Of a stretch of 64,000 nt of DNA, positions 1 through 64,000 are shown piece after piece (the stretch's first letter is position 1; each line of letters opens with the position of its first letter). Source of the DNA: Verrucomicrobiota bacterium (GTDB lineage: Bacteria > Verrucomicrobiota > Verrucomicrobiia > Opitutales > UBA953). The notes beneath the pieces were generated by a model, which saw only the letters and a program-made list of their open reading frames with translations, did not search any database and was not told the DNA's origin. The position numbers and the translations under genes were made by a program. Where the stretch lies: NCBI GenBank assembly GCA_030834165.1, contig JAURFU010000003.1:20860-84859 (forward strand), written 5' to 3'.

Positions 1-170
1 GCCTCCCCCGGCACAACCATCCGCTCTTCGACCTCCCGCACTTCGCGCGCGTGTCCGACGACACGTTCATGATCGTGCTCGAGGCCCGCGATCCGCGGTT
101 CCACCTCGACGAGTCGCGCAACTTCCTCCAGTCGCTCGGCGGCCAGGAGATCACCGTCATCCGCGACTAA
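1..170 (+). CDS. actD: Alternative complex III membrane subunit ActD (DUF3341-like), 3' end only
   Basis: Open frame from window start to TAA at 168-170, reads ...PRHNHPLFDLPHFARVSDDTFMIVLEARDPRFH...; immediately precedes ActE/ActF-like genes. Confidence 0.7.
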   Translation, partial: LPRHNHPLFDLPHFARVSDDTFMIVLEARDPRFHLDESRNFLQSLGGQEITVIRD

Positions 171-180
171 TCCGCCCCCA

Positions 181-894
181 ATGACCCGTTACCTCGCATT
201 CCTCGCCGTCGCGGTCGTCGCCACGATCAGCTTCCTCGGCTTCCAGGGCAAGGTGTCCAAGGACACCCCCGTCTATGTCTTCGACGACATGGATTATCAG
301 AGCAAGTACAAGGCCCAGGGTGAGAACAAGTTCTTCGCCGACGGCCGCGACGCGCGTCCGCCCGTCGCCGGCACCGTCGCCCGCGGCAACGGACTCGAGC
401 CCCTCAAGGTCTTCTCCGCCGACTACCGTCGCGCCGAATCCCTCAACCCGTCGTTCGTCACGGGCAAGGACGCCAAGGGCGCCTTCCTCCCCGGCTTCCC
501 GGCGAAGTCCCTCAAGCTGACCAAGGGCCAGCCGCAGCCTTACGCGGTCGACGCCGCCGTCCTGAACCTCGGCCAAGCCAAGTACCGGGTCTACTGCGCC
601 GTGTGCCACGGCGACGCCGCCGACGGCAACGGCATCATGAAGGTGCGCTCCGCCCTCGAAGGCGACGTCGCCATCGTCACGATCGCCAACCTGCAGACGC
701 CCCTCATCCGCGCCTACCCGAACGGCCAGATCTTCGACGTCATCACCAACGGCAAGAACACCATGATGGGGTACGGCGACAAGCTCACCCCCGAGGAGCG
801 CTGGGCCGTCGTGGCCTACCTGCGCGCCCTGCAGCTCTCCCAGAACTGCCCGCCCGAACTCGTCCCCGCCGCCGTGAAGGCCCAAATCAAGTAA
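181..894 (+). CDS. actE: Alternative complex III mono-heme cytochrome c subunit ActE
   Basis: CAVCH heme-binding motif, N-terminal signal/anchor, position between ActD and ActF. Confidence 0.8.
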   Translation: MTRYLAFLAVAVVATISFLGFQGKVSKDTPVYVFDDMDYQSKYKAQGENKFFADGRDARPPVAGTVARGNGLEPLKVFSADYRRAESLNPSFVTGKDAKGAFLPGFPAKSLKLTKGQPQPYAVDAAVLNLGQAKYRVYCAVCHGDAADGNGIMKVRSALEGDVAIVTIANLQTPLIRAYPNGQIFDVITNGKNTMMGYGDKLTPEERWAVVAYLRALQLSQNCPPELVPAAVKAQIK

Positions 895-901
895 TCCGTC
901 C

Positions 902-2165
<1,264 letters not shown>

Positions 2166-2173
<8 letters not shown>

Positions 2174-2936
2174 CCATTCTTCCTCCGGGAGGCGCCCGCT
2201 GATCCCCGGCCAGATCGCCGTCTGGCTCGGCGTCGTCTCCCTCGTCGCCGCCGGGTTGATCGTGACCGGCTACTCCTACCTCGCCGTCCGTCAGGGACCG
2301 ACCGACGACGCCCTCCGCCGCCAGGCCCAGAAGGACCTGCGCGCCGAGACCGCCAAGAAGGCGCAGGCCCTCCTCTCCGAGCCGGCCCGCAATTCCGACG
2401 GCACCTACCGCATCCCGCTCAAGGATGCCGTCGCGCTCGTCGCCAAGGACCCCAAGGTCATCGCCAAGCTCCAGGCCGCCGCCGGTCCCGCTCCGGCTCC
2501 CGCCGCCGCGCCTGTCGCCGCTCCCGTCGCCAAGGCCGGCGCCTTCGTCAAGGCCGACCCCGAGCAGATGAAGCGCGGCGCCGCCGTCTACGCCCGCACC
2601 TGCATCGCCTGCCACCAGCCGACCGGCATGGGCCTGCCTCCCGTCTTCCCGCCGCTCGCCAACGCCCCGATCGTCGTGGGTAATCCCGAGCTGCCGGTGA
2701 AGTTCATCCTCCAGGGCCTGATGGGTCCGATCACCGTCAACGGCATGACCTACAACAGCATGATGCCGCCGGTCGCCGGTGTCTCCGACGCCGACATCGC
2801 CGACGTCCTCACCTATGTCCGTCAGAGCTTCGGCAACCAGGGCAACCCGGTCACCACCGATCAGGTCAAGGCCATCCGCGCCGCCAACGCCGCCCGCACG
2901 GCTCCTTGGACCACCGCCGAACTCGGCCTCAAATAA
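2166..2936 (+). CDS. Membrane-anchored c-type cytochrome
   Basis: N-terminal TM, Ala/Pro linker, CIACH motif and YNSMMPP Met-ligand region; overlaps actF by 8 nt. Confidence 0.85.
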
Positions 2937-2953
2937 TCCCTCAACCTTTTCCG

Positions 2954-4399
2954 ATGACCCAGGATAATCATTCCGGCCGCCCGCAGGGCCGTCCTCCCGA
3001 AGGAGACGGTCGCGTCTCGCGCGTCGAGGCTTCGCTCCGCGGCCCCTTCCTCCTCTTCTTCGTCTCCGCCGTCGTCTGGCTTCTCGCCGCTTCGGTGCTC
3101 GGCGTGATCGCCGCGCTCGACCTTGGTTCGCTCCAGGGCGGGGTCTTCCGCGATTGCCCGTGGTTCACGCCCGGTCGCGTCGCCGCCGCCCAGCAGGGAC
3201 TCTTCGTCTACGGCTGGGGCTTCAACGCCTTCTTCGCCCTCAACCTCTGGCTGCTCTCGCAGCTCGGTCGTTTCGAGTTCCGCAACGGCTGGCTGGCCCA
3301 GCTCGGCGGCGTGGCTTGGAACCTCGCGCTGACCTACGGCGTCGTCCGCGTCTTCGCCGGTGAGCTGAGCGGCTTCCGCCTCCTCGACTTCCCGCGTGAG
3401 GTCGGCCCCGTCCTCGCCGTCGCCTTCCTGCTGGCCGGTTTCTGGCCGATCGTCGCGTTCGCGCGCCGTCCGACGGGACACACGTTCGCCTCCCAGTGGT
3501 TCGTGGTCGGCGCATCGTTCGCCTTCCCGCTCTTCTACCTGCTGGCCCAGCTCCTCGTCCTCTGGCAGCCCGCTTCCGGCGTGGTCCAGGCGATCGCGCA
3601 CAGCTGGTTCGTCGCGAACCTCCTGCAGCTCTGGTTCGGCGCCTCGGCCCTCGCCGCGATCTACTACTTCCTGCCGAAGGTGCTCGAGCGCACGCTGACC
3701 GGCTACTACCTCGCCCCGGTCGCCTTCTGGACCTTCTTCCTCTTCGCCGGCTGGACCGGCCCGGCCGCCCTCGTGGGCTCGCCCGTCCCGCTCTGGCTCC
3801 AGTCGACCGGCGTCGTCGCCGCCGCGATGATGCTCATCCCGGTCATCATCATCGCCATCAACGTCCACGGCACGCTCTTCACGCAGGGCGGCTGGACCCG
3901 CGCCTGGAACGACACGACGCTGCGCTTCGTCAGCTTCGGGGCCGCCGCGTTCACCCTCGCCGGCCTCCTCGGCGGCGTCTTCGCCTTCCGCGCTCCGAGC
4001 GCTTTGGTCCGCTTCACCTCCTTCGGCGCCGGCCTCGAGCAGCTGCTGGTCTATGGCTGCGCCACGATGGTGCTCTTCGGCGCGAGCTACTTCGTGCTGC
4101 CTCGCCTCACCGGCGCGCTCTGGCCCTCGGCCAAGCTCGTCCATGTGCACTTCTGGGCCACCGCGCTCGGCTTCGTCGGCGCGCTCGTCGCCTGGCTGGT
4201 CGGCGGCTGGCAGACCGGCCAGCTCCTCGCCGACCCGGCCGTCGCCTACGCCGACGTCCTCCGCGCCGAGTCTTCCTGGTTCTTCATGCTGACGATTTCC
4301 GCGGTGCTGCTCCTCGTGGGACACGTCGCCTTCGCCCTCAACGCCTTCGGCATGATCCTCAAATCTTCCGCTCCGGCCGCTTCCGGCCGTCACGACTAA
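2954..4399 (+). CDS. cbb3-type oxidase subunit I (CcoN)-like membrane protein lacking canonical heme/CuB histidines
   Basis: ATG at 2954; CcoN-like landmarks (RVAAAQQ...GFNAFFA, ANLL...AAIYYFLPK, AGWTGPAALV, LVHVHFWATALG) with His ligands replaced. Confidence 0.8.
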   Translation: MTQDNHSGRPQGRPPEGDGRVSRVEASLRGPFLLFFVSAVVWLLAASVLGVIAALDLGSLQGGVFRDCPWFTPGRVAAAQQGLFVYGWGFNAFFALNLWLLSQLGRFEFRNGWLAQLGGVAWNLALTYGVVRVFAGELSGFRLLDFPREVGPVLAVAFLLAGFWPIVAFARRPTGHTFASQWFVVGASFAFPLFYLLAQLLVLWQPASGVVQAIAHSWFVANLLQLWFGASALAAIYYFLPKVLERTLTGYYLAPVAFWTFFLFAGWTGPAALVGSPVPLWLQSTGVVAAAMMLIPVIIIAINVHGTLFTQGGWTRAWNDTTLRFVSFGAAAFTLAGLLGGVFAFRAPSALVRFTSFGAGLEQLLVYGCATMVLFGASYFVLPRLTGALWPSAKLVHVHFWATALGFVGALVAWLVGGWQTGQLLADPAVAYADVLRAESSWFFMLTISAVLLLVGHVAFALNAFGMILKSSAPAASGRHD

Positions 4400-4412
4400 C
4401 CGGACCCCCACC

Positions 4413-4937
4413 ATGAAGAACCTCAACACTCTCCTGGCCGGCGTCTTCCTCGCCGTCGCGCTGCCTTTCGGGGCGCTCGTGCTCAGCGGTCAGTCCCAGC
4501 TCGGCGGCCTCGGTCGCGCGGCCGGCGAAGAAGGCGGCGCGCTCTTCCCCTCCCGCGAACCCGGGCAGGCCGTCCAAGGCCGAGCCGTCTACGTCTCCCT
4601 AGGTTGCGTCAGCTGCCACACCCAGCAGGTCCGTCCGGCGGGGCAGGGCAGCGACATCGCCCGCGGCTTCGGCGTCCGTCCTTCCGTCGCCCGCGACTAC
4701 GCCCTGCAGCCGCAGGTGCTGCTCGGCGAGCGTCGTCTGGGACCTGATCTCGCTAACTACGGCGCGCGTTCGTCCAAGATCAACGTCGAGACCCTCCTGA
4801 CCGATCCCGCTTCCAGCGGAGCGGCCTGGCATCCTTCCTACCGCTTCGTCGACGCCGCGCAGCGCGCGGCCCTCGTGGCCTACCTGAAATCCCTCCGCCA
4901 GGATTATCCCTCGCCGGAAGCCAAATTGAAGAAGTGA
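4413..4937 (+). CDS. CcoO-like mono-heme cytochrome c
   Basis: GRAVYVSLGCVSCHTQQVRP and LGPDLANYGAR resemble CcoO GRDIY..GC..CHSQ.IRP and GPDLARVGGR. Confidence 0.82.
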   Translation: MKNLNTLLAGVFLAVALPFGALVLSGQSQLGGLGRAAGEEGGALFPSREPGQAVQGRAVYVSLGCVSCHTQQVRPAGQGSDIARGFGVRPSVARDYALQPQVLLGERRLGPDLANYGARSSKINVETLLTDPASSGAAWHPSYRFVDAAQRAALVAYLKSLRQDYPSPEAKLKK

Positions 4938-4941
4938 ACCC

Positions 4942-5625
4942 ATGAACGACCGTAACCGTCATTCCGATAGCAACCGCCCGCGCCGGGGTCCTTCCGGCTC
5001 CGAAGGCCCCTCCGACGGGCGCCTGGTGGAGGTTCACGCCCAGCTCTCCCGCGACAAGGACGAGCCGGCCGAGGGTTTCTCCCTCACGCCGATCTTCATC
5101 GTCTTCCTCTTCTGCGGATTCGGCTTCTGGGCCGGCGTCTACCTCACCAAAAACGCCGGCGGTTTCTCGGCCTCGGCCTTCGACCTCGACGCCCCCAAGG
5201 CCGTCGTGGGCGGGGGTCCCGTGGTCTTCGAACCCGACGTCGCCAAGGGAGAGCAGCTCTTCCTCGCGAACTGCGCGGCCTGTCACCAGGCCACCGGTCT
5301 CGGCGTCCCGGGCGCCTTCCCGCCGCTCGCCAAGTCCGCCTGGGTCGCCGGCGCCGAAGATCGCCTCATCAAGGCCATCCTCGCCGGTCTCGCCGGTGAG
5401 ATCGAGGTCAACGGCGTGAAGTATAACGGCAACATGCCGAACATCGGGGCCGGTCTCAAGGACGCCCAGATCGCCCATATCGCCACCTACGTCCGACAGG
5501 CCTGGGGCAACACCGGCGAGCCCGTCATGGACACCAAGGTCGCCGAAGTCCGCAAGGCCATCGGCAACCGCGCCCAGTACGTTCCGGCCGACCTGCTCAA
5601 GGAGCATCCGCTCGAGACCAAGTAA
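4942..5625 (+). CDS. Membrane-anchored c-type cytochrome (CcoP-position gene)
   Basis: Single TM, CAACHQATGLG heme motif, YNGNMP Met-ligand region. Confidence 0.85.
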   Translation: MNDRNRHSDSNRPRRGPSGSEGPSDGRLVEVHAQLSRDKDEPAEGFSLTPIFIVFLFCGFGFWAGVYLTKNAGGFSASAFDLDAPKAVVGGGPVVFEPDVAKGEQLFLANCAACHQATGLGVPGAFPPLAKSAWVAGAEDRLIKAILAGLAGEIEVNGVKYNGNMPNIGAGLKDAQIAHIATYVRQAWGNTGEPVMDTKVAEVRKAIGNRAQYVPADLLKEHPLETK

Positions 5626-5647
5626 GCCGGCGCCGTCCGCCGCCGAC

Positions 5648-5681
5648 AAAAAAGGCCCGGGAGCGATCCCGGGCCTTTCTA
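5648..5681. terminator. Bidirectional rho-independent terminator
   Basis: AAAGGCCCGGG-AGCGAT-CCCGGGCCTTT hairpin between convergent cytochrome gene and trxA. Confidence 0.85.
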
Positions 5682-5702
5682 TTGGGGCTTACGCCAGCCG
5701 GA

Positions 5703-6032
5703 TCAGGCGTGCTTCTTGATGAAGGCGGCGATGTCGCCCTTCGGGCGCGCGCCGACCATCTTGTCCACCACGACGCCGTTCTTGAAGAGGAAGAGGGCGG
5801 GGATGGAGTTCACGCCAAGCTGCTGGGCGAGTGCCTGGTTGGTGTCGACGTCGACCTTGGCGATCTGGACGGTGCCGTTCATCTCGGCGGCGAGCTGGTC
5901 GAGCACGGGGCCGATCTGCTTGCATGGGCCGCACCAGGTGGCCCAGAAGTCCACCAGCACGGGGACGGTCGAAGCCTTGATGGTGGCTTCGAAGTTGTTG
6001 TTGTCGAGATGAGCGATGAGGTCGGAGGCCAT
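5703..6032 (-). CDS. trxA: Thioredoxin
   Basis: VDFWATWCGPCKQIGPVLDQLA active site, 109 aa. Confidence 0.95.
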   Translation of the reverse strand: MASDLIAHLDNNNFEATIKASTVPVLVDFWATWCGPCKQIGPVLDQLAAEMNGTVQIAKVDVDTNQALAQQLGVNSIPALFLFKNGVVVDKMVGARPKGDIAAFIKKHA

Positions 6033-6043
6033 GGGAGAGTCGG

Positions 6044-6406
6044 TTAACCTTTGGATTTCACGAAGAGCTCGATCGTGAGGAGGACCGCGCCCGCGAGCGA
6101 AGCGGCGAGGGCGAGGAGGTCAAACGACACGGCGAGTTTGCCCACCGAGCGGTTGGCCGGGGTGGTGGCCGGGCGAGGCGCGGCGACCGGGGCCGGAATC
6201 GGCGCGGCGGCCGTCGGGGCGGGCGGCGGAGGAATCGGCGCGCCTGCCGTCGGGGCGGGCGGCGGAGGCACGGGCGCACCTTCGTTGGCGACCGGCGAAA
6301 CAGGCTTGGTCAGCTTGAGCTTCGGAGCGCTCGGCGCGGAGTTTTCTCCTTCCGGCGCAGGCGGGGGAGGAGGCGGAGGAGGAGGAGGGGGCAGCTCGTT
6401 GCTCAT
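6044..6406 (-). CDS. Proline-rich protein with C-terminal TM segment
   Basis: ORF MSNELPPPPPPPPPPPAPEG..., repeated PPPPAPTA units, C-terminal hydrophobic segment LLALAASLAGAVLLTIELFV. Confidence 0.65.
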   Translation of the reverse strand: MSNELPPPPPPPPPPPAPEGENSAPSAPKLKLTKPVSPVANEGAPVPPPPAPTAGAPIPPPPAPTAAAPIPAPVAAPRPATTPANRSVGKLAVSFDLLALAASLAGAVLLTIELFVKSKG

Positions 6407-6470
6407 TGGGGAGAGGCAGTCAAATCCTGCGAAAGAGGTGAGTCAATCCGTCTGTGGCTCCATTTTGAGC

Positions 6471-6716
6471 TCAAGCACCGCGGTCGTGCTTGCGCAACAG
6501 GTCGGCCAGTTCCTCCGGCCGGGCATCGGCGATGGTCCGGCCTTTACGGCTCAGGTCTTCCGATGTCTTGATGACCGTCTCCGTCATGCGCTCATGCGTC
6601 TCCTCGGAGCCCCCGACCAAAGAGAACCCATCTCCTCGGGTGATGCGTTTGTGCTGGTCGGTCGCGTCCAGCCCGAGTCCGAGCAGGCGGTTAGAGGGGC
6701 GCTTCGCGCTGGCCAT
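6471..6716 (-). CDS. Small hypothetical protein (81 aa)
   Basis: ORF with plausible composition, no family recognised. Confidence 0.45.
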   Translation of the reverse strand: MASAKRPSNRLLGLGLDATDQHKRITRGDGFSLVGGSEETHERMTETVIKTSEDLSRKGRTIADARPEELADLLRKHDRGA

Positions 6717-6759
6717 GCCTGCAATCTGACCGCTTCGGGGGTGATTTCAAGCCTGACGC

Positions 6760-7620
6760 TTACTCGGCGTCGCCGGCCGGCTGGTCAAACTCCGAGCCTC
6801 CTTCCAAGGCTTCGCCGGCGTTGGGAGCCGAGTCGGGCTCGGACTTGGTGCAGTTGATCTCCGCGAAGGAGGCGTCCTGCTCCAATTTGAGCTTACCCAG
6901 GCGCGCGAGCTCGAGGCAGGCGAGGAAGGTGGCGACCAAGAACCCCACGGTCGGGCGTTCGGGCAGCAGGCTGGTGAAGACGAACGTCGGCTCGGTCTCG
7001 AGGCGGGCCAGGATGGTCTCCATGCGGTCGGAGACCGTGACGGTTTCCGTGGAGATGTTGCCCGGCTGGATGCGTTCGGCGAGGCGGCGCAGGACCAGGT
7101 TGAAGGTGTTCCAGAGTTCGATCCGGTCGGCCTTGGCGACCGGTCGGACGACCGCGTCGTCGCCCTGCGGCTGGATGACATGGCGTCCGAGCAGGCCTTG
7201 GCGGTCGTCGACGAGGCCGCGGATGATCGCGGCGGTCTCCTTGACGCGCTTATATTGGATGAGCTGCTGGACGAGCGCCCAACGCGGGTCCTGGCCTTCG
7301 TCGGCGGCCGCGACTTCCTCCTCGGGCCGGCTTTCGACAGGCAGGAGCATGCGGCTCTTGATGTACATCAGCGTGGCCGCCATGACGAAGAAGTCGCCGG
7401 CGAGCTCGAGGTTATCCTTCTCCTGCGTGCGCAGGACCTCGAGGTACTGCTGGGTGACCTTCTCGATCGGGATGTCGTAGATATCGATCTCGTTCTTGCG
7501 GATCAGGAAGAGCAGCAGGTCCAGCGGGCCTTCGAAGACGTCGAGGCGGATCGGCAGGTCCGGCGGCGGCAGGATGCCGTCCGCGGGAACCGAAGGAGAG
7601 TCTGGAGGGGTGTCCGTCAC
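6760..7620 (-). CDS. scpA: Segregation and condensation protein A
   Basis: IRLDVFEGPLDLLLFLIRKNEIDIYDIPIEKVTQQYL is characteristic of ScpA. Confidence 0.93.
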   Translation of the reverse strand: MTDTPPDSPSVPADGILPPPDLPIRLDVFEGPLDLLLFLIRKNEIDIYDIPIEKVTQQYLEVLRTQEKDNLELAGDFFVMAATLMYIKSRMLLPVESRPEEEVAAADEGQDPRWALVQQLIQYKRVKETAAIIRGLVDDRQGLLGRHVIQPQGDDAVVRPVAKADRIELWNTFNLVLRRLAERIQPGNISTETVTVSDRMETILARLETEPTFVFTSLLPERPTVGFLVATFLACLELARLGKLKLEQDASFAEINCTKSEPDSAPNAGEALEGGSEFDQPAGDAE

Positions 7621-7623
7621 GGC

Positions 7624-9789
7624 TCAGAACTTGAACAATCTCACTCGCAGGTGGAAGCCCAATGAGCTGATGCCCCGGTTGATCGGGTCCATGCGCTTAT
7701 TCACCCCGTATTCGAGTTCCCAGGAGTTGCCGATGCGCTGGATCAAGCCCGCCCAGAGCAGGGTGGTCTGGTCCAGCCGGGCGTCGTAATTCAGGCCGGA
7801 GACGAGGCTGTAGACGGAGTTGAGTCGGACCCGGCCGTCCCAGACCAGCTGGCGGGCCTGCGTGGCCTGGTTGAGCTCGACCCAGCTGAAGGAAGTGCGC
7901 CAGAAGTCGCCTGAGTTGAGGGCGATCGACTGGAGGGACTCGCGGGCCGCGCCGCCCCCGTTGGGTACGCGCGCCGCGGAAGTGATCGTGACCCAGGAGG
8001 CGGGGCTGAAGCTGAGCGAGCCGAGCAGGTCGGTGCGGCCGGTCTCGGCGTCCGTGGGACCTTGGCGCCAATCGGTGAAGAGGTCCGCGCGCAGCAGTTC
8101 GCGCGAGCCGAGCACGGCGTCGCGGGTCTCGACGGTGTTGCGGAGGCCGAAGCGCATCGCCTGGCGGTCGGTGGTCGAGGCGGCGTCGAGACGGTCCGCG
8201 AGGTCGAGTTCCTCGAGCACGGAGACTGAGACGGCGCGCTGGGTCATGGGGACGACCCCGACCTCGCGGTCGGCGCCCGGCATGACGCGATATTGGAAGA
8301 GAGGCCGCACGCTGTGGCGGATGCCGTCGATATGCCAGGCGGGAGCGTCCGCGGACCAGGTGCCGGTGAAGAGTCCTTCGACGTCGAAGCCGGCCTGGCC
8401 GATCACCTTGGTGGCCGCGCCCTCGCCGTTGAGTCCGTCGGACCACGCGGTGGTGCGCACGCCTGCGACCGGGCGGAAGGTCAGCCAATCGCCGGCGACC
8501 AGGCTGCGGCTGAAGCCGTAATAGCCGTCGACGCGCGCCGCGGACCAGGTGTCGGCGGAAAGGGTCGCGGCCTGGAAGCTGGCCAGCGGCAGCTCGGCCG
8601 ACGGGCGTTCGGTGAAGTAGCCGACGCTCAGGAAAGCACGTCGAGACCAGCCGTCGGCGCCGGGGATCGTCGTCGGCAGGTCATAGCGGAATTCCGGGAG
8701 ACGTTGCACGACGTCCTGGTAATTGTCCGCCTTGGCGGTCAGCGAGGCCGAGAGATAGCCGCCATCGAGCGGGCGGACGACTTCGAGGTTGAGCTGGGGG
8801 TTGCCGGCCTGCCCGATCAGCATGGGACGGAAGTAGCGCAGGACGTCGGGGTCCGTCTGGGCGAAGACGTTGCCGGCGATCTCGACGCCGTCCTGCGTGC
8901 GTCCGTTGATTTCGCCCGTGAGGAAGGCGCGCTGCGAGTCAGGCAGACGACCGAAGAGGTCCGCGACAGGCGTGGCTTGGTCGTCGATCCAGCCGCTCTG
9001 CATCCGGCCTTTCCAAATCGTGCCGGCGCCCGGCGTACGCGTGTTGTCGAAGCGCAGGGCCGGTCCGACGAGGATGCCGGAGGTGCTGTAGTAGTCGAGG
9101 AGGCCGCCGACCGAGAGGGAGGGCGAGACGCGCGTGAGGATCGTCGAGCGCAGGAAGCGCCCCTGCTTGTCCTCGCTGCCCGTGTTGAGCATGATCTCGT
9201 AGGGGAAGTCGAGGCCTTGCTGGCCGTAATAGGGCAGATTGAAGAGCGGCACGCCGGCGGCGTAAGCGGTGGCGCTCCGCAGCGAGAGGTGGTCCTCCTT
9301 CTCGACGTAGGAAGCTTCGTCGATCCTCAGGTGCATGCCGGCCGCGGAGGGCTCGTTGTTCCAGACGCGCACGCCCTTGATCTGCCTATCGCCTTTGACG
9401 ATGCGCAGGGACTCGGCGGTGAAGTAGACGGGAGAGCGTCCGAAGCGCACGTCGGTGGCTTCGATGACGTCGGCGCGCGGGTCGATGGTGACCTTGGCGC
9501 CGAGGATGCGGAGGCTCTTGGTCGCGTAGGTGACTTCGCCCTCGGCGACGATCACGCCCGTGCGGTAATCAAGGCGGAGCTTCTTCGCGGAAAGGAAGCT
9601 GTCGTTGCTGCGCAGCTGGGCGTTGGTGGCGACGACGACCTTCCCGCCTTCCTCGGAGGCGTAGCTGTCGGCCTCGATGTTGGGCTGGCCGGGCAGGGGG
9701 GCGGAGGCCTTCCGCGCCGGTTCGGCGGCCATGGCCGCCACGGTCAGGGAGAGGCTTGCGGCGATGATCCAGAAGCGACGGCCAGGCAT
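7624..9789 (-). CDS. lptD: LPS assembly protein LptD (OstA-like)
   Basis: Signal peptide, OstA-like N-terminal domain, then beta-barrel-like C-terminus ending LRVRLFKF; 721 aa. Confidence 0.82.
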   Translation of the reverse strand: MPGRRFWIIAASLSLTVAAMAAEPARKASAPLPGQPNIEADSYASEEGGKVVVATNAQLRSNDSFLSAKKLRLDYRTGVIVAEGEVTYATKSLRILGAKVTIDPRADVIEATDVRFGRSPVYFTAESLRIVKGDRQIKGVRVWNNEPSAAGMHLRIDEASYVEKEDHLSLRSATAYAAGVPLFNLPYYGQQGLDFPYEIMLNTGSEDKQGRFLRSTILTRVSPSLSVGGLLDYYSTSGILVGPALRFDNTRTPGAGTIWKGRMQSGWIDDQATPVADLFGRLPDSQRAFLTGEINGRTQDGVEIAGNVFAQTDPDVLRYFRPMLIGQAGNPQLNLEVVRPLDGGYLSASLTAKADNYQDVVQRLPEFRYDLPTTIPGADGWSRRAFLSVGYFTERPSAELPLASFQAATLSADTWSAARVDGYYGFSRSLVAGDWLTFRPVAGVRTTAWSDGLNGEGAATKVIGQAGFDVEGLFTGTWSADAPAWHIDGIRHSVRPLFQYRVMPGADREVGVVPMTQRAVSVSVLEELDLADRLDAASTTDRQAMRFGLRNTVETRDAVLGSRELLRADLFTDWRQGPTDAETGRTDLLGSLSFSPASWVTITSAARVPNGGGAARESLQSIALNSGDFWRTSFSWVELNQATQARQLVWDGRVRLNSVYSLVSGLNYDARLDQTTLLWAGLIQRIGNSWELEYGVNKRMDPINRGISSLGFHLRVRLFKF

Positions 9790-9879
9790 CCGCCGAGAGT
9801 TGTCGCTCCGGGATTTCCCTCAAGGTTTTTCGGGTAATGAGCGCTTGCCGACCCTCGGGCGGGCGTGGAGTCTTCCGGG

Positions 9880-12078
<2,199 letters not shown>

Positions 12079-12080
12079 GC

Positions 12081-12386
12081 ATGGCCCGTTCCGAACTCTT
12101 CCGCCGCCACGTCGCGGCCGATCCTGCGAACCCGCTCTTCCGTTTCTCGCTCGGTCAGGCGCTCTTCGCCGAAGGCGACGCCGCGGGCGCCGTCGAGCAT
12201 CTCCGCCTCGCCGCGGCTTCCAAGGCCGACTGGATGATGCCGCGCATCCTGCTCGGCAAGAGCCTGCTGGCCGCGGGCGATCAGGCCGGCGCCAAGGTCG
12301 CCTTCGCGGACGCGCTCGCCCTTGCCGTGTCGCAGGGCCACGAGGAGCCGGAGGCGGAACTGCGCGCGCTGCTCGCGACGCTCTGA
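12081..12386 (+). CDS. Small TPR-like protein
   Basis: LFRFSLGQALFAEGDAAGAVEHLRLAA...LLGKSLLAAGDQAGAKVAFADAL helical repeat pattern. Confidence 0.65.
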   Translation: MARSELFRRHVAADPANPLFRFSLGQALFAEGDAAGAVEHLRLAAASKADWMMPRILLGKSLLAAGDQAGAKVAFADALALAVSQGHEEPEAELRALLATL

Positions 12387-12390
12387 GCGT

Positions 12391-14235
12391 CTACTCGACG
12401 CGCTCGAGGATCACGCGGCGGAGGTCCATGACCGCCGCCTTGGCCTTCTTGACGGGTCGTACGGTGAGCGTGTTCTCGCCGGCGACGAGCGTCAGCTTGC
12501 CGATTTCGCGCGGGACGAAGCGCTGGAAGTGACCGGTCTCTTCGACGGTGAATTCGCACGAGCCCTGCTGGGTGTCGAGGGCGACGACGGAGCCGCCGTT
12601 GCCCTTGCCGCAGCCCTGCAGGACCGTCACGCGATAGGTGCCGGCTTTCGGGGCTTGGAAAGTCCATGAGGCGGTGTCCTCGGCGTTGACCCAGAAGCCG
12701 AGGGTGTCCTTGTGCGGAGGTTCCTCATACTTGAGCTTGGCGCCCTTGACGCGGGCGTCGCGGGCTTCGAGGAAGATCAGCGCGTTGGGGCCTTCCGTGG
12801 CGCGGGCGTCCATCGCCTTGCGCCAGTCGGCGAGCAGGGGGCGCATCGCCTCGGAGGTCGGCAGGGCCGCGAGCCGGGTCGCATCGGTCTTCACGAAGCA
12901 TTCCTCCCAGGCGGCTCGGTCGAACTCCGGATTCGGCCGCGCAGGCTCCGCGCCGACGCTCCGGCGCCAGGCTTCGAGCTTGCCGCGCAGCGCCGCGACG
13001 CGCGCGGGTTCGGCGGCGGCGAGGTCGGTCGTCTCGCTCGGATCCTTGGCGAGGTCGAAGAGCTCGAGGCGGCCGTCTTCATAATGCTCGATGAGCTTCC
13101 AGTCGCCTTCGCGCGCCACGCCGCCGGGCCGGCCGCCTTGGTTCATGTAGTGGGGCTGATGCCAGAAGAGGGCGCGCGGCTTGGCGTCGGCCGCCGGCTG
13201 GCTGTCGAAGAGCAGGGGCGACAGGTCCTTGAAGTCGAGGGTCGGCGGCGCCGGGACCTTGGCCAGCGCGCAGATCGTGGGGACGAGGTCGCCCAGCACG
13301 ACGGGCTCCGCGATCACGCGGGAGGCGAGGCGTCCGGGGTAGCGGATGATGAGGGGCGTGCGGATCCCGCCTTCGTAGAGGTAGCCTTTGCCGGCGCGGG
13401 AAGGAGCATTGTAGGTCGCGGGGCTTTCCTTGAGCTCCGAGATGTGCACGCCACCGTTGTCGGAGGCGAAGACCACCAGCGTGTTCCCCGTCAGGCCGTG
13501 GTCGTCGAGCGCCTTCAGCACGCGTCCGCAGGCGACGTCGAGCGATTCGACGAGCGCGGCGTAGGTCGGGTGGAAGGACTGGGCGTTCGCCGCGATGCCC
13601 TTGGCCGGCGCGGCCAGGGGGATGTGCGGATTATCGAAGGCGAGGTAGAGCAGGAAAGGCTTGGCCTTGTTCTTCGCGATGAACTTCACGGCGAAGTCGG
13701 CCTGGCCGAGCTCCCCCTTGCCGCCCTGCGGCGACTCCGCTCCGGGGTTGGCGCGGCCGGGGAAGTATTCGTCGAAGCCATGGTCGGTGGGCTGATGTCC
13801 CTTGCCCCCGAGATGCCATTTGCCGACGGCGGCGGCGACGTAGCCCTTGGGCTTGAGCAGTTCGGCGAGCGTAGGCGCGCCGGCGGGGAGGTGCAGGTTG
13901 ATCGGCGCGCTGAGCAGCCGATGGGAGGAGCGGTCGGTGCGACCGGTGAGGAAGGTCGTGATCTTCAGGCGGGCCGGGCTCTGGCCCGTCATGAGGGCCG
14001 CGCGCGAGGGCGAGCACACCGAGGCGGCCGCGTAGGCCTGCGTGAAGCGGGCGCCGTCGGCGGCGAGCTTGTCCAGGTGCGGCGTCCGTTGGTCCTTGCG
14101 GCCGAAGCAGCCAAGGTCGTTGATGCCGAGGTCGTCGGCGAACAGGATCACGATGTTGGGGGGCGTCTCCTGCGCGCCCAGGGGGGCGAAGCAGGCAAGC
14201 ACGGCGAGGAAGAGACCGAGGAGGGTGCGGGGCAT
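12391..14235 (-). CDS. Sulfatase (arylsulfatase family) with C-terminal accessory domain
   Basis: PNIVILFADDLGINDLGCFG, CSPSRAALMTG formylglycine motif, GKWHLGG; signal peptide. Confidence 0.92.
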   Translation of the reverse strand: MPRTLLGLFLAVLACFAPLGAQETPPNIVILFADDLGINDLGCFGRKDQRTPHLDKLAADGARFTQAYAAASVCSPSRAALMTGQSPARLKITTFLTGRTDRSSHRLLSAPINLHLPAGAPTLAELLKPKGYVAAAVGKWHLGGKGHQPTDHGFDEYFPGRANPGAESPQGGKGELGQADFAVKFIAKNKAKPFLLYLAFDNPHIPLAAPAKGIAANAQSFHPTYAALVESLDVACGRVLKALDDHGLTGNTLVVFASDNGGVHISELKESPATYNAPSRAGKGYLYEGGIRTPLIIRYPGRLASRVIAEPVVLGDLVPTICALAKVPAPPTLDFKDLSPLLFDSQPAADAKPRALFWHQPHYMNQGGRPGGVAREGDWKLIEHYEDGRLELFDLAKDPSETTDLAAAEPARVAALRGKLEAWRRSVGAEPARPNPEFDRAAWEECFVKTDATRLAALPTSEAMRPLLADWRKAMDARATEGPNALIFLEARDARVKGAKLKYEEPPHKDTLGFWVNAEDTASWTFQAPKAGTYRVTVLQGCGKGNGGSVVALDTQQGSCEFTVEETGHFQRFVPREIGKLTLVAGENTLTVRPVKKAKAAVMDLRRVILERVE

Positions 14236-14294
14236 GCCTTGGTTTTAACATCCGGCCGGGTTGTGCAAAGGGCAAAACCGACTTCGGTGCCCTC

Positions 14295-14708
14295 ATGGAG
14301 CCTTGTTTGCTCGATCTCGGACTGGCTTGTGTCGACGCCGCCATGGCCGCGGTGTCCTGGCTGATCCTGCTCTGCACGTATCCGGATTTCGCCCGCTGGC
14401 AGGCCGCGGATTTCGCCCGGCATCATGAAGACTATACCCGCAAGGTCGGTCGGGTCGTCGGCCCTTTGCTGCTCCTTCAGCTGGGCGGGCATCTCTGGCT
14501 GGCTATCGCCGGGCAAACCTGGCCGGCGCTCGCCGTGGTGCTGGCGTGTTGGGCCCTGACGGCCCTCTGGTCCGTCCCTTGCCATCGTCGCCTCCAGCGC
14601 GAGGGGCCGGCTTCACCGGCGCTCGGCAGCCTGATCCGCTCGCATGCCTGGCGCACGGCCCTCTGGACGCTTCTGGCTATGGATTCCATTCGGCGGGCGG
14701 CGGGTTGA
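14295..14708 (+). CDS. Hypothetical membrane protein
   Basis: 137 aa ORF with several hydrophobic segments. Confidence 0.5.
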   Translation: MEPCLLDLGLACVDAAMAAVSWLILLCTYPDFARWQAADFARHHEDYTRKVGRVVGPLLLLQLGGHLWLAIAGQTWPALAVVLACWALTALWSVPCHRRLQREGPASPALGSLIRSHAWRTALWTLLAMDSIRRAAG

Positions 14709-14740
14709 CATCGTGCGCGGGCCGATGATGCTCGAGGCTG

Positions 14741-16015
14741 ATGAGAACAGGCGAACCGCATCCCGACCGCAACGCCTCGCGCTTCTCCGCCCTCCGTCGC
14801 TTCTTCGGTTTCGTCGGTCCGGGTTTCCTCGTCTCGGTCGGGTACATGGATCCCGGCAACTGGGCCACCGACCTCGCCGGCGGCTCGCAATACGGCTATG
14901 CGCTCCTCTGGGTGATCCTGCTGTCGAACCTGATGGCCATCCTGTTCCAGCACCTCTGCGTGCGCCTGAACGTCGCGACCGGACTGGACCTCGCGCAGGC
15001 CTGCCGGGAGCGCTATTCCCCGCTGGTCGGCAAGTTCCTCTGGGTCGCCGCCCAGCTCGGCATCGTGGCGATGGACCTCGCCGAGCTGCTTGGTTCGGCC
15101 ATCGCGCTGCAGATCCTCTTCGGCATCCCGTTGTTCTTCGGCGCGATCATCACCGCGCTCGACGTGCTGGTGCTGCTCGCCCTCACGCGCCTGGGCTTCC
15201 GCTGGCTCGAAGCGCTCGTCGGCGTGCTGGTCCTGACCATCGCGGCCTGCATCGGCGTCGAACTCCTGCTGGCCAAGCCCGTCGTCGCCGAGCTCGTCAA
15301 AGGCTTCATCCCCACGACCGACGTCCTGACCCGTCCGGGCATGCTCTTCGTGGCGCTCGGCATCATCGGCGCGACGGTCATGCCGCATAACCTCTACCTG
15401 CACTCGTCGATCGTCGGCTCCCGCGATTTCGGGAAGAGCGAGGAGGAACGTCGCGAGGCCATGCGCTTCGCCACGTGGGACTCGACGCTGGCGCTCAGCC
15501 TGGCCTTCTTCGTCAACGCGGGCCTGTTGGTGCTCAGCGCCGCGGCCTTCCACGGCCGTCCGGAGGCCGTGACCGACATCCGTGAGGCGCATCGCCTGCT
15601 GGACGGCGTCCTCGGCGCCACTTTCGCCGGTACGCTCTTCGCCGTCGCGCTCCTTGCTTCCGGCCAGAACGCGACCATCACCGGCACCATGGCCGGGCAG
15701 ATCGTCCTGGAGGGTTTCCTGAAGATCAAGACGGCCGGCTGGATCGTCCGCGTGGCCACCCGTCTCGCCGCGCTGGCCCCCGCCTTGCTGGTCATCGGCC
15801 TGGCCGGGGAGGGCAGGGTGGAGTCGCTGCTGCTCTGGAGTCAGGTCATCCTGAGTCTCCAGCTGGGCTTCGCCTGCTGGCCGCTCGTACGCATGAGCGG
15901 CGACTCCCGGCTGATGGGTGATTTCGTCGCCCCTCGTTGGATCCTTATTCTAGGATGGATCGCCACCGCCATGGTGGTCAGCGCCAGTTTGTGGTTCGTG
16001 GTCGGAGCCTTTTAA
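14741..16015 (+). CDS. mntH: Nramp-family divalent metal transporter (MntH-like)
   Basis: MDPGNWATDLAGGSQYGY (DPGN) and MPHNLYLHSS (MPH) Nramp motifs. Confidence 0.92.
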   Translation: MRTGEPHPDRNASRFSALRRFFGFVGPGFLVSVGYMDPGNWATDLAGGSQYGYALLWVILLSNLMAILFQHLCVRLNVATGLDLAQACRERYSPLVGKFLWVAAQLGIVAMDLAELLGSAIALQILFGIPLFFGAIITALDVLVLLALTRLGFRWLEALVGVLVLTIAACIGVELLLAKPVVAELVKGFIPTTDVLTRPGMLFVALGIIGATVMPHNLYLHSSIVGSRDFGKSEEERREAMRFATWDSTLALSLAFFVNAGLLVLSAAAFHGRPEAVTDIREAHRLLDGVLGATFAGTLFAVALLASGQNATITGTMAGQIVLEGFLKIKTAGWIVRVATRLAALAPALLVIGLAGEGRVESLLLWSQVILSLQLGFACWPLVRMSGDSRLMGDFVAPRWILILGWIATAMVVSASLWFVVGAF

Positions 16016-16032
16016 GGCTAGAGTATCTTTGT

Positions 16033-16066
16033 CACAAGTAACTGTTTGTAAGTTACTTGTGTTTTT
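16033..16066 (+). terminator. Rho-independent terminator of the Nramp gene
   Basis: Perfect 11-bp inverted repeat CACAAGTAACT-GTTTGTA-AGTTACTTGTG followed by TTTTT. Confidence 0.7.
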
Positions 16067-16075
16067 ATAACTAAG

Positions 16076-16128
16076 AAGATGAACAGGCTCGACCTAAAAC
16101 ATTTTATCATTACTAAACTTATCATCTT
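16076..16128 (+). promoter_or_regulatory. AT-rich putative operator/promoter region upstream of porin
   Basis: TTATCAT direct repeats at 16104-16110 and 16119-16125 (15-bp period) and AAGATGA...TCATCTT inverted repeat. Confidence 0.4.
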
Positions 16129-16136
16129 AAAGTAAG

Positions 16137-17531
16137 ATGCGCCACCCTTTCTCCAACGTGCTGCCCCGAGCTCTGCTCGGTTTAAGCGTGTTTGGGTCGG
16201 TAGCACAGGGGGCGACCTTCTATCGGGAGGCGCTCAGCTATAGCAGCGGGCGCGATCCGGATCCGCCCAAGTACGTGGGGGCCGCCGGCTCGAGTTCGTG
16301 GGAAGCGCTCCATGATGTCAAGTGGCTCGACGTCGGTCTCGATTACCGTTTCCGCTACGAGTACCGCGACGACGACATCCGACGCTCTCGCGATGGTATC
16401 GATGAACCGCTCCTGCACCGCACCCGGCTCTACTTGGGTGTCCGTGATCTCGTCGATCCGCTCCGCTTCGCCGTCGAGCTCCAGGACGCGCATCGTTACA
16501 ACAGCGCGTATGCGTTGGATAATCGTGACGTGAACGAACTGGAGTTCATCCGCCTCTACGCCGAGCTCCGCTTCCAGGACCTGCTGCCGGCCGACTCCTT
16601 GGGTAATGCCCGCCCGGTCTCCTTGCGCTTCGGCAACCATAACTTCGAGTTCCTGGATCGGCGCCTGATCGGCAACAATCAGTGGCGGAACACGGCCAAC
16701 GCCTTCCGCGGCTGGCATGGCATCCTCGGCCAGGAGTCCAACGATTGGCAGCTCGACCTGCTTTCCGTGCAGCCGCTCGACCGTCTGCTGTACGATCCGG
16801 ACCGCCCCGCCGACGGCAAGCGGCTCTGGGCGGCCATCGGCCATTGGCGCGGGTGGTCCGACGTGGTCACCCTCGAGCCTTTCTATCTCCGCCTGGATGA
16901 GCGGAACCTTCCCGACGGCGGCCGGGTCGTGCACTCGCCTGGTCTCCGCGCCTACGGTCTCTTCGGCAAGTCGGGCTTCGACTTCGACGCCTCCGGCCTC
17001 ACGCAGTTCGGTCACAACGGCGTCCGGGACGTCGCCGCTTGGGCCGCCAACGCCGAGATCGGCTATCGTTTCAGTGATGCGTGGAATTCCCGTCTGAGTT
17101 TCTTCTACGGCGCCGCCTCCGGTGACCGGAGCCCGACGGACGGCGAGGATAACCGCTTCGAGCGCTTCTTCGGCTTCGGTCGGCCTTGGTCGGCGAACGA
17201 CTACGTCGTCTTCGAGAACATCCTCGCGCCGAAGGTGCGATACGAGGCGACCGTTTCGCCTACCTTGCGTTTCGACCTCGGCTACAGCTGGTATTCCCTC
17301 GAGAGCGCGACCGATCGTTTCTACAACGCGGCCTACAATCGCGACCCGTCGGGACAGAGCGGCACGAACGTCGGGCATGAATTCGACATCCGTTTCCGCT
17401 GGCAGGTGACCCGTCAGGCCGAGGTTACCGTCGGATACGCTCATTTCGTCGCCGGAGAGTGGACTCGCCGTCTGGTGCGTCCCGGTGATACTGATTTCGC
17501 TTACTTCGAGCTTCTGCTCAAACCTTTCTGA
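16137..17531 (+). CDS. Outer-membrane porin, alginate-export-domain-like
   Basis: Signal peptide, FRYEYRDDD...RTRLYLGVRD, LRFGNHNFEFLDRRLIGNNQWRNTANAFRG motif typical of alginate_exp family, C-terminal F. Confidence 0.8.
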   Translation: MRHPFSNVLPRALLGLSVFGSVAQGATFYREALSYSSGRDPDPPKYVGAAGSSSWEALHDVKWLDVGLDYRFRYEYRDDDIRRSRDGIDEPLLHRTRLYLGVRDLVDPLRFAVELQDAHRYNSAYALDNRDVNELEFIRLYAELRFQDLLPADSLGNARPVSLRFGNHNFEFLDRRLIGNNQWRNTANAFRGWHGILGQESNDWQLDLLSVQPLDRLLYDPDRPADGKRLWAAIGHWRGWSDVVTLEPFYLRLDERNLPDGGRVVHSPGLRAYGLFGKSGFDFDASGLTQFGHNGVRDVAAWAANAEIGYRFSDAWNSRLSFFYGAASGDRSPTDGEDNRFERFFGFGRPWSANDYVVFENILAPKVRYEATVSPTLRFDLGYSWYSLESATDRFYNAAYNRDPSGQSGTNVGHEFDIRFRWQVTRQAEVTVGYAHFVAGEWTRRLVRPGDTDFAYFELLLKPF

Positions 17532-17541
17532 CCCTTCGTCC

Positions 17542-18561
17542 ATGCGACCGTCTTCTTTCTTCCTCTCCGGCTGGCTGCTCGTCGCCGCCCTTTTGGCTCC
17601 CGCTTCCGCGCGCGCGGAAGCGGAGTCCCTCCGCGTGGGCTTCTTCCCGAATCTCACCCACGCGCCGGCGCTCGCCGCCCGTCAGCTGGAACGCGAAGGC
17701 AAGGACCCCCATCGGTCCGCGCTGCCGGCCGGGGCGAAGCTGGAGTGGCGTTCATTCAACGCCGGCCCTTCCGCGATGGAGGCCTTGTTGGCCGGCGCCA
17801 TCGATGTCGCGTATGTCGGCGCTTCGCCGGCGCTCAACGCTCACGTCCGCACCAAGGGTGAGGAGATCCGCGTGCTCGCCCCGGTCGCCCAAGGGGGCAA
17901 CGCCCTCGTCGCGCGCAAGGACTCCGGGCTGAGGACGCCGAAGGATTTCATCGGCCGGAACGTGGGTACGCCGCAGCTCGGCAACACGCAGGACATCGAT
18001 GCCCGCACCTGGTTGCGCGCGGGCGGACTCAACGTGCATCTCGGCGGCGGCGACGCCCGCGTGGTGCCGGCGCAGAACGCGGACCTCATGCTCCTCTTCT
18101 CCCGCGGCGAGGTCGACGCGGTCTGGACGGTCGAACCTTGGGTCACGCGCCTGACGAGCGAGTTCGGAGGCGTGATCGTCCATGAGAACAAGGAGGCGTT
18201 GATCACCGTGCTCGTGACCACGCGGACCGCTTTGGCGAAACGCCGGCCGGCGATCGAGGCCTTCGTGCGGTCGCATTACGCGCTCTGCGCCCGTCTCCGG
18301 GCCGAACCCGCCTGCCAGGAGCGTCTCGTGCGGGCCGGACTCGGTTCCGAATTACGCACCACACCGCCGAAGGCGGAACTCATCGGTCCGGCTTTGGCAC
18401 GCATCGACTTCGCCGCGCCAGAAGGATCGGACGCCCGCCGGGCCAGGCTCGGCGTTCTCTTCGCCCGAGCCCTCAAGGACGCTCAGGATTGCCGGCTGCT
18501 GAAAGGCGAGGCACCCGTAGCTCCTTTGCTCGAGTCTTTGGTCGACGACCCTCAGAAATAG
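17542..18561 (+). CDS. ABC transporter substrate-binding protein, nitrate/sulfonate/taurine family
   Basis: LRVGFFPNLTHAPAL, FNAGPSAMEALLAGAIDVAYVGASPALNA typical of SsuA/TauA/NrtA. Confidence 0.87.
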   Translation: MRPSSFFLSGWLLVAALLAPASARAEAESLRVGFFPNLTHAPALAARQLEREGKDPHRSALPAGAKLEWRSFNAGPSAMEALLAGAIDVAYVGASPALNAHVRTKGEEIRVLAPVAQGGNALVARKDSGLRTPKDFIGRNVGTPQLGNTQDIDARTWLRAGGLNVHLGGGDARVVPAQNADLMLLFSRGEVDAVWTVEPWVTRLTSEFGGVIVHENKEALITVLVTTRTALAKRRPAIEAFVRSHYALCARLRAEPACQERLVRAGLGSELRTTPPKAELIGPALARIDFAAPEGSDARRARLGVLFARALKDAQDCRLLKGEAPVAPLLESLVDDPQK

Positions 18562-18649
18562 ACGAAAATGATAGGGTAGGGTTAATCTTTTAAACATAAG
18601 TAAACTTGACAGGATAAGGCTTCCTCGGTCTCCTTCTTTTCTGGAATCC

Positions 18650-19438
18650 ATGGGTCTTCGCTCCGAACCAACCGCCGCCTCCGCGGCCCTCACCCTGCGT
18701 CACGTCACCAAGCGTTTCGACGGGGCTTCCGGCCAGGTCACCGCCTTGGAGGACATCACGCTCGAAGTCCGGGAAGGGGAGTTCCTCGCGATCGTCGGTC
18801 CTTCGGGTTGCGGCAAGTCGACCCTGCTTAGCCTGCTCGCCGGTCTGGAGCATACGAACGAGGGTACGATCAATCTCGGTGACCAGCCGGTCGAGGCCCC
18901 CGGACGCGACCGTCTCGTGATGTTCCAGCAGGATGCACTCTTCCCTTGGCTAAATGTCCTTGAGAACGTCCTCTTCGGCCTGCGCCTCAAGCCCGACCTC
19001 ACCGAGGCCGAACGCATCGAGTCCGCCCGCTACTATCTCAATCTCGTCGGTCTCGGCGACAAGGAGCGGGCCCGTCCGCATGAGCTTTCCGGCGGCATGC
19101 GTCAGCGCGTGGCCCTCGCTCGCTCGCTCGCGCCCAACCCGCGCGTGCTGCTCATGGACGAACCTTTCTCCGCCCTCGACGCGCTCACGCGCGAGCAGCT
19201 CTACGGCGACCTCCAGGGGATCTTCACGAAGCGGAAGAAGACCATCGTCCTCGTGACGCACAACATCCGCGAGGCGGTCTGCCTGGGGGACCGCGTCGTG
19301 CTCTTCTCCCCCAATCCCGGCAAGGTCCAGCAGGTCTTCGACATCGGCCTGCCGCGCCCGCGCCGGCTCAACGACCCGGCCCTCGCCAGCCTCGCCGCAG
19401 AGGTGACCGAGGCGCTCACCTCCCATCCCGCCAAGTAA
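18650..19438 (+). CDS. ABC transporter ATPase, SsuB/TauB/NrtD-like
   Basis: Walker A GPSGCGKST, signature LSGGMRQRVALARSL, Walker B LLMDEPFSALD. Confidence 0.93.
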   Translation: MGLRSEPTAASAALTLRHVTKRFDGASGQVTALEDITLEVREGEFLAIVGPSGCGKSTLLSLLAGLEHTNEGTINLGDQPVEAPGRDRLVMFQQDALFPWLNVLENVLFGLRLKPDLTEAERIESARYYLNLVGLGDKERARPHELSGGMRQRVALARSLAPNPRVLLMDEPFSALDALTREQLYGDLQGIFTKRKKTIVLVTHNIREAVCLGDRVVLFSPNPGKVQQVFDIGLPRPRRLNDPALASLAAEVTEALTSHPAK

Positions 19439-19440
19439 CC

Positions 19441-20217
19441 ATGGCCTCGAAGCTTCCTCGTCCGGTCATCCCGACCCTCGTCGCCATCCTGCTGGTCGGA
19501 GGCTGGGAATGGTATGTCCGCAGCGGCCGCGTCAGCGAAGTCCTCTTCCCCGCGCCGTCGCATGTGCTGCGGTGGTTCTGGGATTCGCTGCTCAGCGGCG
19601 AACTGCTGTCCGCGACCTGGGTGACGATGCGTCGCCTGGTCATCGGCTTCGCCATCGGCGCCGCCCTCGGCGTGCCGCTCGGCGCCCTCTGCGCCCGCGT
19701 GCGCTGGGTCCGTGACACGCTCGGCGTCCTCGCCCTCGGCCTCCAGACCCTGCCTTCCGTCTGCTGGGTGCCGCTCGCGCTCCTCTGGTTCGGCATCCGG
19801 GAGGAGGCCGTCCTCTTCGTCGTCGTGATGGGTACGCTCTGGGCCGTGGTCCTCGCGGTGCAGGAGTCCGTCCTTAACGTCCCCCCGCTTTACCTCCGTG
19901 CCGCCCAGACGATGGGCTCGAAAAGCTGGCACCTCTGGTCCCGCGTCATCTTCCCCGCCGCGCTCCCCGGCGTGCTCAGCGGCATGAAGCAGGGCTGGGC
20001 CTTCGCCTGGCGCTCGCTCATGGCGGCGGAGATCTTCGTCGTCATCGTGACCGGCTTCGGCCTCGGTTCGCTCCTCAACGCCGGCCGTGAACTGCTCCGC
20101 ATGGATCAGGTGATGGGCGTGATGGCCGTGGTGATGCTGGTCGGGCTGCTCGCCGACCTGGTGTTCTTCGCGCCTTTCGAACGCTGGTTGCGTCGCTCCC
20201 GCGGCCTCGAGCGCTGA
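19441..20217 (+). CDS. ABC transporter permease, SsuC/TauC-like
   Basis: BPD_transp_1-like SAYxAWRSLMAAE-type motif (FAWRSLMAAEIFVV), operon context. Confidence 0.9.
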   Translation: MASKLPRPVIPTLVAILLVGGWEWYVRSGRVSEVLFPAPSHVLRWFWDSLLSGELLSATWVTMRRLVIGFAIGAALGVPLGALCARVRWVRDTLGVLALGLQTLPSVCWVPLALLWFGIREEAVLFVVVMGTLWAVVLAVQESVLNVPPLYLRAAQTMGSKSWHLWSRVIFPAALPGVLSGMKQGWAFAWRSLMAAEIFVVIVTGFGLGSLLNAGRELLRMDQVMGVMAVVMLVGLLADLVFFAPFERWLRRSRGLER

Positions 20218-20271
20218 GCCGCCGCCTTTCCTCCTCGCCCTCGGGGCCGGGGACGCCCAACCTGCGGGCAA

Positions 20272-21570
20272 ATGTTTATCGACGAAGCCAAGGTTGTGTT
20301 GAAGTCCGGTGACGGCGGCCACGGCTGCGTCAGCTTCCGTCGCGAGAAATTCATCCCGAAGGGCGGACCTGACGGCGGTAACGGCGGCAAGGGCGGCGAC
20401 GTCATCCTCGTCTGCGACCGTAACGAGGGCGACCTCCAGGCCTATCGCTGGCAGCCGCACCGCCGCGCCCGCAACGGAGCGCCCGGCATGGGCCGCCAGT
20501 GCGCCGGTCCCGACGGCGCCGACCTGATCCTGCCGGTGCCTCCGGGCACGCAGGTCCTCGAAGAGGGCACCCATCGCCTCGTGGCCGAACTCACCGAGCA
20601 CGGCGAACGCGTCGTCCTCCTCGCCGGCGGCAAGGGCGGCCTCGGCAACATGAACTTCAAGAGCTCGGTCAACCAGGCTCCCCGCCGCACGACCCCGGGC
20701 TATCCCGGCGAAGAAGGCAACTTCCGCATCGTGCTCAAGACGATCGCCGACATCGGACTCGTGGGCTACCCCAACGCGGGAAAGTCGACGCTGACGAACC
20801 TCCTCACCGCCGCGCGCCCGAAGATGGCGCCGTATCCGTTCACGACCTTGCACGTCAACGTGGGCGTGATCGATTATCCCGACCGTTTCGACCGCATCGT
20901 GATGGCCGACATCCCGGGCCTCATCGAAGGCGCGCACGAGAACCGCGGCCTCGGCCACCAGTTCCTCCGCCACGTCGAGCGCTGCTCGCTCCTGGTCTTC
21001 ATCATCGACATGGCCGGCAGCGAGAACCGCGAGCCTTGGGACGACCATCGCGTCCTCGAGCGTGAACTGCGCCTCTACTCGCCGGTCCTCGCCGCCAAGC
21101 CGCGCATCATCGTGGCCAACAAGATGGACCTCCCGGCCGCCGCCGCGAAGCTCAAGAAGTTCCAGGAACGCGTGAAGGACCAGGTCATCCCGATCTCCTG
21201 CTACTCGCAGGAAGGCATCCAGGATTTCCGCGACAAGCTCTGGGCCGCGGTCAAAGGCCCGGTCGACCAGCGCCCGAAGGCCCCCGCTCCTTACGTCGAG
21301 CCCACCGTGGCCAAGCGCCTCGCGAAGGTCCATCCGGGCAAGGTCGTCGCTCCCAAGGCTAAGAAGGCCGCTAAGCCTGCCAAGCCCACCGCCAAGAATT
21401 CGAAGAAGGTCGCCCCCAAGGCCAAGCCCGTCGCGAAGAAGGCCGTGAAGGTCGTCGCGAAGAAGGCCGTCAAGCCGGTCGCGAAGAAGCAGCCGGTCAA
21501 GGCCGTGGCCAAGAAGAAGGCCGCCCCGGTGAAGAAGGCGGCCTCGAAGTCGAAGGCGAAGAAGAAGTAA
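20272..21570 (+). CDS. obgE: GTPase Obg/CgtA with Lys/Ala/Pro-rich C-terminal tail
   Basis: MFIDEAKVVLKSGDGGHGCVSFRREKF, GYPNAGKSTL; C-terminus PKAKKAAKPAKPTAKNSKKVAPKAK... Confidence 0.95.
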   Translation: MFIDEAKVVLKSGDGGHGCVSFRREKFIPKGGPDGGNGGKGGDVILVCDRNEGDLQAYRWQPHRRARNGAPGMGRQCAGPDGADLILPVPPGTQVLEEGTHRLVAELTEHGERVVLLAGGKGGLGNMNFKSSVNQAPRRTTPGYPGEEGNFRIVLKTIADIGLVGYPNAGKSTLTNLLTAARPKMAPYPFTTLHVNVGVIDYPDRFDRIVMADIPGLIEGAHENRGLGHQFLRHVERCSLLVFIIDMAGSENREPWDDHRVLERELRLYSPVLAAKPRIIVANKMDLPAAAAKLKKFQERVKDQVIPISCYSQEGIQDFRDKLWAAVKGPVDQRPKAPAPYVEPTVAKRLAKVHPGKVVAPKAKKAAKPAKPTAKNSKKVAPKAKPVAKKAVKVVAKKAVKPVAKKQPVKAVAKKKAAPVKKAASKSKAKKK

Positions 21571-21571
21571 G

Positions 21572-22195
<624 letters not shown>

Positions 22196-22198
22196 GGC

Positions 22199-22516
22199 TT
22201 AGCTGAAGGATTTGCCGCAGCCGCAGGTGCTGGTGGCGTTGGGATTACGGACTTCGAAGCCCTTGCCGTGCAGGCCGTCGTCGAAGTGCACGGTCGATCC
22301 GTCGAGGTAGGCGTGGCTGGTGGGGTCGATGAGGATCTTCATGCCCTGGCTCTCGAACTCGAGGTCGCCTTCCTTGCGGACGTCGAAGGCCATGCCGTAT
22401 TCGAAACCGGAACAGCCGCCGGTCTCCACGAGGACGCGGAGGACGGACTCAGGGTTGGCCTGGGCTTTCTGGAGCACCTTGATCTGCGCGGCGGCGGCTT
22501 CGGTGAGGTTGATCAT
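22199..22516 (-). CDS. HesB/IscA/ErpA-family iron-sulfur cluster assembly protein
   Basis: VETGGCSGFEYGMAFD and NATSTCGCGKSF conserved cysteines. Confidence 0.93.
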   Translation of the reverse strand: MINLTEAAAAQIKVLQKAQANPESVLRVLVETGGCSGFEYGMAFDVRKEGDLEFESQGMKILIDPTSHAYLDGSTVHFDDGLHGKGFEVRNPNATSTCGCGKSFS

Positions 22517-22584
22517 GCCTACAACTTTAGGGGCATTCGGCGGGAGTCAAGGGGCGGCTCAGATCCCTTTCAACCCGGCCCGGT

Positions 22585-23643
22585 TCAGAGCGCGCAGCCC
22601 TGCTGCGTCTCGCGCGTCGGCCGGGCGATGAGGCCGCGGTGCGGTTCGTCCGGATAGGTCTCGCCCGCCCGAGCGCCCAGGAGGTGCGCGTCGCAGCACC
22701 TGAGGAGGTCGGCCAGGTTCTCGGTCCGGCGCATGTCATGGAGGAACTTGCCTTCGGTGTCCACGGCGAGGCCGATGAAGTTGAGGAATTTCTTGAGTCG
22801 TCCGGCCTGTTTCTCCGTGGCCTTGGCGGCGTCGCAGCATTCGTCGGCTAGCTCCTGGACGTAGGTCCGCACGTCGGCCAGCGTGGGCTTGAACGGCGTC
22901 AGGCCTTGCTGGACCTCGCGCCACTGGCGGAAGACCCACGGATTACGGATCGCATGGCGGCCCATCATCATGCCGTACGCCTTGGTGTCGGCGAGCAGAC
23001 GCTGGGCCTTGGCGGCTGAGGTGACGTCGCCGTTGGCGATGACGGGGCAGGGGACGGACGCGACGGCCCTGGCGATGGCGACGTAATCGACTTCCGACCA
23101 GTACAGGCCTTTGACGGTGCGTCCGTGCACGGTGAGGAGGTCGACCTGATGCTTGGCGACGATCGCGAGGATCTCATCGAAGCGTTCCTGTCCGTCGAAG
23201 CCGATGCGCATCTTGACCGTGAAGAGGCCGGGGATTTCCTGACGCATGGCGCCTAGGAGCTCGTTGATCTTGGCCGGGTCACGCAGGAGTCCGCCGCCGA
23301 CGTTCTTGCGGTACACCTTGGGCGCCGGGCAGCCCATGTTGAGGTCGATGCCGGCGACGGGGAGTTTCCGCAGTTCGCGGATGATCCGCAGCATGTGCGG
23401 GGTGTCCTCCCCGATGAGCTGCGCGAAGACCGGGCGCCCGGTGCCGTGGTTCACCACGGAATCGACGATGTGCTTCTCGGGCGTCGAGCTTTCGTGGACG
23501 CGGAAATACTCGGTCACGAACCAGTCGGGCGCGCCGCGCCGGCCGATGACGCGCATGAAGCCGGTGGTGGTCACGTCCTGCATCGGCGCGAGCACCGAGG
23601 GGCGCGTGCCGGCGACGACGGGCGTTGGCAACGGGCCGCTCAC
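22585..23643 (-). CDS. dus: tRNA-dihydrouridine synthase
   Basis: LAPMQDVT, GIDLNMGCPAPKV, TVHGRT, VIANGDV motifs. Confidence 0.93.
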   Translation of the reverse strand: MSGPLPTPVVAGTRPSVLAPMQDVTTTGFMRVIGRRGAPDWFVTEYFRVHESSTPEKHIVDSVVNHGTGRPVFAQLIGEDTPHMLRIIRELRKLPVAGIDLNMGCPAPKVYRKNVGGGLLRDPAKINELLGAMRQEIPGLFTVKMRIGFDGQERFDEILAIVAKHQVDLLTVHGRTVKGLYWSEVDYVAIARAVASVPCPVIANGDVTSAAKAQRLLADTKAYGMMMGRHAIRNPWVFRQWREVQQGLTPFKPTLADVRTYVQELADECCDAAKATEKQAGRLKKFLNFIGLAVDTEGKFLHDMRRTENLADLLRCCDAHLLGARAGETYPDEPHRGLIARPTRETQQGCAL

Positions 23644-24083
23644 GCCTGCTTGCGCAGACGCGCGAGCGTCTCCGTCATGTCGTCGCAGACGTCCAGCACG
23701 GCCTTGGCCACGAAGACCGGGCGCTTGGCCTTCACGGCGAGCACGAGGGCGTCGCTGGGGCGGGCGTCGACTTCCGCGACCTTGCGGGCGACGGGGCCGT
23801 CCTGGCCGAGCAGGATGCGGGCGAAGAAGACGCCGTCCTTGACGTCCACGATCGCGACATGGACCACCGCGGCGTCGAGGCCGAGCAGGAGATGGAGCAT
23901 CAGGTCATGGGACTGAGGGCGGTCGGGGATGCGGCCGTCCAAGGCGCCCTGCAGTGCTTCGCCGACGGCGGGGTCGACCTGGATGAACATGGTCTTGAGG
24001 GCGGTCACGAGGAACACGGCGCTGCCTCCCTTGACGGGGATGACCTCGATGCCGGTGACGGGCACTGCCTCCAACTTGCTCAT
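23640..24083 (-). CDS. Bifunctional nuclease family protein (DUF151)
   Basis: Start ATG at 24083; DARPSDALVLAVKAKRPVFVA motif. Confidence 0.85.
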   Translation of the reverse strand: MSKLEAVPVTGIEVIPVKGGSAVFLVTALKTMFIQVDPAVGEALQGALDGRIPDRPQSHDLMLHLLLGLDAAVVHVAIVDVKDGVFFARILLGQDGPVARKVAEVDARPSDALVLAVKAKRPVFVAKAVLDVCDDMTETLARLRKQA

Positions 24084-24191
24084 GCCGCAAAGTGTGCCCG
24101 CCGCGGCCTCCCCGCAAGCCCTCGCTGCTTTTCCGGCCGTCGGACCCGAGGGTTGCCTTGAAATCCGCCCCCGTTCCCGCAGGATGTCGGC

Positions 24192-26297
24192 GTGCATCCC
24201 TTCCTCGCCGACGACTTCCTTTTCGACTGGAGCCTCCTCAAGCCGGAACACGTCGAGCCGGATATCCGTGAGGCCTTGCGCCGCGCCCGCGCCAACGTCG
24301 ACGCGTTCAAGCAGACCAAGGAGGCCGACCTGACCTACGCGAAGGTGCTCCTCGGTTTCGAAGCCACGACCAAAGAGCTGTCCCGCGCCTGGGGACTGGT
24401 CTCGCACCTGGATTCGGTCCTCAACTCCCCGGAGCTGCGCAAGGCCTACAACGCGATGATGCCCGAGGTCACGGCGTTCTTCACGTCGCTGACGCTCGAT
24501 CCCGAACTTTGGGCGGTCTTCAAGGCGTATGCCGCCACCGCCGACGCGAAGGCCCTCACGGGCGTCCGCCGTCGCTTCCTCGAGGAGACGATGGCTGACT
24601 TCGAGGAGAACGGCGCCGACCTGCCCGCCGAAGGGAAGGCCCGCCTCGCCACGTTGAACGCCCAGCTGGCCGAGAAGACGCAGAAGTATTCCGAGAACGT
24701 CCTCGATTCGACCAACGCCTGGGAGCTCTTCATCGACGATGAGAAGCGCCTCGCCGGCCTGCCCGCCAGCGCGCTCGCCGCGGCGAAGCAGTCCGCGACC
24801 GCGAAGGGTAAGCCGGAGGCCTGGCGCTTCACGCTGCAGTCCCCGTCGGTCTTCCCCGTGCTCCAATACGCCGACGACGAAGACCTCCGCCGCCGGTGCT
24901 GGGAAGGCCTCGGTCAGGTCGGCCTGAAGGCCCCTTGGGACAACACCGCGCTCGTCGGCGAGATCCTCGCCCTCCGCCACGAGAAGGCCCGTCTGCTCGG
25001 CAAGAAGCACTTCGCCGACTTCACCACCGCCCGCCGCATGGCCCGCACCGGCGAGACCGCGCTGAAGTTCATCGAGGACATCGGCCGGCGCATCCGTCCG
25101 AAGTTCCAGGCCGAAGGCGTCGAGCTCGAGCAATACCGCGCCGCCAAGGCCGGCGACGCGCTCCGTTCGCTGCATCCGTGGGAATTCGGCTACTGGTCCG
25201 AGAAGATGCGCCGCGAGAAATATGATTTCGACGACGAGGCGCTGCGTCCGTGGTTCCCGGTCGACGGCGTGATCGCCGGCATGTTCCGCCTCTTCGGCGG
25301 GCTCTTCGGCATCCAGGTCGTCGCCCGCGACACCTATCACGTCGACCAGGCCACCGGCGCGAAGACCGTGGTCCGCGCCGCCGAACCGCGCGTCGAAGGC
25401 GCCCCGATCTGCGTCTGGCATCCCGAGGTGCGCTTCTACGAAGTGCGCGACGGCGACCGCCTGCTGGGCTCTTTCTACACCGACTGGTTCCCGCGCGAGT
25501 CGAAGAGGGGAGGGGCTTGGATGAACTTCTTCCGTACCGGCGGACCTCGTCCCGACGGCTCGTTCGCCCCGCATCTCGGCCTGATGTGCGGCAACTTCAC
25601 GCCGCCCGTCGCCGGCAAGCAGGCGCTGCTCAACCACGACGAGGTCACCACGGTCTTCCACGAGTTCGGCCACCTGCTCCATCACCTCCTCAGCGAAGTC
25701 GAGGTCGAATCCCTCTCCGGCGTGCGCGTCGCCTGGGACTTCGTCGAACTGCCCTCGCAGATCCTGGAGAACTGGTGCTGGGAGGAGGAATCCCTCGCCG
25801 TCTTCGCCCGTCATCATGAGACCGGCGCCCCGCTGCCGTCCGACCTGCTCGCCAAGCTCGACGCCGCCGCGAACTTCCGCTCGGCCTCCGTCTGCATGCG
25901 CCAGCTGGCCTTCTCCAAGCTCGACCTCGACCTGCACATCCGGGCCGAGGAACTCCGCGGACGCGACCTCGACGCCCATTGGAACGAGGACTTCGCCGAC
26001 TGGCAGGCCCGGACCACCCGCCGGGGACCCGCCATGGCCCGCCGGTTCAACCACCTCTTCTCGGATGCCACGGGGTATGCCGCGGGTTATTATTCGTATA
26101 AGTGGGCCGAAGCCCTCGAGGCCGACGCCTTCACCCGCTTCCTCAAGGAGGGGGTCCTCAACCCCGAGGTCGGCCGCGAACTCCGGACCAAGGTCCTGGC
26201 CAAGGGCAACTCCGAGCCGGCCGAGAAACTCTTCCGGGATTTCATGGGCCGGGACCTCGATCCGGAGGCCTTGCTGGAGCGCGACGGGCTGGCCTGA
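24192..26297 (+). CDS. prlC: M3 family metallopeptidase (oligopeptidase A-like)
   Basis: VFHEFGHLLHHLLSEVE zinc site; GTG start. Confidence 0.92.
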   Translation: MHPFLADDFLFDWSLLKPEHVEPDIREALRRARANVDAFKQTKEADLTYAKVLLGFEATTKELSRAWGLVSHLDSVLNSPELRKAYNAMMPEVTAFFTSLTLDPELWAVFKAYAATADAKALTGVRRRFLEETMADFEENGADLPAEGKARLATLNAQLAEKTQKYSENVLDSTNAWELFIDDEKRLAGLPASALAAAKQSATAKGKPEAWRFTLQSPSVFPVLQYADDEDLRRRCWEGLGQVGLKAPWDNTALVGEILALRHEKARLLGKKHFADFTTARRMARTGETALKFIEDIGRRIRPKFQAEGVELEQYRAAKAGDALRSLHPWEFGYWSEKMRREKYDFDDEALRPWFPVDGVIAGMFRLFGGLFGIQVVARDTYHVDQATGAKTVVRAAEPRVEGAPICVWHPEVRFYEVRDGDRLLGSFYTDWFPRESKRGGAWMNFFRTGGPRPDGSFAPHLGLMCGNFTPPVAGKQALLNHDEVTTVFHEFGHLLHHLLSEVEVESLSGVRVAWDFVELPSQILENWCWEEESLAVFARHHETGAPLPSDLLAKLDAAANFRSASVCMRQLAFSKLDLDLHIRAEELRGRDLDAHWNEDFADWQARTTRRGPAMARRFNHLFSDATGYAAGYYSYKWAEALEADAFTRFLKEGVLNPEVGRELRTKVLAKGNSEPAEKLFRDFMGRDLDPEALLERDGLA

Positions 26298-26402
26298 GCC
26301 CGCCCGCCCCCGTCCGGTGCCCTGAAACCCGCAATAATTGGGTAACGGAGGCTTATTCCCCTTGCACAAGGGCCTATTTTCCTATGCGTAAGGCCTTTAC
26401 AG

Positions 26403-28304
26403 ATGAATCTCCGTAACATCGCAGTCATTGCTCACGTCGACCATGGCAAAACGACCCTGACCGACCGACTCCTCTACCAGTCCGGCATGTTCCGTGCCGA
26501 GGACCTCGACAAGCTCGCCGGCGGCCAGCACGGCCTGATCATGGACTCGGGCGACCTCGAGCGCGAACGCGGCATCACGATCACCGCCAAGAACTGCGCG
26601 ATCAAGTGGACCGACCCCCGCGACAAGAAGGAATATAAGATCAACCTGATCGACACCCCGGGCCACGCCGACTTCGGCGGCGAAGTCGAACGCGTGCTCA
26701 ACATGGCCGACGGTTGCCTCCTCGTCGTCGACTCCTTCGAAGGCCCGATGCCCCAGACCCGCTTCGTGCTCTCGAAGGCGCTCGCCCTCGGCCTGAAGCC
26801 CATCGTCGTCATCAACAAGATCGACAAGCCGTCCGCCCGTCCGGACGCCGTCGTCAACGAAGTCTTCGACCTCCTCGTCGCCCTCGACGCCCCGGAGTCC
26901 GCCCTCGACTTCCCGATCGTCTACGCTTCCGGCCGCGAAGGCTGGGGCACCCTCGACCGCGCCAAGACCGTCGAAGGCCAGCGTCCGAAGGACCTGATGG
27001 ACCTCTTCTACACCATCGTCGACAAGATCCCCGAGCCGTACGCCGAAGGTTCCTCCCGTGGCGCCGCCGCCGGTTTCAAGTCCCGCGCCGAAGCCCTCGC
27101 CAACCCCCTCCAGATCATGGTGACCGCCATGCTTTACTCCGACTACGTCGGTCGTATCGCCGTCGGTCGCGTGACCGCCGGTAAGATCGCCCCGGGCATG
27201 CCTGTGATGATGGTCACCCGCGCGGGTGAGCAGCATAAGCAGCGCGTCCTCGAAATCGAAGTCTTCGAGGCCCTCGGCCGCGTCAAGGCCCAGGAAGTCT
27301 CCGCCGGCGACATCTGCGCCGTCATCGGCCTCGACCATGTCGAGATCGGCGCGACCATCACCGACATCGAAGACCCCCGCCCGATGCCGCCCGTCAGCGT
27401 CGACGAGCCCACCGTGACCATGGCCTTCCGCGTCAACGACTCGCCCTTCGCCGGTCGCGACGGTAAGTTCGTCACCGGCCGCCAGGTCGGCGAACGCCTC
27501 GTCAAGGAACTTGAGAAGAACGTCGCCCTCCGCGTCGACCGCGAAGCCGGCGCCGACGCCTGGAAGGTCTCGGGCCGCGGCCTGATGCACCTCGGCGTGC
27601 TCATCGAGACCATGCGTCGCGAAGGCTACGAACTCTCCGTCGGTAAGCCCGAAGTGATCATGAAGACCATCGACGGCGTCCAGTGCGAGCCCGTCGAGAC
27701 CCTCGCGGTCGACTGCCCGGAAGCCTCCCAGAGCGACGTGATGTCCCTCGTCCTCGGCCGTCGCGGCGAGCTCCGCTCGATGGACGCCAAGGCCGGCACC
27801 AGCGGCTGGATCCACATGGAATTCAAGGTCCCGTCCCGCGCCCTCTTCGGCCTGCGCACCCTGATGCTCACCACCACCCGGGGCGAAGCCGTCATGTACC
27901 ATAACCTCCTCGGTTACGAGCCCGTCAAGGGCGAGGCCCCGCGTCGCGCCGCCGGCGTGATGATCGGTGGCGAAGCCGGTGCCGTCACCGCCTACTCCCT
28001 CGACCGTCTGTACGACCGTGGCGACTTCTTCGTGAAGCCGGCCGACGAGATCTACATGGGCCAGATCGTGGGCGAGCATTGCAAGGACAACGACCTCGAG
28101 ATCAACCTCGTCATCAACAAGAAGCTCTCCAACGTGCGCGCTTCCGGTTCCGACGACGCCGCCAAGATCAAGCCTACCCGCCAGATGTCCCTCGAGGCCT
28201 GCCTCGAATACATCGAGTCCGACGAGCTGGTCGAGATCACCCCGAACTTCATCCGCATGCGCAAGCGCTGGCTGACGGAGAACGAGCGCAAGCGTAACTC
28301 GTAA
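26403..28304 (+). CDS. typA: Translational GTPase TypA/BipA
   Basis: NIAVIAHVDHGKTTLTDRLLYQSGMF; DSGDLERERGITITAKN; full-length 633 aa. Confidence 0.97.
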   Translation: MNLRNIAVIAHVDHGKTTLTDRLLYQSGMFRAEDLDKLAGGQHGLIMDSGDLERERGITITAKNCAIKWTDPRDKKEYKINLIDTPGHADFGGEVERVLNMADGCLLVVDSFEGPMPQTRFVLSKALALGLKPIVVINKIDKPSARPDAVVNEVFDLLVALDAPESALDFPIVYASGREGWGTLDRAKTVEGQRPKDLMDLFYTIVDKIPEPYAEGSSRGAAAGFKSRAEALANPLQIMVTAMLYSDYVGRIAVGRVTAGKIAPGMPVMMVTRAGEQHKQRVLEIEVFEALGRVKAQEVSAGDICAVIGLDHVEIGATITDIEDPRPMPPVSVDEPTVTMAFRVNDSPFAGRDGKFVTGRQVGERLVKELEKNVALRVDREAGADAWKVSGRGLMHLGVLIETMRREGYELSVGKPEVIMKTIDGVQCEPVETLAVDCPEASQSDVMSLVLGRRGELRSMDAKAGTSGWIHMEFKVPSRALFGLRTLMLTTTRGEAVMYHNLLGYEPVKGEAPRRAAGVMIGGEAGAVTAYSLDRLYDRGDFFVKPADEIYMGQIVGEHCKDNDLEINLVINKKLSNVRASGSDDAAKIKPTRQMSLEACLEYIESDELVEITPNFIRMRKRWLTENERKRNS

Positions 28305-28313
28305 GCCGTCCGC

Positions 28314-28763
28314 TCAGCCCGCCAGGATCAGCTCAAACCGATGACCGCCATCCGCCAGGATGGCGGTTTTCATTTGCCAGCGTGCCGAGGGGAGGCGCGC
28401 GGCCACCTTCTCCGGCCATTCCACGATCACGTTCCAGGGCGACTTCGCCAGGTCCCAGATAAGGAGGTCGTCGAAGGCCTCCGGCCGCGTCAGCCGATAG
28501 GCGTCGACGTGGAAGACCTGCCGCTTGCCCTCGTAGACGTTCAGGAGGGCGAAGGAGGGGCTGGTGATGTCGCCCGTGACGCCCAGGCCGCGGACGAGGC
28601 CGCGCACGAAGGTCGTCTTGCCCGCGCCGAGGTCGCCCTCGAGCGCCAGCACGGTGTCCGCGGGCAGCAGGGCCGCGAACGCCTCGGCGGCCCGCTCGGT
28701 CTCTTCGCCCGAACGGGTGACGAGTCCGGCGGTCCAGGTCGCGAGTGCGGCGGGGGAGCCCAT
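28314..28763 (-). CDS. tsaE: tRNA threonylcarbamoyladenosine biosynthesis protein TsaE
   Basis: LEGDLGAGKTTFVRGLVRGLG, SPSFALLNVYEG, FHVDAYRL. Confidence 0.95.
   Translation of the reverse strand: MGSPAALATWTAGLVTRSGEETERAAEAFAALLPADTVLALEGDLGAGKTTFVRGLVRGLGVTGDITSPSFALLNVYEGKRQVFHVDAYRLTRPEAFDDLLIWDLAKSPWNVIVEWPEKVAARLPSARWQMKTAILADGGHRFELILAG
28345..28370 (+). terminator. Rho-independent terminator of typA, inside the tsaE 3' coding region
   Basis: CCGCCATCC-GCCA-GGATGGCGG-TTTT. Confidence 0.75.
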
Positions 28764-28803
28764 GGACGCAGTCTTTGTCCCCGCTTATCGTCAGGCAACC
28801 CGC

Positions 28804-28834
28804 AAACAAAAGACCCGGCCGTACGGCCGGGTCT
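28804..28834 (-). terminator. Rho-independent terminator downstream of oxidoreductase pair
   Basis: AGACCCGGCC-GTAC-GGCCGGGTCT then TTTGTTTG on minus strand. Confidence 0.75.
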
Positions 28835-28855
28835 GAGGGGCGCGTGGCGCGTCGC

Positions 28856-30310
28856 TTACGAGACGATGCCGAGGGGCTTGATGGTCTTCCAGCCGCCGCG
28901 GGTGAAGTCGGGGCACTGGATCGGCATGCTGCCGTCCTTCACGGAGCGGGCGGAGAGCTCGAGGATCGAGGACCAGTCCGCGGCGTCGTAGACGGTCATG
29001 TCCGGGGTGATGCCCTGGCGCAGGCAGTCGAGCATGCGGTAGTTCATCACGAAATCCATGCCGCCGTGGCCGCCGATCTTCTTGCCGAGTTCGCCGATCT
29101 TCTTGATGAGCGGGTGCTGGTTCTCCTTCATGAAGGCGGTGAGCTTCTCCTTCTCGAAGGTCCACTCGTGGCTGTTGACCTTGGCGCCCTTGATGAGCGG
29201 GTGCTTGTTGTCGGCGTCGACGGCCAGGCGGGCGGGGTAGCCGAAGAACGTGGCCTGGGTGCCGCAGAGGGCGTTGATGCGCGAGTAGGGGCGGGGGCTC
29301 ACGACGTCATGCTGGATCATGATGGTGCGGCCGAGCTGCGTCTTGATGATCGAGGTGTTCATGTCGCCGCAGACGAACTTCTCGTCCTTGTGCTTGCCCT
29401 TGTTCGGCTGGTGCTTGTCGCGGAACTGGGTGAGGTTGAACTCCGGCGAGGAGACGGAGACGACGAACTTGAACGCGTCACCGCGGCCGATGTTCAGGTA
29501 CTGCGCCACCGGGCCGAGGCCGTGGGTGGGATACAGGTTGCCGTCCATGAAGCGATGGTAGTCGCGGCGCCAGTCGCCTTCGCTGCCGAGCGCCCAGAGG
29601 ACGCCGCCGGCGAGGTTGTGGATGTAGGCGCACTCGGCGTGCTTGAGGTCGCCGAAGAAGCCCTGGCGGGCGAGGTTCAGGACGAAGAGTTCTTCTTCGC
29701 CGTAGCAGCAGTTCTCGATGATCGCGCAATGGCGCTGGGTCTTCTCGGACATGTCCACGAGCTGCCAGCACTCGTCGACGGTGACGGCGGCGGAGACTTC
29801 GATGAAGACGTGTTTGCCGTGCTCCATGGCCTTGAGGGCCATCGGGACGTGCCACTCCCACGGGGTGGAGACGTAGACGACGTCGATGTCATCGCGGGCG
29901 ACCAGCTTCTCCCAGGCGTTCTCGTCGCCGAAGTACATCGCGGGCTCCTTGCCGGTCTTCTTCTTGACGTTCTCGGCGGCGCCCTTGGCGCGCTGTTCGA
30001 CGATGTCGCAGACGGCGACGACTTCCGCGAAGGGGATGTTGGCGGCGGAGTTCACGTGGCCGCGGCCGCGGTTGAGGCCGATGAAGCCGCAGCGGACCTT
30101 CTCGGTGGGCTTGGTCGTGAGATCCCAGACGGGCTTGTTGCCGGCCGGGCGGGGACGCGTGACGGAGATGTCGGTCGCTCCGAGGAGCTTGAGGTCACGA
30201 GGGTCGGGTTTGGCTTCGGCGGACGGCACGGCGCTGAGGCCGAGGCCGAGGCCGGCGAGGGCGCCGAGTTTGAGGAAGTCGCGACGGTGGGGGTTTTCGG
30301 GGAGGTTCAT
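28856..30310 (-). CDS. Gfo/Idh/MocA family oxidoreductase with Tat signal
   Basis: RRDFLKLGALAGLGLGLSA, VRCGFIGLNRGRGHVNSA, VVYVSTPWEWHVPMALKAMEHGKHVFIEV. Confidence 0.9.
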   Translation of the reverse strand: MNLPENPHRRDFLKLGALAGLGLGLSAVPSAEAKPDPRDLKLLGATDISVTRPRPAGNKPVWDLTTKPTEKVRCGFIGLNRGRGHVNSAANIPFAEVVAVCDIVEQRAKGAAENVKKKTGKEPAMYFGDENAWEKLVARDDIDVVYVSTPWEWHVPMALKAMEHGKHVFIEVSAAVTVDECWQLVDMSEKTQRHCAIIENCCYGEEELFVLNLARQGFFGDLKHAECAYIHNLAGGVLWALGSEGDWRRDYHRFMDGNLYPTHGLGPVAQYLNIGRGDAFKFVVSVSSPEFNLTQFRDKHQPNKGKHKDEKFVCGDMNTSIIKTQLGRTIMIQHDVVSPRPYSRINALCGTQATFFGYPARLAVDADNKHPLIKGAKVNSHEWTFEKEKLTAFMKENQHPLIKKIGELGKKIGGHGGMDFVMNYRMLDCLRQGITPDMTVYDAADWSSILELSARSVKDGSMPIQCPDFTRGGWKTIKPLGIVS

Positions 30311-30414
30311 TGGGATAGGGTGGTGAGCGGTTGGCTGAGGGTGAAATCCAGGACACGAGGGCCGGAGGGCCTGAAGTCACGAGGAAATGATGCCGAGGTT
30401 ATGTCGGTGGAGAG

Positions 30415-31875
30415 TCAGGAGACGATGGGGAGGGGATTGAGGTTCTTCCAGCCGCCGCGGGTGAAATCGGGATAAGCGACGGGGATGCTGCCGTCACGCA
30501 CCGAACGGTCGGAAAGGTCGAGGAGGGCGGACCAGGACGCGGCGTCGTAGACGGTGAGGTCCGGGGTGATGCCTTGGCGCACGCAGTCGAGGAAGCGGTA
30601 GTTCATGACATGATCCATGCCGCCGTGGCCGCCGACCTTCTTGGCGTCGGCGAGCAGCTTGGTCAGCAGCGGATGGCGGTTGGCCTCCATGAACTTCTTG
30701 AGTTTCTCGCCTTCGTAAGACCAGGAGTGGCTGTTCCGCTTCTCCTTCGGGTCGAGCAGCGGGCTGGCGTTGTCCGCGTCGATCGCCAGGCGGTTCGGGT
30801 AGCCCGCGAAGGTCGCCAACGAGCCGCTGAGCAGGTTGCCGCGCGTGTAGGGGCGCGGGCTGGTGTTGTCGTGCTGGACGACGATCGTGCGGCCGAGCTC
30901 GGTCTTCACGATCGTGGTGCTCATGTCGCCGTTGACGAAGGTTTCGTCCTTCGAGCGGTCGCGCTCGGGTTTCAGGCGTTCGCGCAGCTGGGTGAGGCCG
31001 AATTCCGGCGACGAGACCGAGACGGCGAACTTGAACGCATCGCCTCGTCCCACGCCCATGTATTGGGCGATGGTGCCGAGGCCGTGGGTGGGGTAGAGGT
31101 TGCCCTGGAGGAGGGTCGAATAACGACGACGCCAGTCGCGGGCGGCATCGAGGAAGCTCGCGCCGGGCTTGCCGCGCTGGTCATGGATGTAGGCGCACTC
31201 GCCATGCTTGAGGTCGCCGAAGAAGCCTTGGCGCTGGAGGTTCAGGACGAAGAGCTCCTCTTCGCCGTAGCAGCAGTTCTCGAGGATCGGGCAATGACGC
31301 TGGTATTTCTCGGAGGCGTCGACGATGTCCCAGCATTCGTCGACCGTCAGGCCGCAGTTCACTTCGACGAAGGCATGCTTGCCCAGCTCCATCGCGCGGA
31401 CGGCCATCGGCTTGTGCCATTCCCAAGGGGTGGCGACATACACGACGTCGAGATCGTCGCGCGCGACGAGTTTCTCCCAGGCGTTTTCGTCGCCGCTGTA
31501 GAGGGCCGGCGTCTTGCCGGTCTTCTTGCGGACGACCTCGGCCTGGGCCTGCGCGCGTTCGTCCAGGATGTCGCAGAGCGCGACGACTTCCACGAAGGGC
31601 GTGGCGACGCAGGAGGCGACATGGGCGCGGCCGCGATTGAGGCCGATGATGCCGACGCGGATCTTCTCCTGCGGCTTGGTCGTGAGGTCCCAGACCGGCT
31701 TGTTGCCGGCCGGGCGCGGACGGATCGCGCCCATCTCCGCGGCGGCGCGACGCGTCAGCTGCGCCGGGTCGGGCTTAGCCTCCGCGGAAGGAAGCGCGGC
31801 GAGGCCCAGGCCCAGGCCGGCGAGGGCGCTGTGCTTGAGGAAATCTCGGCGGCTGCCGTGTGCGGGGGAGCTCAT
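30415..31875 (-). CDS. Gfo/Idh/MocA family oxidoreductase with Tat signal, paralog of preceding gene
   Basis: Start ATG at 31875 (MSSPAHGSRRDFLKHSALAG); sequence closely parallels 28856-30310 product. Confidence 0.9.
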   Translation of the reverse strand: MSSPAHGSRRDFLKHSALAGLGLGLAALPSAEAKPDPAQLTRRAAAEMGAIRPRPAGNKPVWDLTTKPQEKIRVGIIGLNRGRAHVASCVATPFVEVVALCDILDERAQAQAEVVRKKTGKTPALYSGDENAWEKLVARDDLDVVYVATPWEWHKPMAVRAMELGKHAFVEVNCGLTVDECWDIVDASEKYQRHCPILENCCYGEEELFVLNLQRQGFFGDLKHGECAYIHDQRGKPGASFLDAARDWRRRYSTLLQGNLYPTHGLGTIAQYMGVGRGDAFKFAVSVSSPEFGLTQLRERLKPERDRSKDETFVNGDMSTTIVKTELGRTIVVQHDNTSPRPYTRGNLLSGSLATFAGYPNRLAIDADNASPLLDPKEKRNSHSWSYEGEKLKKFMEANRHPLLTKLLADAKKVGGHGGMDHVMNYRFLDCVRQGITPDLTVYDAASWSALLDLSDRSVRDGSIPVAYPDFTRGGWKNLNPLPIVS

Positions 31876-31953
31876 GGGGCTTGAGCGGGGTGCCATCACG
31901 ACAGCAAAGGCCGGCCGTGGTTGCAACGGATTTGGCCGCTCAGCCTCGTCAAA

Positions 31954-32529
31954 TCACCAACTTATGAAGCCTTGGGCTCCTTTAATCCCGAACACCGCCA
32001 GATTACGCACGGTATGGGCCATAAAACAGGGGAGCAGGGAACGGTCCGGATTCAGCGGATTGAAACGCACGACGTAGAGCCAGAGCGAGGTGATGAACGC
32101 GAAGACGGCGTTCAGCTTTCCTTCGGTCGTGCTGAGGTCGAAGTTATGGATGAGCGCGAAGACCAGCGAACCGATGATCATCAGCGCGAGCAGTTTTCGT
32201 CCGACGAGTTCGCCCGGGGCGACGAAGCCGCGGAACAAGGCCTCCTCGACGACGGAAGCGCCGAGCAGCTGGAACAGGAAGACCGCAGGCAGGATGCTCT
32301 GCTGGTCGGTCAGTCCCATGCGCTTCTCGACCGCGGCTTCCGCGACGGTGATCAGCAGCGCGCCGGCGCCGGCGGCGAAGTAAGCGGCGGTCGGCGCGTA
32401 GGTCGTGCCGGGCCAGAACTTCTCGGACTCGCCGCTCAGGCGACGCTTGCGGCGTTCGCGCGCCCAGGCGACGAGCACGAAGAGCCCGAGCGCGGAGTAG
32501 AGCAGTCCTTTGGCGGCGGTCAGGTCCAT
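31954..32529 (-). CDS. CPBP-family intramembrane metalloprotease-like protein
   Basis: SVVEEALFRGF motif plus later FALIHNF and CFMAHTVRNL. Confidence 0.85.
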   Translation of the reverse strand: MDLTAAKGLLYSALGLFVLVAWARERRKRRLSGESEKFWPGTTYAPTAAYFAAGAGALLITVAEAAVEKRMGLTDQQSILPAVFLFQLLGASVVEEALFRGFVAPGELVGRKLLALMIIGSLVFALIHNFDLSTTEGKLNAVFAFITSLWLYVVRFNPLNPDRSLLPCFMAHTVRNLAVFGIKGAQGFISW

Positions 32530-32533
32530 GAGG

Positions 32534-32851
32534 TCAGCGGACGCCGAGCACCCAGGCCCGATAGGCGGGCGAGGCGTGGTCGGCGGCGAAAGCCAGCCAC
32601 TGCGGGACGGCGTAAGGATGGCGGGCGTGCACCCAGGCTTCGAGGTCGGCGCCCTTGGTCGCGGCGAACTTGAAGGTCACGCGGTATTCCTCCTCGTTCT
32701 CGACGTTGCCTTCCCAGACGTAGTGGGAGCGGGTCGGTCCGTCGACCTGCGCGCAGGCGGCGAGTCCGGCCGCGACCGCGTCGGCGGCGAGGCGGTCCGC
32801 TTCCTCGCGCGAGGGCAGGGTGGTCAGGGCGATGGCGACGGACTCAGTCAT
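32534..32851 (-). CDS. cutA: Divalent cation tolerance protein CutA
   Basis: ACAQVDGPTRSHYVWEGNVENEEEYRVTFKF. Confidence 0.9.
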   Translation of the reverse strand: MTESVAIALTTLPSREEADRLAADAVAAGLAACAQVDGPTRSHYVWEGNVENEEEYRVTFKFAATKGADLEAWVHARHPYAVPQWLAFAADHASPAYRAWVLGVR

Positions 32852-33704
32852 GCCCTTCGCTGTCGCCCTTCAGGTAGCGGTCGGTGATGATCTCGATGAG
32901 CATGTCGCGGGCCTCCTTCACGGAGTCGACGTGCACGTAGAAGTTGCGGTCCTCGGGCGATACCATGCCCCATTCCTGGAAGGTCTCCATGTTGACCACG
33001 TTCTTCCAGAAGGGGGAGCCGAAGAGGAGGATCGGGAACTGCTTCTTGGTCTTGCGCGTCTGGATGAGCGTGAGCATCTCGAACAGCTCGTCGAAGGTGC
33101 CGAAGCCGCCGGGGAAGGCCACGAGGGCCTTGGCGAGGTAGAGGAACCAATATTTGCGGACGAAGAAGTAGTGGAACTCGAGGTCGAGCTCGGGCGTGAC
33201 GTAAGGATTGTGCTCCTGCTCGAAGGGCAGGGAGATGCCGAGACCGACGGAACGGCCGCCGGCTTCGTGCGCGCCGCGGTTGGCGGCTTCCATGATGCCG
33301 GGTCCCGCGCCGGAGCAGACGAGGAAGCGCTGCCATTCCGGGAGCTGGAGCGACCACTTGGTCATCTCGAAGGCGAGCTCGCGGCAGGCTTCGTAATAGG
33401 CGGAACTGCGCAGGTCGATCTCGGCGACGCGGACGCGGTGCGCGCACTCGGCGTCGTCGCACTTGCCGGTCGCGGCGAAGGCCTTGGCCTCCTCGAGGCG
33501 CCTGCGCGCGACGTCCGGGGGCAGGGTGCGGGCCGAGCCGAACATCACGACGGTGTTCCGGACGTTGTGCTTCTTGAAACGAAGGTGCGGCTCGGTCATC
33601 TCCGTCAGCACGCGGATGCTCCGGGCCTGAGGGCTGCCCATGAACTCGGGGTTGAGGTAGGCCTTGGGCGGAGTGGGCCTCAGTTTGCCTTTTTCCGGGG
33701 TCAT
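32844..33704 (-). CDS. LOG family (TIGR00730-type) protein
   Basis: [44 protein letters not shown]. Confidence 0.9.
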
Positions 33705-33799
33705 GGGCCTATCCTCCGCCGCGCCCGGGCTCCTGCAAGCCGGGAAGCGTGGGGCTTGACACCCTCGGGGCGGTGCCCTTGGCTGTCTTCTTCAAAGCC

Positions 33800-33937
33800 A
33801 TGCAACCCACCTACCGCCCGTCCAAGATCTCCCGCGCCCGCAAGTGCGGTTTCCGCGCCCGTTCCAAGACTCCCGGTGGTCGCAAGGTCCTGGCCAAGCG
33901 CCGCGCCATCGGCCGCAAGCGCCTCGGCGCTTCCTGA
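33800..33937 (+). CDS. rpmH: 50S ribosomal protein L34
   Basis: [45 protein letters not shown]. Confidence 0.97.
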
Positions 33938-33942
33938 GGCCC

Positions 33943-34305
33943 ATGCGTCTCCCGCGGGAGCGTCGAATTCGCGCCTCGGCCGAGTTCAACCGCCTCCGCC
34001 AAGAAGGCTCGCGACTCGATTGCGGGCCTTTTCTTTTGAACTTCCGGCCGACCGGTGAGCCCGGTCCGGCCCGCTTCGCGGTGATCGCCGCGAAGAAGAA
34101 CCTGCCGTTGGCCGTGGACCGTAACCGGGCCAAGCGCCTGGCACGGGAACTCTTCCGCACGGATGCGGCCGCCTTCCCCGCAGGGTGGGAGGTCGTGTTG
34201 GTGATCCGTTCGGGCATGCTGAAACGCTCCCTGGCCGAGCTGCGCAAGGTCTACGCCGCCGCGGCCGCCCGCATCACGGCTCCTAAGTCCGGTCCGGCCG
34301 CATGA
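33943..34305 (+). CDS. rnpA: Ribonuclease P protein component
   Basis: LPRERRIRASAEFNRLRQEG...AVDRNRAKRLARELFR; directly after rpmH. Confidence 0.93.
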   Translation: MRLPRERRIRASAEFNRLRQEGSRLDCGPFLLNFRPTGEPGPARFAVIAAKKNLPLAVDRNRAKRLARELFRTDAAAFPAGWEVVLVIRSGMLKRSLAELRKVYAAAAARITAPKSGPAA

Positions 34306-34553
34306 GCGAACCGCGTCCCTCCGTGCTCGCCCGGCTCGCGCTGGCCTGCGTGCGTTTCTACCAGCGTTTCCTCTCGAAGCCGCTCCATCTGATCCCGGGT
34401 TCGGGCTGCCGTTTTCATCCGACCTGCTCGTGCTATGCGGCTACGGCGCTCGCGCGCTTCGGTTTTTTCAAGGGCGGGTGGTTGGGTTTCCGGCGTATCT
34501 GCCGTTGCCACCCTTGGGGCGGTTCGGGGATCGATGAAGTGCCGGAGCGGTGA
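34302..34553 (+). CDS. yidD: Membrane protein insertion efficiency factor YidD
   Basis: FYQRFLSKPLHLIPGSGCRFHPTCSCYAATAL...RRICRCHPWG. Confidence 0.95.
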   Translation: MSEPRPSVLARLALACVRFYQRFLSKPLHLIPGSGCRFHPTCSCYAATALARFGFFKGGWLGFRRICRCHPWGGSGIDEVPER

Positions 34554-34616
34554 AGGGCTTGTGGGTGCTGTTTAATAATCTCGCCCTCCGTCGGCTGATT
34601 TCCGACTAATCACGGG

Positions 34617-36650
34617 GTGAAAAGCTTGTTTTCTAAGGTCCTAGGTTCGCGTCAAGGCGGCACCTTGCTCCTCGCTTCCAGCTACGTCCTCCTGGGGTCA
34701 TTGCTTCGCCTTGGTTTCCTTTTCGCCTCGGCCGCCGAGGTCTCCTGGGGCTGGCCGACTTTCGTCGCTTTGTTCCTGGGCCTCATCTTCGACCTGGCGA
34801 TGGCCTGGCTGCTGACCCTCCCTCTCGGCCTGCTCAGCGCGATCTGGTCTTGGGAGGGGACGACTTCACGCTGGCTACGCCTGCCTTTGCGCGCGGCCTG
34901 GCTCTTCGGCGCCTGCCTCTTCGTGTTCTGGAAGATCTCCGAGATCCTCTTCTGGGAGGAGTTCGGCGTCCGCTTCAACTTCATCGCGGTCGATTACCTC
35001 GTCTACACGACGGAGGTCGTGAAGAACATCCGCGAGTCCTACAACCTGCCGCTGATCATCGCCGTCGTCTTCGCGGTCGCGACGGGTCTCTTCCTGGCCT
35101 GGCGTAAGCTCGGTTTCGTCCGCCGCTGGGAAGAGGGCGCCGCCGCCGACGTCTCGTCCCGCTGGCGCGACTTCGCGGCGCTCCTCTCTCCTCTGCTGGT
35201 GTTCCTGGTCGTCGCCTACTTCGTCGGCCGCCATGACCTCAAGGCCGCCAGCGCCGCGCGTTCCTCGGTCGCCGAACGCCTGACGGCCGGCCTGCGCCAC
35301 ATGGGCGACCTGCAGCCGGGCTTTCCGAACAGCTACGACACCGAGCTGGCGAAGAACGGCGAATACGCCTTCCTGGCCGCCTTCTGGGCCAATCAGCTGG
35401 AGTGGCAGCGCTTCTATCCGTCGCGTCCCGACGCCGTCGAGAAGCTGCGCGCCACGCTCCTGTCGCAGGGCGGCGAAGCCGCCTCCGCCGATCCCCGCGA
35501 CATCACCCGTCGCATCAAGCCGACCGCTCCGGCGCGCCGGTGGAACGTCATCCAGATCACGATCGAGAGCCTGAGCGCGGAATACCTTGGCTGCTACGGC
35601 TCGCCGGCATATCAGCAGAAGAACCTCACCCCCAATCTCGACCGCATCTCGCGCGAGTCGCTCTGGTTCTCGCGCTGCTACGCCGGCGGCACCCGCACGG
35701 TCCGCGGCATGGAGGCGCTTTCGCTCTCGATCCCGCCGATCCCGGGACAGTCGGTCCTGCGTCGGGCCGGTTGCGAGAACCTCACGACCCTCGGTTCGGT
35801 CCTGCGCACGAAGGGTTACGAGACGGCCTTCCTTTATGGCGGAGACGGGTTCTTCGACAACATGAACTACTTCTTCGAGTCGAACGGCTACGACGTCGTG
35901 GACCTGCCGCGTCAGCTCGCCCGCGGCAAGCAGCCGACGTTCGCCAACGCCTGGGGCGCCTGCGATGAAGATGCGTTTGCATGGTCGCTCGAGGAGGCCG
36001 ACCGCGCGCATGCCGCCGGCAAGCCGTTCCATCATTTCGTGATGACGACCTCGAACCACCGTCCGTATACGTGGCCGGCCGGCAAGATCGACCCGAAGCT
36101 GATCAACCGCGAGGGCGGCGTCGCCTACACGGACTACGCCATCGGAGCCTTCCTCAAGGCCGCGCAGACGAAGCCCTGGTTCAAGGACACGGTCTTCGTC
36201 ATCGTCGCCGACCACTGCGCGTCCGTCGCCGGCAAGCGCGAGCTCGAGGTGCGCAAATACGAGATCCCGCTCTTCGTCTGGTCCCCGGGCAACATCGCCC
36301 CGCGGAAGTTCGACACCATGATGAGCCAGATCGACATGGCGCCCACCGTGCTCGGCCTGCTGGGCGTCGATTACCTCACGCGCTTCGTCGGCACCGACGC
36401 CCTCGCGCCGACCTACCGACCCCGCGCCTTCATCAGCAACTACCAGAAGGTCGCGATGCTGCGTCCGGACGGACTGCTGACGGTCCTCAAGCCGGTGAAG
36501 CAGGTGGCCCAATATCAGGCCGACCTCGCCACGGGCGCCCTGACGCCGGTCGCCACTCCGGACGCCTCCGCGGTCGAGGAGACGATCCTGCATTACCAAG
36601 GCACCGACGAACTCTTCACCCATGGCGGACTCAAGCATCCTGCCCGCTGA
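34617..36650 (+). CDS. LTA synthase/phosphoethanolamine transferase-like membrane sulfatase-fold protein
   Basis: N-terminal multi-TM region, NVIQITIESLSAEYLGCYGSP...NLTPNLDRIS, YAGGTRTVRGMEAL, VFVIVADHCAS; GTG start. Confidence 0.85.
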   Translation: MKSLFSKVLGSRQGGTLLLASSYVLLGSLLRLGFLFASAAEVSWGWPTFVALFLGLIFDLAMAWLLTLPLGLLSAIWSWEGTTSRWLRLPLRAAWLFGACLFVFWKISEILFWEEFGVRFNFIAVDYLVYTTEVVKNIRESYNLPLIIAVVFAVATGLFLAWRKLGFVRRWEEGAAADVSSRWRDFAALLSPLLVFLVVAYFVGRHDLKAASAARSSVAERLTAGLRHMGDLQPGFPNSYDTELAKNGEYAFLAAFWANQLEWQRFYPSRPDAVEKLRATLLSQGGEAASADPRDITRRIKPTAPARRWNVIQITIESLSAEYLGCYGSPAYQQKNLTPNLDRISRESLWFSRCYAGGTRTVRGMEALSLSIPPIPGQSVLRRAGCENLTTLGSVLRTKGYETAFLYGGDGFFDNMNYFFESNGYDVVDLPRQLARGKQPTFANAWGACDEDAFAWSLEEADRAHAAGKPFHHFVMTTSNHRPYTWPAGKIDPKLINREGGVAYTDYAIGAFLKAAQTKPWFKDTVFVIVADHCASVAGKRELEVRKYEIPLFVWSPGNIAPRKFDTMMSQIDMAPTVLGLLGVDYLTRFVGTDALAPTYRPRAFISNYQKVAMLRPDGLLTVLKPVKQVAQYQADLATGALTPVATPDASAVEETILHYQGTDELFTHGGLKHPAR

Positions 36651-37335
36651 GCGGCCTTCCTTGCTCCGTCCGGCGCTCGCCCTCGCGGCCGTCGTCGGCT
36701 TCTTCGGCTTCCATGGCACGGGCGGCGAGTGGCTCGACTTCCAGGTCCAGTCTTGGTTCTGGGACGGGCGGGACTGGCTGATTCCGAAGAACCCGGGTTG
36801 GTTCCATAAACTGGCCTACACCGGTCCGAAGGTCGTGCTCTCCGCCTTCGCGCTGTGGCTGCTCTGGGCCATCGCTTTCCCGGCTCGTTCGCCGGCTTGG
36901 CTCGGCCGCCGCCGCGCCGCCTATGTCATCGTTTCGATGGCGGTGGTCTCGCTCGTGAGCGTCCAGCTGCGTTCGGTCACCCAGATGGCGACGCCGCGTG
37001 ACCTCACGACCTACGGCGCCGTCGCGCCGAACGCCTGGGAGCACCTCCTGCTGTTCGACGTCAAGCCCGCCGGCTATCCCAGCCATGCCTTCCCGGCCGG
37101 CCATGCGAGCGGGGGCTTCGCGCTGCTATGCCTGGCCTTCGCCTGGGACACCGCCGCGGCCCGCCGCCGCGGTTTCCTGATCGGCGGCGTCTACGGCGGC
37201 TTGATGGGTCTGTATCAGATCGCCCGCGGGGAACACTTCCTCTCCCACACCTTGGCCACGGCCGCTCTCGCCTGGCTGCTCTCCGCAGCCTTGGCGCGCT
37301 GGCTGAAGCCGGCGGAGGTCAGTTCGACCAATTGA
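36622..37335 (+). CDS. PAP2-family phosphatase
   Basis: AGYPSHAFPAGHASGGFALL and ARGEHFLSHTLATA motifs, multi-TM. Confidence 0.85.
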   Translation: MADSSILPAERPSLLRPALALAAVVGFFGFHGTGGEWLDFQVQSWFWDGRDWLIPKNPGWFHKLAYTGPKVVLSAFALWLLWAIAFPARSPAWLGRRRAAYVIVSMAVVSLVSVQLRSVTQMATPRDLTTYGAVAPNAWEHLLLFDVKPAGYPSHAFPAGHASGGFALLCLAFAWDTAAARRRGFLIGGVYGGLMGLYQIARGEHFLSHTLATAALAWLLSAALARWLKPAEVSSTN

Positions 37336-38056
37336 CGATGTTGTCCGCGCGGTAGGGGCCGCTCGAGCCGGTCTCGTCGAAGTAACTCGCGGGGACGATG
37401 CCCGAGCGGGTCATCGTGGTGCCGCCGGCCGGGGCTGGATCCCAGTATTCCGCGAGCGGCGGCGCGTCGCCCGGGGTGGCCGCTTCGGTGAAGTTGACGG
37501 AACAGGAGACGACCAGGAAGTTCGGAGATTTCCATTCCTGGAAGCGGGCCAGCGAGACGAGGACACGGTAACGATAGTCGTAAGGATTGCCCCAAGCGTC
37601 GACGAACTCGCGGCAGGCGGCGTTGCCCCCGCGCCAGTCGTTGGCGCTGATCTGCGAATCGTCGTTCGTGGTGACGTCGTCCAGGCTCAGGAAGCTGCGC
37701 ATCTGGCGGTTGGCGCCGCCCGGGAGGGAGACGTGGTCGAAGTCGAGCAGGGTGGGAGGGACGCCCGGGGTCGTGAAGCGGAGCAGGCGACGACCGAGGA
37801 GCTGGTCGAGCAGGTCGCGACGGAAGCGGTCGTCGGTGCCCGTGGCGCAGCCGGGGAAGTCGCCGTAGGCCTTGCGGTAGCTTTGCGCGGCCATGGAGAT
37901 CGCCTGGATCTCGCCTTTGGACTTGGACTTGTTGCGGCCGTTGTTGGCGGCCTTGAAGAGGCCGAAGGTGATCGTGGCGAGGATGCCGATCACGAGGATG
38001 ACGACGAGGAGCTCGACGAGGGTGAAACCGGCGCGGCGGGCGGAGGGGCGGAGCAT
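37319..38056 (-). CDS. Type II secretion/type IV pilin-like pseudopilin
   Basis: RRAGFTLVELLVVILVIGILATITF prepilin motif; start ATG at 38056. Confidence 0.88.
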   Translation of the reverse strand: MLRPSARRAGFTLVELLVVILVIGILATITFGLFKAANNGRNKSKSKGEIQAISMAAQSYRKAYGDFPGCATGTDDRFRRDLLDQLLGRRLLRFTTPGVPPTLLDFDHVSLPGGANRQMRSFLSLDDVTTNDDSQISANDWRGGNAACREFVDAWGNPYDYRYRVLVSLARFQEWKSPNFLVVSCSVNFTEAATPGDAPPLAEYWDPAPAGGTTMTRSGIVPASYFDETGSSGPYRADNIVNWSN

Positions 38057-38067
38057 GGGGAGGGGGT

Positions 38068-38442
38068 TCAGATGTGGCGGGAGTCGTTCTCGTCCTTCTT
38101 GACGTAGCCGGAGTCCTGTCGCTGGTGGTTCACGGCGTTCTTCTTCAGGTAGGCCTGGTAGACGTCGTCCGCGGACATGCCGAGGACCTGGGCGATGGAG
38201 ATCAGGAAGTGGAACAGGTCGATGACCTCTACCCGGGCGTTCTGTTCGTCGAACTTCTGGTATTTGGCCCACCACTTCCAGGGCACGGAGTCGGTCAGTT
38301 CGGCCATCTCCTGCTGCATGGCCCGGAGGTAGTTGAGGACCCATTTGATCTTCTCCTCCTCGGTCATCCCGGCGGTTTCGACGCCGATGCGCCTGTTGAG
38401 CGCCTCCTGCATCTGGAAGATTTCTTCGAGCTTGTCGGGCAT
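38068..38442 (-). CDS. All-alpha NTP pyrophosphatase, dimeric dUTPase-like
   Basis: EMAELTDSVPWKWWAK...VEVIDLFHFLISIAQVLGMSADDVYQAYLKKNAVN. Confidence 0.85.
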   Translation of the reverse strand: MPDKLEEIFQMQEALNRRIGVETAGMTEEEKIKWVLNYLRAMQQEMAELTDSVPWKWWAKYQKFDEQNARVEVIDLFHFLISIAQVLGMSADDVYQAYLKKNAVNHQRQDSGYVKKDENDSRHI

Positions 38443-38540
38443 GCGTCATCAAACATCGGTCCGGGCGAGGACGAAAGGCGAAAATGGCTCATCTTGATTT
38501 TAGTCTTGGGCGGGGTGGGGCGCCTTGTCTTTATCCCGCC

Positions 38541-39731
38541 ATGGAACTGCCGGCCCTCGCGTTGCTCTCGATTCTGGTCCTGCTTTGTTATGTTTTCGAG
38601 GTGTCCTCAGCCCGGACGAGGATCCCCAGCGTCCTTCTTCTGCTCGGGTTGGGCATGGGCCTGAGGCCGGTCTGCTCCGCCTTGGGCTGGGCTGCTCCGG
38701 AGCTCTCCCGATTGCTTCCGGAGATCGGCACGGTGGGTCTCATCCTTATCGTCCTCGAAGGGGCCCTTGAACTGCGCTTTTCGCGCTCGCGGGCTCCGCT
38801 CATCCTGCGCTCGCTCGGCCTCGCGGTCCTGACCCTGATGGCCTTCTCCATGGGATTGGCTTACGTCCTGACCCAAGCGGTGGGTTGTGACTTCCGCACC
38901 GGCTTGCTCAACGCCTTGCCCTTGGCCGTGATTTCGAGCGCGGTGGCGGTTCCGACCTCCCGGCTGCTTGGTCCGGCGGACGCGGAATTCATCATCTACG
39001 AGAGCACGTTCTCCGACATCCTCGGCGTCCTGGCCTTCAATTTCGTCCTCGTGCATGAAGTGGTCGGCCTGGCCGCGGTTAAATCCTTCCTCTTCCAGCT
39101 GCTGTTGAGCGGTTTGCTCGCCTTCGGCGGGACGCTCCTGCTCGCGTTCCTGATCTCGCGGCTCAAGCATCGCATCAAGTTCGGCCCCATCCTTGCCTTG
39201 GTGATCCTTCTTTATTCGGTCGCCAAGTACTTCCATCTGCCGGCACTGCTGCTGATTCTCGTCTTGGGGTTGTTTCTGGCTAATTTCAGAAAATTAGGCC
39301 GGTTTCCCCGGCTGGCGTTTCTCCATCCCGAGTCCCTCGAGCCGGAGGTGCGTCGTTTTGATGAGTTGCTGGCCGAGCTGACCTTCGTGGTGCGTATCAC
39401 CTTCTTCCTTCTTTTCGGCTTCCTGATCGATCTGAAGGCGTTTTTCCGCCTTGATGTGCTGTTCTGGGTGGCCGCGGGGTTGCTGGGAGTCTATGTGTTG
39501 AGGGCGGCTTTCCTTTTCATCCTGAGATTGCCGCTCCATCCGCTGATTTTCTTCGCCCCCCGCGGGCTTATCACCGTGCTCCTCCTCCTGCAGCTGCCGT
39601 CGGCCTTACGTCTGGTCCAGATCGACGACGTCTTGGTCACCCAGGTCGTCGTGCTCTCCGCCATCGTGATGATGGCGGGTACGGCCGGCGTTTCGAGGGC
39701 GGATAATCCGGACGCCGGCCTCGCGGACTGA
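38541..39731 (+). CDS. Cation:proton antiporter (CPA family)
   Basis: Multi-TM, YESTFSDILGVLAFNF, LPLAVISSAVAVPTSR. Confidence 0.83.
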   Translation: MELPALALLSILVLLCYVFEVSSARTRIPSVLLLLGLGMGLRPVCSALGWAAPELSRLLPEIGTVGLILIVLEGALELRFSRSRAPLILRSLGLAVLTLMAFSMGLAYVLTQAVGCDFRTGLLNALPLAVISSAVAVPTSRLLGPADAEFIIYESTFSDILGVLAFNFVLVHEVVGLAAVKSFLFQLLLSGLLAFGGTLLLAFLISRLKHRIKFGPILALVILLYSVAKYFHLPALLLILVLGLFLANFRKLGRFPRLAFLHPESLEPEVRRFDELLAELTFVVRITFFLLFGFLIDLKAFFRLDVLFWVAAGLLGVYVLRAAFLFILRLPLHPLIFFAPRGLITVLLLLQLPSALRLVQIDDVLVTQVVVLSAIVMMAGTAGVSRADNPDAGLAD

Positions 39732-39732
39732 C

Positions 39733-42255
39733 ATGTCGTCCGGTAGTGCCCAGTTGCGTAAGCCCGAAGTTCTCGCCCCGGCCGGCGAATGGGACTGCGT
39801 CCGCGCGGCGGTCGAGAACGGCGCCGACGCGGTCTTCTTCGGCATCGGCCGCTTCAACGCCCGCGTCCGGGCCAAGAACTTCGAAGAGGCCGACCTGCCC
39901 GAACTCATGGCCTACCTGCACGGCCGCGGGGTGAAGGGGTACGTGACCTTCAACACGCTGATCTTCCCCGACGAACTGGCCGAAGCCGCGCGCACGCTCC
40001 GTTCCATCGTCGCGGCCGGTGTCGACGCCGCCATCGTCCAGGACCCCGGCATCTGCCGCCTCATCCGCCGCATCTCGCCCGACTTTCCGATCCACGCCTC
40101 GACGCAGATGACGGTCACGAGCGCGGCCGGCGTAGATTACGCCCGCGGCCTCGGCGCTTCGCTGGCGGTCCTCGGCCGGGAGGTCTCCATCCCCGAGATG
40201 CAGAAGCTCCAGGCCGAGCAGGCGAAGATTGGCGAGCCGCTCGACCTCGAGGTCTTCGTCCACGGCGCGCTCTGCGTCGCCTATTCCGGCCAGTGCCTGA
40301 CGAGCGAATCCCTCGGCGGTCGCTCGGCCAACCGCGGCGAATGCGCCCAAGCCTGCCGCCTGCCTTACGAACTCGTGGTCGACGGCGTCGTCCGCGACCT
40401 CGGCGACAAGGCCTACCTGCTTTCCCCGCAGGACCTCGCCGGCATCGAGGTCGTCCCTGACCTCATCCGCGCCGGCATCCGTTCCCTCAAGATCGAAGGC
40501 CGCCTGAAGTCCCCTGAATACGTGGCCGCGATCACCAAGGCCTACCGCCGCGCGGTGGACGCCGCGTGGGACGCGCTCATGAAGGGCGCCGACGCCGATC
40601 GCGCCGCCCTGCAGGTCCGTCAGGAGGAGGACTACGCGATGCAGATGACCTTCTCGCGCGGCCTCCACACGGGCTGGCTCCGCGGCATCGACAACCAGCA
40701 GCTCGTCCACGCCCGCTTCGGCAAGAAGCGCGGCGCCTATCTCGGCACGGTCGTCGACGTGGCTGCGAACGGCGTGACGATGCGTCTCGAGGGTCCGCTC
40801 AAGCCCGGCGACGGCGTGGTCTTCGACCAAGGCAAGCCGGCCGAACGCGAGCAGGGCGGTTTCGTCCACGGCCTCGAGCCCGCCCGGGGCGGCCTGACGT
40901 TCATCCGTTTCGGCCGCGAAGACGTGGAGTGGGATCAGGTGAAGCCGGGTGCCATCCTCTGGAAGACCAAGGACCAGGAACTCGACAAGCGACTCCATGA
41001 CTCCTGGGACCGCGAGAAGGCCAACTACCGCCGACCTTTGCACGCCAAGGTCATCGGCCGCCTCGGCCAGCCCCTCCGCGTCGAATTCAACGACGGCGAA
41101 GGCCATGTCGTCGCCGGCGAAAGCGCGATGCCGTGCGCCGCCGCCGAAAAGCGTCCCATGGACGTCACCACGCTCCGCGACCAGCTGGGCCGGCTCGGCG
41201 ACACGGGCTTCGAACTGGGCGAACTGCAGGCCGACCTCGAAGGCGCCCTCATCGTCCCGGTCAGCGAACTGAACCGCCTCCGTCGCGACCTCGCCGACCA
41301 GATCACGAAGCTCCGCCGCCAGCCGCTGCGCTGGACCTTGCTGCCTTACGCTGAGGAATCGACGAAGGCCGCCCCCTTCGAGCCGAAGCGCCCCGGCGAG
41401 GCCGAGATCGTCGTCGTCATCCGCGAACCCGAGCAGCTTGAGCCGGCCCTCGCGAGCGGCGCCCGCGTGATCTACGCCGAATACGAAGACCCGAAGAAGT
41501 TCCGGGCCGCCGTCGCGCGCGTCCGTGCCTACGAACAGGAAGCCGGCCGCAAGGTCGAGTTCTGGGCCATGGGTCCGCGCATCCACAAGCAGGGCGAGGA
41601 ACGCGTGAGCGAGATCGTCCTCTCCTGCGAAGCTGACGGCTACCTCGTACGTAACCACGAGAACCTCCGCGCGTTCAGGGGCAGGCGCCTCCGCGGCGAC
41701 TTCTCCCTCAACGTCGCCAACGGCCTCACCGCCGAGTGGCTCATGGCCGAGCATGCCCTCGAAGGCCTGACGGTCTCCTACGACCTCGACTCCGAGCAGG
41801 TCGCCGCGCTGCTGCGGTCGGCCCCGCCCGATTGGTTCGAGGTCACGATCCACCAGCACATGCCGATGTTCCATATGGAGCACTGCGTGTTCTGCACCTT
41901 CCTCTCCAAGGGCAAGGACTACCGCGACTGCGGCCGCCCGTGCGAGAAGCACCGCGTGAAGCTGCGCGACCGCGTCGGCGCCGAGCACATCCTCAAGGCC
42001 GACGCCGGCTGCCGGAACACGCTCTTCAATTCGCGCGCCCAGACCGGAGCCGAATACGTGACCCAGCTCCTGGCCCTCGGCGTCCGCCGCTTCCGCGTGG
42101 AGTTCGTCGACGAGGACGCCTCGACCGTCACGCGCACGCTCGAGAAGTATCAGGCCCTGCTCAAGGGCGACCTCGACGGCACCGCGCTCTGGAACGACCT
42201 CAAGGTCCTGAACCAGCTCGGCGTCACGCGCGGCACCATGCGCGTGCGCCTCTGA
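39733..42255 (+). CDS. U32-family peptidase/RlhA-like
   Basis: KPEVLAPAGEWDCVRAAVENGADAVFFG, HGALCVAYSGQCLTSESLGGRSANRGECAQACRLPY. Confidence 0.94.
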   Translation: MSSGSAQLRKPEVLAPAGEWDCVRAAVENGADAVFFGIGRFNARVRAKNFEEADLPELMAYLHGRGVKGYVTFNTLIFPDELAEAARTLRSIVAAGVDAAIVQDPGICRLIRRISPDFPIHASTQMTVTSAAGVDYARGLGASLAVLGREVSIPEMQKLQAEQAKIGEPLDLEVFVHGALCVAYSGQCLTSESLGGRSANRGECAQACRLPYELVVDGVVRDLGDKAYLLSPQDLAGIEVVPDLIRAGIRSLKIEGRLKSPEYVAAITKAYRRAVDAAWDALMKGADADRAALQVRQEEDYAMQMTFSRGLHTGWLRGIDNQQLVHARFGKKRGAYLGTVVDVAANGVTMRLEGPLKPGDGVVFDQGKPAEREQGGFVHGLEPARGGLTFIRFGREDVEWDQVKPGAILWKTKDQELDKRLHDSWDREKANYRRPLHAKVIGRLGQPLRVEFNDGEGHVVAGESAMPCAAAEKRPMDVTTLRDQLGRLGDTGFELGELQADLEGALIVPVSELNRLRRDLADQITKLRRQPLRWTLLPYAEESTKAAPFEPKRPGEAEIVVVIREPEQLEPALASGARVIYAEYEDPKKFRAAVARVRAYEQEAGRKVEFWAMGPRIHKQGEERVSEIVLSCEADGYLVRNHENLRAFRGRRLRGDFSLNVANGLTAEWLMAEHALEGLTVSYDLDSEQVAALLRSAPPDWFEVTIHQHMPMFHMEHCVFCTFLSKGKDYRDCGRPCEKHRVKLRDRVGAEHILKADAGCRNTLFNSRAQTGAEYVTQLLALGVRRFRVEFVDEDASTVTRTLEKYQALLKGDLDGTALWNDLKVLNQLGVTRGTMRVRL

Positions 42256-44454
42256 TCACTCCTCGCCGCGGAGGCGGGGCAGGAGGCCCGTGATGCGGCG
42301 CGAGTCCGACGCGTTGCGCACGGCCATCGCGTAGGCGGTGGGGTCGCCGACGAGGATGACCTGCCTGCGGCCGCGCGTGACCGCGGTGTAGACGAGGTTG
42401 CGCGCGAGCATGATGCTGTGCTGGCGGAGCAGGGGGACGACGACCGCGGGGAATTCCGAGCCCTGGGACTTATGGATGCTCACCGCGTAGGCCAGGTGCA
42501 GGTCGCCTTGTTCGCCGCGTTCGAGCTCCACGCGCGCGCCGTCGAAGTCGATCAGCAGCGTGCCTTCCTCGTTCTGGCCGAGCACCACGCCGAAGTCTCC
42601 GTTGAAGACGTTCTTGTCGTAGTTGTTGCGCGTCTGGATGACCTTGTCGCCGGGCTGGATGCGGCCGGGGCGGGCGTCGGCGCCCCGCAGGCGGCCTTGC
42701 AGGGCCTGGTTGAAGGCCTGGATGCCGCCGGTGCCCTTGTGCATCGGGGCGAGCACCTGGATGTCGCGCAGCGGGTCGAAGCGCAGGGCTTTCGGCAGGA
42801 TGTCGCAGCACAGCTTCGTGACCATGGCCACGCAGGCTTCGGGCTCGTCGACGCGGACGAAGTGGATGTCCTGCGAGAAATCGAGCTTCGTCGGATCCTC
42901 GACCGGGGTCGGGGGAGTGGTGTCGGCGTGCAGGATGCCGTGGGCCACCGTGACGATGCCGCTGCGCGCCCCTTGGCGGAAGACCGTGTCGAGGCGCGTG
43001 ACCGCGGCCGCGCCGGAGTCGATGAGGTCGCCGAGCACGTTGCCCGCGCCGACGGAGGGCAGCTGGTTCACGTCTCCGACGAGCAGCACGTGGGCCGTGC
43101 CGGGCACCGCGCGCAGGAGCGCGGCGGCCAGTTTGGTATCGAGCATCGAGGATTCGTCGATGATGACGAAGTCGGTCGCGAGCGGGTTCTCGGCGTTGGC
43201 GGTGAAGCCGCCTTCCGCGGGATCGAACCTGAGGAGCCGATGGATGGTCGAGGACGCCACGTGGGTCGCCTCGGTCATGCGCTTCGCCGCGCGTCCGGTC
43301 GGCGCGCCGAGCGCCATGCGCACGCGCTTGGCGCCGAGGATGTCGCAGAGCGCCTTCAGGATGGTCGTCTTGCCCGTGCCGGGCCCGCCGGTGAGGACGG
43401 TGACCTTGTTCCGCAGGGCCATGAGCACGCCGGCCGCCTGGGCGGGCGAGAAGGCGAAGCCGGCGCGGGTCTGGGCCCATTCGACGGCCTTGTCGGCCAC
43501 GATGGTCGGCAGGCCGGAGGGCGTGGCGAGGAAGCGCTGGACGGAGGCGGCGATCGACTTCTCGGCCTTCTCCTGGGGCTTCAGCTGCACGAGGCGCACG
43601 CCGCGGGCGGAGAGCACGCCCACGGCGTGCTCTTCCATCAGCTTGCGCAGGCGGTCGTGCACGATGGTCTTGTCGACCTCGAGCAGCTCGGTCGCCTTCT
43701 CGAGCAGGCCTTCGTCAGGGAAGGCGCTGTGGCCTTCGCCTTCGAGTTCTTCGAGCGTGTGCAGGATGCCCGCGTCGACGCGCTGCGGGCCGGCGGTCGG
43801 GAGACCGAGGTTGCGCGCGATCTTGTCCGCGGTCTTGAAGCCGACGCCTTCGACTTCGCGGCAGACGCGGTAGGGCTCGGTGGTGAGGACCTTCTTCGCG
43901 TCCTGGCCGTAGGCCTTGACGATGCGGACGCACAGGGCGTTGGTCACCCCGTAGGTCTGCAGGAAGACCATCACTTCACGCAGCGCCTTCTGGTCGTCCC
44001 ACGCGGCCTTGATGGCCTTCGCGCGGCCGGGGCCGATGCCGTCGACCTCGCGGAGGCGGCCGGATTGGTTCGAGATGATGTCGAAGGTGCGGACGCCGAA
44101 CTTGGCGACGATCTTGTCGGCGTAGGTCTTGCCGATGCCTTTGATCAGGCCGCTGCCGAGGTATTTGCGGATGCCGTGGACCGAAGAGGGCAGGCGCGAG
44201 CTGAACGTGCGCACGCGCAGCTGCGGACCATGCGAAGGGTGACGTTCCCAATGGCCGCTGACGTCGACGGTCTCGCCGCACTGCAGGCCGGTCAGGTTGC
44301 CGAGGATGATGACCTTGTCGCCGGCTTCCGGCGCGAGCTCCGCGATCGTGAAATGCGTCTCCTCGTCGAGCCACAGGATGCGCTCGACCACGCCCGAAAG
44401 GGTGGTTTCGGGTCCGCGCGGCGGTTCGCGTGGCGGCGACATGCGTTGAGCCAA
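42256..44454 (-). CDS. recD2: RecD2-like ATP-dependent DNA helicase
   Basis: HhH-rich N-terminus, VLTGGPGTGKTTILKAL Walker A, YAVSIHKSQGSEFPAVV. Confidence 0.94.
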   Translation of the reverse strand: MAQRMSPPREPPRGPETTLSGVVERILWLDEETHFTIAELAPEAGDKVIILGNLTGLQCGETVDVSGHWERHPSHGPQLRVRTFSSRLPSSVHGIRKYLGSGLIKGIGKTYADKIVAKFGVRTFDIISNQSGRLREVDGIGPGRAKAIKAAWDDQKALREVMVFLQTYGVTNALCVRIVKAYGQDAKKVLTTEPYRVCREVEGVGFKTADKIARNLGLPTAGPQRVDAGILHTLEELEGEGHSAFPDEGLLEKATELLEVDKTIVHDRLRKLMEEHAVGVLSARGVRLVQLKPQEKAEKSIAASVQRFLATPSGLPTIVADKAVEWAQTRAGFAFSPAQAAGVLMALRNKVTVLTGGPGTGKTTILKALCDILGAKRVRMALGAPTGRAAKRMTEATHVASSTIHRLLRFDPAEGGFTANAENPLATDFVIIDESSMLDTKLAAALLRAVPGTAHVLLVGDVNQLPSVGAGNVLGDLIDSGAAAVTRLDTVFRQGARSGIVTVAHGILHADTTPPTPVEDPTKLDFSQDIHFVRVDEPEACVAMVTKLCCDILPKALRFDPLRDIQVLAPMHKGTGGIQAFNQALQGRLRGADARPGRIQPGDKVIQTRNNYDKNVFNGDFGVVLGQNEEGTLLIDFDGARVELERGEQGDLHLAYAVSIHKSQGSEFPAVVVPLLRQHSIMLARNLVYTAVTRGRRQVILVGDPTAYAMAVRNASDSRRITGLLPRLRGEE

Positions 44455-44485
44455 TCAGCCCCGCGGGGCGGGAGCGAAACGAAAA

Positions 44486-45145
44486 TCAGCCCAGACCGAA
44501 GACCACCCGGCCCAGCTCGGGCAGGCCGGCGTGGACGGTGTCGGGGGCGTAGGGGGCCAGTTCCTCGGCGGTGTGGCTGCCGGTCGTCACGCAGTGGATC
44601 GCGGCGAGCCGGCCGTTGCGCGCCGTGGAGATGTCGAAGGGCGAATCGCCGACCATGACCGTCCGGGCGGCGTCGGCCTTGAGGGTCGAAAGCACGAAGT
44701 GGGTGAACTCCGCCTGGGGCTTGCGCCAAGGGTGGACGTTGGTGCCGAAGACGGCGTCCACGACGTCGTCCAGCCCGAGGTGCTCCATGATCTTCTTGGA
44801 GTTGGCGTCGTCCTTGTTGGTGTAGACCGCGACGCGGACACCCTTGGCACGGAGGCCGACGAGGATCTCGCGGCAGCCGGGGTAGGCGCGCAGGCCGTGA
44901 TACATCACCGACGGGAAGTGCTCGCGGAAGAGGCGGGTGGCGGTGGGGGCGTTGGCTTCGCCGGCGAGCTTGACCACCGTGACGTTGACCGAGCCCCCGA
45001 CGGCGCGGCGGATCTGCTCCAAGGTGACACCCGGCAGGCCCATCATGCCCATGACGTCATCGTAGCAGCGATGAATGGCTTCGAAGTTGTCGACCAGCGT
45101 ACCGTCGAGGTCGAAAAGGACGGTTTCAGGGAGGGGGCGGGCCAT
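44486..45145 (-). CDS. HAD-superfamily hydrolase (phosphoglycolate phosphatase-like)
   Basis: VLFDLDGTLVDNFEAIH, VYTNKD, MVGDSPFDISTARN. Confidence 0.9.
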   Translation of the reverse strand: MARPLPETVLFDLDGTLVDNFEAIHRCYDDVMGMMGLPGVTLEQIRRAVGGSVNVTVVKLAGEANAPTATRLFREHFPSVMYHGLRAYPGCREILVGLRAKGVRVAVYTNKDDANSKKIMEHLGLDDVVDAVFGTNVHPWRKPQAEFTHFVLSTLKADAARTVMVGDSPFDISTARNGRLAAIHCVTTGSHTAEELAPYAPDTVHAGLPELGRVVFGLG

Positions 45146-45233
45146 GGCTGACCCCAATCAGGCGGGTCGGCGGACGGTTTCCAAGTTTGGAATTGAAGGG
45201 CAGGGCGGCGGACCTAGGTTGCCGCTTCGCACC

Positions 45234-45875
45234 ATGAGCTTCTCGCTGGACCTTACCAAGCCCCTCGGCCGCCTCGGCCTGGCTATCAACACTGTCATCC
45301 TGGGCGCCGTCTTCTACGGCGTGTCCGCCGGCGCCTACCATTACATGAGCCACACGCTTCCGGAAGCGGAAGCCCACCATGAGGAAGCCGTCGTCAAGGC
45401 TGCGCTGGTCGACAAGGCTGTCGCCAAGGCCAAGACCGCCGCCAAGGGCAAGACCTTCGACGCCGCGGCCGCCAAGACCCAGGCTGAGGCCGCCGTCTCC
45501 GCCGACTTCAAGAAGCAGGCCGATGAGATCCACCACCACGCCGTGGAAGGCTGGGCCCCCTTCGCCGTCTTCCTCCTGATCCTTTCCGCCGTGTTCTTCG
45601 CCGGATTCCTCTCGGTGTATGTCCAGCGCCGGGCTAACGACGGCGGCCTGAAGGGATTCTGGCTCTTCACCAACCACCTCGGCGCCTGGGCGCTCGCCGG
45701 TTACGTGGCCTTCTATCCGTTCCTCGCGGCTCACGCCCTGCGCAATACCTGGGCTCCGGCCTTCATCGCCGGCCTGGTGCTCCTGCTCCCGGTGCTTTTC
45801 GCCTCCGAAGGTCATCACGACCATGGCCACGACCATGATCATGGCGACGGCCACGATCACGGCCACAGCCACTGA
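45234..45875 (+). CDS. Membrane protein with His-rich C-terminal tail
   Basis: TM segments plus tail EGHHDHGHDHDHGDGHDHGHSH; ATG at 45234. Confidence 0.75.
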   Translation: MSFSLDLTKPLGRLGLAINTVILGAVFYGVSAGAYHYMSHTLPEAEAHHEEAVVKAALVDKAVAKAKTAAKGKTFDAAAAKTQAEAAVSADFKKQADEIHHHAVEGWAPFAVFLLILSAVFFAGFLSVYVQRRANDGGLKGFWLFTNHLGAWALAGYVAFYPFLAAHALRNTWAPAFIAGLVLLLPVLFASEGHHDHGHDHDHGDGHDHGHSH

Positions 45876-45881
45876 GCCGGC

Positions 45882-46649
45882 TCAGAGCGGCGCGGTCCCG
45901 CCGAAGTCGAAGACCGTGTGACTGATCAGACCTCGCTCCAAGACGGCGAGGTCTGATTGTTTATCGGTGGTGAGGTTCTCGCCGTCGTTCCAGGCGAACG
46001 AGAAGCCCTGCGCCGAACGCTTGAAAAGGGAGCCGTGGCGGACCAGCGCCGGGGTGCTGCGCTCCATCGCGGTGCCGTCGGTGACGGTCGCCGGGTAGTT
46101 GAGGCTATGGACGTGCAGGCCGGTCACCGGCTGGCCGACGAGGCTCTTGGCGAAGCGGGCGGCGTGGCGGCAGGCGGTCTCGAGGTGCGGGCGGAGGGCC
46201 GGCGGGCAGACCGCGGAGTTACGGTGGACCTGTTCGAAGAGCGATTGCTCGAGGTCGAGCGAGCAGGCGACTGCCGGGAGGCCCCAAGCGGTGCCTTCGG
46301 TCGCGCCGGCCAAGGTGCCGGAGCTCAGGCAGAGGGGCATGGTGGCGTTGAAGCCGATGTTGATGCCCGAGATCACGATGTCGGGCTTGACGGGAAGCAG
46401 GTGGCCGAGGGCGATGTTGACGCAGTCGGAAGGCGTGCCGTCGATGGACCAAGCCTGCTCGCCCAGGCCCGGGTGATCCGCCAAGGTGACTTCCCGGTGG
46501 CGGCTGAAAGCCCGGCCGATCCAGCTCCGCTCCCCGGAGGGGGCCGCGACGACCACCCGGAAGCCTTCGGCGACGCAGGCGGCCACCAAGGCGTGGAGGA
46601 AGGCGGCGTTGATGCCGTCGTCGTTGGTCAGCAGGGCGGTGGGTTTCAT
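45882..46649 (-). CDS. surE: 5'/3'-nucleotidase SurE
   Basis: ALLTNDDGINAAFLHAL, APSGERSWIGRAF, VISGINIGFN; start ATG at 46649. Confidence 0.92.
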   Translation of the reverse strand: MKPTALLTNDDGINAAFLHALVAACVAEGFRVVVAAPSGERSWIGRAFSRHREVTLADHPGLGEQAWSIDGTPSDCVNIALGHLLPVKPDIVISGINIGFNATMPLCLSSGTLAGATEGTAWGLPAVACSLDLEQSLFEQVHRNSAVCPPALRPHLETACRHAARFAKSLVGQPVTGLHVHSLNYPATVTDGTAMERSTPALVRHGSLFKRSAQGFSFAWNDGENLTTDKQSDLAVLERGLISHTVFDFGGTAPL

Positions 46650-46657
46650 CCGGTAAA

Positions 46658-47170
46658 TCAGGGACGGCTCTCCGTCGGGCCGTTCTCGAGCTCGGCGATC
46701 TGGTCCCGCAGGACGGCCGCGGCCTCGTAATCCTCGATCCGCAGGGCGGCCTGGAGGTCGGCCCGGGCCTTGGCCAGCTTGGCGGCGCGGTTGGCTTGGC
46801 TGTCCTGGGGCCGGCGGCCATGGTGCTCCATGCCGGGCTGGATGCGCGCGATGGTCGCCAAGGCCTGGGGCGCATGCGCTTCGTAGCAGGCGGCGCAGCC
46901 GAGGCGGTGGATGCGCTCGTAGTCGGCCCAGCGGAAGCCGCAGGCCGGGCACTTGCCCCGCCCGACGGGGGCCGGGACGGTCAGCTTCAGTCCCAGCGCG
47001 AGCGAGGGCAGGATGGAGTCCGAGAGGAGGGAGGGGCAGCCCTGGCAGCAGGCGTAGGTCTCCGCCTTGCCCCCGGCGACGAGGGTGAAGTAGACGACGG
47101 CGTTCTGGACGCAGCCTTGGCAGGTGGGCGGACGAGGGATCACGCAGCCCTCACCATGCGGGAGAACCAC
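46658..47170 (-). CDS. UvrB/UvrC-motif, McsA-like zinc-finger protein
   Basis: CxxC pairs (CQGC, CCQGC, CPACG, CAAC) and C-terminal LQAALRIEDYEAAAVLRDQIAELE. Confidence 0.8.
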   Translation of the reverse strand: MVLPHGEGCVIPRPPTCQGCVQNAVVYFTLVAGGKAETYACCQGCPSLLSDSILPSLALGLKLTVPAPVGRGKCPACGFRWADYERIHRLGCAACYEAHAPQALATIARIQPGMEHHGRRPQDSQANRAAKLAKARADLQAALRIEDYEAAAVLRDQIAELENGPTESRP

Positions 47171-47232
47171 CGCCGGTTCAAGCGTCCGGGCGAACCTTTT
47201 CAGGTTGAAGCCCTGCTCGCGGCGGATTGCCT

Positions 47233-48063
47233 ATGAAAGCGATGCTTTCTCCTGCCTTCATGCTCCTGCTGGCCGAGGCCGACAAGGGCGCCTTCTGGTA
47301 TTTCAAGCAGATGGACGTGGCCGGCATGGCCGTCGCCGTCGTGCTCCTCATCTGTTCCTTCATCGGCTGGGGCGCGATGATCCAGAAATGGTCCGACGTC
47401 CATGAGCTGCGCCGGCGCAACCACGCCTTCGAGCGCCGGCTGCGCGACGAGCCCGCCGTCGTCGCGCTCAACTTCCCGCGCGGCTCCAACCTCGGCCCCT
47501 ATGAGTTCCTCGTCGCCGAAGCCGTCTCCGCCGTGCAGCGCCACAAGGGGCGCCTCGTCCGTCCGTCGGACGTCACGCTGTGCATGGGCCACGTCGAGAA
47601 CGCGGTGCAGCGCGGCGTCGCGCGCACGATGGTGAAGTACGAGGACAAGATGGTGCTGCTCAGCTCGCTCGTCTCGGGCGGCCCGTTCCTCGGCCTGCTC
47701 GGTACGGTCTGGGGCGTCATGGTCACCTTCGGCGCGCTGACCGAGAAGGCCAGCATCGCGCAGCTCGCGCCCGGCGTGTGCGGCGCGCTCGTCACGACCA
47801 CGCTCGGCCTGCTCGTCGCCATCCCCGCCACCTTCGGCTATAATTACCTGCTCACCCAGGTGAAGATCATGACGACCGAGCTCGAGAACTTCGCGAGCTC
47901 GCTCGCGGACCGCGTCGAACTGGAGCTCGAAGGCGAAGCCCGCCGCAACTTCGACGCGGCCCAGGAACGCGAACGCCTGCAACGCGCCGCGCAGGCCGCC
48001 GCCTCGGCTCCGGCGCCCGAAGTTCCGCCGGCCGCCTTGCCCGGATGGGAGGACGCCCAGTAA
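47233..48063 (+). CDS. exbB: MotA/TolQ/ExbB proton channel family protein
   Basis: GGPFLGLLGTVWGVMVTFGALTEKASIAQLAPGVCGALVTTTLGLLVAIPA. Confidence 0.92.
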   Translation: MKAMLSPAFMLLLAEADKGAFWYFKQMDVAGMAVAVVLLICSFIGWGAMIQKWSDVHELRRRNHAFERRLRDEPAVVALNFPRGSNLGPYEFLVAEAVSAVQRHKGRLVRPSDVTLCMGHVENAVQRGVARTMVKYEDKMVLLSSLVSGGPFLGLLGTVWGVMVTFGALTEKASIAQLAPGVCGALVTTTLGLLVAIPATFGYNYLLTQVKIMTTELENFASSLADRVELELEGEARRNFDAAQERERLQRAAQAAASAPAPEVPPAALPGWEDAQ

Positions 48064-48069
48064 GACCTG

Positions 48070-48495
48070 ATGGCCCGCTCTTTTTCCAAGCCTAACCGGC
48101 TGCACGTGATGAACGAGCTGAACGTCACGCCGATGCTCGACCTCTGCTTCGTGCTGCTGATCATCTTCATGATCGCGACGCCGGTGCTGGAGCAGACGAC
48201 CGCCGTCAACCTGCCCAAGGCCGACAAGGGCGCGGGGAAGGCCCCCGACGCGAAGTCCCAGCATCGCGTCGTGAGCATCGACCGCAACGGGGGCCTTTCG
48301 CTCGGCGCCCGTCCGGTCACGACCGCCCAGCTCGAAGCCGAGTTCGCCGTGCTGGCGGCCTTGCCGGAGGCCGAGCAGCCCGTCGTCCGCATCCGCGGCG
48401 ACGGCGCGATCTCGTACCAGAAGATCATCGACGTGCTGTCCCTCGCCAAGGCCAAGGGCCTGACGAAGGCGGCGCTCGACACCGAGACCCGCTGA
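48070..48495 (+). CDS. exbD: ExbD/TolR family biopolymer transporter
   Basis: NELNVTPMLDLCFVLLIIFMIATPVLEQ. Confidence 0.93.
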   Translation: MARSFSKPNRLHVMNELNVTPMLDLCFVLLIIFMIATPVLEQTTAVNLPKADKGAGKAPDAKSQHRVVSIDRNGGLSLGARPVTTAQLEAEFAVLAALPEAEQPVVRIRGDGAISYQKIIDVLSLAKAKGLTKAALDTETR

Positions 48496-48497
48496 AC

Positions 48498-49307
48498 ATG
48501 GCCGCCCAGGGCAAAGGTTGGATCGGTTCCGTCCTCGTGCACCTCGGCCTCCTCGGCGCGATCGTCGCTTTCTCCTGGTATGCCGCCCGTCAGGACGGCG
48601 AGAACGTCGACCCCGTCGACCCGCTGCTCATCGACCTCGCCGGCATCCCCGGCAAGCGTCCCGGCGAGGTCGGCAAGGCCCCCGGCGTCGCCCAAGGCGC
48701 GGAGACGGGCACGAACAACGGCATCGCCCGCATCAAGGTCCCCAAGCTCAACGTCGAGAAGATCCTCCGCGAGCGCGAACAGGCCGAGCAGGCCGCGCAG
48801 ACGGCGTCGGCCCCCAAGACCTCGACGAAGGCCGTCGTGAAGAACGGCGTCGGCGCCAAGTCCGCCCGCACGACCCTCGACGAGTTCAACAAGAGCCAGG
48901 GCGGCAAGTCCGGCCGCCCCGGCGCGTCCGCCAAGTCCGGCGGCATCGGCGGCGTCTCCGTCAAGAAAGGCCGCAGCTACGGCGCGGGCGACAACGGAGG
49001 CGAGGGCGGTTCGGCTTCCGAGCTGGCGCTCTACGCCGGCGAGGTCCAGGCGCGCCTGCTCACGGCGTGGCGCGAGATCGTCGCGGCCGAAGGCGATTCC
49101 GTGGCGTCCGGCGGCACGTGCGGCGTGACCGTCAACGTCGACGCAGCCGGTTTCGTGACGTTCTCCGGCTGGATCAACGCGCCGCGCGACGCGCGCATGG
49201 CCGAGCTCGTGAAGCGCGCGTGCGCCCGGATCGGCAACTGCGGCAAGCCGCCGAAGGGCAAGTCGTTCAAGATCGACTTCACCCGCGTCAGCCTGTCCGA
49301 GGGCTGA
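48498..49307 (+). CDS. TonB/TolA-like energy transducer
   Basis: N-terminal TM, charged/Gly-rich linker, C-terminal TolA/TonB-like domain; follows exbBD. Confidence 0.72.
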   Translation: MAAQGKGWIGSVLVHLGLLGAIVAFSWYAARQDGENVDPVDPLLIDLAGIPGKRPGEVGKAPGVAQGAETGTNNGIARIKVPKLNVEKILREREQAEQAAQTASAPKTSTKAVVKNGVGAKSARTTLDEFNKSQGGKSGRPGASAKSGGIGGVSVKKGRSYGAGDNGGEGGSASELALYAGEVQARLLTAWREIVAAEGDSVASGGTCGVTVNVDAAGFVTFSGWINAPRDARMAELVKRACARIGNCGKPPKGKSFKIDFTRVSLSEG

Positions 49308-49313
49308 GCCGGC

Positions 49314-49778
49314 TCAGTCGCGGACCTCGAGCACGATCTGCACCTCGACGGAGACGCCGAGCGGCAGGCCGTTGACGGAGACCGCGGCGCGCGCGTGCCT
49401 GCCGGCGTCGCCGAAGACCCGGAGGAGGAACTCCGAGGCGCCGTTGAGCACCTTGGGGCTGTCGCTGAAGCCGTCGACGCCGTTGACGAAGCCGTTGACC
49501 ATCACCACGCGCGTGACGCGGTCGAGCGACCCGAGGGCGGCCTTGGCGTTGGCCAGCGCGTTGAGCGCGCAGAGCTGGGCGGCCTCGGCGGCCTGGGCGA
49601 GGTCGACCTCGCGGCCGACCTTGCCGGGCGAGACGACCTTGCCGTCCTTCATCGGCAGGGTGCCGGCGAGGTAGAGCAGGGCGCCGGTGCGGACGGCCGG
49701 GACGTAGGCGCCGGCCGCGGCGGGCGGCGTGGGCAAGGTGAGGCCGAGTTCGGCGAGGCGGGCTTCGACGGAGGACAT
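49314..49778 (-). CDS. RidA-family protein
   Basis: VRTGALLYLAGTLPMKDGKV, GREVDLAQAAEAAQLCALNALANAKAALGSLDRV; ATG at 49778. Confidence 0.88.
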   Translation of the reverse strand: MSSVEARLAELGLTLPTPPAAAGAYVPAVRTGALLYLAGTLPMKDGKVVSPGKVGREVDLAQAAEAAQLCALNALANAKAALGSLDRVTRVVMVNGFVNGVDGFSDSPKVLNGASEFLLRVFGDAGRHARAAVSVNGLPLGVSVEVQIVLEVRD

Positions 49779-49875
49779 GAAAGGGAACTTGTCGGTTTCG
49801 GCGAGGTTCCGCAAGTCGCGGTCTCTGCGGGCCGATAACCATTGAACCGTCTGCCCGGCTGGGCCAGAAACCCGG

Positions 49876-51606
49876 ATGCTTCTGGATTACCTCCGCGAAG
49901 TCATCAGCCGCCTTCCGGCCAAGACGCGCGCCATCGTCATCACCGTCGTGCTGGGGCTGGCCGGCGGCGGCCTGGCCGTCCTGTTCCATTATTCGATCCA
50001 ATTCACCTATCGGATCGGAATCGAGGCGCTGAGCCGCGCTTCGCTGGGTGCGTTCCTTCTCGGGACGTTCGCGATCGTCATGCTCAGCAGCCTGGCGGTC
50101 GGCTGGCTGCTGACGGCTTTTTGTCCTGAGGCCGCCGGGAGTGGCATTCCTCAGGTGAAACTCGGATTCTGGCGCGATTTCGGGGCCTCGTCATGGCGGA
50201 GCGTGTGGGTCAAATTCCTGGCCGGCACCTTGAGCGTCGGCGGAGGCGCCAGCCTCGGGCGAGAAGGCCCCTCCGTGCAGCTGGCCTCCGGGCTGGCTGC
50301 CAATCTCGGCCGGGTGCTAGGGGTGCCTAGCCACCTCGGACGGGCGTCCTCTGCCGCAGGCGCCGCCTCAGGCTTGGCGGCCGCCTTCAACACCCCCATC
50401 GCCGCGGTGACGTTCGTGCTCGAAGAAATCGTCGGTGACCTGAACAGCCGGTTGTTGGGCGGCATCTTGCTCGCCTCGGTGCTGGGGGCGTTGGTCGCCC
50501 ATGCCTTGATCGGCAGCCAGCCCTCTTTCGTGCTTTCGTCGCACGGCGCTCCCGGCTGGATCGGTTATGCCCTGGCCCCGCTGGTGGCGGCTCTCGCGGC
50601 CTTTGCCGGTGGCGGATTTCAGCGGATGGCGCTCGGTGTGCGCGGATGGAACAAGGGTCTCGTCGGCCTGCCGCCCTGGTCGAGGGTGATGATCGGGGGG
50701 TTGGTCACCTGGTTGATCGGCGTCGGAGTCTTCCTCTGGACCGGACACCTGGGGGTCTTCAGCCTCGGTTACGACGACCTCGCCTCGGCCCTGAACGGCG
50801 ACCTGCTCTGGCAGGCGGCCGCGATCCTCCTGCTGGCCAAGCTCGCCGCCACCGTCTTCTGCTACGGTTTCGGCGGCTGCGGCGGGGTCTTTGCGCCGAC
50901 CTTGTTCTTCGGAGGGATGGTAGGGGCGTTGGTTTCCGCCCTTGTTTCGATGGTCCTGCCATTGACGGCGGCCGAGCATGTCGCGATGGGCGTCGTGGGC
51001 ATGTGCGCCTGCCTGGGCGGCGTCGTCCGCGCTCCGGTGACCGGCATCCTGATCATCTTTGAGATGACGCACGAGTTCAGCCTGGTGCCGTTGCTGATCA
51101 TCTCCGCCTTGGTCAGCCAGGCCATCGCCCGTCGGCTGAACCCGAAGAATTTCTACGACGACCTCCTGGAACAGGATGGGGCTGAGATCGAGCGGCGCAT
51201 GCCTCCGCGCGGTTTGACGGGGTGGATGGACGCGCCGGTCGGACGCGTCGCCAACTTCAAGCCCATCGTGGCGGAATCCTTGGACGCCGCCTACCTGGAA
51301 GGGCTGTTCGCCCGGCATCGGCACGAGCGTTTCCCGCTCGTGATCGAAGGTCGCCTCCTCGGCGTGCTCGATCGCCGGTCATTCGAGTCCGCGCGCCGGT
51401 CGGGGGCGGCTCCCGCCGTCGAACCCGCTGCCATCTGTCAGCCTGACACGAAACTGCGCGACCTGCACGCGCTGCTCGTCGATTGTCCGGGCCATCTTGC
51501 CGTGGTCACCGATCAGCCCGGCCCCGGCGGCAAGCTCGTGGCCATCATGACCCTGCATGATCTTCTGCGGGCCGAACTTCTGCTCGCCGAGGCGAGCGCC
51601 GAGTGA
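49876..51606 (+). CDS. clcA: ClC-family chloride channel/antiporter with CBS domains
   Basis: GSGIPQVKLGF, GREGPSVQLA, GGCGGVFAPTLFFGGMVGA. Confidence 0.93.
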   Translation: MLLDYLREVISRLPAKTRAIVITVVLGLAGGGLAVLFHYSIQFTYRIGIEALSRASLGAFLLGTFAIVMLSSLAVGWLLTAFCPEAAGSGIPQVKLGFWRDFGASSWRSVWVKFLAGTLSVGGGASLGREGPSVQLASGLAANLGRVLGVPSHLGRASSAAGAASGLAAAFNTPIAAVTFVLEEIVGDLNSRLLGGILLASVLGALVAHALIGSQPSFVLSSHGAPGWIGYALAPLVAALAAFAGGGFQRMALGVRGWNKGLVGLPPWSRVMIGGLVTWLIGVGVFLWTGHLGVFSLGYDDLASALNGDLLWQAAAILLLAKLAATVFCYGFGGCGGVFAPTLFFGGMVGALVSALVSMVLPLTAAEHVAMGVVGMCACLGGVVRAPVTGILIIFEMTHEFSLVPLLIISALVSQAIARRLNPKNFYDDLLEQDGAEIERRMPPRGLTGWMDAPVGRVANFKPIVAESLDAAYLEGLFARHRHERFPLVIEGRLLGVLDRRSFESARRSGAAPAVEPAAICQPDTKLRDLHALLVDCPGHLAVVTDQPGPGGKLVAIMTLHDLLRAELLLAEASAE

Positions 51607-51618
51607 GTTTCCGCCGGC

Positions 51619-52125
51619 TTACTTGAGCCGCTTCATGCCCTCGATGATCTCCAGCACGAGTTCGCGGCTGCGCGCCTTGACCTCGCGGTTCAGCGCGGTG
51701 TCCGAAGTCCCGAGCGCCCGGCGGGTCTCGCCGTAGGACTGGGCGAGCACGGCCTCCTTGTTGCGGGAGATGGTCGCGTTGTCGCGCACCGAAAGGTTCA
51801 CGTCCGCGGTGTAGCGGCCGAGCCCGCGGTCGAAGCGGACTTCGATCAGCAGCAGGGGGGTGGCGGCTTCCGGGCTCAGGCCTTCGACGGACTTGGGCGT
51901 GAGGTTGGCGCGGCGGAGCTCGAGCTCCATCCCGTCGCGGATCTCGCCGCGCAGGTCGGCGTCCTCGCCGCGGTTCTCCGACGTGGTGACGTCGATGTAG
52001 AACTGGGTGATCCCCCGGAGCTTGGCGAAGGCCTTGTCCGCGGGCGCGGCGCGCAGCGGATCGGTCTGGGCTACGGCGGTCAGGGTGACGAAGGCGGCGA
52101 GCAAGGCGAGGGTCAGGGAGCGCAT
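51619..52125 (-). CDS. Hypothetical exported protein
   Basis: Signal peptide MRSLTLALLAAFVTLTAVAQ, 168 aa, no family recognised. Confidence 0.6.
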   Translation of the reverse strand: MRSLTLALLAAFVTLTAVAQTDPLRAAPADKAFAKLRGITQFYIDVTTSENRGEDADLRGEIRDGMELELRRANLTPKSVEGLSPEAATPLLLIEVRFDRGLGRYTADVNLSVRDNATISRNKEAVLAQSYGETRRALGTSDTALNREVKARSRELVLEIIEGMKRLK

Positions 52126-52161
52126 GGCGATGGGGGCAAGATAAGGCGGCGACGGCCCCGT

Positions 52162-53832
52162 TCAATCCCCTTTCGCCGGGGCGGGCACGAGCCGGACGGC
52201 GGAAAGCGGGTGCTGGTCGAGCAGGGTGGGATGCCAGCCCCGTACTTCCGGGCGCATCAGATATTTGTTCTTATTGAAGACCACGGGGAGCACCGGCGCC
52301 TGTTCGACCAGCCGGGCCTCGGCCAGTTGGAAGTAGCCGAAACGCTTCGCGGCGTCGGTCTCGCGCGCGGCGAGCCCGAGCAGGCGGTCGTATTCCGCGT
52401 CGCTCCAGTCCGAGTTGTTGAGCTCGTTGCCGGTGATGAGCATCTCCAGGAAGGTGTTCGGGTCGTTGTAGTCGCCGACCCAGGCGCCGCGGCAGAGGTG
52501 GAACTCCCCTTTGCGCATGGCGGTGAGGTAGACCTTCCACTCCAGGTTGCGGAGCTCGACTTCGACGCCGAGCTCGCGGCGCCACATCTCCTGGTAGGCC
52601 TGCGCGACCATCTGCTGGCCTTCCGAGGTGGCGTAGAGGTAGTCGAACTTCGGGAGTCCCTTGCCGCCGGGATAACCCGCTTCGGCGAGGAGCCGCCGGG
52701 CTTCCGCGGCGTCCTGCTTCCATCGGGCGGTCGGCTGGAAGCCGCCGGTGCCGGGCGGGGTGAAGTGGAGCGCGGGCGTCTCGCCGGCGCGCAGGACCTT
52801 CTCGGCGATCAGGTCGCGGTCGATGGCCATGCCCAGGGCGCGGCGGACGCGCGGGTCGCCCAAGGCCTTGCGCGCGGCGACGTCGGCCGGCGTCGTCCCC
52901 TTGATGTCGCAGTTGACCCACACGAACGCGGTGGAGAGGAACGGGTCGATGCGGAGCTGCGGCGCCTTCTCGGCGCGGAGCTTGGCCACCTTGTAAGGCG
53001 GGACCGCGCCGGTGACGTGCAGCTCGCCGCCGCGGAAGGCGCGTTCCTCGGCGAAGAGGTCTGCGATGGCGCGGAATTCCACGGCGTTCAGCGCGACTTC
53101 CTGGGCGTTCCAATAAAGGGGGTTCTTGCGCACGACCACGCGGCGGGCGACCTCCCAGGATTCGAGGGTGAAAGCGCCGCTGCTGACCATCGAGCCGGGC
53201 CGCGTCCACGGCGTGTTCAGCGCGTCGATGCCGCCGAACTTCAGGATCGTCGGCGGGTGCACGGGGATCCAGCTGTGATGGCAGACGAGCTGGAGGAAAT
53301 ACGGGATGGGGTGCTCGAGCTCGATGACGAGCGTGTGAGTATCCGGCGCCCGCACGCCTACCGACCTGAAGTCCTTGGTCTGGCCGGCGGCGAACTCCTT
53401 GGCCCCGCGGATGCCGTGCAGCATCGAGCCGTATTCGGCGCCGAAACTGGGCATGAGCATGCGCTGGTAACTGAAAAGGAAGTCCGCCGCGGTGATGGGG
53501 TCGCCGTTCGACCACCGGGCCTCCTTGCGCAGGCGGAAGGTCCAGGTCCGGCCGTCGGCGGACATCGTCCAGCTTTCGGCGATGCCCGGGATCGGGTGCA
53601 GGTCCTCGGGGTCGTAATTGACCAGTCCTTCGAAGAGCGCGCCGACGATGTGGCTTTCGCTGAGGCCGGTGATGGTCTGCGGGTCGAGACCGGAGGGCTC
53701 GGCCATGTTGTTGATGATCAGGTAGCCCTCGGCGGCTTTCTTCTCGGCGGTGGTCCGTCCGTCGCCGCAGCCGGCGAGCAGGGTCGCCAGGCAGAGCAGG
53801 GCGGCCGTCCATCGGTGCGCGGGGCGAAGCAT
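52162..53832 (-). CDS. Oligopeptide ABC transporter substrate-binding lipoprotein (OppA-like)
   Basis: MLRPAHRWTAALLCLATLLAGCG lipobox, NNMAEPSGLDPQTITGLSESHIVGALFEGLVNYDPEDL; ATG at 53832. Confidence 0.93.
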   Translation of the reverse strand: MLRPAHRWTAALLCLATLLAGCGDGRTTAEKKAAEGYLIINNMAEPSGLDPQTITGLSESHIVGALFEGLVNYDPEDLHPIPGIAESWTMSADGRTWTFRLRKEARWSNGDPITAADFLFSYQRMLMPSFGAEYGSMLHGIRGAKEFAAGQTKDFRSVGVRAPDTHTLVIELEHPIPYFLQLVCHHSWIPVHPPTILKFGGIDALNTPWTRPGSMVSSGAFTLESWEVARRVVVRKNPLYWNAQEVALNAVEFRAIADLFAEERAFRGGELHVTGAVPPYKVAKLRAEKAPQLRIDPFLSTAFVWVNCDIKGTTPADVAARKALGDPRVRRALGMAIDRDLIAEKVLRAGETPALHFTPPGTGGFQPTARWKQDAAEARRLLAEAGYPGGKGLPKFDYLYATSEGQQMVAQAYQEMWRRELGVEVELRNLEWKVYLTAMRKGEFHLCRGAWVGDYNDPNTFLEMLITGNELNNSDWSDAEYDRLLGLAARETDAAKRFGYFQLAEARLVEQAPVLPVVFNKNKYLMRPEVRGWHPTLLDQHPLSAVRLVPAPAKGD

Positions 53833-53919
53833 GCCGGAGATTAGGCCCGGGGTCGGGCCGAGGGCAAGGCGTCTGGATGGGCTCTTTACTCCCTGCGTCG
53901 GTTTTCCTATCAAGGTCCC

Positions 53920-54432
53920 ATGCTCACCCCGACCCGTCGCGACCTCGTCGTCGCCGCCCTGACCGCCTCCGTCTGCCTCGGCCTGCTCGGTTTCATCGTC
54001 CCCGGCCCGCTCGCCGCCGACGTGCCGGCCGCGAAGCCTGTCATGGGCTCGATGGCCTTCGACTGGGAGAAGCTGGTGGTCAAGCCGACCAAGATCGGGG
54101 CCTACCGCAAGGTCTGCCAGGCGCCGACCGCGACCCTCGACGAACTCGAATATCATGTCACCACGCTGAACCCGGGCCAGTCCCCGCACCCGCCCCATCA
54201 GCATGCCGACGAGGAACTGCTCATCGTCAAGGAGGGGACCGTCGAAGCCCTCGTCGCCGGAGATTGGGTGAAGCTCGGCCCGGGCTCGGTGATCTTCCAG
54301 GCCGCGAACATCGAGCATGCCATCCGCAACGCCGGCGAAGGCCAGGCCACCTATCACGTCATCAAGTGGAACTCGCCCGGCATGCTTGCCCAGCGCGCCG
54401 CGGCCAAGGCGGCGGCCAAGGCGGCGAAGTAG
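53920..54432 (+). CDS. Cupin-domain protein with N-terminal export signal
   Basis: TRRDLVVAALTAS..., PHPPHQHADEELLIVKEGTVEALVAGDWVKLGPGSVIF. Confidence 0.85.
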   Translation: MLTPTRRDLVVAALTASVCLGLLGFIVPGPLAADVPAAKPVMGSMAFDWEKLVVKPTKIGAYRKVCQAPTATLDELEYHVTTLNPGQSPHPPHQHADEELLIVKEGTVEALVAGDWVKLGPGSVIFQAANIEHAIRNAGEGQATYHVIKWNSPGMLAQRAAAKAAAKAAK

Positions 54433-54438
54433 GCCGAC

Positions 54439-54467
54439 AAAAAGGGCGTCCCCGCGGACGCCCTTTT
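54439..54467. terminator. Bidirectional rho-independent terminator
   Basis: AAAAGGGCGTCC-CCGC-GGACGCCCTTTT between convergent cupin gene and glnB. Confidence 0.85.
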
Positions 54468-54486
54468 GATTTGATGTGTCCGGAGC

Positions 54487-54834
<348 letters not shown>

Positions 54835-54873
54835 TTAGGTTGGGTTAGGCGTACGGTTGAGCAAGTCCACTTA

Positions 54874-54889
54874 TGCACCCCCCGTGCCA
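54874..54889 (-). promoter_or_regulatory. Putative sigma-54 (-24/-12) promoter of glnB
   Basis: Minus strand TGGCACGGGGGGTGCA versus consensus TGGCACGNNNNTTGCW: GG and GC elements separated by 10 nt, one mismatch. Confidence 0.75.
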
Positions 54890-54913
54890 AGTCTTGGTCA
54901 GGGGAGCAGGGAC

Positions 54914-55564
54914 TCACGATTGAGTATTTTTAAGCAAGGCTTCGGCGGTAGACGACAGTTTTTCGGCAGATTTAAGTCCGGGTGCGAGTTCGACGCCGCT
55001 GTTGAGGTCGAAAAAGTCCGCTCCTGATGCGGCGGCGGCGGTGATGTTGTGCGGCCCTAAGCCTCCGGCGAGGAGCCATTGGACATCGGGGAAGCGCTGA
55101 CGCAGCCGAGCGAAGCGGCTCCAATCAGAGGTCTTGCCCGTTCCGCCGAAGGCGTCTTTGGCGTGCGCATCGTGGACGAAGCCCACGGCGAGGGGGATGA
55201 GTTCGACGGGCCACTCGGCGCCGTCGGCGAGTTTCGGGGCGAGCCAGAGGCGGTCCGGGCCGACGGCCGCGGAGAGCGCCTTCGGGTCGCAGTCCGACCT
55301 GGTCGGATCGAAGTGAGCCTGGACGATCGCGAAGCCTTCGGCGATCAGCGCGAGGGCTTCGGCGACGGACGGATTCACCGTCACGGCCACGCGCTTGGCG
55401 GCAGGGATTTCCCGCAGCAGCGGGGCGCGCGCGGCCACGGGGACGAAGCGGGGCGAACCCGACCAGCAGTTCACGCCGAGGAAGTCGGCGCCTTGGGCGA
55501 GGGCCGTGGCGGCGTCGGCGGCGCGGGTGATTCCGCAGACCTTGATGCGCGCCTGGCCGATCAT
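54914..55564 (-). CDS. trpF: Phosphoribosylanthranilate isomerase
   Basis: RIKVCGITRAADAATALAQGADFLGVNCW...WLLAGGLGPHNITAA...DLNSGVE. Confidence 0.92.
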   Translation of the reverse strand: MIGQARIKVCGITRAADAATALAQGADFLGVNCWSGSPRFVPVAARAPLLREIPAAKRVAVTVNPSVAEALALIAEGFAIVQAHFDPTRSDCDPKALSAAVGPDRLWLAPKLADGAEWPVELIPLAVGFVHDAHAKDAFGGTGKTSDWSRFARLRQRFPDVQWLLAGGLGPHNITAAAASGADFFDLNSGVELAPGLKSAEKLSSTAEALLKNTQS

Positions 55565-56346
55565 GCGAGCGCGGCGACGACGGCGTCGCGGATGGCCTTG
55601 GCGGTCGGCGCGGCGGCGGTGCCCGCCAGCGGGATGCCGGCCTTTCGGATCGCGTCGGCGGTCGTGGCGCCGATGGCCACGGCCTTGGGCTGGCGCGCGC
55701 CGGCGTCGGGCCGGAGGGACGCGGCCTGGTGCAGGAAGGATTCCACGGCCGAGGGGCTCGCGAACACGATCGCGTCGGCGCCGCGGCGGCGGAACTCGGC
55801 GGCTTCGGGCGATTCGGCGACCGGCTTCTCCTCGGTGGCGTAGACCTTGAGCACGTCGACGATCGCCATGCCGCCGTCGGCGAGCAGGCGCGGCAGCTCG
55901 GGGGTGTTGAGGTTGCCGGTGACGACGAGGACCTTCTGGTTCTCGACGTCGTGCTTGTCCATCAGCTCGCGGCCCAGCGAGAGGGCGTCGTTCTGCGCGG
56001 CGGTGAGGTCGCTGTCCAGATGGTACTGACGCAGGGCCTTCTCCGTCGCGGGGCCGAGGCAGGCGAAGCGCACGCCGCCCACCGAACGGATGTCGGTGAA
56101 GCGTTCGAAGAAACGGTCGAAGAAGCCCCGCACGCCGTTGGCGCTGGTGAAGACGATCCAGTCGTATTCGCCCATGGCGTCGAGGACTTCGCCGAGCACG
56201 GCGTCGTCGGGCTCGAAGGTGATCTCGAGGAGCGGAAGTTCGGAGACGGCCGCGCCGGCCTCGACGAGGGCTTCCTTCCAGTCGGCTCCGCGTCCTTCCG
56301 GACGGGTGAGGACGACGAGACGGTCGCGGAGGGGGAGTTTGCTCAT
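55561..56346 (-). CDS. hemD: Uroporphyrinogen-III synthase
   Basis: DWIVFTSANGVRGFFDRF, FASPSAVESFL, adjacent to hemC. Confidence 0.88.
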   Translation of the reverse strand: MSKLPLRDRLVVLTRPEGRGADWKEALVEAGAAVSELPLLEITFEPDDAVLGEVLDAMGEYDWIVFTSANGVRGFFDRFFERFTDIRSVGGVRFACLGPATEKALRQYHLDSDLTAAQNDALSLGRELMDKHDVENQKVLVVTGNLNTPELPRLLADGGMAIVDVLKVYATEEKPVAESPEAAEFRRRGADAIVFASPSAVESFLHQAASLRPDAGARQPKAVAIGATTADAIRKAGIPLAGTAAAPTAKAIRDAVVAALA

Positions 56347-56348
56347 GT

Positions 56349-57206
56349 TCAGCGGGGCAGGATCTGGCGCAGGATGTCATCGGCCAGGGCGGAGGCCGCG
56401 GCGAGGTCGGTGACGGGGAAAGCGAAGTCGTGGCGACCGAAGTCGGCGCGGAAGAGATGCACGCGTCCCGCGGCGTGATGGCAGGCGAACGCGGTGTGGC
56501 AGCCTTCGCCGAGCTTGGCGAGGAACAGGCGCTCGACGGTCACGGAATAGGTCGTGGCGGCGCAACCGGCGGCGGCATACCGCGCGATCTCCGCCGTGCG
56601 CGACTGGATGGCGACGGCGCCCTGGCCGGCGGCGGGCACCATGTCGGTGAGCGCGACGGGCTCGAAGGCGAGGCCGGGCCATTCCTTGATGCCGAGGCGG
56701 TTGAGGCCGGAGGCGGCGAGGTACGACGCGTCGGCGTCGCCGTTCGCGAGCTTCTTCAGGCGGGTATCCACGTTGCCACGCAGTTCGGTCCACTGCGCCT
56801 GCGGGAAGGCGAGGGCGCCCTGCGCGCGGCGGCGCGGGCTGCCGGTGGCGATGAGCTTCGGGCTGGCGACCTCGCTGCGACGCACGAGCACGTCGCGCGC
56901 GTCCTGACGCGGCAGGCAGACGGCGATGGCGAGGCCGGCGGGCATCTCGGTCGGAAGGTCCTTGGAACTGTGGATCGCGAGGTCGGCTTCGCCGCGCAGG
57001 AGCGCCTGTTCGAGCTCGGCGGTGAAGAGGCCCTTGCCGCCTTGCTTCTCGAGCGACCAGCTGGCCTGGCGGTCGCCCGTGGTGGTCAGGATGCGGATCT
57101 CCGTGGGCCGGCCGAGCGCCGCCTGCAGTCGGGCGGCGGCGTCGTGCGTCTGCTGGAGGGCCAGCGGGCTGCCGCGGGTGACGATGACGATGGGGCCGGT
57201 GGACAT
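56349..57206 (-). CDS. hemC: Porphobilinogen deaminase
   Basis: VTRGSPLALQQTHDAAARLQAAL, DLAIHSSKDLPTEMPAGLAIA, GSPRRRAQ. Confidence 0.95.
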   Translation of the reverse strand: MSTGPIVIVTRGSPLALQQTHDAAARLQAALGRPTEIRILTTTGDRQASWSLEKQGGKGLFTAELEQALLRGEADLAIHSSKDLPTEMPAGLAIAVCLPRQDARDVLVRRSEVASPKLIATGSPRRRAQGALAFPQAQWTELRGNVDTRLKKLANGDADASYLAASGLNRLGIKEWPGLAFEPVALTDMVPAAGQGAVAIQSRTAEIARYAAAGCAATTYSVTVERLFLAKLGEGCHTAFACHHAAGRVHLFRADFGRHDFAFPVTDLAAASALADDILRQILPR

Positions 57207-57219
57207 TGCGGAAGGAGGC

Positions 57220-57597
57220 TCAGCCTTGGCGGATCAACCAGAGCACGCCCCAGGCGGCGGGGACGGCGAGGTTGCCTACGAGCAGGGCGGTGGCGGCGAG
57301 GCGGAGGAGATCCCAAGGCCGGTTCAAAGTGGCGAGGACGGCGATCACCGCGCCGCAGAGGGCGATCGGGATGCCCATGCCGACGCCGAGCCAGACCACC
57401 CGGTCATAAGGGTCTTTGACCAGGCCGAGGAAGACTTCGCCGCCGCGGTAGCTCAGGAGGGCCGCCGCGTAGAGGGCGCCGCCGGCCAGGAGGAGGGAGA
57501 ACGCCTGGACGACGCCATAGGCGCGGGAGTCGTCTTCGGTGAGTTCGGGGGACACCCCGTCAGCAAAGACACCCCCTGCCGGACTTCCAAGTTTCAA
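57220..57597 (-). CDS. Hypothetical membrane protein
   Basis: Three hydrophobic segments, 125 aa. Confidence 0.5.
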   Translation of the reverse strand: MKLGSPAGGVFADGVSPELTEDDSRAYGVVQAFSLLLAGGALYAAALLSYRGGEVFLGLVKDPYDRVVWLGVGMGIPIALCGAVIAVLATLNRPWDLLRLAATALLVGNLAVPAAWGVLWLIRQG

Positions 57598-57599
57598 GT

Positions 57600-57630
57600 T
57601 TCCCGGGGACGGAATAATCCGCCCCGGGAG
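57600..57630. terminator. Hairpin 3' of actP (terminator-like)
   Basis: TTCCCGGGG-A-CGGA-ATAA-TCCG-CCCCGGGA extended stem, weak T tract. Confidence 0.45.
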
Positions 57631-57636
57631 ACGTGC

Positions 57637-59472
57637 TCAGTGTCCGCCGAGGCCTTCGTGCTCCTTGATGTATTCCTGCTTCAGGCCGAGGGCTTCCGGG
57701 GCGTGGAGGACGAGCATCTTCATGCGGACGTCGGCCGGGATCGTGGACGCGGTCGCCTTGGAGACGAAGATCATCAGGAGGATGGAAAGCGGCACGGCCC
57801 AGATCGCAGGCTGTTCGCAGAGGATGCGGGCGAGCGGGTGCGCGACCCAGTAGTCGGCGATGCCCTTGGCGAGCGGATGGTCGGCCCAGTAGGCGGCGAG
57901 TTCCGCGGCGTCGGTCAGCTTCTTCGCCTTGGCGACGGCGACGTCGGAGACCGACGTCAGGGTGATGGACGCGAGCGCGCTCAGTCCGCCGACGAGCATG
58001 CCGGTGGCCGCGCCGCGCATGGTCATGCCGCGCCACCAGACGCTCATGAAGAGCAGCGGGAAGTAGCTGGCGGCGGCGATGGCGAAGGCCTGGCCGACCA
58101 TGAAGTTGATCTCGAGCGCTTCGACCTGCGAACCCAGACCGACGGCGGTCACGCCCACGATCAGGGCCGACCACTTGAAGGCCTTGAGGCGCTGTTCCGG
58201 CGAGGAGGCCGGGCGCAGGATGCGCCCGTAGATGTCGTGGGCCAGGGCGCTGGACATCGAGACGAGCAGGCCGGAGAAGGTCGACATGAACGCGGCGAAG
58301 GCGCCGGCGCAGGTGATGCCCGAGAGGATCGAGCCGAGGAGCGGATGGTCGCGTCCGGCGAGCAGCGTGGGCAGCTCGAGCACGACCTTGTCCGTGCCCT
58401 TGGCGCCGACGGCGTCGTAGAGTTCCGGCGTGAGCGAGCGGCCGATGACGCCGTAGACGGGCGGGAAGACGTAGAAGACGCCGATGAGGATCATGACCCA
58501 CATCGTGGTGCGCTTCGCGGCCACGCCGTCGGGGTTCGTGTAGAAGCGGACGAGGATGTGCGGCAGGCCGGCGGTGCCGCAGACGAGCGCGATGATCAGC
58601 GAGTAGGTGTAGAGAAGCGAGTAGGGCTGCTTGTTCGCTTCGAGCTCGGCCTTCGCTTCGGGCGTCCGGGCGGCGGCGATGGAGGCGTCGACGGCCTTGG
58701 TGGTCAGCTTGCCGAACGGCGCGATCCACTGTTCGTCCTTCGGGGCCTTGGCGGGCAGGGCCTTGCGCTCGATGCCCGCGGGGGCGGCGGCGACGGTCTC
58801 CTGCGCGGTCTTGTTGGCCTCGAGGTGCTGCTGGTAGTGGCCGACGATCGCGGCCAGGACGAAGATCGGCAGGGTGATCGCGAAGACCTTGAGCCAATAC
58901 TGGAAGGCCTGCACGAGGGTGATGCCCTTCATCCCGCCGAGCGAGACGTTGAGGGTGATGACCGCGCCCACGACGACCACGCCGGCCCAATAGGGCAGGC
59001 CGGGGAAGATGTAGGCGAGCGTGGTGCCGGCGCCCTTCATCTGCGGCATGGTGTAGAAGAAGCCGATGAAGAGCACGAAGCAGACCGCGATCTTGCGGAA
59101 GAGCGGCGAGTCGTAGCGGCCTTCGGCGAAGTCCGGGATGGTGTAGGCGCCGAAGCGACGCAGCGGGCCGGCGATGAAGAGCAGGAGGAAGAGGTAGCCG
59201 CAGGCGTAGCAGACCGGATACCACAGCGCGTCGTAGCCCGTGGCCATGACCATGCCGGCGACGCCCATGAAGGAGGCCGCGGAGAGGTATTCGCCCGAGA
59301 TGGCCGAGGCGTTCCAGCCGACGGAGACCGAGCGGCCCGCGACGAAGAAGTCGCCGGCGCTCTTGGACTTCCCGGCGGTCCAGAAGCCCATGCCGACGGT
59401 GATGACGACGGTGGCGAGCGAGAAGAAGGCGATCCAAGGATCGATGCCTTGGGCGGCGAGGAGGGCGTTCAT
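57637..59472 (-). CDS. actP: Sodium:solute (cation/acetate) symporter ActP-like
   Basis: GFWTAGKSKSAGDFFVAGRSVSVGWNASAISGEYLSAASFMGVAGMV; followed by DUF485 partner. Confidence 0.9.
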   Translation of the reverse strand: MNALLAAQGIDPWIAFFSLATVVITVGMGFWTAGKSKSAGDFFVAGRSVSVGWNASAISGEYLSAASFMGVAGMVMATGYDALWYPVCYACGYLFLLLFIAGPLRRFGAYTIPDFAEGRYDSPLFRKIAVCFVLFIGFFYTMPQMKGAGTTLAYIFPGLPYWAGVVVVGAVITLNVSLGGMKGITLVQAFQYWLKVFAITLPIFVLAAIVGHYQQHLEANKTAQETVAAAPAGIERKALPAKAPKDEQWIAPFGKLTTKAVDASIAAARTPEAKAELEANKQPYSLLYTYSLIIALVCGTAGLPHILVRFYTNPDGVAAKRTTMWVMILIGVFYVFPPVYGVIGRSLTPELYDAVGAKGTDKVVLELPTLLAGRDHPLLGSILSGITCAGAFAAFMSTFSGLLVSMSSALAHDIYGRILRPASSPEQRLKAFKWSALIVGVTAVGLGSQVEALEINFMVGQAFAIAAASYFPLLFMSVWWRGMTMRGAATGMLVGGLSALASITLTSVSDVAVAKAKKLTDAAELAAYWADHPLAKGIADYWVAHPLARILCEQPAIWAVPLSILLMIFVSKATASTIPADVRMKMLVLHAPEALGLKQEYIKEHEGLGGH

Positions 59473-59473
59473 G

Positions 59474-59785
59474 TCACTTGGTCAGGCCGTCCTGGGCGGC
59501 TTTGGCTTCGGCGTCCTCGAGCGCGATGGAGCGCTGGATGAACACGTAGGAGATGACCCACACGAAGGGGAAGAAGAGGACGCCGAGGATCAGCCACGTG
59601 AGCGTGAAGCCGAAGACGCGCTGGGCCATGAAGCCAGGCTGGTAGTAGTTCAGGAGGGGCAGGGCCACGAGCGCCACCATGAAGCACAGGGCGCAGGTGA
59701 TCGAGAGCTTCAGCTGGCCGCGCATCAGGCGGGCCAGGAAGGCATCCGAGTGGATGGCATCGGGGGTAGGGGAGGACTCTCTCAT
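59474..59785 (-). CDS. yjcH: DUF485 membrane protein (YjcH-like)
   Basis: Two TM segments, FGFTLTWLILGVLFFPFVWVISYVFI; upstream of actP. Confidence 0.85.
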   Translation of the reverse strand: MRESSPTPDAIHSDAFLARLMRGQLKLSITCALCFMVALVALPLLNYYQPGFMAQRVFGFTLTWLILGVLFFPFVWVISYVFIQRSIALEDAEAKAAQDGLTK

Positions 59786-59852
59786 GGGGGTGGCCTTAGT
59801 CCGTGGATTTATCCCCCGACTGCAACCCGAGGATTTCCGCTTGAAATGGCTT

Positions 59853-59871
59853 AATGCAAGAGTATTGCATT
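59853..59871. promoter_or_regulatory. Palindromic operator candidate upstream of TonB-dependent receptor
   Basis: AATGCAA-GAGTA-TTGCATT perfect 7-bp arms, 10 nt before the start codon. Confidence 0.55.
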
Positions 59872-59881
59872 TGGCAATCCT

Positions 59882-61900
59882 ATGAAACCCCACGTGGTTC
59901 CCTCGATTCGTCCCCTTTTCATCCTGGCCGCCTCGACTCTAGTCTTGGCCGCCCAAGACAAGCCGGCCGCCGCGCCTGAGAGGCTGAAGACGGTCGTGGT
60001 CAAGGGCACGGCCATCGGGGGCGAGGTCACGGCGGTGTCCCCGACGCTGATCCTTTCGAACACGGTCCTCGAGCGCCTACCCCAGTCCAACATCGGTGAC
60101 GTGCTGTCCGAGCTCCCCGGCGTGGTCTCCAGCTACTTCGGTCCCAACTCCGGCCGCCCGGTCGTCCGCGGCTTGGATGGCGACCGACTCAAGATCACCC
60201 AGAACGGCGTCGGCAGCCTCGACGCGTCCTCCGCCAGCCCCGACCACGCGGTGAGCGTCGACCCCCTCGCCCTCCGCGAGGCCCAGGTCCTGCGCGGACC
60301 GGCGGCCCTGCTTTACAGCACCAGCATCCTCGGCGGCGTGATCAACCTCGTCGACGCGCGCATCCCCGATCGCCGTCTCGGCCAAACCCAGTCAGTCATG
60401 GGCCGCGTCGGTTCCGTCGACGGACTCCGCTCCGCGGGCATCCTCGCCGAAGGCTCGGTGGGTTCTTTCTCCTACCATGTCGACGGCTTCGACAAATCGA
60501 CGGACGACCTGCGCACGCCGGTGGGACGCATCGCCGATACTTCGGCCGATAACCGCGGCGCCGGCCTCGGCGTTTCTTACCTGACCTCCAACGGCTACGT
60601 GGGCCTTTCCTATTCCGGCCTCGATTCCACCTACGGCGTCGCCGAGCAGGACATCCGCATCGGCCTGCGCCAGCGTCGCTGGGACCTTGCGGGTAAGTCG
60701 GAGGTCGCCGGATCGGTGGTCCGTTCGCTTTCGTATCGTGTCGGCGCGGCGGACTACGCCCACACGGAGTTCGAAGCGGGAGTGGCGGGCAGCACTTTCG
60801 CCAACGATGGCTGGGACGGCCGTCTCGACCTCGAGCTGGTGAAGTTCGGCTCGGTCGAAGGCGTCGTGGGCGTCCAGGCCAGCCGCTTCGACTTCAGCGT
60901 CGTCGGCGACGAGGCTTTCCTGCCCGATACGCGCAATGCCGCCATGGCCACGTTCGGCTCCTTCGTGCAGAACCTCGCCGCCGACCAGCGCCTGCGTTAC
61001 GGCTTCCGCGTCGAGCATGCCCAGGTCGACGCGTCCGCCTGGACCCACGCGGGCGCCCTCGGCGTCAACCCTGCCGCCGACTCGGCATCCTTCACGCCGG
61101 CGAGCTTCGCCTTCGCCTGGGCCAAGGACCTGAATCCCTCCTGGACCTCCACGGTCAACCTCACCCGCACCGAGCGCGCGCCGAACTTCCAGGAGCTTTA
61201 TGCCGACGGACCGCACGTGGCCACGGACGTCTACGAGGTCGGTGACCGCGCCCTCGGCAAGGAGCAGGGCTTCGGCCTCGAGTGGGAGCTCGCCAAGGTC
61301 CGCGGTCCGGTCTCCGGCAACTTCTCGGTCTACTACAACCGCTTCTCTTCCTTCATCGCGATGCAGCGCAATGGCTACGGTCCCGACCTGACCGCCAGCG
61401 GCGGCCCCGATTACTCCAATGGCGGCGCCGATGAGCTCGCGCGTTACGATTTCGTCTCCGTGCCGGCGGATTTCTTCGGCTCCGAGGTGAAGGTGAACTT
61501 CCAGTTCGTCGACACGCCGGTCTCGAAGGTCGGGCTGGAATGCTACGGCGACTTCGTCCGTGCTTCCAACCGCGACACCTCTGAGGCCCTGCCGCGTATC
61601 TCGCCCGGACGCGTCGGCGCGGCCCTGCACGGCCTCGAGTCCGGCTGGTCCTGGCGTCTCGACGCGACCTATCACTTCGCGCAGAACCACACCGCTCCCG
61701 ACGAGACCCGGACCGCGGGCTACACGATGGTCGGCGCCAGCCTGGCCCGTCCGTTCAAGTTCGCCCAGCTGGACGGCCAGTTCACGCTCCGCGTGATCAA
61801 CCTGCTCGACCAGGAGGCCCGCAACGCGACTTCCTTCATCAAGGATGTCCTGCCGATGCCCGGCCGCGGCATCGAGGCCGGCCTGCGCCTGAATTTCTGA
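59882..61900 (+). CDS. TonB-dependent receptor, ZnuD-like
   Basis: GRPVVRGLDGDRLKITQNG...SASPDHAVSVDPLALREAQVLRGPAALLYSTSILGGVINLVD; ELYADGPHVATDVYEVGDRALGKEQ. Confidence 0.9.
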   Translation: MKPHVVPSIRPLFILAASTLVLAAQDKPAAAPERLKTVVVKGTAIGGEVTAVSPTLILSNTVLERLPQSNIGDVLSELPGVVSSYFGPNSGRPVVRGLDGDRLKITQNGVGSLDASSASPDHAVSVDPLALREAQVLRGPAALLYSTSILGGVINLVDARIPDRRLGQTQSVMGRVGSVDGLRSAGILAEGSVGSFSYHVDGFDKSTDDLRTPVGRIADTSADNRGAGLGVSYLTSNGYVGLSYSGLDSTYGVAEQDIRIGLRQRRWDLAGKSEVAGSVVRSLSYRVGAADYAHTEFEAGVAGSTFANDGWDGRLDLELVKFGSVEGVVGVQASRFDFSVVGDEAFLPDTRNAAMATFGSFVQNLAADQRLRYGFRVEHAQVDASAWTHAGALGVNPAADSASFTPASFAFAWAKDLNPSWTSTVNLTRTERAPNFQELYADGPHVATDVYEVGDRALGKEQGFGLEWELAKVRGPVSGNFSVYYNRFSSFIAMQRNGYGPDLTASGGPDYSNGGADELARYDFVSVPADFFGSEVKVNFQFVDTPVSKVGLECYGDFVRASNRDTSEALPRISPGRVGAALHGLESGWSWRLDATYHFAQNHTAPDETRTAGYTMVGASLARPFKFAQLDGQFTLRVINLLDQEARNATSFIKDVLPMPGRGIEAGLRLNF

Positions 61901-61942
61901 GGCTAACCCTGATTATAGCTTAGCAGAAGCGGTTGCCATGAT

Positions 61943-61970
61943 GGGTGGGGGTGTTTGAATCCCCTCACCC
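61943..61970. other. GC-rich hairpin abutting the sulfatase start codon
   Basis: GGGTGGGGG-TGTTTGAAT-CCCCTCACCC directly before ATG 61972. Confidence 0.45.
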
Positions 61971-61971
61971 C

Positions 61972-63618
61972 ATGCGAAGCCTCTTCCTGCTGCTTGCTTC
62001 CGTCGTCGGCCTGACGGCGGCCGACAAGCCCAACGTCCTGTTCCTGCTCTCGGACGACCATAGCTACCCTTACCTGAGCTGCTACGGCGACGCCAACGTG
62101 CGCACGCCGGCGCTGGATAAGCTGGCCGCTGAGGGCATGAAGTTCCGCCGCTTCTTTACTTCCGCCCCGCAGTGCGTGCCTTCGCGCGCGGCCTACCTCA
62201 GCGGCCGCTCGCCGGTCGCCGCCCGCATCACGCGCTTTTCGTCGCCGCTGCCCCGCGATGTCGTGACCTTCCCCGAAGTCCTCCGGAAGGAAGCCGGTTA
62301 CTACGTCGGCGTGGTCGGCCGATCCTACCACCTCGATGGTTCCGGCAAGGGCGACGACGAGCTGGGCAAGTTCCTGACGGAGGGTGGCTACAAGACCTTC
62401 AAGGATCGTTACGACGTCGTGCAGACGGGGTCCGATCCGCAGGCGGTGGAGCAGGCGACCGCCTTCCTCGAAGGGCGCCCGAAGGATAAGCCGTTCTGCC
62501 TCTGGGTGAACTTCAGCGACCCTCACCATCCCTGGGCCGCGCCTGCTTCGTATCGTCCCGATCCCGCCACGCTCAAACTGCCGGCCCACGTACCCGACCT
62601 GCCCGGCGTCCGCGAGCAATACGCCGATTACTGCGCCGAGGTGAACCGCGTCGACGAGACCGCCGGCAAGGTGCTGGCGTTGCTCGACCGACTCGGCCTC
62701 GCGAAGGACACCCTCGTGGTCTTCGCCGGCGACAACGGCCAGGCGCTCCCGCACGGCAAGGGCTCGCTGTATGACCCCGGTTGCAACGTCCCCTTCGTCG
62801 TCCGCTGGCCCGGCGTCGTGGCTCCGGGCGGCGATTCCTCGGCCCTGCTGAGCGGCGAAGACCTCGGACCGACGGTGCTCGCCGCCTGCGGACTGAAGTC
62901 CGCGGCCGGCATGACGGGAGTCAGTTTCCTTCCGGTGCTCCAAGGCGCCGCCGCCAAGAGCCGCGACCACGTCTTCATGGAGCGCGGTCCGCACGGCAGC
63001 GCGCCCGTGCAGGTGGGCATGGCGAACAGCGGTTACGATCTTTCCCGCGCGGTGCGCAGCGAACGCTACAAGGCCATCTATAACTGCACGCCTTGGCTGC
63101 CTTATGGTCCGGTGGACAGCGCCGGCGGCTCGGCTTGGAAGTCGATGGTATCCCTGCATGCCGAAGGCGCCATGGCCGCGGGCCTCGCCGCGACGTATTT
63201 CACCACGCCGCGGCCGGTGTATGAGTTCTATGACCTCGAGAAAGATCCCGCCGAGCTCAACAACCTGAGCGGTAAGCCCGAGGTCGCCGAAGCCGAACGC
63301 GCGCTTCGTCTCGAAATGGCCAAGAAGATGATCGCGGACTTCGACTACCTGCCGCTGCCGGCGATTCCGGGTGGCCAGCCGGCGTCGAAAGGGAAGGGCA
63401 AGGCGAAGGCCGACGCGTCCGCCGACCGCGCCCCGCTGTTCAAGAAGCTCGACGTCGACGGCGACGGCAAGCTGACGCTCGCCGAGTTCGGCGTGGGACG
63501 TTCCGCCGCCGACGCCGCGGAATGGTTCGCCCGCCGCGACGCCGATGGCGATGGTTTCGTCAGCCGCGCAGAGTTCCTGCCCGGCAGCCCGCAGGGCAAG
63601 GCTCCTGCCGCCAAGTAA
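61972..63618 (+). CDS. Sulfatase with C-terminal EF-hand motifs
   Basis: PNVLFLLSDDHSYPYLSCYGD, CVPSRAAYLSGRSP; DVDGDGKLTLAEF and DADGDGFVSRAEF. Confidence 0.92.
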   Translation: MRSLFLLLASVVGLTAADKPNVLFLLSDDHSYPYLSCYGDANVRTPALDKLAAEGMKFRRFFTSAPQCVPSRAAYLSGRSPVAARITRFSSPLPRDVVTFPEVLRKEAGYYVGVVGRSYHLDGSGKGDDELGKFLTEGGYKTFKDRYDVVQTGSDPQAVEQATAFLEGRPKDKPFCLWVNFSDPHHPWAAPASYRPDPATLKLPAHVPDLPGVREQYADYCAEVNRVDETAGKVLALLDRLGLAKDTLVVFAGDNGQALPHGKGSLYDPGCNVPFVVRWPGVVAPGGDSSALLSGEDLGPTVLAACGLKSAAGMTGVSFLPVLQGAAAKSRDHVFMERGPHGSAPVQVGMANSGYDLSRAVRSERYKAIYNCTPWLPYGPVDSAGGSAWKSMVSLHAEGAMAAGLAATYFTTPRPVYEFYDLEKDPAELNNLSGKPEVAEAERALRLEMAKKMIADFDYLPLPAIPGGQPASKGKGKAKADASADRAPLFKKLDVDGDGKLTLAEFGVGRSAADAAEWFARRDADGDGFVSRAEFLPGSPQGKAPAAK

Positions 63619-63624
63619 GCGGCC

Positions 63625-63657
63625 ACGAAAAAGGGCCGACTTGCGTCGGCCCTTCGT
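63625..63657. terminator. Bidirectional rho-independent terminator
   Basis: AAGGGCCGAC-TTGC-GTCGGCCCTT between convergent sulfatase and ilvC. Confidence 0.85.
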
Positions 63658-63678
63658 GTTCCGGTTTCCTGGCGACCC

Positions 63679-64000
63679 TTACTTGGTCGTGTACTCGGCC
63701 TGGGCGCCGCGGATGTTGCGCTTCTGGACCCAGGGCATGAGGGCGCGGAGACGCTGGCCGGTCTTTTCGATCGGGTGGTTCTCGCCCTTCTTGAGCAGCT
63801 TGTTGTAGTTCTTGAGGCCGCCCTTGTATTCCTTGACCCACTGGGCGGTGAACTTGCCGGTCTGGATCTCCTTGAGGATCTCGCGCATCGCCTTGCGGGA
63901 CGAGCTGTTGATCACGCGGGGACCGCGGGTGATATCGCCGTACTTGGCGGTCTCGGAGATCGAGAAACGCATGCCGGAGATGCCGGACTCGACCATCAGG
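63679..64000 (-). CDS. ilvC: Ketol-acid reductoisomerase, C-terminal part (5' end outside window)
   Basis: MVESGISGMRFSISETAKYGDITRGPRVI... typical KARI C-terminal domain. Confidence 0.88.
   Translation of the reverse strand, partial: LMVESGISGMRFSISETAKYGDITRGPRVINSSSRKAMREILKEIQTGKFTAQWVKEYKGGLKNYNKLLKKGENHPIEKTGQRLRALMPWVQKRNIRGAQAEYTTK

Follow-up and report, generated by a model that had tools for sequence, protein, structure and literature searches.

Our study describes a respiratory gene cluster at the start of a 64,000-nucleotide stretch of DNA (the window) from the 2.25 Mb genome assembly of a Verrucomicrobiota bacterium, where a homologue of CcoN, subunit I of the C-type haem-copper oxidases, lies behind the genes of an alternative complex III (ACIII). 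All genes of the cluster are on the forward strand. The first, at 181-894, encodes an ActE-like monohaem cytochrome c of ACIII, recognised by its one CXXCH motif, its cytochrome c Pfam matches and its position after ActA-ActD. ActA (5 CXXCH motifs), ActB, ActC (NrfD) and ActD themselves are located upstream of the window, where they were read in L060, and the CcoN-like gene therefore follows a complete ACIII operon, actABCDEF, in the window's genus. The next gene (902-2173) encodes an ActF-like membrane subunit of ACIII; no Pfam match was found for this protein and its name rests on gene order, the gene lying between actE and a cytochrome gene and its homologues occupying the same place in the compared loci.

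That cytochrome gene, at 2166-2936, encodes a monohaem cytochrome c, assigned by Pfam and locus comparison, which, as is typical of the window's genus, stands as an additional member of the cluster between actF and the CcoN-like gene and is a paralogue of the cytochrome at 4942-5625 (47% identity over 109 aa). The CcoN-like gene (2954-4399) is followed by genes for two further monohaem cytochromes c, one CcoO-like (4413-4937; 45.9 bits to FixO of Pfam, CcoO chains in the PDB, and motif comparison) and one CcoP-like (4942-5625; Pfam, NCBIfam, locus and motif comparison). The CcoP-like protein keeps both its CXXCH motif and its axial Met. The CcoO-like protein keeps CXXCH and has HPSY in place of the canonical MPxY, so that the axial Met position is replaced; this substitution suggests that its haem c may be bis-His coordinated or may be without an axial Met. 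The order actF, CcoN-like, CcoO-like and CcoP-like, the last two with one CXXCH each, is found in nearly all loci with enough flanking sequence, and the true CcoNO fusions in these organisms have separate genes of their own. From this gene order we infer that the CcoN-like protein may be a subunit of ACIII. In comparison with a cbb3 operon, each partner protein here has a single haem c, and the whole module is placed behind actF.

The CcoN-like protein and the six ligand positions

The reading frame at 2954-4399 is open throughout, as the initial annotation had claimed, and encodes a full-length C-type (CcoN) haem-copper oxidase subunit I of 481 aa, identified by Pfam, NCBIfam, phmmer, alignment and AlphaFold/Foldseek. 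It matches the COX1 profile of Pfam with 112 bits (cut-off 34.8) over profile positions 4-435, and the NCBIfam ccoN model (TIGR00780) with 102 bits, where the equivalog cut-off of 583 is not reached. Residues 35-468 align in phmmer with the CcoN of P. stutzeri (3MK7), which provides the reference numbering; residue numbers were confirmed by counting along the sequence. This alignment bears out the claim of the initial annotation that all six haem and CuB histidines are replaced, at the codons that it had named. The low-spin haem b ligand H60 corresponds to Q80 (3191-3193), the CuB ligand H207 to A221 (3614-3616), and the CuB His-His pair H257 and H258 to A271-A272 (3764-3769). Within the stretch L361, E362 and Q363 (4034-4042), L361 (4034-4036) stands at the position of the haem b3 ligand H345 and Q363 (4040-4042) at that of the haem b ligand H347. 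Reference positions 60, 207, 257, 258, 345 and 347 accordingly read Q, A, A, A, L and Q. To this list we add the active-site tyrosine, Tyr251 of 3MK7, which is A265 (3746-3748) in the window protein.

The ligand columns are correctly placed, because the order-level relatives L033-L039 carry all six histidines in the same columns; a misplacement was thereby ruled out. The family alignment shows no substitute set of conserved membrane histidines in the window protein or in most ligand-deficient members, and the only near-invariant histidine of the family, H399 (3MK7 H384), is not among the six CcoN ligands. An AlphaFold model of the window protein, built with 29 sequences (mean pLDDT 87.8, pTM 0.89), has its best Foldseek matches in the PDB among the CcoN chains 3MK7, 8SMR and 9G6B (TM 0.86-0.90, rmsd 2.1-2.4 for the closest), while ba3 oxidase, nitric oxide reductase and aa3 are clearly poorer structural matches. 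As the best matches to solved structures are CcoN chains, clearly ahead of these other enzymes, the predicted scaffold is still that of CcoN, with the cofactor sites alone gone. phmmer, AlphaFold and Foldseek together confirm both the match to CcoN and the ligand positions.

The likeness to the CcoN of cbb3 oxidases (3MK7, TIGR00780) thus comprises the fold, a full-length alignment and CcoO- and CcoP-like partner genes, whereas the window protein differs in its score to the ccoN model and in the absence of haem and CuB ligands, active-site tyrosine and a CcoS-like gene. With regard to oxygen reduction, it appears from its sequence to be CcoN-like by fold and devoid of the residues that would hold the cofactors. 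A polytopic membrane protein encoded in the ACIII operon could in principle handle protons or quinones for that complex, adding to ActC and ActF; among ligand-deficient members, however, conservation falls chiefly on Gly, Pro, Trp, Asn and aromatic positions and on few charged ones, and we find such a role scarcely credible.

Ligand states, the CcoS-like gene and selection across the family

Homologues of this ACIII-linked protein were found in 50 of 56 relatives and across the class of Verrucomicrobia, and the ligand-less pattern downstream of actF, which the initial annotation had proposed as a search target, recurs class-wide. On the family profile the window protein, itself a row of that profile, scores 633.8 bits and most members score at least 300; some distant members reach 199-300 bits, yet are found at the same locus, and true CcoNO fusions of the same group score 165-218 bits. 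The contig scan used a tight family alignment, the patterns of which favour the window's genus and the ligand-complete members. Among the members aligned with 3MK7, 90 have all six histidines and 147 do not, in counts that include some genomes fetched twice; no ligand at all is left in 91 of these 147, and a single one in 45. Tyr251 is kept in all 90 ligand-complete members versus 3 of the 147 ligand-deficient ones. The family spans a range from members with every ligand in place to ligand-less ones, and the latter state was reached on several occasions. Three contigs of the window's genus are filed under other names, as Polynucleobacter meluiroseus (L152), Akkermansia muciniphila (L171) and a gammaproteobacterial MAG (L194), and represent contaminated or mislabelled public records.

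Ligand state is mirrored by a second gene. A FixS/CcoS search gave matches in three ligand-complete genomes, each directly upstream of the CcoN-like gene, and none in the ligand-deficient genomes. The CcoS-like gene, between actF and the CcoN-like gene, encodes a single helix with an unusual conserved tail, EEPEG...D.FP (L290, L291, L292), and four of the six CcoS-like proteins tested pass the FixS cut-off of Pfam. With a profile grown from these matches, the upstream gene was recognised in 90 of 90 ligand-complete loci at E 4e-19 or better; L116, seemingly without it, is a locus cut by the end of its contig. The gene is upstream in 2 of 138 ligand-deficient loci, namely L124, where 5 of 6 ligands are kept, and L040, and the remaining ligand-deficient loci gave nothing better than E 2 with this profile. 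Counted by group code, the comparison spans 37 family/genus combinations with complete ligands and about 80 that are ligand-deficient; when ligands and CcoS were compared in independent pairs, these were too few for a significant result. CcoN reportedly depends on CcoS for its haem b, haem b3 and CuB, and the CcoNOQP complex assembles in the absence of CcoS, yet is inactive (PMC8267372); an empty CcoN can therefore carry partner subunits. Loss of the ligands is thus matched, in few independent events, by loss of the CcoS-like protein as the presumed cofactor-loading factor.

The residues that took the place of the ligands vary by lineage, with QSAAQQ, HNQRYH, HSQKFI, AGARRF and others at the six positions. 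The closely related members L119, L111 and L106 keep both low-spin haem b histidines and have lost the active site, the b3 and CuB ligands being gone; they may represent an intermediate state, possibly a b-haem-only stage. Such members, and the fact that unusual ligands are conceivable from sequence, lend some substance to the idea that haem or another cofactor is bound through different residues and that the protein is redox-active or oxygen-reactive. Against this, no conserved set of histidines is present at or near the old sites in the window protein and most ligand-deficient members, and the locus no longer has the gene for cofactor insertion, so that we regard a cofactor held in this way as very unlikely.

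Trees were built on an alignment stripped of the ligand columns. At least 5 changes between the ligand-complete and ligand-deficient states are needed on the careful tree and 4 on the quicker one, and a single origin of ligand loss, tried as one clade of ligand-less rows, was rejected by the AU test (p-AU 5.3e-6) in the presence of long branches. Since both the CcoN outgroup and the short-branched members are ligand-complete, the ancestral state was ligand-complete and the direction of change is loss; the exact number of losses is unsure because of the long branches among the ligand-deficient rows.

The initial annotation had taken the gene for a maintained scaffold rather than a decayed one, and selection on it agrees with that reading. 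For ligand-less genes compared in 16 within-genus pairs, dN/dS was 0.04-0.16, a range that overlaps the 0.02-0.15 of the measurable ligand-complete pairs, and the ligand-less genes are under strong purifying selection. A decaying relic, its function lost and the gene not yet removed since it lies inside the ACIII operon, might be suspected from the longer branches of ligand-deficient compared with ligand-complete members and from the varied replacements in the ligand columns, as if the active site drifted freely. The low dN/dS values speak against it, as do the reading frames, which are intact and of normal length at almost every locus, the rare exceptions coming mostly from fragmented assemblies. 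The ligand-less form has also persisted, following separate losses on several occasions, in dozens of genera, with structural residues conserved throughout. For the window gene, pseudogene decay was rejected on its open frame and these dN/dS values, and for the family we consider a relic highly improbable. The profile and structure alignments, the ligand-less homologues and the low dN/dS all support a cofactor-free oxidase scaffold that has been maintained.

Partner cytochromes, further oxidases and a possible function

The haem c sites of the partner proteins have fared differently from the ligands of the CcoN-like protein. Among ligand-deficient loci, 149 of 149 retain CXXCH in the CcoO-like protein, and the CcoP-like protein keeps CXXCH in 143 of 146 and its axial Met in 140 of 146. 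For the CcoO-like protein, the axial Met is present in 88/88 ligand-complete versus 81/149 ligand-deficient loci, and other ligand-deficient lineages than that of the window have Cys or no residue at this position. Part of the haem chain is therefore less constrained, and the CcoO-like haem is perhaps not a relay everywhere. This is the pattern expected if the CcoO-like haem, which formerly would have fed haem b, were under weaker demand and the CcoP-like protein still carried electrons.

In a census of COX1-family proteins, every ligand-deficient genome examined has at least one further such protein, and in the window genome this is a caa3 oxidase with normal motifs. In three ligand-complete genomes (G045, G196, G058) the ACIII-linked CcoN-like protein is the sole COX1-family protein, which suggests that the ligand-complete form is a working oxidase; yet all 90 ligand-complete members have a residue other than Glu at the position of CcoN Glu323. 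Genes for aa3 follow the module in 17 ligand-deficient loci.

From these data we propose a model in which a C-type oxidase module would have become a fixed companion of ACIII in this class and stayed active in some lineages. The lineage of the window and, independently, other lineages lost the ligands, the active-site tyrosine and the CcoS-like gene but retained the fold of CcoN as well as the CcoO- and CcoP-like cytochromes. The ligand-less CcoN-like protein would hold the monohaem cytochromes beside ACIII, and electrons from quinol would exit through c-type haems to a separate caa3 oxidase, in an assembly of ACIII, the CcoNOP-like module and caa3. We think it rather probable that the ligand-less protein serves in this way as a cofactor-free membrane anchor or adaptor between ACIII and caa3, and we infer from gene content its physical association with both complexes as well as the electron path. 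The suggestion of the initial annotation that ACIII is coupled to cytochromes or to another oxidase fits the gene order, the kept haem c motifs and the constant second oxidase. Three observations count against an adaptor: the axial Met of the CcoO-like haem is loosened in ligand-deficient loci, the caa3 genes of the window genome are on another contig, and the independent CcoS events are few.

In the main rival reading, the protein would only assist the assembly or stability of ACIII or of the oxidase next to it, without taking part in electron transfer. A similar role has been proposed (PMC10715153, citing its reference 13) for a ligand-less COX1-like protein of Acetobacter clustered with CtaB, and besides this precedent the constant place in the ACIII operon and the loosened axial Met of the CcoO-like protein in about half of the ligand-deficient loci favour this reading. 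A stability role alone, however, needs no haem, whereas the c-haem motifs of both partners are kept in nearly all ligand-deficient loci, and the cluster of the window's genus even has a third such cytochrome. We therefore see the assembly factor as a serious but doubtful alternative to the adaptor.

Methanotroph copies and relation to known systems

Five members of the class (f29) carry pmoA, and four of these have a family match (G068, G085, G110, G116). The loci read in G068 (L252, L289) and G110 (L245, L288) have lost five of the six ligands and the tyrosine; the six positions read SESHFV and ADAHQT, the lone His being at the second position of the CuB pair. In both genomes the CcoN-like protein is encoded behind ActF and adjoins a gene for aa3 subunit I. 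The other COX1 proteins of the two genomes, read by eye, resemble aa3, ba3 and cNorB, and no further C-type oxidase was seen among them. G062, which has one pmoA, is without the CcoN-like family, in keeping with the reported absence of 'cbb3' from Methylacidithermus pantelleriae PQ17. The oxidase adjacent to ACIII in verrucomicrobial methanotrophs has been called cbb3 (PMC8498564, PMC6688271, PMC11102522). As the pmoA copy pattern and the oxidase set agree with these organisms, this 'cbb3 oxidase' is very probably a ligand-less member of the family described here, and published statements of a cbb3 oxidase beside ACIII in these methanotrophs probably need revision.

Parts of this picture were already known. 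C-type oxidase genes beside ACIII are mentioned for Opitutaceae and verrucomicrobial methanotrophs in earlier papers (Refojo 2010, cited in PMC8498564; PMC6688271; PMC11102522), and these very probably belong to the same cluster and family as the window gene; the papers treat the Opitutaceae and methanotroph gene as a functional cbb3, whereas the copies in L245/L288, L252/L289 and the window are ligand-less. The ACIII - aa3 supercomplex of Flavobacterium johnsoniae (PMC8498564, PMC8552683) is similar in that ACIII is coupled to an oxidase, a coupling that in our case is deduced from genes; its partner is an active aa3, while here a ligand-less C-type subunit with cytochromes of its own stands between them in the operon. 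The Acetobacter protein is likewise a homologue of haem-copper subunit I that has no metal ligands and is kept in a gene cluster. The initial annotation's statement that such a protein has no described function was thus nearly right, but overlooked this published case. The two differ in that the Acetobacter protein is COX1-like, comes from another phylum and is found with CtaB, while the family of the window is C-type, accompanies ACIII and c-type cytochromes, extends across a class and has lost its ligands repeatedly. A search of open-licence papers for ligand-less CcoN found none that describes how this family lost its ligands, the recurrence of that loss or the link with CcoS.

Within one family and at one locus, we thus have a series that begins with a ligand-complete oxidase and ends with an empty one, and along which the gene for cofactor insertion disappears as the ligands do. 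Cultured carriers exist for both states, Cerasicoccus strains with all ligands present and, very probably, Methylacidiphilum with a ligand-less member, and a general question becomes testable, namely whether the core of an energy-converting enzyme can survive as pure structure in a respiratory assembly. That the oxidase core was emptied repeatedly in most of the class and retained as an obligate structural subunit in an assembly of ACIII and caa3, and that the methanotroph 'cbb3' is not an oxidase, strikes us as an evenly balanced proposition. Annotations of a 'cbb3-type oxidase' beside ACIII, and the conclusions on oxygen affinity derived from them, need a check of the ligands first, and this includes the methanotrophs of acidic geothermal soils. 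If the proposition is true, the high-affinity 'cbb3 oxidase' ascribed to verrucomicrobial methanotrophs would be no oxidase.
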